From NCBI GenBank assembly GCA_018714805.1, contig DVMW01000039.1, positions 1 to 32,329 on the forward strand: a DNA stretch of 32,329 bases, read 5' to 3'. The notes below the pieces were generated by a model. That model did no database searches, had not been told where the DNA came from, and saw only the letters and a program-made list of their open reading frames with translations. Position 1 is the stretch's first letter. Every line of letters begins with the position of its first letter. Below, in pieces: positions 1 through 32,329 of this stretch. The DNA comes from Candidatus Fimenecus excrementigallinarum. GTDB taxonomy: Bacteria > Bacillota > Clostridia > Oscillospirales > Acutalibacteraceae. The translations under genes were made by a program, and so were the position numbers.

Positions 1-1
1 A

Positions 2-436
2 GGCACAAAAGCACGCCTGGAACGGCAGATGGACAATTTGGATGTGAATGACCCGTATTATGACCGGAAAATTTCTGATTTGCAGCGCCGCTATGATGAG
101 CAATATGGCGCAATAGATGAGATTGAAGTCCAGATTGACGATGTGCAAAGCCAGATACGGAGCATCCGGCAGGAGAAGATTTCCGGTGACAATATTTATC
201 GCCTGTTGCTGGCGTTCGATCAGGTCTATGAAGCCGCCTCCGAGGTGGAGCGGAAGGAATTCATGCGGGCGTTCATTGAGCGAATCGAATTATTCCCGGA
301 AAAGCAGCCGGATGGCAACTGGTTCAGGAAGATTATCTTCAACTTCCCCGTTCCTGTCAACGGGGCAGAAGTGAAAGAATTGCCCTTGGAAAATGAAACA
401 ATGGTCGAGACGGTGGCGCTCTTGGTTCGGAAATAA
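2..436 (+). CDS. Large serine recombinase, C-terminal fragment (5' end outside window)
   Basis: The reading frame is open from base 2 and ends at TAA 434-436; the N-terminal resolvase catalytic domain lies to the left of the window. What is visible is the C-terminal part of a large serine recombinase of the kind that moves integrative elements in gut Clostridia: a charged coiled coil (DRKISDLQRRYDEQYGAIDE and following, with repeated Q/I/E heptads), the segment EFMRAFIERIELFP, and a short C-terminal tail ending ETVALLVRK. These are familiar tail features of the Tn4451/TnpX-like group. The fragment is visibly less GC-rich than everything after base 570, consistent with horizontal transfer. A weak imperfect hairpin (about 449-477) follows the stop. 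Whether the gene is intact cannot be judged here. Confidence 0.85.
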   Translation, partial: GTKARLERQMDNLDVNDPYYDRKISDLQRRYDEQYGAIDEIEVQIDDVQSQIRSIRQEKISGDNIYRLLLAFDQVYEAASEVERKEFMRAFIERIELFPEKQPDGNWFRKIIFNFPVPVNGAEVKELPLENETMVETVALLVRK

Positions 437-569
437 GGGCCGAATCAAAAAGGCCGTCCGGCTTCTGCGAAACGGCTTTGTGAAAAAAGCGGACAAAACC
501 CCGTTTTGCGCCGTCTTTCTTTGCAAAGCCCAACGGCCCCGGCCGCATTTTTGCCACGAGGAACAGACG

Positions 570-2366
570 ATGAAAGCACCTGAGCTTCGAGCCTTACACG
601 ACAACACGAAATACATGCTGCGCAACTGGTACCGATGGCACCGGCGCAGCTTTTTGTATCTTGCGGCGCGCATCCCGGCGCTGGTCGCCGTACCGATGCT
701 GATGGCCTATGCGCCGAAGGTCATTTTGGACTGCGTGACGGCGCACGCGCCCGTTTCCGCGCTGGTGCTGCGCGTGGCGCTTTTAAGCGCCGCCATTGCG
801 GCGGCGAGCTGGGTCGCGCCCTTCATGCAGCAAAAGCTGGAGGGCAGCTCGCAGATTTTGCGGATGCGCTACGCGGTGCTGTCGTTCCGCAAGACCATGA
901 CCGCCGACTTTGTGGACGTGGAAAGCCTGGCGGGGCGCGAGCGGCTCGAACGCAGCGCAACCTTTACCAATTCCGGCTCGCGCGATTTCTGCGAGGTGCT
1001 CTGCCTGCTCATGCAAAGCGTGTTCGGCATCATCACCTCCGTCGCGCTGCTGCAAAAGCTGCCCGCCTTGATGCTGCTGCTGTTGCTGCTGGCGTGCGCG
1101 GGCGAATTCCTCCTGTACCGGCTCGAGTACCGCGCCGACCGCAAAAGCCGCGAGCAGCGCAACCGGCTGCTGGTCAAATTTTCCTACTTTTACCGCACGA
1201 GCCACGAATTTTCCGCGGGCAAGGACATCCGCCTTTTCGGCCTCGGGGACTGGTTCATCTGCATGACGGCGGCCGCCCTGCGCGCGTACACCAAGGTTAT
1301 CCGGCGGTATCTGGGCGTGTCGTTTTCCGTTTCGGCCGCGCGCGCGCTTGTTTCGGCCGCACGCGACGGCGTGGCGTACTTCTTTTTGATTACCTCGGTG
1401 CTCGACGGGCGCATTTCCGTTTCGGACTTCATCTTCCTGTTCGGCATCGTCACCGGCTTTTCGGGCTACGTGTCGCAGCTGACGGCGCAGTACAACCAGC
1501 TTATCCGCTGTTCTCTGGAATGCACGAAATTCCGCGACTATGTGGAAAGTCCCGAACGCGGGCAGATTGTGCTGCCGGCGCTCCCCAAAGCGGACGGCTA
1601 TGCGGTGGAATTTCGCGACGTGCATTTTCACTACGCCGACAGCGACCGGGAGACCATCCGCGGGATGTCCTTTTCGGTGCGCGCCGGAGAAAAAATCGCG
1701 ATTGTCGGCGAAAACGGCGCGGGCAAAACCACCGCAATCAAGCTGCTGTGCGGGTTGTATGCCCCGACCGGCGGCGAGGTGTGTGTAAACGGGCAAGTCC
1801 TTTCCGGCGTGTCGCAGAAAAGCTGCTTCGACCTTTACTCGGTCGTTTTCCAGGATTACCGCTTTTTGCCGGTGAGCATTGCGGAAAACGTCGCGCTGCG
1901 CCCCATGGCGGAAATCGACCGCACAAGGCTTTTCGACTGCCTTAAGAAGGCGGGGATGTATGAAAAGATTCAGTCTCTGCCCGAAAAAGAGGCCAGCAAA
2001 ATGGACAAAAGCGTGTTCCCGGGCGCCGTGGACTTTTCCGGCGGGGAAAAGCAGAAGCTGCTGCTTGCGCGCGCGCTTTACAAGGACGCGCCCATCCTCA
2101 TTCTGGACGAACCGACCGCCGCGCTCGACCCCATTGCGGAAAATGAGCTGTATTTGCAGTACAACGCGCTGTCGGCGCACAAGACCTCGTTTTTCATCTC
2201 CCACCGACTTTCCTCCACGCGCTTTTGCGACCGCATCCTGTTTATCGCCGACGGGCGCGTCGCGGAATTCGGCACGCATGAGGAGCTGATGCAAAAGCAC
2301 GGGCGGTATTTCCGTATGTACGCGCTGCAGAGCTATTACTACCGGGAGGAGGCGAACGCGCTGTGA
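570..2366 (+). CDS. ABC transporter, fused permease/ATPase half-exporter (first subunit)
   Basis: A 598-residue ABC half-transporter with an N-terminal membrane domain (about residues 20-330, hydrophobic segments near YLAARIPALVAVPMLMAY and VLRVALLSAAIAAASWVAPF) and a C-terminal ATPase. The ATPase has Walker A GENGAGKTT (about 379-387), signature FSGGEKQ (about 488), Walker B LILDEPTAALD (about 510-520) and the H-loop ISHRLSST (about 543), so the site looks catalytically complete. The start is taken at ATG 570, with GAGG 5-10 bases upstream; the frame stays open back to 393 but that extension overlaps the recombinase gene and has no ribosome site. The stop overlaps the GTG start of the next gene, so the two are translationally coupled and probably form a heterodimer. 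The substrate (peptide, drug or lipid) cannot be told from sequence. Confidence 0.93.
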   Translation: MKAPELRALHDNTKYMLRNWYRWHRRSFLYLAARIPALVAVPMLMAYAPKVILDCVTAHAPVSALVLRVALLSAAIAAASWVAPFMQQKLEGSSQILRMRYAVLSFRKTMTADFVDVESLAGRERLERSATFTNSGSRDFCEVLCLLMQSVFGIITSVALLQKLPALMLLLLLLACAGEFLLYRLEYRADRKSREQRNRLLVKFSYFYRTSHEFSAGKDIRLFGLGDWFICMTAAALRAYTKVIRRYLGVSFSVSAARALVSAARDGVAYFFLITSVLDGRISVSDFIFLFGIVTGFSGYVSQLTAQYNQLIRCSLECTKFRDYVESPERGQIVLPALPKADGYAVEFRDVHFHYADSDRETIRGMSFSVRAGEKIAIVGENGAGKTTAIKLLCGLYAPTGGEVCVNGQVLSGVSQKSCFDLYSVVFQDYRFLPVSIAENVALRPMAEIDRTRLFDCLKKAGMYEKIQSLPEKEASKMDKSVFPGAVDFSGGEKQKLLLARALYKDAPILILDEPTAALDPIAENELYLQYNALSAHKTSFFISHRLSSTRFCDRILFIADGRVAEFGTHEELMQKHGRYFRMYALQSYYYREEANAL

Positions 2367-4198
2367 TTCGATACATCCGCGCCTATCTGCGGGCCTTTGC
2401 CGAAACCGTGCGGTTCGAGCCGCTGCTCGTCCCCGTCGCCGTACTCCTGGCCGTCTGCATGGGGGCGAAGCCCTTTGTCAACATCTATTTTTCCGCGCGG
2501 ATTGTCGCGGAGCTTTCCGGCACGCCCGAAACGGACGCGCTTGTCCTGCTCGTCGCCGTCTGCCTCGGGCTCAACTTCCTTTTGCAGCTTTTGCAGGACG
2601 CGCTGACCCCGACGTTTTATATGCTGCGCAGCCGCCTGTACGAAAAGGAACGCATGGCCGTCGAGCACAAGCTGTTCCGGCTCGATTTCGCTAAGCTGGA
2701 GGACAGCTCGTTTCAGGAGCTCGTCCATTTGCACACCGAGTCGATGGACCGCATTTTTTCGGCCTTTGTCCAGCTCTGCTGGATGTTCAAGGACTTTTTG
2801 ACCGGGCTTGTGACGCTCGTCTGCGCCGCGGCGCTCATCTGGCCGCTTTTGCGGCTCGGCGTCACAAAAACGGGCGACGGGTTTTTGCACTCGCCGTGGT
2901 TTTTGGCGGTGCTGGGGCTCGGCATTGCGGTGTCGGTCGTCGTCATCCTGCACCTAAGCGGCAAAACCAGCCGCATCTGGTTTCACTCGAACGAACGCTA
3001 CGGGCGGCTCAACCGGCTGTTCCGGCGCTACCGCGATTTGCTGGCGGATTACAACTCCGGCAAGGAGGTCCGCCTTTACAACGAACGCCCGCTTATCGAA
3101 AAAGAGGCGACCGAGCAGCTTTTGTCCAAGGGCGAGGTCATTTTGCGCGAGACCTCGCAGCAATCCGCGGCGGCAAGCGCCTACATCGCCGTAGTCGGGG
3201 CGCTGGTGGGCTTCGGCGTCTATACGTTCATCGGGGCGAAGGCGTCGCTGGGGCTTTTTGACATCGAGGCGCTGGTGCGCTACATCGGCGCGTTTATGCA
3301 GATGATTTCCGGCATCACCGCCATTGCGACCACGCTCGGCCGCCACGCGGAGCTGCTGCCGAACCTGGAATACTATTTCCGCATCGTGGACACGAAAAGC
3401 GACATGGTCTACGGCGACAAGGAGATTGCCCTGGACGCGGTCGAGGTGGAATTCCGGGACGTCTGGTTCAAATACCCGTCGGCCAAGGACTACACCCTGC
3501 GCGACATCTCCTTGAAAATCGGCCGGGGCGAGCGGCTCGCGGTCGTCGGGCGCAACGGCTCGGGCAAGACGACGTTCATCAAGCTCCTGTGCCGGCTGTA
3601 CGACCCCGACCGCGGCGCGGTCTTCGTCAACGGCGTGGACCTGCGCGACCTTTCGTGCGAATGCGTCACGCGGCTGTTTTCGGTCGTGTTCCAGGACTTC
3701 AAGCTGTTTGCGCTGACCGTTTCGGAAAACGTCGCCTGCGGGGAGGACGCCGACGAAAGGAAGCTTGCCGAAAGCCTCAAAAGCGCGGGCGTCCTCGAGC
3801 GCATAGAACGCATGGAAAAGCGCGAGCACACCCCGCTTTACAAGGACCTGGACCGCGACGGCGTGGAGATTTCGGGCGGAGAGGCGCAAAAGCTGGCGCT
3901 CGCGCGCGCGCTTTACAAGGACGCGCCCGTCGTGGTGCTCGACGAGCCGACCGCCGCGCTCGACCCGGTGGCCGAGCACGAAATTTACAAGCAGTTCAAC
4001 CGCTTTGTCGAGGGCAAAACCGCCATCTACATTTCGCACCGGCTCTCCTCCTGCCGGTTCTGCGACCGCATCGCCGTATTTCGCAAGGGCGCGCTGGTCC
4101 AGCACGGGACGCACGACGAGCTGGTCTGCGCCGACGGCGAATACAAGCGCCTTTGGGACGCGCAGGCGGCGTATTACATAGAGGAGCTTGCGCAGTAA
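2363..4198 (+). CDS. ABC transporter, fused permease/ATPase half-exporter (second subunit)
   Basis: A 611-residue ABC half-exporter. The membrane domain covers roughly residues 1-330; the ATPase shows Walker A GRNGSGKTT (about 396-404), signature SGGEAQ (about 503), Walker B VVLDEPTAALD (about 524-534) and H-loop ISHRLSS (about 557). The start is GTG 2363, overlapping the previous stop (GTGA), with a strong GGGAGGAGG at 2344-2352 inside the previous gene. The ATPase is clearly related to that of the first subunit (both read LYKDAP before Walker B and LSS-RFCDRI after the H-loop), so the pair arose by duplication and most likely works as a heterodimeric exporter. Both Walker B regions keep the catalytic Glu, so neither site is obviously degenerate. 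A perfect terminator follows. Confidence 0.93.
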   Translation: MIRYIRAYLRAFAETVRFEPLLVPVAVLLAVCMGAKPFVNIYFSARIVAELSGTPETDALVLLVAVCLGLNFLLQLLQDALTPTFYMLRSRLYEKERMAVEHKLFRLDFAKLEDSSFQELVHLHTESMDRIFSAFVQLCWMFKDFLTGLVTLVCAAALIWPLLRLGVTKTGDGFLHSPWFLAVLGLGIAVSVVVILHLSGKTSRIWFHSNERYGRLNRLFRRYRDLLADYNSGKEVRLYNERPLIEKEATEQLLSKGEVILRETSQQSAAASAYIAVVGALVGFGVYTFIGAKASLGLFDIEALVRYIGAFMQMISGITAIATTLGRHAELLPNLEYYFRIVDTKSDMVYGDKEIALDAVEVEFRDVWFKYPSAKDYTLRDISLKIGRGERLAVVGRNGSGKTTFIKLLCRLYDPDRGAVFVNGVDLRDLSCECVTRLFSVVFQDFKLFALTVSENVACGEDADERKLAESLKSAGVLERIERMEKREHTPLYKDLDRDGVEISGGEAQKLALARALYKDAPVVVLDEPTAALDPVAEHEIYKQFNRFVEGKTAIYISHRLSSCRFCDRIAVFRKGALVQHGTHDELVCADGEYKRLWDAQAAYYIEELAQ

Positions 4199-4217
4199 GC
4201 TGCCGACCGAAAAGCAG

Positions 4218-4253
4218 AGCCCGCGCCGGGATTCCGGCGCGGGCTTTGTTTTG
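4218..4253 (+). terminator. Rho-independent terminator after the ABC pair
   Basis: A perfect 12-bp GC-rich stem (4218-4229 with 4234-4245), a GATT loop and the T-rich tail TTTGTTTT. It begins 20 bases after the ABC stop codon. Confidence 0.93.
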
Positions 4254-4265
4254 GTTGTGTGGGCG

Positions 4266-5357
4266 TTACGCGAACCGGCAAATGGAATTGAGCGGGAATT
4301 TGCCGTCGCTGTATTTTTGCGCGCCGGACTCGAAAATGCCGATGACCGCGCCGTCCTTCCAGTCTATCCCCTCCAAAAGCGGGGGCAGGCGCCGTTCTTC
4401 GTGCCTTGCGTCCTTCGTGAGCGCATAGACCGGCGCTTCCCCGCCGGGGACGGTCAGGTAATAGGCGGGCTCGCGGCGGGTCACGTCGTCGAACACAAGC
4501 AGGTGCGAGTCCGTGTTGCGCCCGTAGGACGTGCTCAAGGCAAAACCGCCGTCCGCGGTGCGCGCAAGCCCCTGCACAAGGTTCGGCGTGGTCAGCGCAA
4601 AGGCGGGGACAGGCACCGTGTCGTTGCCCGCCTGGAACGCGGCGTCGAGCGCGCCGAGGGCATACGCGTTGCAGCGGGAAAAGTGCAACTCCCGCATCGT
4701 CATCTGCATATGGTGCGTCGCGTCCGTACCGTAGCGTTCGTCGGGATAGTAGGTGTAAAACTCCCCGGCGTACAGGTACGTCCCGTCGCAATGGATGTAG
4801 GAGCAGCGCACGTCGGTCTGCACAAAGGCGTCGAGCGTGAGCGTCCCGCCGTCGGACAGCGCCCGCAGGGCCTCCAGCGCAAAGCGGTAAATCCGGTCGC
4901 CCGAGCAGAGGTACAAATACCGTTCGCTGTCGGCAAGCCCGCCCGCATGGCCGGTAAAATCGCTTCGGTCCGCGTTTTGCAGCCGCAGCGTTTTGGTGCG
5001 CGCGCCGGCGTCGTCCACAAAGCTCAGCACGGAGGCGCCGTCGTCGTGGTAATAGGACACCACGTGGCTTTCCAGCGCCTCGCAATAGCAGTAGCCCTGC
5101 GGCACATAGCCGTTTTCGACCTCCGGGATGTCGGCAAGCGGCGTGTAGCCCGTATAGTCGTTGTCGCTGTGTATGGCGCCGCGCACCCCGCGCACAATCG
5201 TTTCCGAAACGTTTGCAAGCGCCTTGCGGTACCCCGTCGCCGCCCGCGGCGCGTTTGCGCCCCCGACGAAATACGCGGCCGTGCCGACGGCCAGCAGCCC
5301 CGCAAGCGCAATCGCGGCGGCCTTTCCGAGCTTCCCCTGCCGGTTTCGTTTTTTCAT
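4266..5357 (-). CDS. Membrane-anchored extracytoplasmic protein of unknown function, possibly propeller-like
   Basis: I do not recognise the family. The protein has 363 residues from ATG 5357, which follows a GGGGGG ribosome site; the frame continues upstream but only through a terminator and the neighbouring gene. Residues 2-11 are basic (KKRNRQGKLGK), residues 13-33 form one hydrophobic segment (AAAIALAGLLAVGTAAYFVG) without a lipobox cysteine, and the rest is soluble, so it should be a signal-anchored outside protein. The body is rich in aromatic beta-strand-like stretches with recurring patterns (RYLYLCSGDRIYRFAL, GTYLYAGEFYTYY, GGFALSTSYG, SHLLVFDDV), which suggests a beta-propeller but does not prove it. 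It lies immediately beyond the terminator of the SCP2/transketolase unit and has no room for its own promoter there. Confidence 0.7.
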   Translation of the reverse strand: MKKRNRQGKLGKAAAIALAGLLAVGTAAYFVGGANAPRAATGYRKALANVSETIVRGVRGAIHSDNDYTGYTPLADIPEVENGYVPQGYCYCEALESHVVSYYHDDGASVLSFVDDAGARTKTLRLQNADRSDFTGHAGGLADSERYLYLCSGDRIYRFALEALRALSDGGTLTLDAFVQTDVRCSYIHCDGTYLYAGEFYTYYPDERYGTDATHHMQMTMRELHFSRCNAYALGALDAAFQAGNDTVPVPAFALTTPNLVQGLARTADGGFALSTSYGRNTDSHLLVFDDVTRREPAYYLTVPGGEAPVYALTKDARHEERRLPPLLEGIDWKDGAVIGIFESGAQKYSDGKFPLNSICRFA

Positions 5358-5373
5358 AGCCGTTCCCCCCGGG

Positions 5374-5409
5374 AAAAAGAGGGGCGCGCCATCCGAAAAC
5401 GGCACGCCC
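5374..5409 (-). terminator. Terminator at the end of the SCP2/transketolase operon
   Basis: Read on the minus strand, GGGCGTGCC (5409-5401) pairs with GGCGCGCCC (5390-5382) with one G-U pair, followed by CTCTTTTT. It lies 12 bases after the stop of the second SCP2-like gene and 16 bases before the start of the 4266-5357 gene. Confidence 0.8.
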
Positions 5410-5421
5410 TTTTTGTAAAGC

Positions 5422-6228
5422 TTATTTTGCCAGCGCGGCGACCTCGAGCATATAGGTGCCCAGCTGCCCGCCGAATTCCGGCGCGCCGTCCATGATAAGA
5501 CGGCCCTTCTTGACCGCTTCGAGCATATCGTCGGTGCCGAGCAGGATGCCCAGCGCGCTGTCGAGCGAGTCAAAGCGCAGCGTGAAGAACGGCATGGCGC
5601 GTTTGTACTCGCCCCTGCCCGCGCGCGATTTGCCCGCCTTGATGCGCAGGTACGCCGAGACCTGCGGATACCCGTTGACCGCCCAAGCGTAAACGCGGTC
5701 GGGGCTCTTGGAGGTCCAGCCGTGGATGTCCTCGTGCCCCATTTTGTTCAGCTGGCTGATGCCCGACGACAGCAGGTAAAAGAAGCATTTGACCATGAGC
5801 TCCTTCGTCGCGTCGTCCTTGGGCGCTTCGGTGGCGCCCAGCAGCGAGGACATTTTGAGCAGCGTCATCAAAAACGCCTTGAACGCGCCGAAATGCGAGA
5901 ACACACCGCGCATTTTCGGCAGCGTGGCGGGCCCAATCTTGCCCTTAAAAAAGGCGTTCATCGCCTCCACGCTCTTAAATTCCAGCTCCACGTGCGGGTG
6001 CGGCTCGACCTTATTGAGGTGAACGAGCCACTCGTCGCTGTTGACGACGAAATGCATCCCGACCTTGCCGCCCTCGGCGTCCGGGTCCAGGGCGCTGACC
6101 TGAATGACGGCGTGGACCTTTTGGAACTGCTTTTTCAAGGAAGGTACGTCGGTCGCAATGACCTTCACCAGCGGCAGCGCGGCGTTGAAAAAAATCTTAT
6201 TGGAATACAGCTCTTCTTTGGTATGCAA
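5422..6228 (-). CDS. SCP2 sterol-binding-like protein, probable tandem repeat (second of the cluster)
   Basis: About 268 residues resembling the SCP2 (sterol carrier protein 2) fold, whose members bind lipids or other hydrophobic ligands in a pocket. Two SCP2-like halves can be seen: one ending HVELEFKSVEAMNAFFKGKI followed by LPKMRG, and one ending FFTLRFDSLDSALGILLG then DDMLEAVKKGRLIMDG. These match the strand-helix-strand end of the fold (hydrophobic x-F-x-S, then a helix, a GKI or KGR turn and a final strand). The start is uncertain. GTG 6237 has AAAGGAG only one base away, while TTG 6228 has the normal spacing of about ten bases, so 6228 is used. It is the last gene of the operon, 36 bases after the transketolase C half, and is followed by a terminator. 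The ligand is unknown. Confidence 0.75.
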   Translation of the reverse strand: MHTKEELYSNKIFFNAALPLVKVIATDVPSLKKQFQKVHAVIQVSALDPDAEGGKVGMHFVVNSDEWLVHLNKVEPHPHVELEFKSVEAMNAFFKGKIGPATLPKMRGVFSHFGAFKAFLMTLLKMSSLLGATEAPKDDATKELMVKCFFYLLSSGISQLNKMGHEDIHGWTSKSPDRVYAWAVNGYPQVSAYLRIKAGKSRAGRGEYKRAMPFFTLRFDSLDSALGILLGTDDMLEAVKKGRLIMDGAPEFGGQLGTYMLEVAALAK

Positions 6229-6264
6229 AGCTTTCACGCTCCTTTCTCGACTGCAAGGGGGACT

Positions 6265-7275
6265 TTAAACTTCGTCGTCCCAGTTGTCGTCGAGCTCGAA
6301 GTCCTTGTGCATGACCTCGCGGACGGCTTCAATGATGCCGTTGGCGTCGATGCCGACGATGGACATGATGTCCTCATGCAGGCCGATGGGCGCGAACTGG
6401 TCCGGATGGCCGAGCTTTTTGAACGCGCAGCCCTTGCCGGATTCCACCACGACCTCCGCGACGGCGGAGCCCAGGCCGCCGAGCACGCTGTGGTCCTCCA
6501 CGGTGATGATGCGGCGCGTATCCTGCACCGCCTTGAGGATGGCTTCCTTGTCAATCGGCTTAATCGTGTGCATATTGAGCACGCGGACCTTTAAGCCGTC
6601 GGCCGAATCGAGGAACTTCGCCGCCTCGCGCGCCTGGAACACGCACGAACCGCAGGCGATAACGGTGATGTCGGTGCCGGGGTGGACCTCCACCGCCTTG
6701 CCGACCTCAAAGCCGTAATCCTCGTTGTCATACAGCACGCGGTCAAAGCCGCGGTTGATGCGGATATAGTAGGGGCCGAAATTCTCATACGCCGCCTTGA
6801 CCGCGTTGGCGGTCTCGTAGCCGTCCGCCGGGCAAATGACCGTCAGGTTCGGCATGGCGCGCGTCACGGCCAAATCGACAATGGCGTGGTGCGTCGAGCC
6901 CGCCTGGCCGAACGACGTGCCCGCGTGGGTCGCGATGATTTTGGCGTTGACGTTCTGGTAGCAGATGTCGGTGTGCAGCTGGTCCGCCGCGCGCAGCGAC
7001 GCGAACACCGAGAAGGTGGACGCAAAGGGCACAAGCCCCGCGCGCGCCATGCCGGCCGCGACGCCCAGCATATTCTGTTCGGCGATGCCGACGTTGAACA
7101 CGCGCTCCGGGCAGGCGTTGGTGAAATCCTGCAGCTTCGTCGAGGTCGCAAGGTCCGCCGTGACGGCGACAATCTCCTTGTGCTCCTTGGCAAGATTTGC
7201 CAGCGTTTTGCCGTAGATTTCCGAGGTGGAAAGCTCGGGGGTCTCAATGACGTTGTAAACGAATCCTCCAGCCAT
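6265..7275 (-). CDS. Transketolase, C-terminal subunit (pyrimidine-binding and C-terminal domains)
   Basis: This 336-residue protein is the C half of a split transketolase, covering the thiamine-diphosphate pyrimidine domain and the transketolase C-terminal domain. It carries VTADLATSTK (38-47) and the catalytic-glutamate motif VGIAEQNM (62-69, Glu66), which activates the cofactor. Later motifs are typical of the family: HAGTSFGQAGSTHHAIVDLA, then CPADGYET and TVEDHSVLGGLGSAV. With the N half it should move a two-carbon ketol unit from a ketose to an aldehyde. ATG 7275 shares one base with the stop of the N half (TAATG), so the two are co-translated in equal amounts. Split transketolases occur in many Clostridia and archaea. 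Which sugar or aldehyde is used here is not evident. Confidence 0.93.
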   Translation of the reverse strand: MAGGFVYNVIETPELSTSEIYGKTLANLAKEHKEIVAVTADLATSTKLQDFTNACPERVFNVGIAEQNMLGVAAGMARAGLVPFASTFSVFASLRAADQLHTDICYQNVNAKIIATHAGTSFGQAGSTHHAIVDLAVTRAMPNLTVICPADGYETANAVKAAYENFGPYYIRINRGFDRVLYDNEDYGFEVGKAVEVHPGTDITVIACGSCVFQAREAAKFLDSADGLKVRVLNMHTIKPIDKEAILKAVQDTRRIITVEDHSVLGGLGSAVAEVVVESGKGCAFKKLGHPDQFAPIGLHEDIMSIVGIDANGIIEAVREVMHKDFELDDNWDDEV

Positions 7276-8153
7276 TACGCAAACTCCTTTCCGCAGCGTT
7301 CGATGCGCTCGGCGCTGTACGCGTCGAGGTCCTTGGCCGCCTCTTTCGCCATTTCCTCGTCGATGGCGCCGTAGTGCCACTTGTAGTTGCCCGCTGTCAG
7401 CTTAATGCCGACGCCCTTGACGGTATCCGCCACAATGACGCTCGGCTTTTCGGTGCAGGCGTGCGCCTCGTCAATGGCGCGGCACAAATCCACAATGTCG
7501 TTGCCGTTGCAGGTGATGGTGTTGAGCCCGAACGCCGTAAACTTTTCGGGCAGGGGCTCGAGCTTCATCACGTCTTCGGTGTTGCCGTCAATCATGCAGT
7601 GGTTGCGGTCGACAATCGTAATGCAGTTGGTGAGGTTGTAGTGGCGGATGGTCATCAGGCCCTCCCAGTTGGAGCCCTCGTCCAGCTCGCCGTCGCCCGT
7701 CACGACGTAGGTCGTATAGTCCTTGCCGAGCACCCGCGCCGCAATGGCCGTGCCGGCGGCGATAGGGATGCCGTGGCCCAGCGAGCCGGTGGACGCGTCC
7801 ACGCCGACGACCTTGTTGGAGTCGAGGTGGATGCCCATTTTGGAATTCGTCAGGTTAAAGGTTTTCAGCTGCTCGGGGTCGTTCCACCCCAGGTCGCACA
7901 GCACCGGCGCATAGGCGATGCCCGCGTGGCCCTTGCTGAGAATGAAGCGGTCGCGGTCCTCCCACTTCGGGTCGTCGAGCTTGAGGTTCAAATAGCGGTG
8001 GTACATAACGGTCAAAATGTCCATCACGCTCATACCGCCGCCGATGTGGCCGCTGCCCGCCCAGACCGTCGTCTGTAAGCAGAGATGGCGCAGGTCGTTG
8101 GCTTTTTTCTCCAGCGCCAGCCATTCGTCCTTGGTCAAAGGTGCTCTTTGCAT
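7275..8153 (-). CDS. Transketolase, N-terminal subunit (thiamine-diphosphate-binding domain)
   Basis: This 292-residue protein is the PP-binding half of a split transketolase. Visible residues are GSGH (33-36), KGH (74-76), GSLGHG (123-128), and the metal/diphosphate motif GDGELDEGSN (153-162), all in the expected order; ANDLRHLCL near the N-terminus is also typical. The start ATG 8153 has GGGAGG upstream on the minus strand. It lies 40 bases downstream of the aminotransferase and overlaps the C half by one base. In single-chain transketolases these two parts are fused in about 650 residues; here they total 628, so nothing large is missing. The heterodimer (or heterotetramer) should be cytosolic. 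Confidence 0.94.
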   Translation of the reverse strand: MQRAPLTKDEWLALEKKANDLRHLCLQTTVWAGSGHIGGGMSVMDILTVMYHRYLNLKLDDPKWEDRDRFILSKGHAGIAYAPVLCDLGWNDPEQLKTFNLTNSKMGIHLDSNKVVGVDASTGSLGHGIPIAAGTAIAARVLGKDYTTYVVTGDGELDEGSNWEGLMTIRHYNLTNCITIVDRNHCMIDGNTEDVMKLEPLPEKFTAFGLNTITCNGNDIVDLCRAIDEAHACTEKPSVIVADTVKGVGIKLTAGNYKWHYGAIDEEMAKEAAKDLDAYSAERIERCGKEFA

Positions 8154-8193
8154 GGTTTTCCTCCCTTATATCCTGCGGCAGACGCCGCAAACA

Positions 8194-9462
8194 TTAGCCC
8201 TTAAGCTCCGGGTGCCGCTTTTCCACGACGGAAAAGGCGTCCTCGGCAATTTCGACGGCCAGCTTGATGTCCTCGTCGGTGACGGCGGCGTTGATGAAGT
8301 GGTTGTGGTGCGACGCCAGGAACAGCCCGCGGCTGACGCATTCGGCTATCCACTCCTGGTGCAGCATCAGGCTGTCGTCGTTCGCAATGCGCAGATAGAA
8401 CAGCGCCGGCTCGCCGGTTACGACCAGGTCAAAGCCGTGCTCGGCCGCGGCGGCCTTGAAGCCCTCGGTCAGCTTCGTGCCCTTTTCGCGGAACAGCGTC
8501 GGGATGTCGAGCTTTTTCATCTTGTTGATGCACGCAATGCAGGCCGCGAACGGCACGGCGCTCATCCAGTACGAGCCCGTATAGGTAATGCCCGAGACGG
8601 TGCTCTTCATGTGCGCGCCGCCGCAAAGCGCCGACATATTGTAGCCGTTGGCAAGCGCCTTGCAGAAGCAGATAAGGTCCGCCTTGATGCCGTAGTAGTG
8701 GTCGGAGCCCTGCAAATCGAGCCGGAAGCCCGTGCGCACGTCGTCGAAAATCAGGACCATGCCCTTTTCGTCGCAGAACTTGCGCACCGCCTGCCAATAT
8801 GCCTTGGAGGCGACTTCGTTGTCCTTGAAATTGCCGTGGTCATAGGGCTGGGCGATAAGGCCGGCCACGTCGCCGTCGCAGGCGTTGTACGCGTCCTCGA
8901 GCGCCTGCAGGTTAAACCACGGGACGACCACGTTGTTCGCGACGTCCTCGGGCAGGATGCCGGGGTAGTCGACCTTCTGCGCCCACTGGAAGTCGCCGTG
9001 GTAATAGCCCTTTAAGAAGAACATCTTCTTTTTGTGCGTATGCGCGCGCGCCGCCATAACCGCAAGGGTCGTGGTGTCCGAGCCGTTCTTCGCAAAAAAC
9101 GCCCAGTCGGCCGACGCAACCGTGTCGACCAGGTTTTCGGCGCATTCCACCATGACCTTGGACGGCGAGGTGGTGCAGTTGCCCTTTTTCAGCTGCTTTA
9201 AGGCCGCGGCGTCGACGTCGGGGTCGTTGTAGCCGAGCACGTTCGGGCCGTAGGCGCACATGAAGTCGAGATACTTGTTGCCGTCAACGTCCCAAAAATA
9301 GGTGCCCTGCGCCTTTTCCGAGAAAAAGGGCCATTTCGAAACCGGCACCCAAAGCCCTTCGGCGGGGCCCAGGTGGCCGTAAATGCCCGAGGGGATAACC
9401 TGGATGGCGCGGTTAAAATATTCGCGGCTCTTGTCGTGTTTGTACTCCGGAAATTTGCTCAT
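8194..9462 (-). CDS. PLP-dependent class III aminotransferase, glutamate-1-semialdehyde aminomutase-like
   Basis: A 422-residue fold-type I, class III aminotransferase closest in style to HemL. Seen in order: GNKYLDFMCAYGPNVLGY (61-78), phosphate-binding NGSDTTT (126-132), YYHG (153-156), the cofactor-contacting FDDVRTGFR (239-247; HemL usually has FDEV, so Asp replaces Glu), and the Schiff-base lysine in CKALANGY (Lys268). Genuine HemL sits with other haem genes; here the neighbours are transketolase halves and SCP2-like proteins, so it is probably not tetrapyrrole synthesis but amination (or amino-group shift) of another carbonyl compound. ATG 9462 has AAGGAGG nine bases upstream, which overlaps the stop codon of the preceding SCP2 gene. 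The substrate is unknown. Confidence 0.9.
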   Translation of the reverse strand: MSKFPEYKHDKSREYFNRAIQVIPSGIYGHLGPAEGLWVPVSKWPFFSEKAQGTYFWDVDGNKYLDFMCAYGPNVLGYNDPDVDAAALKQLKKGNCTTSPSKVMVECAENLVDTVASADWAFFAKNGSDTTTLAVMAARAHTHKKKMFFLKGYYHGDFQWAQKVDYPGILPEDVANNVVVPWFNLQALEDAYNACDGDVAGLIAQPYDHGNFKDNEVASKAYWQAVRKFCDEKGMVLIFDDVRTGFRLDLQGSDHYYGIKADLICFCKALANGYNMSALCGGAHMKSTVSGITYTGSYWMSAVPFAACIACINKMKKLDIPTLFREKGTKLTEGFKAAAAEHGFDLVVTGEPALFYLRIANDDSLMLHQEWIAECVSRGLFLASHHNHFINAAVTDEDIKLAVEIAEDAFSVVEKRHPELKG

Positions 9463-9477
9463 TCGAAACGCCCTCCT

Positions 9478-10239
9478 TTACGCCAGATACAATGCGACGC
9501 GGTCGAGGATGCGGTTCATGTTGTCGACCATGGACAGCATCCCGCGGATTTCCACCGTGCCAAGGCCGATGCACTCGAGCGCGTTGATTTTGCCCGTGAA
9601 CAGGTCGTGCGCCAGCTGCAGAGAGTCGAACTGCATAATGGCGCGCGGTTTTTCGGGCGCTTTTTTAATCGCGAGCAGGTGGTGGTCCTTCACGCGCAGC
9701 GTCGCCGCGGGACCGTCCTTGATGAGGAACGCCACGTCGCCGTCGAGCATATACGACGCGCTCGCCCGGCCTATCGCGTCCTGGTTGCCAATCTGCGCTA
9801 GGGAAACGGCAATCGTGTAGAACGTCAGTTCCGTGGAAAGCCTGAAAAACGCGGGGTCCCGCAAAGCCTCCTCGCTCGGGCGCAAAAGCTCCGTCAGACG
9901 GTCGGTCAGGGCGACGAAGGTCTTGAGCAAAAAGCCGATTTTCGTAAAGCCCTTGACGGGGACGGGCGTGACGGTGCCGTCAATCATCCCGTTGAACTGC
10001 TTGCAGGAAGCGAAGGGAATGAGGATGTCGTGCGGCTGTTTGCCGTCCTCCATGCGGCAGCCCTTGCAGGTGAATTTGATGGTCGCCGTGGGGCCGTCCT
10101 TGACGTCAAAGCAGACGGAGACGGGCTTTTTCAGCTCGTACAAAATTTCCTTGGCTTTGGTGTCGAGCTCGCACAGATTCTCGAGCGTCCCGAGGACGCC
10201 GTACAGGTTGACGAATGCGAGGGTTCTCGAATCGGTCAA
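9478..10239 (-). CDS. Tandem SCP2 sterol-binding-like protein (first gene of the cluster)
   Basis: A 253-residue protein made of two SCP2-like domains. The duplication is readable: KDGPTATI at 47-54 and KDGPAATL at 174-181 occupy equal places at the start of each half, and each half then runs through a strand-helix segment (IPFASCKQFNGMIDGTV; MQFDSLQLAHDLFTGKI). The SCP2 fold binds fatty acyl, sterol or other apolar ligands. The start is TTG 10239, chosen because AAAGGAGG lies seven bases upstream; the upstream in-frame extension (to 10317) would cross the promoter. It is the first gene behind a near-consensus promoter, with the aminotransferase 15 bases downstream. Its ligand is unknown; it may present a hydrophobic substrate to the enzymes encoded next to it. 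Confidence 0.78.
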   Translation of the reverse strand: MTDSRTLAFVNLYGVLGTLENLCELDTKAKEILYELKKPVSVCFDVKDGPTATIKFTCKGCRMEDGKQPHDILIPFASCKQFNGMIDGTVTPVPVKGFTKIGFLLKTFVALTDRLTELLRPSEEALRDPAFFRLSTELTFYTIAVSLAQIGNQDAIGRASASYMLDGDVAFLIKDGPAATLRVKDHHLLAIKKAPEKPRAIMQFDSLQLAHDLFTGKINALECIGLGTVEIRGMLSMVDNMNRILDRVALYLA

Positions 10240-10298
10240 TGGGATTCCTCCTTTGCGTTTGGGCAGCCGGCATGGGGTCCAAACAAAACTATGTAAAA

Positions 10299-10327
10299 AG
10301 TATAACAAAGTTTTCATGCAAAGTCAA
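10299..10327 (-). promoter_or_regulatory. Promoter of the SCP2/aminotransferase/transketolase operon
   Basis: On the minus strand TTGACT (10327-10322), 17 bases, then TATACT (10304-10299), close to the sigma-A consensus, 60 bases ahead of the TTG start. The strength suggests steady, high expression; I see no operator-like palindrome over it. Confidence 0.88.
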
Positions 10328-10427
10328 CGAAAACCGCCGCGTCCCCGCGGAAAAATCCGTGAAAAAGCGACGCGGCGCGATTTTCGCGCAATCCCCCAAA
10401 AAAACAGGTGATTTTTCCGCGCATATA

Positions 10428-10436
10428 TGGTATAAT
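10428..10436 (+). promoter_or_regulatory. Extended -10 promoter of secA
   Basis: TGGTATAAT is a perfect extended -10 (TGN + TATAAT), 53 bases before the secA ATG. No good -35 hexamer is seen at 16-18 bases, which is normal for extended -10 promoters. Confidence 0.75.
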
Positions 10437-10489
10437 GTGGACTGTATGTGGCCGTTTGCACGGCAAGCGGCAGGAAAGGACGAATTTCG

Positions 10490-13216
<2,727 letters not shown>

Positions 13217-13236
13217 GAAAAACCGGCAGGAAGCCC

Positions 13237-13270
13237 AAAACCGCCCCCGTTTTTCACGGGGGCGGTTTTT
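13237..13270 (+). terminator. Terminator of secA
   Basis: A perfect 14-bp stem, AAAACCGCCCCCGT (13237-13250) with ACGGGGGCGGTTTT (13256-13269), and a T tail, 20 bases after the secA stop. Confidence 0.93.
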
Positions 13271-13403
13271 CCGCGTGCGCGGCGTTCCGGCCGCCGGCGC
13301 GAGCGCCGTGAGCGCTTCGCCCATGCTCCATACACGGTCGCCGGTACGTTCAAAGTCCGTCCGCGTTTCCGAACGCATCACGCAGAGAGACATTTCGGAC
13401 CGC

Positions 13404-13435
13404 AAAAATCCCCCGGCGTTTTGCACCGGGGGATT
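13404..13435 (-). terminator. Terminator of the leuA-methyltransferase-leuB operon
   Basis: Read on the minus strand: AATCCCCCGG (13435-13426), a nine-base loop, CCGGGGGATT (13416-13407), then further Ts. It lies 14 bases after the leuB stop and converges with the secA terminator. The stretch between the two terminators holds no convincing gene. Confidence 0.9.
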
Positions 13436-13449
13436 CGTCTTGCCTGTTT

Positions 13450-14520
13450 TTACACCAGCGACGCGACAAGGTCGCCCATTTCGGACGTGGAGACTTTTTT
13501 AAAGCCGTCCTCGTAAATGTCCGGCGTGCGCACGGTCTTGAGCGCCGCGTCCACCGCCGCCTCTATGGCGTCCGCCGCCTGCGGCTCGTCGAGCGAATAG
13601 CGCAGCATCATCGCCGCCGACAAAATCGTCGCCAGGGGATTCGCGACCCCCTGCCCCGCGATGTCCGGCGCGGAGCCGTGGATGGGCTCGTACAGGCCGA
13701 ATTTGCCCTCGGCCAGCGACGCGGAAGCGAGCATCCCTATCGAGCCGGAAATCATGGAGGCCTCGTCCGACAAAATATCGCCGAAAATGTTCGAGGTCAC
13801 AATGACGTCGAACTGCTTCGGGTTGCGCACCAGCTGCATGGCGCAGTTGTCCACATACATATGGGAAAGCTCGACCTCGGGGTATTCGGCGGACAGCTCG
13901 ATGACCGTTTTGCGCCACAGCCGCGAGGAGTCGAGCACGTTGGCCTTGTCGACGCTGCAAAGCCTTTTCTGGCGCTTCATCGCCATTTCAAAGGCGGTTT
14001 TCGCAATGCGGCGGATTTCGGAAACCGAATATTTTTCGGTGTCGTACGCGTACGCCTCGCCGTTTTCCTCGCCCGTGCCGCGTTCGCCGAAATAAATGCC
14101 GCCCGTCAGCTCCCGGACAATGAGGAGGTCCATGCTGTCGCCGATAATCGCATCCTTAATGGGCGACGCGCTCTTAAGCGGCCCGAAAATCTTGGCCGGG
14201 CGCAGATTGGCGTACAGCCCCAGCGCCCCGCGGATGCCCAAAAGCCCCGCCTCGGGCCGGTTCGAGCCCGGCTGGCTGTCCCACTTCGGGCCGCCGACCG
14301 CGCCCAAAAACACGCAGTCCGCCGCTTTGCACGCGTCGACGGTCTCCTGCGGCAGCGGCACGCCGGTCGCGTCTATGGCCGCGCCGCCCATGAGCTGTTC
14401 GTCACAGACCATGTGAAACCCGAATTTCTCGCCGGCGGCGTCTAAAACCTTCAGCGCCTCGTCGACAATCTCGGGGCCGATGCCGTCGCCCTTTAATACC
14501 ACGATTTTATGCTCTCTCAT
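13450..14520 (-). CDS. leuB: 3-isopropylmalate dehydrogenase
   Basis: A 356-residue NAD-dependent beta-decarboxylating dehydrogenase that oxidises and decarboxylates 3-isopropylmalate, the third step of leucine synthesis. Motifs: [18 protein letters not shown] at the N-terminus, [14 protein letters not shown] (substrate loop), [20 protein letters not shown] (metal-binding Asp residues), [20 protein letters not shown] (NAD site). The length is normal. Start ATG 14520 with AAGGAG upstream; a longer in-frame reading begins in the methyltransferase gene and is not needed. Third gene of the T-box operon, 17 bases after the methyltransferase stop. The isomerase genes leuC and leuD, which normally sit between leuA and leuB or next to them, are absent from the window. 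Confidence 0.96.
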
Positions 14521-14537
14521 GTTCCATTGCTCCTTTT

Positions 14538-15296
14538 TTATGCAGGTTTTACCGCCTTGCAGCGCAGACGCACATAATCCGCCGTCCACACGCCGTTTTG
14601 ATATAAGCGCAAACGCAGGTCCTCGACAGCCTCCCGGATAATTTCGTCCGCCTCGGCAGCCGGAAGCGCCTCGAACGGCGCTCGGACGAACATCCGAATC
14701 CAGTCCGCCATGCCCTGTTCCCCCGCAAGCGGCGTCGGGCGCGCAAACAGCGCCGCAAACGTCACGCGAAAGCCCGCCGCCTCCAACAGCGGCGCGTATT
14801 CGCCGACGGTGGGGAAGAAAAACGGCACACGGTAGGCAAGCCCCCGCCGTTCGAACGCCTGCCGCAGGGCGGCATGAATCTGCGCGCCGCAGCCCGCACC
14901 GCCCATTTCAAAAACGAACTGCCCGCCCGCGCGCAGCGCGCGGAAAACGCAGGCAAGCGCGTCCGGCTGGCGCTCGCGGTCAATCCAATGCAGCACCGCG
15001 TTGGAAAACACCGCGTCCACGGGGGTTTCCAGCGAAAAATCTGTCGCGTTGCCCCGAAAAAAGCGGATGTCCGGGTGCGCCCGCCGCGCCGCGGCAAGCT
15101 GCCCTTTGTCCGAATCCATACCGCAGACCGTATAGCCCGCCGCCCGCAGCCGCTCGGTCAGCGCCCCGCCGCCGCAGCCGAGGTCCAGCACCGTGCGCGC
15201 CGTTTCGGGGTCGAGCAGCGCAAGCAGCGCCTCCCCGTATTTCGGCACAAAGGCAAACTCCTGCGCGTACCTGTCCGCGTCCCATTGGATATTCAT
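14538..15296 (-). CDS. Class I SAM-dependent methyltransferase, Tam-like, inside the leucine operon
   Basis: A 252-residue class I methyltransferase. SAM motif I is [11 protein letters not shown] (38-48), motif II the acidic end of [10 protein letters not shown] (Asp61), motif [11 protein letters not shown], and motif V FVFEMGG. The opening ([20 protein letters not shown]) and the NAVLHWI motif resemble trans-aconitate 2-methyltransferase and general small-acid or ubiquinone-type methyltransferases. ATG 15296 lies one base past the leuA stop on the minus strand, so it is tightly coupled to leuA; only a weak ribosome site (GAAGAG) is visible. A Tam-like enzyme methylates tricarboxylic acids, and leucine synthesis runs through isopropylmalate, so a repair or diversion role is conceivable; this is inference. 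The real substrate is unknown. Confidence 0.85.
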
Positions 15297-15297
15297 G

Positions 15298-17031
15298 TTA
15301 CTTCGCGCTCTTCGCCGTGTCAAAGATAGGCGGCTGCTCGGCGCGCACGCAGTTTTCCAGGCAGCGGTTTATCGCGCACAGAATGCCCTTTAAGGACGCG
15401 TAGTTGATGTTGTGGGAAATGCCGATGCCGAACACGTCCTTGCCCGCCGGGTCCTTGATGTGGATATAGCTGACCGCCTTGGAATCGCTGCCGCGGGAAA
15501 TGGCGTGCTCGCTGTAGTCGACAAACTGGTAGTCCTGCAGACCCACCTTGTTGAGCGCCTGGCAGAACGCGCCGATGGGGCCCGAGCCCGTGCCTTCAAT
15601 CGCGACGGGCGCGTCGCCGTTGTATTGCAGCGTGCCGGTGAAGCGGACCTTGGTCAGCGCCTCGTGCTCCTCTTTTTCCTCGCTGAACTTGTGGTTCAGA
15701 AGCTTATACGGTCCGCAGACGTTGCGGTATTCCTCGATAAAGAGGTCGAACACCTCCTGCGCCTTGAGCTCGCGGCCGGTCCGGTCGCACGCCTCCTGCA
15801 CCACGGCGCTGAATTCCGGGTGCATGGCCTTGGGCATTTTGAAGCCGAATTCCTGCATGATATACGCCACGCCGCCCTTGCCGGACTGGCTGTTGATGCG
15901 GATGATAGGCTCGTACTCGCGGCCGACGTCCGCCGGGTCTATGGGCAGGTACGGCACCTCCCAGCGGTCGGAATGCGTTTCCTCCATATAGGCCTTGCCC
16001 TTGTTGATGGCGTCCTGGTGCGAGCCGGAAAACGCCGTAAACACAAGCTCGCCGGCATACGGCTGGCGCGGGCCGACGGTCATCTTCGTCGTGCGCTCGT
16101 AAACGTCCTTGATGTGGTTGATGTTCGAAAAGTCGAGCTTGCAGTCCACGTTTTGCGTATACATATTCAGCGCCAGCGTCACCAAATCGACGTTGCCGGT
16201 GCGCTCGCCGTTGCCGAACAGCGTCCCCTCGATGCGGTCCGCCCCCGCAAGCAGGCCCAGCTCCGCCGCGGCGACCGCCGTGCCGCGGTCGTTGTGCGGG
16301 TGCAGGCTGATAATCGCGCTGTCGCGTCCTTTCAAGTGGCGGCAGAAATATTCAATCTGGTCGGCGTAGCCGTTGGGCGTGCTGCCCTCAACGGTGGACG
16401 GCAGGTTGAGGATAACCGGGTTCTCGGGCGTCGCGCCGAGCTCCTCGAGCACGCGCTGGCATATCTCAACCGCAAAATCCGGCTCCGTGCCCGTGTAGCT
16501 CTCGGGCGAATATTCATAGCGGATGCGGATATCGGACTGCGCCATCAGCTCGTCGGACAGCTTTTTGACAAGCCGCGCGCCGGAAACGGCGATGTCGGTA
16601 ATGCCCGCCATGTCCTTTTTGAACACGACCTTGCGCTGCAGCGTCGACGTCGAATTGTAAAAATGGATGATAACGTTTTTCGCGCCCTCGACCGCCTCAA
16701 AGGTACGGCGGATAAGGTGCTCGCGGCACTGCACCAGCACCTGGATGGTCACGTCGTCGGGGATGTAATGCCCCTCGATAAGCGTGCGCAGGATTTCATA
16801 CTCCGTCTCGGACGCGGACGGGAAGCCGACCTCAATCTCCTTAATCCCAATGTCCACAAGCGTCTGGAACATTTCGAGCTTTTCCTCGAGATTCATCGGG
16901 TCAATCAGCGCCTGGTTGCCGTCGCGCAGGTCGACCGAGCACCAGACCGGCGCTTTTTCAATCGTTTTCGAGGGCCAAGTGCGGTCGGGGATGTTCACGG
17001 GCACAAACGGGAAATACTTGTCTGTTTTCAT
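15298..17031 (-). CDS. leuA: 2-isopropylmalate synthase (long, LeuA type 2)
   Basis: A 577-residue enzyme condensing acetyl-CoA with 2-oxoisovalerate, the first committed step to leucine. The TIM-barrel catalytic domain shows DLRDGNQAL (34-42), where D37 is a metal ligand, HPHNDRGTAVAAAE (about 242) and FGNGERTGNVDL (about 269-280). The C-terminal region (about 430-560, with AIEGTGSGPIGAFCQAL and DSKAVSYIHI) is the regulatory LeuA dimer domain that binds leucine for feedback inhibition. The N-terminus KYFPFVPVNIPDRTWPSKTI is the type-2 form. ATG 17031 has AAAAGGAG upstream. Expression is set by the T-box leader directly in front. Confidence 0.96.
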   Translation of the reverse strand: MKTDKYFPFVPVNIPDRTWPSKTIEKAPVWCSVDLRDGNQALIDPMNLEEKLEMFQTLVDIGIKEIEVGFPSASETEYEILRTLIEGHYIPDDVTIQVLVQCREHLIRRTFEAVEGAKNVIIHFYNSTSTLQRKVVFKKDMAGITDIAVSGARLVKKLSDELMAQSDIRIRYEYSPESYTGTEPDFAVEICQRVLEELGATPENPVILNLPSTVEGSTPNGYADQIEYFCRHLKGRDSAIISLHPHNDRGTAVAAAELGLLAGADRIEGTLFGNGERTGNVDLVTLALNMYTQNVDCKLDFSNINHIKDVYERTTKMTVGPRQPYAGELVFTAFSGSHQDAINKGKAYMEETHSDRWEVPYLPIDPADVGREYEPIIRINSQSGKGGVAYIMQEFGFKMPKAMHPEFSAVVQEACDRTGRELKAQEVFDLFIEEYRNVCGPYKLLNHKFSEEKEEHEALTKVRFTGTLQYNGDAPVAIEGTGSGPIGAFCQALNKVGLQDYQFVDYSEHAISRGSDSKAVSYIHIKDPAGKDVFGIGISHNINYASLKGILCAINRCLENCVRAEQPPIFDTAKSAK

Positions 17032-17057
17032 GGCGGTTCTCCTTTTTTGTTCTGCAA

Positions 17058-17100
17058 TAAAAAATCGCCCGCATTCTGCCGTTCGGCAAAACAGGGGCGA
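17058..17100 (-). terminator. Regulated terminator of the leuA T-box leader
   Basis: Minus strand TCGCCC (17100-17095) pairs with GGGCGA (17070-17065), an inner TGCCG/CGGCA hairpin sits in the loop, and six Ts follow (17064-17059). It overlaps the antiterminator side just after the T-box sequence, as expected for a transcriptional T-box. Confidence 0.85.
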
Positions 17101-17340
17101 GGAAGCTTCCACGCGGTACCACCCTAATTCAGCGGCGAAAACGCCGCCCTCTTGACGACCTCCAACAAGGTCTGACCCGATAACGAGGTCAACCGTCCCG
17201 GCCTATGCTTTCAGCCGGGCGACTCCGGAACGAGCTATGCGCAAACCCTCCGTACTGCCTCGCACCACACGGCAGCTCTCTGAAACCCTCCGGTTTGCCT
17301 TATTTCCTTCACAGTCTTTGACAGGCGATATTCTATTGGT
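17058..17340 (-). promoter_or_regulatory. Leucine T-box leader of leuA
   Basis: The conserved T-box core AGGGTGGTACCGCG lies at 17125-17112 (minus strand). Stem I features are visible upstream: the AG bulge AGAGAG (17281-17276), the distal stem CTGCC/GGCAG around the loop GTGCGAG, and a specifier-loop candidate CTC (17234-17232) in TAGCTCGTT, a leucine codon. The closing GACT/AGTC pair brackets stem I. Uncharged leucine tRNA should stabilise the antiterminator and allow reading into leuA-methyltransferase-leuB. The specifier fits the leuA gene it precedes. Confidence 0.93.
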
Positions 17341-17346
17341 TCCTTC

Positions 17347-17375
17347 ATTATATGCGCGCCGCGGTTATTTGTCAA
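17347..17375 (-). promoter_or_regulatory. Promoter of the leucine T-box operon
   Basis: A fully consensus promoter on the minus strand: TTGACA (17375-17370), 17 bases, TATAAT (17352-17347). The -35 lies inside the last codons of the upstream acyltransferase-like gene, whose stop codon falls in the spacer. Confidence 0.93.
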
Positions 17376-18645
17376 GTAAAATTTCCTGCGGCTCTTCGAT
17401 AAGCGCCCGGTTCTTGTAGGCGAAATGCTCCCATTTGCAGGGCACGCCCCGCGTTTCGAGCACGTCGAGCAGCGCTTTTTCCAGCACGGGGCTGTCCGTC
17501 CCGCAGGCCGTACACAGCGTCACCCGGCCGTTCAGGCCCACCGCCGAGGTATTGAAGCCCCGGTAGCCCGCGCCGAGATACAGCTCGAGCCGCTCGACCA
17601 GCTCGCCCGCCGCGCCGTCGAGCCGGTGCGCGCCGAGGTTCGAGAGCGTGGTGGTAATGGACCCGCCCGCCACGTGGCGGTACGCCTTGCGAATCGCGAA
17701 TTCCCGCGCCGCCCGCGGCGAAAAGCGCGTCACGGGGTTGTTGGCGGCAAGGTAGGTCGTCGCGACGCCCGCGCGCACACCCGCCTCCCCGGCGGCCTTC
17801 CGCACGCCGTCGTGGGCGGTCTGCATGGCGCGCGCAAAATCCGCGCCGCACACGTCCCGGTCGAACCGGATGTTGGTGTAATAGGCGAAATTGCGCTGCG
17901 TGTGCGAGCCGAAAAACGCGCGCAAATCTATCGGGACGGAAAGCGACACGGGCAGGTCGCTTTTTCCGGCGTCCGTCGCGCGCAGGATTGCGAAATAGAC
18001 CGCCGCCGAAAGAAAGTCGTTGATGGAAAAGCCCTGCGGCTTGGTTTGCCGGCGAAGGTCGGCGGCGTCCATCGTAAAGGTCGAAAAGCGTATGTAGTAG
18101 TTCCCGTTTTTCGGGGCGGGCAGCGGCCCCCAGAACGCCGGCTTTTCCAAAAGCTTCGCCGGCTTTACGGGCTTGTAGTAGAGCTTGTAGGGGTCTAAAA
18201 GGTCGCGTTCGGGCGGGACGACCGCCGGCAGGGCCGGTCTGCCTTTTTGCATATCGGCGTAGGCGGTCAGCAGCGCCTTCAAGAACGTGACGGCCGCCAC
18301 GCCGTCGGCGTTCGCGTGGAACACGTCCATGGCAAGCCGCCTGCCGCGAATATACAGCCGAAAGCAGGGCTTGTCGGTGTCGAACATCTCGGGGTTTTGC
18401 ACAGGGGGCTCGCCGAACGCGACGACGTCTAGGTCGCGCGCCGGGACGTGCCGGTAGCCGAAAAAGGTCTTGACAAGATGCGAGCACATCACGGGGAACT
18501 GCGGCGCAACGTGGCGCACCGCGCGCCGCAGGACGGCCGCGTCAAATTCGAGGCCTTCAAACAGCACCGCGCAAAGGCGGAACACATAGCCGCCCATGGC
18601 CGGATACATATTGGAAACGGAATCTATGGGGTAGCCTGCCGCCAC
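17365..18645 (-). CDS. Condensation/alcohol-acetyltransferase-like protein (CoA-dependent acyltransferase fold)
   Basis: A 426-residue protein resembling the AATase/WES-type acyltransferase and NRPS condensation superfamily. The active-site motif HxxxDG is present as HANADG (His110, Asp114, Gly115) after the strand RRLAMDVF, followed by a helix (VTFLKALLTAY). Later segments fit the second half of the fold: GFSINDFLSAAVYFAIL, SLSVPIDLRAFF, and TTTLSNLGAHRL. Such enzymes transfer an acyl group from CoA or a carrier to an alcohol or amine. The start is GTG 18645, six bases after GGAGG; the ATG further upstream (18666) would put the ribosome site inside the gene. It follows the membrane protein gene by 26 bases and probably shares its transcript. 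Acyl donor and acceptor are unknown. Confidence 0.75.
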   Translation of the reverse strand: MAAGYPIDSVSNMYPAMGGYVFRLCAVLFEGLEFDAAVLRRAVRHVAPQFPVMCSHLVKTFFGYRHVPARDLDVVAFGEPPVQNPEMFDTDKPCFRLYIRGRRLAMDVFHANADGVAAVTFLKALLTAYADMQKGRPALPAVVPPERDLLDPYKLYYKPVKPAKLLEKPAFWGPLPAPKNGNYYIRFSTFTMDAADLRRQTKPQGFSINDFLSAAVYFAILRATDAGKSDLPVSLSVPIDLRAFFGSHTQRNFAYYTNIRFDRDVCGADFARAMQTAHDGVRKAAGEAGVRAGVATTYLAANNPVTRFSPRAAREFAIRKAYRHVAGGSITTTLSNLGAHRLDGAAGELVERLELYLGAGYRGFNTSAVGLNGRVTLCTACGTDSPVLEKALLDVLETRGVPCKWEHFAYKNRALIEEPQEILLDK

Positions 18646-18671
18646 AAAGCATCCTCCTTTCCCCATTCTGT

Positions 18672-19601
18672 TTAGAAAGACGGCCTAAAACCGGTTTTGT
18701 CCGCACGCATTTTTCTGTTATCATACGCCTTTTTTTCGGAAAGCGCAACCGAAAAATCCGGCGCCGCCGCCCGCTTTGCCGCGCAGAAAAAGACGACGGG
18801 CTTGTCCGCACGCCGAGCCGTGCCCGCCCCTTCGCACACCAGGTATTGCAAGCTCCCTAAGCTTTGGCGGCGGTACGGGGCGACGTAAAAGAGGGGCAGC
18901 ACCAGCACGCACGAAAGCAGCCACGGCAGAAACCGCAGCCGCTCCCGCGCGCAGGAAAAGGACAGCGTGCGCGCCTGCGCGCGGCCCGCGCGCAGCGCCT
19001 CCGGCACGCCGCACGCCGAATCAAACAGCAGGCGTCCCGCAAACAGGAGATACCGCTGCGCGTCGGCGAAGCCGAAATACGCCCCGAGAAGCAGCGCGAG
19101 CGCGAGCGCGGCAAGCGCGCAAAAAAACAGCGGCGCGGGAAGTCCCTCGGCGCGCAGCGTCAGCCACAAGACGGCCGCGCCCGCAAGGCCGGGCGAAAGG
19201 TAGGCGAGCAGCCGGAGTCCCGCAAGCACCCGGCGCAGCCAGAAACTGTAAATATACACGCAGGTTTCCCGCAGAGAAAACCGGGCAAAATAGGTACGCA
19301 CGCGCTGCGGGAAGCGGGCGTTTTGAAAGAACCAGCGCTCCGCGCACACGCCGGCGAGGGCGTACAGCGCCACAGAAAAAACCGTGCCGAGCGAAAACAG
19401 CGCGCACAGCGCGATGAAAACGGGCGAGGAAAACGCCTCCGGCGCCCGGGCAAGCTGCATAAGCATCCGCACGCTCACAACCGCGCCCACGGCGTTCACC
19501 GCGCAAAACAGCGTCCGCAGCAGCCACACCGCCGTCATCGCGCCGCGGTTTTCGTACAAGCGCCTCTGGGTCAGCAGACGCGCGCGCAGGATTACCGGCA
19601 T
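18672..19601 (-). CDS. Polytopic membrane protein of unknown function
   Basis: A 309-residue protein with about five or six hydrophobic segments: MTAVWLLRTLFCAVNAVGAV, PVFIALCALFSLGTVFSVAL, LAGLRLLAYLSPGLAGAAVL, FFCALAALALALLLGAYFG, and WLLSCVLVLPLFYVA. Loops are very Arg-rich. I recognise no family motif. ATG 19601 has AAAGGAGG nine bases upstream; the frame continues to 19712 but without a ribosome site. The C-terminal tail (about residue 250 on) is Lys/Arg-rich and soluble. It precedes the acyltransferase-like gene in a likely two-gene operon, which suggests it may export or hold its product in the membrane, though this is only context. High GC makes other frames long too, but the ribosome site and hydrophobic pattern support this one. 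Confidence 0.62.
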   Translation of the reverse strand: MPVILRARLLTQRRLYENRGAMTAVWLLRTLFCAVNAVGAVVSVRMLMQLARAPEAFSSPVFIALCALFSLGTVFSVALYALAGVCAERWFFQNARFPQRVRTYFARFSLRETCVYIYSFWLRRVLAGLRLLAYLSPGLAGAAVLWLTLRAEGLPAPLFFCALAALALALLLGAYFGFADAQRYLLFAGRLLFDSACGVPEALRAGRAQARTLSFSCARERLRFLPWLLSCVLVLPLFYVAPYRRQSLGSLQYLVCEGAGTARRADKPVVFFCAAKRAAAPDFSVALSEKKAYDNRKMRADKTGFRPSF

Positions 19602-19687
19602 AAGCCCGCCTCCTTTGTCCTTCTGTTTGCAGTATGTCCAGATTCCGGCCGGTTTAAACCGCGCTTTTCCAGGGTTTCCCGGCAGGT

Positions 19688-19717
19688 TTGACAAAAACCG
19701 TATGTTTCGCATATAAT
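19688..19717 (+). promoter_or_regulatory. Promoter of glmS
   Basis: TTGACA (19688-19693), 18 bases, TATAAT (19712-19717), both perfect. It would start a leader of about 350 bases before the glmS ATG. The part from about 19725 to 19840 is GC-rich with a probable hairpin (GCCGGCGCG...CGCCGGC near 19741-19765) and holds no convincing gene. Confidence 0.92.
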
Positions 19718-19840
19718 GCTTCTAAGCCCGCCCGGCATAAGCCGGCGCGCGGCAAAGCGCCGGCGGCACGCGTTCGCGGCCGGCAAAATCCGGAAGGAAA
19801 GGAGAAGGCCCTTTTGAAATTTTCGGGCGGAAACGAAAAT

Positions 19841-20020
19841 AGCGCCGGGCCTGCGGCGGGACGCGCGTCCTTTTCGGCGCGCCGCAGGTGACGAGGAAGA
19901 AGTAATCGAAGGTTTCGGCGGATGCTTCTTGCCCCGGATGTGCGGGGGCAGGACCGTCTTGCGGGCGTTATGCGCCGCAGGACGTCCGCGCGTTTTGCAA
20001 AACCGGACGGCGACGTCCGG
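19841..20020 (+). ncRNA. glmS ribozyme (glucosamine-6-phosphate-activated self-cleaving riboswitch)
   Basis: The sequence follows the glmS ribozyme consensus in order: cleavage-site AGCGCC at 19841-19846 (cut expected between A19841 and G19842), a long GC-rich P1 hairpin (GGCCTGCGGC...GCCGCAGG), the core GACGAGGAAGAAG, then ATCGAAGGTTTCGGCGGATG and CTTCTTG, which match the conserved P2/P2.1 and ligand-binding core of the Bacillus subtilis RNA, a P3 hairpin (CCCCGGATGTGCGGGG) and a P4 hairpin (GACGTCC 19981-19987 with GGACGTC near the end). When glucosamine-6-phosphate is abundant it cleaves its own transcript, and the 5'-OH product is degraded, lowering GlmS. The next gene is glmS, as expected. 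Confidence 0.93.
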
Positions 20021-20073
20021 CACAAACAAAGCGCGGCGCGCAAATTTTTGAAATTTGCAAAGGAACGATATCT

Positions 20074-21900
20074 ATGTGTGGAATCGTCGGATATATCGGC
20101 GCGCAGGACGCGGCGCCGATACTGTTGGATGGACTCGGCAAGCTGGAGTACCGCGGGTACGACTCGGCCGGCGTCGCGCTGGCGGACGGCGCGGGCATAA
20201 CGGTCGTCAAAACCAAGGGCCGCGTGCAGGACCTGCGCAGCAAGCTGAAGGCCGCCGGCGCAATTGGCGGCACCGTCGGCATCGGGCACACGCGCTGGGC
20301 GACGCACGGCGCGCCCAACGACGTCAACGCCCACCCGCACACGAGCACGAGCGGCCGCGTTACGCTGGTGCACAACGGCATTATTGAAAATTATGCCGCC
20401 ATTGCCGCCATGCTGGAAACGGCGGGCTACCGCTTTGTTTCCGAAACGGACACCGAGGTGCTCGCGCAGCTGTTCGACTACTACTATACCGGCGACGCGG
20501 TCGACGCGATGTGCCGCGTCATGCGGACGGTGCGCGGCTCTTACGCCGTGGCGGTGCTCACCGCCGACCGTCCCGACCGAATCCTTGCGGCAAAAAAGGA
20601 CAGCCCGCTCATTTTGGGGCGCGGCGACGGGGAAAACTTCCTCGCCTCCGACATCCCCGCCCTTTTGCGCTACACGCGCGACTGCTATCTGCTCGACGAC
20701 GGGGAAATCGCCGTTTTGACCCGCGATTCGACGGCCTTTTTTGACGCGTCGGGCGCCCCCGTGCAAAAGGAAATCTATCATGTGACCTGGGACGCCGAAG
20801 CGGCGGAGAAGGGCGGCTACGCGCATTTCATGAAAAAGGAGATTGCCGAGCAGCCCCGCGCGGTGCGCGAAACGCTGGCGGCGCGCATGGAGGACGGCCG
20901 CGTCTCGCTTTCCGACCTGCGCCTGACGGACGACGACATCCGAAAGATTGGCAAAATCCACATCGTCGCCTGCGGCAGCGCCTGGCACGTGGGCGTCGCG
21001 GCAAAATACATTTGGGAGTCGGCCTCGCGCATTCCGTGCGAAACGGACCTTGCCAGCGAATTCCGCTACCGCGAGCCGCTTGTGCAGCCGGGCGACCTGT
21101 GCGTCGTGATTAGCCAGTCCGGCGAAACCGCCGACACGCTTGCGGCGCTGCGGGAGGCGAAGGCGCGCGGCGCGCGGGTGCTTTCCGTCGTCAACGTCGT
21201 TGCGAGCACCATCGCCCGCGAGAGCGACGACGTGCTGTACACGCTCGCGGGGCCGGAAATCGCCGTCGCCACGACCAAGGCGTTTTCCGCGCAGCTTGCG
21301 GTTGTCTACCTTCTGGCGCTGCGCTTTGCGCGGGCGAAGGGAACGCCGTTTGCCGCGCGTGAGGCGGAGGTCTGCGCCGCGCTTTTGCGGCTGCCCGAGC
21401 AGCTGGAGGGTCTTTTGCAGCTGGATGACCGCATGGCGGGGCTCGCACGGCAGTTTGCCGCGGCGAAAAGCCTGTTTTTCCTCGGGCGCGGGCTCGACTA
21501 CGCCATTGCGCTGGAGGGCTCGCTGAAGCTCAAGGAAATCTCCTACCTGCATTCGGAGGCGTATGCCGCCGGCGAGCTCAAGCACGGCACCATCTCCCTG
21601 ATTGAACCGGGGACGCCGGTCGTCGCGGTGGCGACGCAGGACGCGCTGTATGAAAAAATGCTCGCGAACATCAAGGAGGTCTGCGCGCGCGGCGCGCGGG
21701 TGATTGCGTTCGTCTGCGGCGAGCACCCGGAGCTTGCCGGCCTTGCCGAAACGGTCGTCCAAATTCCCGAGACCGAGGCGTTCTTCAAGCCGTCGCTCGA
21801 CGTTGTGCCGCTGCAGCTGTTCGCCTACTACATGGCGCTCGAGCGCGGCTGCGACGTGGATAAACCCCGCAACCTCGCAAAATCCGTCACCGTCGAATAA
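20074..21900 (+). CDS. glmS: Glutamine--fructose-6-phosphate aminotransferase (isomerizing)
   Basis: A 608-residue GlmS, converting fructose-6-phosphate and glutamine to glucosamine-6-phosphate, the entry to peptidoglycan amino sugars. The N-terminal glutaminase domain starts MCGIVGYIG with the nucleophile Cys2, followed by LEYRGYDSAGVAL and GHTRWATHG. The isomerase part has two SIS domains: VACGSAWHVG (about 298-307), SQSGETADT (about 347), and SEAYAAGELKHGTISLIEPG (about 494-513), ending with the conserved LAKSVTVE. Full length. The ATG follows AAAGGA and matches the universal N-terminus, since Cys must be second. Regulated by the ribozyme in its leader and followed by a strong terminator. 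Confidence 0.98.
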   Translation: MCGIVGYIGAQDAAPILLDGLGKLEYRGYDSAGVALADGAGITVVKTKGRVQDLRSKLKAAGAIGGTVGIGHTRWATHGAPNDVNAHPHTSTSGRVTLVHNGIIENYAAIAAMLETAGYRFVSETDTEVLAQLFDYYYTGDAVDAMCRVMRTVRGSYAVAVLTADRPDRILAAKKDSPLILGRGDGENFLASDIPALLRYTRDCYLLDDGEIAVLTRDSTAFFDASGAPVQKEIYHVTWDAEAAEKGGYAHFMKKEIAEQPRAVRETLAARMEDGRVSLSDLRLTDDDIRKIGKIHIVACGSAWHVGVAAKYIWESASRIPCETDLASEFRYREPLVQPGDLCVVISQSGETADTLAALREAKARGARVLSVVNVVASTIARESDDVLYTLAGPEIAVATTKAFSAQLAVVYLLALRFARAKGTPFAAREAEVCAALLRLPEQLEGLLQLDDRMAGLARQFAAAKSLFFLGRGLDYAIALEGSLKLKEISYLHSEAYAAGELKHGTISLIEPGTPVVAVATQDALYEKMLANIKEVCARGARVIAFVCGEHPELAGLAETVVQIPETEAFFKPSLDVVPLQLFAYYMALERGCDVDKPRNLAKSVTVE

Positions 21901-21911
21901 GCAAAGGCAAA

Positions 21912-21947
21912 GCGGACCCGTGCTTTTTGCACGGGTCCGCCGTTTTT
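21912..21947 (+). terminator. Terminator of glmS
   Basis: A perfect 12-bp stem GCGGACCCGTGC (21912-21923) with GCACGGGTCCGC (21929-21940), a five-T loop and CGTTTTT after it. The reverse strand has only a poor T tract, so it is at best a weak terminator for the convergent gene ending at 21975. Confidence 0.92.
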
Positions 21948-21974
21948 CGCCTGTAAATTTTCTCTTGCGGCAGC

Positions 21975-23027
21975 TTAAGCCGCCGGATAGAGGCACAGCT
22001 CAATTTCGTAAATCGTCGCCGCGTCGGCCGAATAGACGCGGAAAACATTGTACGGGTTCGCCGCGTCGCGCCAAAGCACCGACGTGTACGCGCCGCTGTC
22101 GCTTGCGAAGCTGCTTTCCTCCTGCCCGTACACCGCCCGCAGCGCCTCCAAATCATACGCGCCGCCGACACAGACGCCGCCCGGGAAAACGATGTCCGCA
22201 TACGGGTCGTCAAAGCTCCTGTCCGTCACGATGCCGACCACCAGGCAGTCCTTCGCAAGCTTCGAGCCGGCGTCCGGGTTAAAGAGCTTAATCTCTATTT
22301 CCCGGCCGCGCGCATCCTGCGCGTCGATTGGGGTGGTGGTGCTGTTTTCCCCGAGCAGCTCCTCCAAAGCGGAGGCCTCGTCGGGCTCGACCGCATAGCC
22401 GGTGCGCTGCGTGAATTCCGCATAGCTGCACGGCAGAGAGAGTTCCGTACCGTCCACCAGCAGCGTTACGCCCGACCAGCTGAACGCCGTATCGTTCGCC
22501 GCACCGCCGCCTGCCGCGCCGTCGTTTGCCGACGTCTGCGCGTCGTCGAACAGCCCGCCGGAGACCGGCTCGCCGTCCACTATCACCTGCTCGCCGTCGA
22601 TGGTCAGGTCATCGAGCGCGCCGTCCTGATATGCCCGGTAGCCGACCCAGAAAAGCAGCGCATACGACGCGATGGTCACGACAAGCCCGACAAGAAACCC
22701 GGCCAGAGCGCTTTTTCCCATGGATTTTGCGCGGACGGGCTTTTCCGACTTGGTCGTCAGGTACAAAATCAGGCCCACAAGCGGGAAGAAAAAGCTGAGG
22801 ACGTTAAGCCCCGCCGACTTTTTATCCACCACCGGCGGCACGGCCCCCTGCGCGTACGCGTAAGGCTGCGCGGCCGGCGGGACATAACCCGGCGCGGGCT
22901 GCCCGGCGGGATTGGGCTCTGCGCCCTGCGGCGCGGCGGCGGGCTCGGCGGGCGCGGAAGGCTCCCTGTAGCCGCACGCCGGACAGACCCCGTTTTGCAG
23001 TTCGGCTCCGCAATTTCGACAGAACAT
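21975..23027 (-). CDS. Zinc-ribbon membrane protein of unknown function
   Basis: A 350-residue protein. It starts with a four-cysteine zinc ribbon (CRNCG 3-7 and CPACG 15-19), then a Pro/Ala/Gly-rich linker (about 23-65), two hydrophobic segments (about 72-91, LNVLSFFFPLVGLILYLTT, and 107-130, SALAGFLVGLVVTIASYALL), and a soluble C-terminal domain (about 180-350) presumably outside the cell. The second half has SYAEFTQRTGY and DLEALRAVYGQEES, a pattern I recognise only as typical of clostridial DUF4190/zinc-ribbon type membrane proteins with unknown jobs. ATG 23027 has GAAAGGGG upstream. It is divergent from fur. Four cysteines suggest zinc or iron binding, but a link to the Fur unit is only by position. 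Confidence 0.82.
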   Translation of the reverse strand: MFCRNCGAELQNGVCPACGYREPSAPAEPAAAPQGAEPNPAGQPAPGYVPPAAQPYAYAQGAVPPVVDKKSAGLNVLSFFFPLVGLILYLTTKSEKPVRAKSMGKSALAGFLVGLVVTIASYALLFWVGYRAYQDGALDDLTIDGEQVIVDGEPVSGGLFDDAQTSANDGAAGGGAANDTAFSWSGVTLLVDGTELSLPCSYAEFTQRTGYAVEPDEASALEELLGENSTTTPIDAQDARGREIEIKLFNPDAGSKLAKDCLVVGIVTDRSFDDPYADIVFPGGVCVGGAYDLEALRAVYGQEESSFASDSGAYTSVLWRDAANPYNVFRVYSADAATIYEIELCLYPAA

Positions 23028-23076
23028 AGTATAGCCCCTTTCCGGCGTTCTAAAGCACGCCGTTTATGCTGCTTTC

Positions 23077-23106
23077 AGTATAGCATAGTGCGCGGCGGCT
23101 TGTCCA
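23077..23106 (-). promoter_or_regulatory. Promoter of the zinc-ribbon membrane protein gene
   Basis: On the minus strand TGGACA (23106-23101), 18 bases, TATACT (23082-23077), about 50 bases before the ATG. It is divergent from the fur promoter with 62 bases between the two -35 boxes. Confidence 0.78.
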
Positions 23107-23168
23107 GTATGCGCGGAAAGTTTTTGCGCGGCAAACTTTGCGCGGCTTTCCGAATTTGCCTTTGTGCC

Positions 23169-23197
23169 TTGACAAACGGCGCAAGGGCGCGTATACT
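23169..23197 (+). promoter_or_regulatory. Promoter of the fur/permease operon
   Basis: TTGACA (23169-23174), 17 bases, TATACT (23192-23197). The predicted start, about 23204, lies just before the Fur-box palindrome, which would let a bound regulator block the early transcript. Confidence 0.88.
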
Positions 23198-23210
23198 TTC
23201 CCGTATAAAT

Positions 23211-23225
23211 TGAAAATGATTTTCA
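23211..23225. promoter_or_regulatory. Fur-family operator (Fur box)
   Basis: A perfect 7-1-7 inverted repeat, TGAAAATGATTTTCA, with an extra related half (TATTCATTTT) directly after it. It matches the Fur-type consensus core TGATAATNATTATCA at most positions. Placed just downstream of the predicted start and 23 bases before the regulator ATG, it implies autoregulation. Confidence 0.85.
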
Positions 23226-23247
23226 TATTCATTTTGGGAGGCGTACC

Positions 23248-23682
23248 ATGCCCTATAAAACCCGGCAAAGCGCGTCGATTGAACGCCTGCTTTCGGAAAA
23301 CCGCGACCGCCACCTGACCGCCGAGACGCTCTACCGGCTGCTGCAGGACGCGGGCGAGCGCGTGGGACAGACGACGGTGTACCGCCATTTGGAAAAGCTG
23401 TGCGCCGAGGGGCGCGTGCGCAAATACACGCTCGGCGACGCGGGCGCGTGCTACCAGCTGGCCGAAGACGGCGGCGCGTGCCGCGCGCATTACCACCTGA
23501 AATGCACCCGCTGCGGGAAACTCATCCACGCGCGGTGCGATTTTCTGGACCGGCTCTCCGGCCATATTTTCGCAGAACACGGCTTTGCGGTGGACGGCTC
23601 CAAAACCGTGCTTTACGGCCTTTGCAAAGACTGCCGGGAAAGAGAGGAGGGCGACGGATGCTCGAGCACACCCACGAAATAA
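23248..23682 (+). CDS. Fur-family metal-dependent transcriptional repressor
   Basis: A 144-residue Fur-superfamily regulator. The winged-helix DNA-binding domain has recognition helix TTVYRHLEKL (42-51), and the dimer domain carries HYHLKC (81-86) with two zinc-knuckle pairs, C86xxC89 and C126xxC129. These give the structural zinc site seen in Fur, Zur and PerR. The start ATG 23248 has GGGAGG eight bases upstream. It overlaps the permease gene by 25 bases, so the two are coupled. The palindrome in its leader suggests it represses this operon with its metal bound. Whether the co-repressor is iron, zinc or manganese is not decidable: HYHLKC plus a Cys-rich tail is common to Zur-like and Fur-like members. 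Confidence 0.92.
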   Translation: MPYKTRQSASIERLLSENRDRHLTAETLYRLLQDAGERVGQTTVYRHLEKLCAEGRVRKYTLGDAGACYQLAEDGGACRAHYHLKCTRCGKLIHARCDFLDRLSGHIFAEHGFAVDGSKTVLYGLCKDCREREEGDGCSSTPTK

Positions 23683-24557
23683 CGGACGTTTTCTCCTGGG
23701 CCGGCGCCGGGCACGTCCTGCTCGACGCGCTCATCGACACGCTCAAGGTGCTCCCCTTTTTGTTCGCGGCGTTTTTGCTGCTGGAATTTCTCGAAAAGCA
23801 CGCCGGGGAGGCGCTCAACCGCTTTTTCCTGCGCGCGGGCCGCGCGGGCCCGCTGGTGGGCGCGGCGCTCGGCTGCGTGCCGCAATGCGGGTTTTCGGTG
23901 CTGTGCGCCAATCTGTACGCGGGCGGCGTCGTCACGCGCGGGACGCTTTTGGCGGTGTTCCTTTCGACCTCGGACGAAGCGGTGATTCTGCTCGCCGCCG
24001 AGCCCGGGCGGTACCGGGACATTCTGCGGCTGCTGCTTTGCAAGGTCGGCGTCGCGCTGCTTGCGGGATACGCCGTCGACCTGCTCGCCGCGCGCGGCCG
24101 CCGGAAATCGCCCGCGCCGGACATCCGCGACCTTTGCGACCACGAGCACTGCAACTGCCACAAGCACAAGGGCATCGTGGTCCCCGCGCTTTTGCACACC
24201 GTGAAAATTTTTGCGTTCCTGTTGGCCTTCAGCGCCGTGCTCGGCTTTTTCGTCGCGGCGTTCGGCGCCGAGCGCGTCGAGCGGCTGCTGCTGACGGATT
24301 CGCCCTTCCAGCCGCTGCTTGCGGGGCTTGTGGGGCTTGTGCCGAACTGCGCGGCTTCGGTGCTGTTGACGCAGCTGTACTTGGACGGCGCGCTGAGCTT
24401 CGGCTCGGTGATAGCCGGGCTTTGTACCGGCGCGGGCGCGGGGCTTCTGGTGCTGTTTCGGGAGAACCGCCGCGTTAAAGACAACCTGCTCGTTCTCGGT
24501 CTCCTCTATGGCGTCGGCGCCGCCGCCGGGCTGCTGCTCCAGGCGGCCGGGGCTTAA
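23658..24557 (+). CDS. ArsP_2-type membrane permease, putative manganese/metal transporter
   Basis: A 299-residue polytopic membrane protein of the family annotated as putative manganese transporter or arsenic efflux (PF11449, ArsP_2). It is an internal duplication: GCVPQCGFS (72-80) in the first half and GLVPNCAAS (226-234) in the second, each before a hydrophobic pair of helices. TSDEA (104-108) follows in half one. A cytoplasmic loop between the halves, CDHEHCNCHKHK (160-171), has three Cys and four His and looks like a metal-binding segment. ATG 23658 lies inside the end of the Fur gene with GGAGG upstream. Context (Fur box, Fur gene) says its expression depends on a metal; transport direction and ion are unproven. 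Confidence 0.82.
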   Translation: MLEHTHEITDVFSWAGAGHVLLDALIDTLKVLPFLFAAFLLLEFLEKHAGEALNRFFLRAGRAGPLVGAALGCVPQCGFSVLCANLYAGGVVTRGTLLAVFLSTSDEAVILLAAEPGRYRDILRLLLCKVGVALLAGYAVDLLAARGRRKSPAPDIRDLCDHEHCNCHKHKGIVVPALLHTVKIFAFLLAFSAVLGFFVAAFGAERVERLLLTDSPFQPLLAGLVGLVPNCAASVLLTQLYLDGALSFGSVIAGLCTGAGAGLLVLFRENRRVKDNLLVLGLLYGVGAAAGLLLQAAGA

Positions 24558-24570
24558 AAACGGTACAGAA

Positions 24571-24605
24571 AAAACGGACCCGAAAAACGGGTCCGTTTTC
24601 TTTTT
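24571..24605. terminator. Bidirectional terminator between the permease and the Dabb gene
   Basis: AAAACGGACCCG (24571-24582) pairs with CGGGTCCGTTTT (24588-24599), a 12-bp perfect stem with an AAAAA loop. Ts follow on the plus strand (TTTCTTTTT) and Ts also on the minus strand (TTTTTTCTG), so it can serve both convergent operons. Confidence 0.88.
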
Positions 24606-24611
24606 CCCGGA

Positions 24612-24917
24612 TTATTCCATGGTGATGTCGACGGCGGCGCGGCCCTCGGTCACCTTGGCGACGAACGCGGCAATCTTTTGATGCGCCGGGTGCGTCTTGT
24701 ACGCCTCCAGCGCGTCCGCATCCGGCACATAGACCTGCAGCATCGCGTCGAAATTCCGGTCGCAGTCGACCTCGTTTTCATAGAAATACAGGTCCTCGAG
24801 CACCGGCACGACGCCCAAAAGCGCCTCCAGCCCCGCGCGGACGGTCGCGAGGTTCTCGGCCTTCGACTGCCCCTCGGCGCTGTCCTTGAATTTCCACATG
24901 ACGGTGTGCAAAAGCAT
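24612..24917 (-). CDS. Dabb-family (stress-responsive alpha/beta barrel) protein
   Basis: A 101-residue protein with the dimeric alpha/beta barrel (Dabb, PF07876) hallmarks: N-terminal MLLHTVMWKFKDSAEG, a middle helix, LYFYENEVDCDRNFDAMLQV and the closing YKTHPAHQKIAAFV. The family is small and mostly of unknown function, related to monooxygenase/cyclase folds. ATG 24917 has GGGAGGGG upstream; an in-frame ATG 21 bases further out has no ribosome site. It lies 17 bases after argS and probably is the last gene of that operon. Confidence 0.88.
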   Translation of the reverse strand: MLLHTVMWKFKDSAEGQSKAENLATVRAGLEALLGVVPVLEDLYFYENEVDCDRNFDAMLQVYVPDADALEAYKTHPAHQKIAAFVAKVTEGRAAVDITME

Positions 24918-24934
24918 GGATTCCCCTCCCTTTC

Positions 24935-26680
24935 TCACATATGCTCGGGCACGGTGATTTTAAACATGGTCAATACGTTCCAAAGCGTCTGCTTGACCGC
25001 CCGGCACAGCGAAAGCCGCGCCTGCATTAAGGACTCGTCCTCGGTCACGGCAATCTTGCAGGCGTTGTAATACTTGTGGAACCGCGTCGCAAGCTCCACG
25101 GCGTAGCGCGTAATGCCCGCCGGGTCAAGCGTTTTCGCCGCCTGCTCCACCTCGCCGGTCAGCGCGGCAAGATGGCGGATAAGCTCGTGCTCCTCGGGCG
25201 TTTGCAGCCGCATAAGCTCGTCGCGCGTGCAGTCGCGCGGCACAATGCCGTCGGCCGCAAGCTTTTTGAGCACGCTGCAAATGCGCGCGTGCGCGTACTG
25301 GCAGTAATACACCGGGTTCTGCGCGTTTTCGCTGACCGCAAGCCCTAAGTCGAAATCAATCGTCGAGCCCGGCTCGCGCAGGTTGAAGAAGAACCGCGCC
25401 GCGTCCACGGGGACCTCGTCGAGCAGGTCGTTCAAGGTCACGGCGTTGCCGGTGCGCTTGGACATACGCACGGGCTCGCCGTCCTTTACCAGATTCACAA
25501 GCTGCATGAGCACGACCTGCAGGCGGCTGCCGTCGAGCCCCAGCGCGTCGAGCGCGCCATGCATACGGGCGACGTGGCCGTGGTGGTCCGCGCCCCAGAC
25601 GTCAATGGCGCGGGAAAAGCCGCGCGTTTCCAGCTTGTTTTTGTGGTAGGCGATGTCCGCCGCGAAATAGGTCGGGTTGCCGTTTTGGCGCACCAGCACG
25701 TCGTCCTTGAGCGCGAGCTTTTCAATCTGCTCGGGCGTTTTGCCCGCCGCCAGCAGCCGCTCGGTCTGCACCTCGATGTTTTTGTACCAGAGCGCGCCGT
25801 CCTTTTCATAGGTCTTGCCGCGCTTCGTCAGCTCCTCGACGACCGCCTGCACCGCGCCGCGGTGCAGCTCGCTTTCGCGAAACCACACGTCGTAGTCGAT
25901 GCGGTACTTTTTGAGCGTGTCCTGCATATTTTGAATGTTTTTCGGCAGCGCGAAATCGACAAGCGCCTGCCGGCGTTCGGCCTCCGGCTTTTCCAGATAG
26001 CTGTCGCCGTACTGCGCGGCAAAGGCCTTGGCGCGCGCGGTGATGTCCGCGCCGTGGTAGCTGTCCTCGGGCAGCTCGACGGCGTCCTCGCCGAGGTACA
26101 GCTGGCGGTAGCGGACGTCTAAGGACAGGGCGAATTTTTCAATCTGGTTGCCCGCGTCGTTGATGTAAAACTCCCGCGTTACGTCGCAGCCCGCCGCCTC
26201 GAGCACCGCGGCAAGGCAGTCGCCCAAAGCGCCGCCGCGCGCGTTGCCCATGTGCATGGGACCCGTGGGGTTGGCGGAAACGTATTCGACGTTGACGCGC
26301 TCGCCTTTTCCCCAGTCGCTTTTGCCGTAATTTTCGCCGCATTCGAGCACGTCGCGCACGACGTCGGCGTAAAACCCGTCGTTTAAACGGAAATTGAGGA
26401 AGCCCGCCCCCGCCACGGTGCAGGAAGCAAAGGGGCTGCCGGTAAGGTCCATGTGCTTTTCAATCGCCTGCGCAATTTTGAGGGGCGCCATGCGAAAGGC
26501 GCGCGCGCCGGCAAAGGCGGCGTTCGTCGCGTAGTCGCCGTTGGCGCGGTCCTGCGGGATTTCGACAATAAACGCCGGCATTGACGCTTCGGGAAGCTCC
26601 CCCGCGGCTACGGCGCGGCCGAGCGCCTCGAGCACCCGGGTATACAGTTCCTGTTCGGTTTCCTTGACCAGTTTAGACAT
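24935..26680 (-). CDS. argS: Arginyl-tRNA synthetase
   Basis: A 581-residue class I synthetase charging arginine. Seen: the N-terminal Add1 domain (residues 1-100, QELYTRVLEALGRAV), the HIGH motif as HMGN (143-146) in SANPTGPMHMGNARGG, DVWGADHHGHVARM, the KMSKS-like loop MSKRTGNAVTL (about 406-416), and the DALR anticodon-binding domain at the C-terminus (YAHARICSVLKKL onward). Bacterial ArgS often has a degenerate KMSKS, so MSKRTG is fine. ATG 26680 has AGGAG upstream. It overlaps the preceding DUF1934 gene by eight bases; the order DUF1934-argS is the same as ywiB-argS in Bacillus. Confidence 0.97.
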   Translation of the reverse strand: MSKLVKETEQELYTRVLEALGRAVAAGELPEASMPAFIVEIPQDRANGDYATNAAFAGARAFRMAPLKIAQAIEKHMDLTGSPFASCTVAGAGFLNFRLNDGFYADVVRDVLECGENYGKSDWGKGERVNVEYVSANPTGPMHMGNARGGALGDCLAAVLEAAGCDVTREFYINDAGNQIEKFALSLDVRYRQLYLGEDAVELPEDSYHGADITARAKAFAAQYGDSYLEKPEAERRQALVDFALPKNIQNMQDTLKKYRIDYDVWFRESELHRGAVQAVVEELTKRGKTYEKDGALWYKNIEVQTERLLAAGKTPEQIEKLALKDDVLVRQNGNPTYFAADIAYHKNKLETRGFSRAIDVWGADHHGHVARMHGALDALGLDGSRLQVVLMQLVNLVKDGEPVRMSKRTGNAVTLNDLLDEVPVDAARFFFNLREPGSTIDFDLGLAVSENAQNPVYYCQYAHARICSVLKKLAADGIVPRDCTRDELMRLQTPEEHELIRHLAALTGEVEQAAKTLDPAGITRYAVELATRFHKYYNACKIAVTEDESLMQARLSLCRAVKQTLWNVLTMFKITVPEHM

Positions 26681-27119
26681 CGTTCTTTTCTCCTGTTCCC
26701 TGTGTTTCAACAAGCAGCCGCACGCGCGTGCGCACCGGCGCCTGCCCCGGAAAGGTCAGCGCGTAAGCGAAGCGCAGCTCCCCGCCGCCGTCGCCCCACG
26801 CGTTTTCCACGCTTTCGGTGAAAATGCGCAGCGGCAAAACGCCGTAGGGCGTTTCATAAGGCGTCTCGTGCGCGGCGCCGGCTTCAAAAACAAGCTCGCT
26901 GCGCACGTCGCCGCTGTGGCGCACGCGGACCTCCCGGCTGCCGACGGTCTCGACCGTCGTGCGCAAATAGGCGCCGTTTTCCCCGTGCGAATAGGTCACC
27001 CGCACGCCGGACGCCGTCTGTAAGAGCGCGCCGTCCGCAACAAGCTCGGTCGTCTGCGCGTCGCCGTCCATATCCTGCACGCTCAGCACGTGCACGCGCG
27101 CGCGCCGCAGGCGGCTCAC
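26673..27119 (-). CDS. DUF1934 family protein (YwiB-like)
   Basis: A 148-residue protein of the DUF1934 family (calycin-like beta-barrel), known from Bacillus YwiB next to argS. Typical segments are VTYSHGENGAYLRTTVETVG, HETPYETPYGVLPLRI and the terminal strand GGELRFAYALTF. The start is GTG 27119, overlapping the ddl stop by four bases (GTGA). The end overlaps argS by eight bases. No function is established for the family. Confidence 0.9.
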   Translation of the reverse strand: MSRLRRARVHVLSVQDMDGDAQTTELVADGALLQTASGVRVTYSHGENGAYLRTTVETVGSREVRVRHSGDVRSELVFEAGAAHETPYETPYGVLPLRIFTESVENAWGDGGGELRFAYALTFPGQAPVRTRVRLLVETQGTGEKNDV

Positions 27120-28180
27120 GCTTCCTCGGCCAGCCTTAAAAGCCGGTCCAAAAGCGCCCCGTATTCGACGCCGTCATACGCTTGCAGCTTCGGGTACATA
27201 CTGATGCTCGTAAAGCCCGGCATGGTGTTGAGCTCGTTGAACAGCACACGGCCGGTCGCCTTTTCGTAGAAAAAGTCGACGCGCGCAAGCCCCCGGCAGC
27301 CCATAAGCGCATACATGCGCAGCGCCGCCGCGCGGACCGCCTCGGCCGCCGTTTCCGGAATACGCGCCGGGACCTGCAGGTCGCTGCCCGCGTCTATGTA
27401 TTTCGCCTCGTAATCGTAAAATTCAGCCGCGGGCGCAATGCCGCCGACCGCAGAGGCCGTCGGGGCGTCGTTGCCGAGCACGGCGCATTCGACCTCCAAA
27501 ATGTCCTGCGCCGCCGCCTCGAGCACCAGCTTGTCGTCAAAGGCGAACGCCGCCTCGAGCGCCCCGGGCAGCTCGGACGCGCCGCGCACCTTGGAAATCC
27601 CGCGCGAGGACCCCGCGTTCGCGGGCTTGACGAACAGCGGCAGGCCGAGCTTTTCGACCGCGCCCGCCAAAAAGGCCGCGCCCTCGCGCCGATACTGCGC
27701 GCGCGTGACGGACAGCCACGCAGTCTGCGCAATGCCGGCGGTGTCCGCCAAAAGGTTCGTGACCGCCTTATCCATGCACATGGCGGACGACAGCACGCCG
27801 CAGCCGACGTACGGCAGCCCCGCAAGCTCGAAAAGCCCCTGGACGGTGCCGTCCTCGCCGTTTTTGCCGTGCAGCACGGGGAAGGCGGCGTCCACGCGGA
27901 TGCGCTCGAGGCCGCTTTCGCGGAAAACCAGCAGGCCGCCCGCCTTGCGGTCCGGCGAGAGCGCCGCCGGGGTACAGGGGCCCGCCTCGAGCCAACGGTC
28001 GCCGGGCAAAGCAGATGCTTCGCCCTCATAAAGGTACCAGGCGCCGTCCTTCGTTATCCCAACGAGCACCGGCGTGTATTTGTCGCGCGGGAGATGCTCG
28101 ACGACCGACTGCGCCGACACGCACGAGACCTCGTGCTCGCTCGACACGCCGCCGAACAGAACCAACACCGTTTTCTGCAT
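27116..28180 (-). CDS. ddl: D-alanine--D-alanine ligase
   Basis: A 354-residue ATP-grasp ligase joining two D-alanines for the peptidoglycan stem peptide. N-terminal LFGGVSSEHEVSCVSA (about 8-23) holds the first D-Ala site; ATP-grasp motifs follow: KPANAGSSRGISKV (about 185), EVECAVLGND, FYDYEAKYIDAG and VDFFYEKATGRVLFNELNTMPGFT (about 295-322) with the metal-binding Glu/Asn. FYDYEAKY is the sequence typical of the ordinary Ddl group, not of VanA-type D-lactate ligases. ATG 28180 has GAGGTGA eight bases upstream; a longer reading would cross the promoter. First gene of ddl-DUF1934-argS-Dabb. The length is normal. Confidence 0.96.
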   Translation of the reverse strand: MQKTVLVLFGGVSSEHEVSCVSAQSVVEHLPRDKYTPVLVGITKDGAWYLYEGEASALPGDRWLEAGPCTPAALSPDRKAGGLLVFRESGLERIRVDAAFPVLHGKNGEDGTVQGLFELAGLPYVGCGVLSSAMCMDKAVTNLLADTAGIAQTAWLSVTRAQYRREGAAFLAGAVEKLGLPLFVKPANAGSSRGISKVRGASELPGALEAAFAFDDKLVLEAAAQDILEVECAVLGNDAPTASAVGGIAPAAEFYDYEAKYIDAGSDLQVPARIPETAAEAVRAAALRMYALMGCRGLARVDFFYEKATGRVLFNELNTMPGFTSISMYPKLQAYDGVEYGALLDRLLRLAEEA

Positions 28181-28211
28181 ACCGTTCACCTCACGGAAAC
28201 TATACGCGTTC

Positions 28212-28240
28212 ATCATACCATATACGCCTGCGTTTCGCAA
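28212..28240 (-). promoter_or_regulatory. Promoter of the ddl-argS operon
   Basis: Minus strand TTGCGA (28240-28235), 17 bases, TATGAT (28217-28212), with TGG before the -10 (extended -10). It is divergent from the promoter at 28261-28289. Confidence 0.72.
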
Positions 28241-28260
28241 TCGCTATCCGAAAAAAAGTA

Positions 28261-28289
28261 ATGACAAACCCGGGATTCTATGCTACAAT
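28261..28289 (+). promoter_or_regulatory. Promoter of the 302-residue unknown gene
   Basis: ATGACA (28261-28266), 17 bases, TACAAT (28284-28289), with TGC before the -10 (extended). The ATG follows 32 bases later. Confidence 0.75.
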
Positions 28290-28321
28290 GGGTACGATTT
28301 TGAAATAAGGCAGGTTTTCCT

Positions 28322-29230
28322 ATGCTGACGTTTGACGACGCGCTCGCGCAGGTGCTGCACGGCACGGCGCAGGTCCTTGCGGACAACGGCTTTGCGGCCG
28401 TCGTGCCCGAGGGCACGAAAAAGGGCGAACGCCCCACGCAGAAAAACGGCGACGAGACCTTTGTCGACTTTGTCGGCGACAAGGGGCAGGTGCGCCTTTC
28501 CTTTGCGGACAACAAGGCGGTGCTGCTTTTGGCGGCCGCCGACGAAAACGGCGAGGTCCCGGAGCTCAAGGCCGCTTCCACGAACTTTTTTGACCCGGAA
28601 AGCTTTGACGAGCGCGACATCAAATCACTGTGCAACGAGATAAACGACACCATCGCCTCGAAATTCGGCGAGACGAAGGCAAAGGCGAAAAACGCGAAAA
28701 TGCCCACGCCCGTCTCGCGCTCCGCGGCCAAGGCCGGCGCGCAGAGCTACGACGCCAACACGCTCGCGAACCGGCTGGTCGCCGTGTACCCCGAGCTCAA
28801 GGCGCCCTACCACGAAAATTACGAGCGGTACGGCGAATTTTTAGCCGAGGAATTTTTCACGCAGTACGCCACAGAGCGCATCATCGGCACGCTGCGCGAG
28901 GGCAACAAGCAGACGCTTTCCAAGCTTTTCCGCATTCTCAACGACATTTACGAAAACGGCACGAACGACACGCAGAGCCTCATTGCCGTGACCATTCTCG
29001 GAGAAATGCAAAACGACCCGGCGCTGCTTGGCACGGCGCAGGACTATATGTGCGAGGATATGTCGGAGACGGTGGTGCTTGTCAACAAGTTCCTGGCCTC
29101 CCCCGCCGGGCAGCGGGCGAAAAAGAAGATGCTCGACCCCCCGCCCTATAAGCCCAAAAAGCAGAAAAAGCCGAGCGCCTTTGCGCAGGCGCTTGCCGGC
29201 GGCGGGCAGGGTATGCCCCCAACGATGTGA
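28322..29230 (+). CDS. Two-domain protein of unknown function, helical C-terminal domain
   Basis: I cannot name this 302-residue protein with certainty. The N-terminal part (1-100) is alpha/beta with two candidate strands (TFVDFVGDKGQVRLSFADN, AVLLLAAADEN); a basic Ala/Lys linker (about 117-140, KAKAKNAKMPTPVS) follows; and the C-terminal part (145-270) is helical: VYPELKAPYHENYERYGEFL, TLSKLFRILNDIYENG, and TQSLIAVTILGEM. That helical pattern resembles DUF7674-like or immunity-protein-like domains (D/N..Q.l...il.em), but this is only a resemblance. The C-terminus is Pro/Lys-rich. It has no signal peptide or membrane segment, so it is likely cytosolic. A single-gene unit with its own promoter and terminator, conserved-looking in composition with its neighbours. 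Confidence 0.82.
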   Translation: MLTFDDALAQVLHGTAQVLADNGFAAVVPEGTKKGERPTQKNGDETFVDFVGDKGQVRLSFADNKAVLLLAAADENGEVPELKAASTNFFDPESFDERDIKSLCNEINDTIASKFGETKAKAKNAKMPTPVSRSAAKAGAQSYDANTLANRLVAVYPELKAPYHENYERYGEFLAEEFFTQYATERIIGTLREGNKQTLSKLFRILNDIYENGTNDTQSLIAVTILGEMQNDPALLGTAQDYMCEDMSETVVLVNKFLASPAGQRAKKKMLDPPPYKPKKQKKPSAFAQALAGGGQGMPPTM

Positions 29231-29242
29231 CGCAAAAGACGG

Positions 29243-29280
29243 ACCGCCCCCGTACCGTATGGTATGCGGGGCGGTTTTTT
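29243..29280 (+). terminator. Terminator of the 302-residue unknown gene
   Basis: ACCGCCCC (29243-29250) with GGGGCGGT (29268-29275), extended by an inner GTACC/GGTAT pairing, followed by TTTTTT. It lies 13 bases after the stop. Confidence 0.9.
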
Positions 29281-29302
29281 TAGAAAAAAATGCCTTCCCG
29301 CT

Positions 29303-29331
29303 TGCAACGGTCTGCCGTCTTGCGGCGTCTA
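29303..29331 (+). promoter_or_regulatory. Candidate ECF-sigma promoter (autoregulatory)
   Basis: TGCAAC (29303-29308), 17 bases, CGTCTA (29326-29331). It does not match the sigma-A consensus, but it has the AAC core -35 and CGTC -10 typical of ECF sigma factors, similar to SigV-type CGTCTA promoters. It is directly upstream of an ECF sigma gene, so autoregulation is likely. The start codon follows about 43 bases later. Confidence 0.68.
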
Positions 29332-29373
29332 TTGGGGTGGAAGGGCTTGAAAACGGAAAAAGGGGGCATGGGT

Positions 29374-29907
29374 ATGGAAAAGACGCCGGCGCAGCTGCTT
29401 TTGCGCGCGCAAAACGGGGACGCGGACGCCTTCGGCGCGCTGTACGCCCTGTATGCCGACGAGCTGTACGCCTATGCGCTCTATGTGCTCGGACGCCGGC
29501 CCGACGCCGAGGACGCCGTGCAGGAGACCTGCCTGCGCGTCTACCGCTCCATTCGCAGCATCCGTAAGCCCGACCGCATCAAAGCCTATTTTTTCAAAGC
29601 CCTTTCCAATACAATCCGCACCCTGCGCCGGCAGGCGGCCCCCGCGCCGCTGCCGGACGACGCCGCGCTGCCCGACCCGGCCGATGAAGCGGCCGGCGCC
29701 GACCTGCGCGCAGACCTTAAGGCGGCGCTCGACGCGCTGCAGCCGGACGAACGGCAGGTCGTGCTGCTGTCGGCCGTGGCGGGGCTGCGCTCCGCCGAGG
29801 TGGGCGACGCCGTCGGCCTGACGGCGGGCGCGGCGCGCTCGAAGCTTTCCCGCGCGCTGCGGAAAATGCGGCCGTATTTGACCGAACCCGGGAGGGAAAC
29901 CGAATGA
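29374..29907 (+). CDS. ECF-family RNA polymerase sigma factor
   Basis: A 177-residue extracytoplasmic-function sigma factor. Region 2 (about 16-85: DAFGALYALYADELYAYALYV then PDAEDAVQETCLRVYRSI, with the core-binding and -10 recognition helices) and region 4 (about 118-166: LQPDERQVVLLSAVAGLRSAEVGDAVGLTAGAARSKLSRAL, helix-turn-helix for the -35) are both complete; a short Pro/Ala linker (about 88-110) separates them. The start is ATG 29374, seven bases after AGGGGG; ATG 29368 is possible but too close to the ribosome site. The stop overlaps the start of the next gene (ATGA). It probably directs its own operon from the candidate ECF promoter and is held inactive by the product of the next gene. 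Confidence 0.93.
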   Translation: MEKTPAQLLLRAQNGDADAFGALYALYADELYAYALYVLGRRPDAEDAVQETCLRVYRSIRSIRKPDRIKAYFFKALSNTIRTLRRQAAPAPLPDDAALPDPADEAAGADLRADLKAALDALQPDERQVVLLSAVAGLRSAEVGDAVGLTAGAARSKLSRALRKMRPYLTEPGRETE

Positions 29908-31937
29908 GAAAACAGGAGAAAAATCAGGCGATTTTAAATCGCATAAAAGCAGAAACCAAAACGCCGCTGCCGAAAAGCCTTGCGCCCGAGCGCATTGCAG
30001 AGCGCGCCGCGCAGGAGACCGTCGCGCCGAAAAAGCGGCACAGCGCGCGCCTTGTCGGGGCTGCCGCCGCCGCAGCGGTGCTGCTTGCCGCCGGCGTCTT
30101 TGCCGCGGTGCATTTTTCCGCGCAGCCGCCGACGCTCACCGCGCCCGAGGCCACGCTCGAGGAGGCCGTCCCCGACGCGGGCGACGCGCACCTGCGCACG
30201 GCGGAGAGCTATGCCCAGGTGGAGGCGCGCTTCCTTTCCTTGCGCGACGAAGCCGCCGAACGCGCAAAGGCGGACGGCTCGCTTTTTGACCGGTTCAACA
30301 CCGGCAGCAAGGAAAGTACAGACCTTGCCGCCGGGACCGGCAAAGACGCATCCTACGGCACGACAAACCTCCAGGTCGAGGGCGTGGACGAAGGCGACAT
30401 CCTCAAAAACGACGGGGATTTCCTCTATATCGCCCGCCACGACGACGACGGCGCGTACGTGGACATTGTGGACATCCGCGACCGGCAGACGCTCAAGCGC
30501 CTTGCGCGCATCCCGCTGGCCGGCTCGGGGGTTTCCGGCGAGTCGCAGGACTGCCTTCTGGATTCGACGCAGCTTTTCGTAAGCGGCGACACGCTGACCG
30601 TGTACGGCTGCGAAACCGTTTGGCACACCGAAAACGCGCCCGAGAGCTACGACGGACTCGGCGCGGTGCAGAGCAGAACCTTTGTCGCCGTCTACGACAT
30701 TTCCGACCGCACAAAGCCCGCGCTTCGCTTTGCGCAGGCGGTCGACGGACGCCCGGTGTCGGCGCGGATGCAAAACGGCGCGCTGCTGCTCGTCACCGAA
30801 TACAGCGTCCCGCTTTATAAAAACGACGACGACTTAAAAAACGCGAGCATCCCCTGCTATTATGAAAACGGCGTGAAATACCGCTTCCCGGCGGGCGCGG
30901 TCTGCCTGACCGAAAACGACGACGCCCGGAGCTTTTTGACCGTCACCGTGCTCGATACCGCCGCGGGCGCCGTGCAGCACAAGGCCGTGCTCGGCGCGGG
31001 GACCGATATATACTGCGCGGACGATACGCTGCTTGTCGCATCGACCGAATACGCGCCGGCAGGCGACCTTGCCGACGCCGCCGACATGGCGGTGTTCCGG
31101 CCGGCCGACGCCGACACCCGGCTGTACGCCTTTTCGCTTGCGGACGGCATCCGCTACCGGGGCAGCGTGTTGCTTGAGGGCGCCGTCCTGGACCAGTTTT
31201 CCATGGACGCGTACAACGGCTTTTACCGCATCGCCACCACGACGCCGGACGGCTGCGTGGTCACGGTCTTAAACGAACAGCTCGAAACCGTCGGGCGGAA
31301 AGACGGCATCGCGCCCGGCGAGGATATCTATGCCGCGCGGTTCCTGGGCGACACGGCGTATCTCGTCACCTTTTACCAGACCGACCCGCTGTTCGTGCTG
31401 GATTTAAGCGACCCGGCCGCCCCCAAGATTACCGGCGAGCTGAAGGTGCCGGGCTTTTCGAATTACCTGCACCCGATAGGCGACGGCTGGCTTGTCGGTG
31501 TGGGCGCGCAGACGGATGAAGCGGGCGCCGCCGCGAGCTTGAAGGTCTCGCTGTTCGACGTGCGCGACCCGGCCGCCCCGCGCGAGGCGGATACGATTGT
31601 GTTTGACACTGCGCCATACACCTACAGCGCCGCGCAGTCCGACCACCGCGCCTTTCTGGAGCTGGCGGACGGCACGTTCGCCCTGCCGGTCTCCTGCAGC
31701 GGTGCGGCAAAGCTGCTGCCGAGCGGCGCGTGCCGGCTGTCGGCCGAAAACGGCAAGCTGCGCGTTTTGGGAAGCTTTACGCCCGCAGAGGCAAGCGGCT
31801 TTGAGACGCTGCGCGTCACATACGCCGGCGACGCGTTCTACACCCTGTCCGCCGACGCGCTGACCGCCTACGACCTGACAAGCGGCGCCGTTTACGACAC
31901 GCTTGACTATCCTGATGCGGGAGGGATGCTGTCATGA
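29904..31937 (+). CDS. Membrane-anchored beta-propeller domain protein, putative anti-sigma factor
   Basis: A 677-residue protein. Residues 1-48 are cytoplasmic and charged, 49-71 form one membrane helix (RLVGAAAAAAVLLAAGVFAA), and the rest, about 600 residues, is an extracellular beta-propeller (PF09826 type) with regular strand patterns such as GVDEGDILKNDGDFLYIA, SRTFVAVYDISD and LFVLDLSDPAAPKITGEL. Its place behind the ECF sigma gene (ATGA overlap) and the short cytoplasmic stub suggest it is the anti-sigma factor with an outside sensor domain. The usual zinc-binding anti-sigma motif (HxxxCxxC) is not present; the stub (DUF-like RKQEKNQAILNRIKAETKTP) would have to bind the sigma factor by another means. 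The signal sensed is unknown. Confidence 0.88.
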   Translation: MRKQEKNQAILNRIKAETKTPLPKSLAPERIAERAAQETVAPKKRHSARLVGAAAAAAVLLAAGVFAAVHFSAQPPTLTAPEATLEEAVPDAGDAHLRTAESYAQVEARFLSLRDEAAERAKADGSLFDRFNTGSKESTDLAAGTGKDASYGTTNLQVEGVDEGDILKNDGDFLYIARHDDDGAYVDIVDIRDRQTLKRLARIPLAGSGVSGESQDCLLDSTQLFVSGDTLTVYGCETVWHTENAPESYDGLGAVQSRTFVAVYDISDRTKPALRFAQAVDGRPVSARMQNGALLLVTEYSVPLYKNDDDLKNASIPCYYENGVKYRFPAGAVCLTENDDARSFLTVTVLDTAAGAVQHKAVLGAGTDIYCADDTLLVASTEYAPAGDLADAADMAVFRPADADTRLYAFSLADGIRYRGSVLLEGAVLDQFSMDAYNGFYRIATTTPDGCVVTVLNEQLETVGRKDGIAPGEDIYAARFLGDTAYLVTFYQTDPLFVLDLSDPAAPKITGELKVPGFSNYLHPIGDGWLVGVGAQTDEAGAAASLKVSLFDVRDPAAPREADTIVFDTAPYTYSAAQSDHRAFLELADGTFALPVSCSGAAKLLPSGACRLSAENGKLRVLGSFTPAEASGFETLRVTYAGDAFYTLSADALTAYDLTSGAVYDTLDYPDAGGMLS

Positions 31938-32185
31938 AGCGCCGGTTCTGCTCCTTCGCCGTCTTTTTCGGCGTCTCGGCCCTTTCCTGGCTGCTTTTGA
32001 GCTTCTACTTTTTCCCGCTCGAGTCGGCGTCCCCCGCGGCGGATTTCCGGGCGTTTTTCCTCGCTTCGCTCACGCACATGGCGGCGCTCAAGGCCCTCTT
32101 TTCCCTTCTGTTCGCCGTGTTCGCCCTGTTCGTTTTGGACCGCCGCAGGGAAAAGCGGGAACGGGGCGAAAAAAATGGGGATTGA
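31934..32185 (+). CDS. Small two-helix membrane protein of the ECF operon
   Basis: An 83-residue protein with two hydrophobic segments (FAVFFGVSALSWLLLSFYFF, about 8-27; AALKALFSLLFAVFALFVL, about 50-68) and a basic tail (DRRREKRERGEKNGD). It overlaps the propeller gene by four bases (ATGA), so it is part of the ECF operon. No family is recognised. The -35 box of the next promoter overlaps its stop codon. Confidence 0.72.
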   Translation: MKRRFCSFAVFFGVSALSWLLLSFYFFPLESASPAADFRAFFLASLTHMAALKALFSLLFAVFALFVLDRRREKRERGEKNGD

Positions 32186-32210
32186 CATTTTTTGTGGGCT
32201 GTGGTTTAAT
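32182..32210 (+). promoter_or_regulatory. Promoter of the right-edge T-box operon
   Basis: TTGACA (32182-32187), 17 bases, TTTAAT (32205-32210), TGG before the -10. The -35 overlaps the stop of the small membrane protein gene. Confidence 0.85.
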
Positions 32211-32216
32211 AGGCTA

Positions 32217-32329
32217 AACCGATGAAACGGAAGTAAAACTGCACGACGCGCATACAGAGAGCGGGCGGCGCTGAGAGTCCCGCTGCAAACGCGGCAGAAA
32301 ATGGACCGGAAGAGGGCGCATTGCAAAGA
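32217..32329 (+). promoter_or_regulatory. T-box leader, 5' part only (continues beyond the window)
   Basis: Stem I features are visible: AGTAA near the base, the AG bulge CAGAGAG (32255-32261), distal stem GCGGG (32261-32265) with CCCGC (32279-32283), and the loop GCTGAGAG (32270-32277), the typical T-box distal element. CTGC near 32239 can pair with GCAG near 32294, putting the specifier loop around AAAATGGACC; ATG (Met) or TGG (Trp) are candidates but I cannot choose. The terminator, the T-box core and the gene lie outside the window. Confidence 0.78.

What the first reader, a model, noticed from the sequence alone, without database searches (positions are those of the whole stretch)
5422..10239. 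Split transketolase, HemL-like aminotransferase and two SCP2-like proteins in one strong operon: possible new aminated-ketol (sphingoid-like) pathway
Five genes share one near-consensus promoter and end at one terminator: tandem-SCP2, class III aminotransferase, transketolase N, transketolase C, second SCP2-like. Seen: gene order, tight spacing, intact TPP and PLP motifs. Known: transketolase adds a two-carbon ketol to an aldehyde, giving HOCH2-CO-CHOH-R; class III aminotransferases can aminate C2 ketones of such compounds (for example in azasugar pathways); SCP2 domains bind lipids. Inference: with a long-chain aldehyde as acceptor, transketolase then aminotransferase would yield a 2-amino-1,3-diol, the head of a sphingoid base, with SCP2 proteins carrying the hydrophobic chain. 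This would differ from serine palmitoyltransferase. The plain alternative is aminoketose metabolism with SCP2 proteins doing something else.
Basis: partly seen in the sequence, partly recalled or inferred. Interest (0 to 1): 0.75.

Follow-up and report, generated by a model that had tools for sequence, protein, structure and literature searches.

The report
Lipid-dedicated transketolase and aminotransferase operon
Gut clostridia carry a conserved five-gene set that looks built to take apart (or possibly build) the backbone of sphingolipids with a rewired sugar enzyme, a transketolase, a route not found in the papers searched.

Summary
The five genes are real. They lie in one order on the minus strand, with an extended -10 promoter and a terminator-like hairpin. 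The unit is conserved beyond the window: 65 of 80 named loci have all five in order, 8 are cut by contig ends, 7 hold only the first two. Distant families of the phylum carry it too. The "HemL-like" enzyme is nearest to FumI, which removes the C2 amine of hydrolysed fumonisin, a sphinganine analogue (342.9 bits; best HemL 205.4). All 28 operon transketolases examined lack the Glu-Asp pair that the 27 control split transketolases keep. Laboratory mutants of that Asp gain activity on aliphatic aldehydes. Both carrier proteins are modelled as tandem SCP2 folds; each travels with its own enzyme. In three divergent lineages an aldehyde dehydrogenase joins the transketolase module. Most likely mechanism: a sphingoid-type base is deaminated, then cut by the transketolase into a fatty aldehyde and a two-carbon unit passed to a sugar phosphate. 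Substrate and direction are inferred, not shown. Nearest known kind: the sulfo-TK pathway.

The parts
9478..10239 (-). S1: tandem SCP2-like protein, 253 aa, TTG start; next to AT in all 80 named loci save one where the contig end cuts it
8194..9462 (-). AT: class III PLP aminotransferase, FumI-like, 422 aa; catalytic Lys268
7275..8153 (-). TN: N-terminal (TPP-binding) subunit of split transketolase, 292 aa; active-site His kept
6265..7275 (-). TC: pyrimidine + C-terminal subunit of split transketolase, 336 aa
6901..6903 (-). codon of Ala125 of TC, which stands where the control transketolases have Asp (human D424 by alignment; taken as E. coli D469 and yeast D477)
5422..6237 (-). S2: second tandem SCP2-like protein, 271 aa; travels with TN-TC
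10299..10327 (-). promoter-like site TTGACT-17-TATACT with extended -10 TG
5382..5409 (-). terminator-like hairpin (12 pairs) with T-rich tail

Best explanation
The operon encodes a two-step, lipid-handling pathway for long-chain 2-amino-1,3-diols (sphingoid-type bases), most likely run as breakdown. Step 1 (inferred from kinship with FumI): S1 presents the base to AT, which moves its C2 amine to an oxo-acid such as pyruvate and leaves a 1,3-dihydroxy-2-ketone. Step 2 (inferred from the transketolase active site): S2 presents this ketone to the TN-TC transketolase, which cuts C2-C3 as with a ketose, releases a fatty aldehyde and passes the C1-C2 ketol to an aldose phosphate such as glyceraldehyde-3-phosphate, feeding the pentose-phosphate pool. 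Where present, a linked aldehyde dehydrogenase oxidises the aldehyde; in lineages without AT a Zn alcohol dehydrogenase may make the 2-ketone instead. Shown: gene set, order, linkage, module structure, active-site changes, predicted folds, enzyme families. Inferred: substrate, order of reactions, direction, the carrier role of S1 and S2.
For: AT is nearest to FumI (6hbs, 342.9 bits against 205.4 for the best HemL; window AT 38% identical to FumI, 27.6% to one HemL; operon ATs and the FumI group are parted from HemL by a 100/99 branch); 19 columns are invariant in 26 operon ATs and 7 FumI-group rows but differ in that HemL. FumI moves the C2 amine of hydrolysed fumonisin B1 to pyruvate (passages of PMC2933618). 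TC has Ala for the acceptor-site Asp in 28 of 28 rows, while the 27 best-scoring other split transketolases of the order keep Glu-Asp. Mutants of that Asp in E. coli and yeast gain activity on aliphatic aldehydes (passages of PMC3657141, PMC5573996, PMC10787763). The His taken as E. coli H100 (equivalence recalled), whose replacement is part of a variant that accepts pyruvate, is kept in 27 of 27 TN, as expected for a donor with C1-OH. A deaminated sphinganine has OH at C1 and C3 and none at C4, the position this Asp is recalled to read. The genome has another split transketolase with Arg and Glu-Asp, so this one need not be the housekeeping copy. S1 and S2 are modelled as tandem SCP2 folds. 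Modules S1-AT and TN-TC-S2 across families. An aldehyde dehydrogenase directly after S2 in L133 and L104 and two genes further in L135; the L133 one has human fatty aldehyde dehydrogenase 4qgk among its best solved matches (E 5e-122; best 6k0z). Precedent: SqwGH transketolase passing C2 from a non-standard ketose to GAP in Clostridium, followed by an ADH or ALDH (passages of PMC12890257).
Against: No substrate or product is known. FumI is only 38% identical, and FumI-group enzymes on plasmids sit in mixed contexts (6 of 33 records looked at). A mouse study found Firmicutes in the fraction that did not take up labelled dietary sphinganine (one passage of PMC7910519), though a label that is broken down could also be lost. 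In the window's genus no aldehyde dehydrogenase is in the operon, and a ceramidase is clear in 1 of 18 carriers and borderline in another, so the supply of sphingoid bases and the fate of the aldehyde are unexplained there. The linked ALDHs of L133 and L135 score best with a benzaldehyde dehydrogenase model, below its cut-off, so their substrate is open. The genus carries S1 in 34 of 35 sampled species besides the window's own, which also fits a biosynthetic, core role. Five of seven S1-AT-only genomes show no S2 and four TN-TC-S2 genomes no AT, so the two steps are not strictly tied. R318 is kept in 4 of 28 rows, and a charged residue at the Asp position can also help on aliphatic aldehydes (D477E), so Ala is not a proof of a lipid substrate.
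Confidence: 0.42

Rival explanations
1. Biosynthesis: the transketolase adds a two-carbon ketol to a fatty aldehyde and AT aminates C2, making a sphingoid base or similar amino-diol lipid without serine palmitoyltransferase.
For: The transketolase reaction is reversible (PMC5573996 passages); same AT and transketolase evidence as above; S1 in 34 of 35 sampled congeners suggests a core function; 13 of 18 carriers show no alpha-oxoamine synthase match above 40 bits. Two earlier cholesterol-reducing Eubacterium isolates needed plasmenylethanolamine, which could supply fatty aldehyde; E. coprostanoligenes ATCC 51222 carries the operon (L079) but is said to grow without that lipid (PMC8468837 passages).
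Against: No enzyme supplying fatty aldehyde or finishing a sphingolipid was seen linked to the unit; dehydrogenases linked in other lineages point to removal of aldehyde; FumI acts as a deaminase; non-carriers of the family lack SPT-type enzymes too (13 of 14).
Confidence: 0.2
2. The same chemistry on another hydrophobic amino-alcohol or amino-ketol: 1-deoxy or branched bases, fungal or plant sphinganine-analogue toxins, or a lipid-linked amino polyol.
For: FumI's known substrate is a C1-methyl analogue; FumI-group enzymes occur in several contexts.
Against: The His residues kept in TN favour a C1-hydroxyl group, absent from fumonisin-type bases; presence in 34 of 35 congeners argues against an occasional toxin as the substrate.
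Confidence: 0.2
3. Ordinary aminoketose or amino-sugar metabolism by a side branch of split transketolase and a class III aminotransferase; the SCP2-like proteins do something unrelated.
For: Residues taken as phosphate site, S345, H416 and R474 (human numbers), are kept in the window; SCP2 label is below Pfam's cut-off.
Confidence: 0.1

Closest known systems
Sulfo-TK pathway (SqwGH transketolase) of Clostridium sp. MSTE9
   Same: A dedicated TPP transketolase in anaerobic bacteria takes a C2 ketol off an unusual ketose, passes it to GAP, and an ADH or ALDH removes the released aldehyde (PMC12890257 passages).
   Different: Here an aminotransferase makes the ketone (inferred), two tandem SCP2 proteins accompany the enzymes, and the acceptor-site Asp is lost; SqwGH's own residues were not compared.
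FumI, aminopentol aminotransferase of Sphingopyxis (6hbs)
   Same: Nearest solved relative of AT; removes a C2 amine beside a C3 hydroxyl on a long chain.
   Different: 38% identity; apart from the FumI group in the tree; the 6 FumI-group plasmid neighbourhoods seen list no transketolase.
Split transketolase of Carboxydothermus (6yaj/6yak)
   Same: Best solved match of TC and TN, same split and TPP machinery.
   Different: It keeps Arg and Glu-Asp at the acceptor site.
Sphingosine-1-phosphate lyase and serine palmitoyltransferase
   Same: They cut or make the C2-C3 bond of sphingoid bases (recalled; for SPT also PMC12134224 passages).
   Different: PLP enzymes, not TPP (recalled); no AT plus transketolase route was found in the searches.
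PigD/PigE of prodigiosin synthesis (recalled)
   Same: A TPP enzyme and a class III aminotransferase acting in turn on an aliphatic aldehyde.
   Different: Different TPP family and amination site (recalled); AT matches the PigE model at only 79.4 bits, cut-off 850.
SCP2 domain proteins (human MFE-2 SCP2L, UbiJ, SdsA1 C-terminal domain, insect SCP2 with C16 fatty acid)
   Same: Predicted fold of S1 and S2.
   Different: Two domains in one chain; by sequence no PDB match for S1 at E up to 1, two chance-level ones for S2.

Membership tests
Transketolase (TPP family) | TPP-binding residues, catalytic Glu and active-site His residues (roles recalled) | tested here: met
   Human H37, H77, H110, D155, N185, H258 equivalents in 27 of 27 TN; E366 in 28 of 28 TC
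Transketolase of the pentose-phosphate pathway | Glu-Asp of the acceptor site (human E423-D424) | tested here: not met
   Asp is Ala in 28 of 28 TC; Glu is Gln, Thr or His; 27 of 27 controls have Glu-Asp
Transketolase of the pentose-phosphate pathway | Phosphate-site set R318, S345, H416, R474 (human numbers; roles recalled) | tested here: not met
   Window has Ser at R318, the rest kept. Over 28 TC: R318 replaced in 24, kept in L135, L136, L138, L142; S345 is S in 25, T in 3; H416 and R474 kept in 28. Controls: R318 in 27 of 27, position 345 is A, S or T
FumI-type aminotransferase | Class III fold with catalytic Lys and nearest kinship to FumI | tested here: met
   6hbs is the best of 196 solved matches; K268 kept; 19 FumI-type columns
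FumI-type aminotransferase | Deamination at C2 of a long-chain 2-amino-3-ol | not testable with these tools
   needs enzyme assay
HemL, glutamate-1-semialdehyde aminomutase | TIGR00713 curated cut-off 527.3 bits | tested here: not met
   190.9 bits
SCP2 sterol/lipid carrier family | Pfam PF02036 gathering score 21.3 | tested here: not met
   S1 14.6 bits, S2 no match
SCP2 sterol/lipid carrier family | SCP2 fold | tested here: met
SCP2 sterol/lipid carrier family | Hydrophobic cavity that binds lipid | not testable with these tools
   model coordinates were not at hand for a cavity computation
Serine palmitoyltransferase route | alpha-oxoamine synthase in the genome | tested here: not met
   The window's genome has none (best 17.3 bits); 13 of 18 carriers have no TIGR01825 match above 40 bits, 5 of 18 have matches of 368-570 bits that were not resolved further
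Sulfo-TK pathway | sulfoquinovose genes such as SqvD or SqwI beside the transketolase | tested here: inconclusive
   No such gene stood out among neighbours shared by 5 or more loci, but neighbours were not searched for these families

The most novel reading that the evidence does not exclude
This is a natural, lipid-dedicated transketolase system: a way to cleave, or build, the sphingoid backbone without sphingosine-1-phosphate lyase or serine palmitoyltransferase, with each enzyme served by its own tandem lipid carrier, spread through uncultured gut clostridia. It would couple host, dietary and Bacteroides sphingolipids to the sugar-phosphate metabolism of these bacteria.
Probability: 0.5. 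Interest if true: 0.9.

Novelty: new variant of a known kind. Interest (0 to 1): 0.72.

Why it matters
If right, it names genes by which poorly cultured gut clostridia, and the cultured cholesterol-reducing Eubacterium coprostanoligenes, would use or make sphingoid bases, which are host-active lipids. It would be a natural counterpart of the transketolase variants that chemists engineered at what appears to be the same Asp to accept aliphatic aldehydes, and so a possible source of catalysts for chiral amino-diols. It makes an open question, what gut bacteria without SPT do with sphingolipids, directly testable with two enzymes and one cultured type strain.

Tried and rejected
HemL as the function of AT: rejected, far below the curated cut-off and parted from AT and FumI in the tree. 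That tree has long outgroup branches, of which the program warns; the fork between the FumI group, 24 operon ATs (97/98) and the two most distant ones (L141, L143) is open, so it does not show that all 26 operon ATs are one clade against FumI, only that they lie on one side of a 99/100 branch from the plasmid rows. The operon transketolase as the only transketolase: rejected, the genome holds another split one and a DXS-like gene (by eye). Replacement of SPT: not shown, since non-carriers of the family also lack it. Ceramidase as companion: not general; clear in 1 of 18 carriers (G857, 203 bits), borderline in G365 (41.4 bits summed), 0 of 14 non-carriers over the cut-off. Aldehyde dehydrogenase in the window's own genus: the 445-bit Aldedh match of the window's genome was not itself identified; like ORFs read from three other carriers (L157-L159) resemble methylmalonate-semialdehyde dehydrogenase by eye, so they are not counted as evidence. 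A wider conserved neighbourhood: among families shared by 5 or more of 89 loci, local synteny and one gene on the other strand seen in two lineages. Structured RNA in the operon: none listed at gathering scores. S2's two halves show no profile similarity to each other (hhalign 0.4%). Cavity volumes: not computable. Literature: no paper describing this gene set appeared in the listings; the library holds only open-licence PMC papers, so this is weak evidence of absence. Passages of the E. coprostanoligenes SpiR paper (PMC13079761) mention neither SCP2 nor transketolase. Plasmenylethanolamine was looked up and kept only as a lead.
Full report
What is there. The window lies on contig C35 of a 1.87 Mb genome that is 97% complete. 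Five genes lie head to tail on the minus strand between 10239 and 5422: S1, AT, TN, TC, S2. An extended -10 promoter stands before S1 and a 12-pair terminator-like hairpin after S2. secA is divergent upstream (10448 onward). Pfam supports AT, TN and TC well; S1 is below the SCP2 cut-off and S2 has no match.

Conservation. In 65 of these 80 all five genes stand in the same order and strand with gaps under 700 bases; 8 are cut by contig ends; 7 have S1-AT and other genes after it. The S1-AT gap is 9-35 bases in 75 of 76 loci where both genes were read. Among gene families shared by 5 or more loci nothing else marks the unit across lineages: there is local synteny (secA and others) and, in two lineages, a transhydrogenase-like gene on the other strand (names by eye). 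In the genus, 34 of 35 sampled species besides the window's own carry S1; G020, 86% complete, shows no S1, S2 or AT. None of 23 genomes of other families in that sample matched the single S1 sequence. With the S2 profile, 6 of 295 sampled genomes of the order, 5 of 391 of the class and 5 of 398 of the phylum have it, the window's own included each time.

Two modules. Distant carriers show how the unit is built. L139, L140 (family f116), L141 (f117) and L134 (same family as the window) have S1-AT-TN-TC-S2. G857 (f190) has S1-AT and TN-TC-S2 on two contigs. G087 (f9, 60% complete) has S1-AT on one contig and TN-TC-S2-ALDH on another. Three genomes of f64 have TN-TC-S2 followed by a Zn alcohol dehydrogenase and, in L136 and L138, a MerR regulator; L137 ends at the contig edge. 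G532 (f66) has TN-TC-S2-ADH-MerR-ALDH. These four show no AT at E 1e-30 (G566 is 78% complete). Of the seven S1-AT-only loci, the genomes of L075 and L097 have TN, TC and S2 elsewhere and five show no S2; their completeness is not told. Thus S1 goes with AT and S2 with the transketolase. S1 and S2 are distant kin (hhalign probability 94.5%).

The aminotransferase. The profile of 21 ATs hits 6hbs, aminopentol aminotransferase (FumI), at 342.9 bits and the best HemL at 205.4. Window AT is 38% identical to FumI and 27.6% to one HemL. In the tree operon ATs and the FumI group together are parted from HemL by a 100/99 branch; the 26 operon ATs lie on one side of a 99/100 branch from six plasmid FumI-group rows, but the fork that joins the two most distant operon ATs, the other 24 and the FumI group is open, and the program warns of long branches. 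Nineteen columns are invariant in both groups and different in HemL. FumI moves the C2 amine of hydrolysed fumonisin B1 to pyruvate (passages of PMC2933618); fumonisins resemble sphingosine and sphinganine (a passage of PMC9858248). FumI-group enzymes on plasmids sit in varied contexts (6 of 33 matching records looked at), so kinship alone does not fix the substrate.

The transketolase. In TC, human D424 is Ala in 28 of 28 operon rows and E423 is Gln, Thr or His. I take this Asp as E. coli D469 and yeast D477 from the shared GEDG motif (recalled; the last two are called equivalent in PMC5573996). In the 27 best-scoring other split transketolases from 27 genomes of the order both are Glu-Asp, and so in the genome's own other split transketolase, in 6yaj and in human transketolase; the genome's DXS-like gene has Glu-Asp too. 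These controls score at most 335 bits with the TC profile against 536 or more for the three operon TCs in that search. Human R318 is replaced in 24 of 28 and present in 27 of 27 controls; position 345 is S or T in the operon rows and A, S or T in the controls; H416 and R474 are kept. One distant row, L142, keeps the whole phosphate-site set. TN keeps the His set in 27 of 27. In passages of three engineering papers, changes of this Asp raise activity on aliphatic aldehydes: D469A raises the propanal to glycolaldehyde ratio from 0.04 to 0.20 and D469T the specific activity on propanal 4.9-fold (PMC3657141); D477E works 50-100 fold better (PMC5573996), which shows that a charged residue there is not itself a bar; D469T is said to give a hydrophobic surface, and H100L was brought in to let pyruvate serve as donor (PMC10787763). 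My inference: this enzyme takes a donor with C1-OH, C2 ketone, C3-OH and no C4-OH, as a deaminated sphinganine would have, and still uses a sugar phosphate on the other side.

Direction. Three things favour breakdown: FumI is a deaminase; an ALDH follows S2 directly in L133 and L104 and two genes further in L135, in L133 with human fatty aldehyde dehydrogenase among the best solved matches, although the best NCBIfam model for L133 and L135 is a benzaldehyde dehydrogenase, below cut-off; and the modules with ADH but without AT read as another way to make the 2-ketone (the L136 ADH matches an alcohol dehydrogenase best, then a ketose reductase and butanediol dehydrogenase). The sulfo-TK pathway is a working precedent in Clostridium, with ADH and ALDH variants (passages of PMC12890257). 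Against: in the window's genus nothing beside the five genes is fixed; ceramidase is clear in 1 of 18 carriers; near-universal presence in the genus could mean a biosynthetic role; and in a mouse study Firmicutes fell in the fraction that did not take up labelled sphinganine (one passage of PMC7910519), though a label that is broken down could also be lost. No SPT-type match exceeds 40 bits in 13 of 18 carriers and 13 of 14 non-carriers, so this does not decide.

Verdict. A real, conserved and, in the papers searched, undescribed system. Its parts are known families; the transketolase is a distinct subfamily with a changed acceptor site and its own SCP2-like partner. I put 0.42 on breakdown of sphingoid-type bases, 0.2 on the reverse synthesis, and the rest on other substrates or a failure of the idea. 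I file it as a new variant of a known kind because sulfo-TK is a precedent for a dedicated catabolic transketolase in such bacteria.

Noticed in passing
L104 (JAUNQF010000017.1), 7995-9260 and 9279-10172: Three in-frame TGA codons (two in AT, one in TN) fall where all aligned homologues have Trp (21, 21 and 18 rows), so this organism, labelled Coriobacteriia, 1.1 Mb, may read TGA as Trp; but three in-frame TGA of its ALDH face F, N and K in the one homologue compared.
   Followed up: partly
window 19830-20045: glmS ribozyme (Rfam RF00234, 86.8 bits) just before the glmS gene at 20074.
   Followed up: no
window 17090-17321: T-box leader (RF00230, 108.5 bits) at the start of leuA (17112-15298), with leuB at 14589-13450.
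   Followed up: no
L148 (Novosphingobium capsulatum plasmid), 1483-10269: A FumI-group aminotransferase beside two class II aldolase-family genes, a sugar kinase, an aldehyde dehydrogenase and a P450: possibly an aldolase version of the same idea.
   Followed up: no
L152 and L153 (Agrobacterium, Shinella plasmids): FumI-group aminotransferase beside an alpha-ketoacid dehydrogenase alpha/beta, a class IV aminotransferase and a four-carbon acid sugar kinase, with a class II aldolase as well in L152.
   Followed up: no
L085, L087, L088, L090, L092, L094 and distant L143: A gene resembling NAD(P) transhydrogenase alpha or alanine dehydrogenase lies on the strand opposite to S1-AT in two far-apart lineages (identity judged by eye).
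   Followed up: no
window 5422-6237 (S2): A basic stretch, RIKAGKSRAGRGEYKRA in the window, is conserved in most S2 rows in the second SCP2 half and not seen in S1; a candidate contact with the transketolase or a membrane.
   Followed up: no
window 4266-5363: A predicted 365-aa protein downstream with no Pfam or NCBIfam match at E 0.1, matched in 3 of the 80 named loci, all close relatives.
   Followed up: no
L135, 1264-2574: A glutamate 2,3-aminomutase (662 bits, over cut-off) upstream of the TN-TC-S2-ADH-MerR-ALDH run on the same strand.
   Followed up: no
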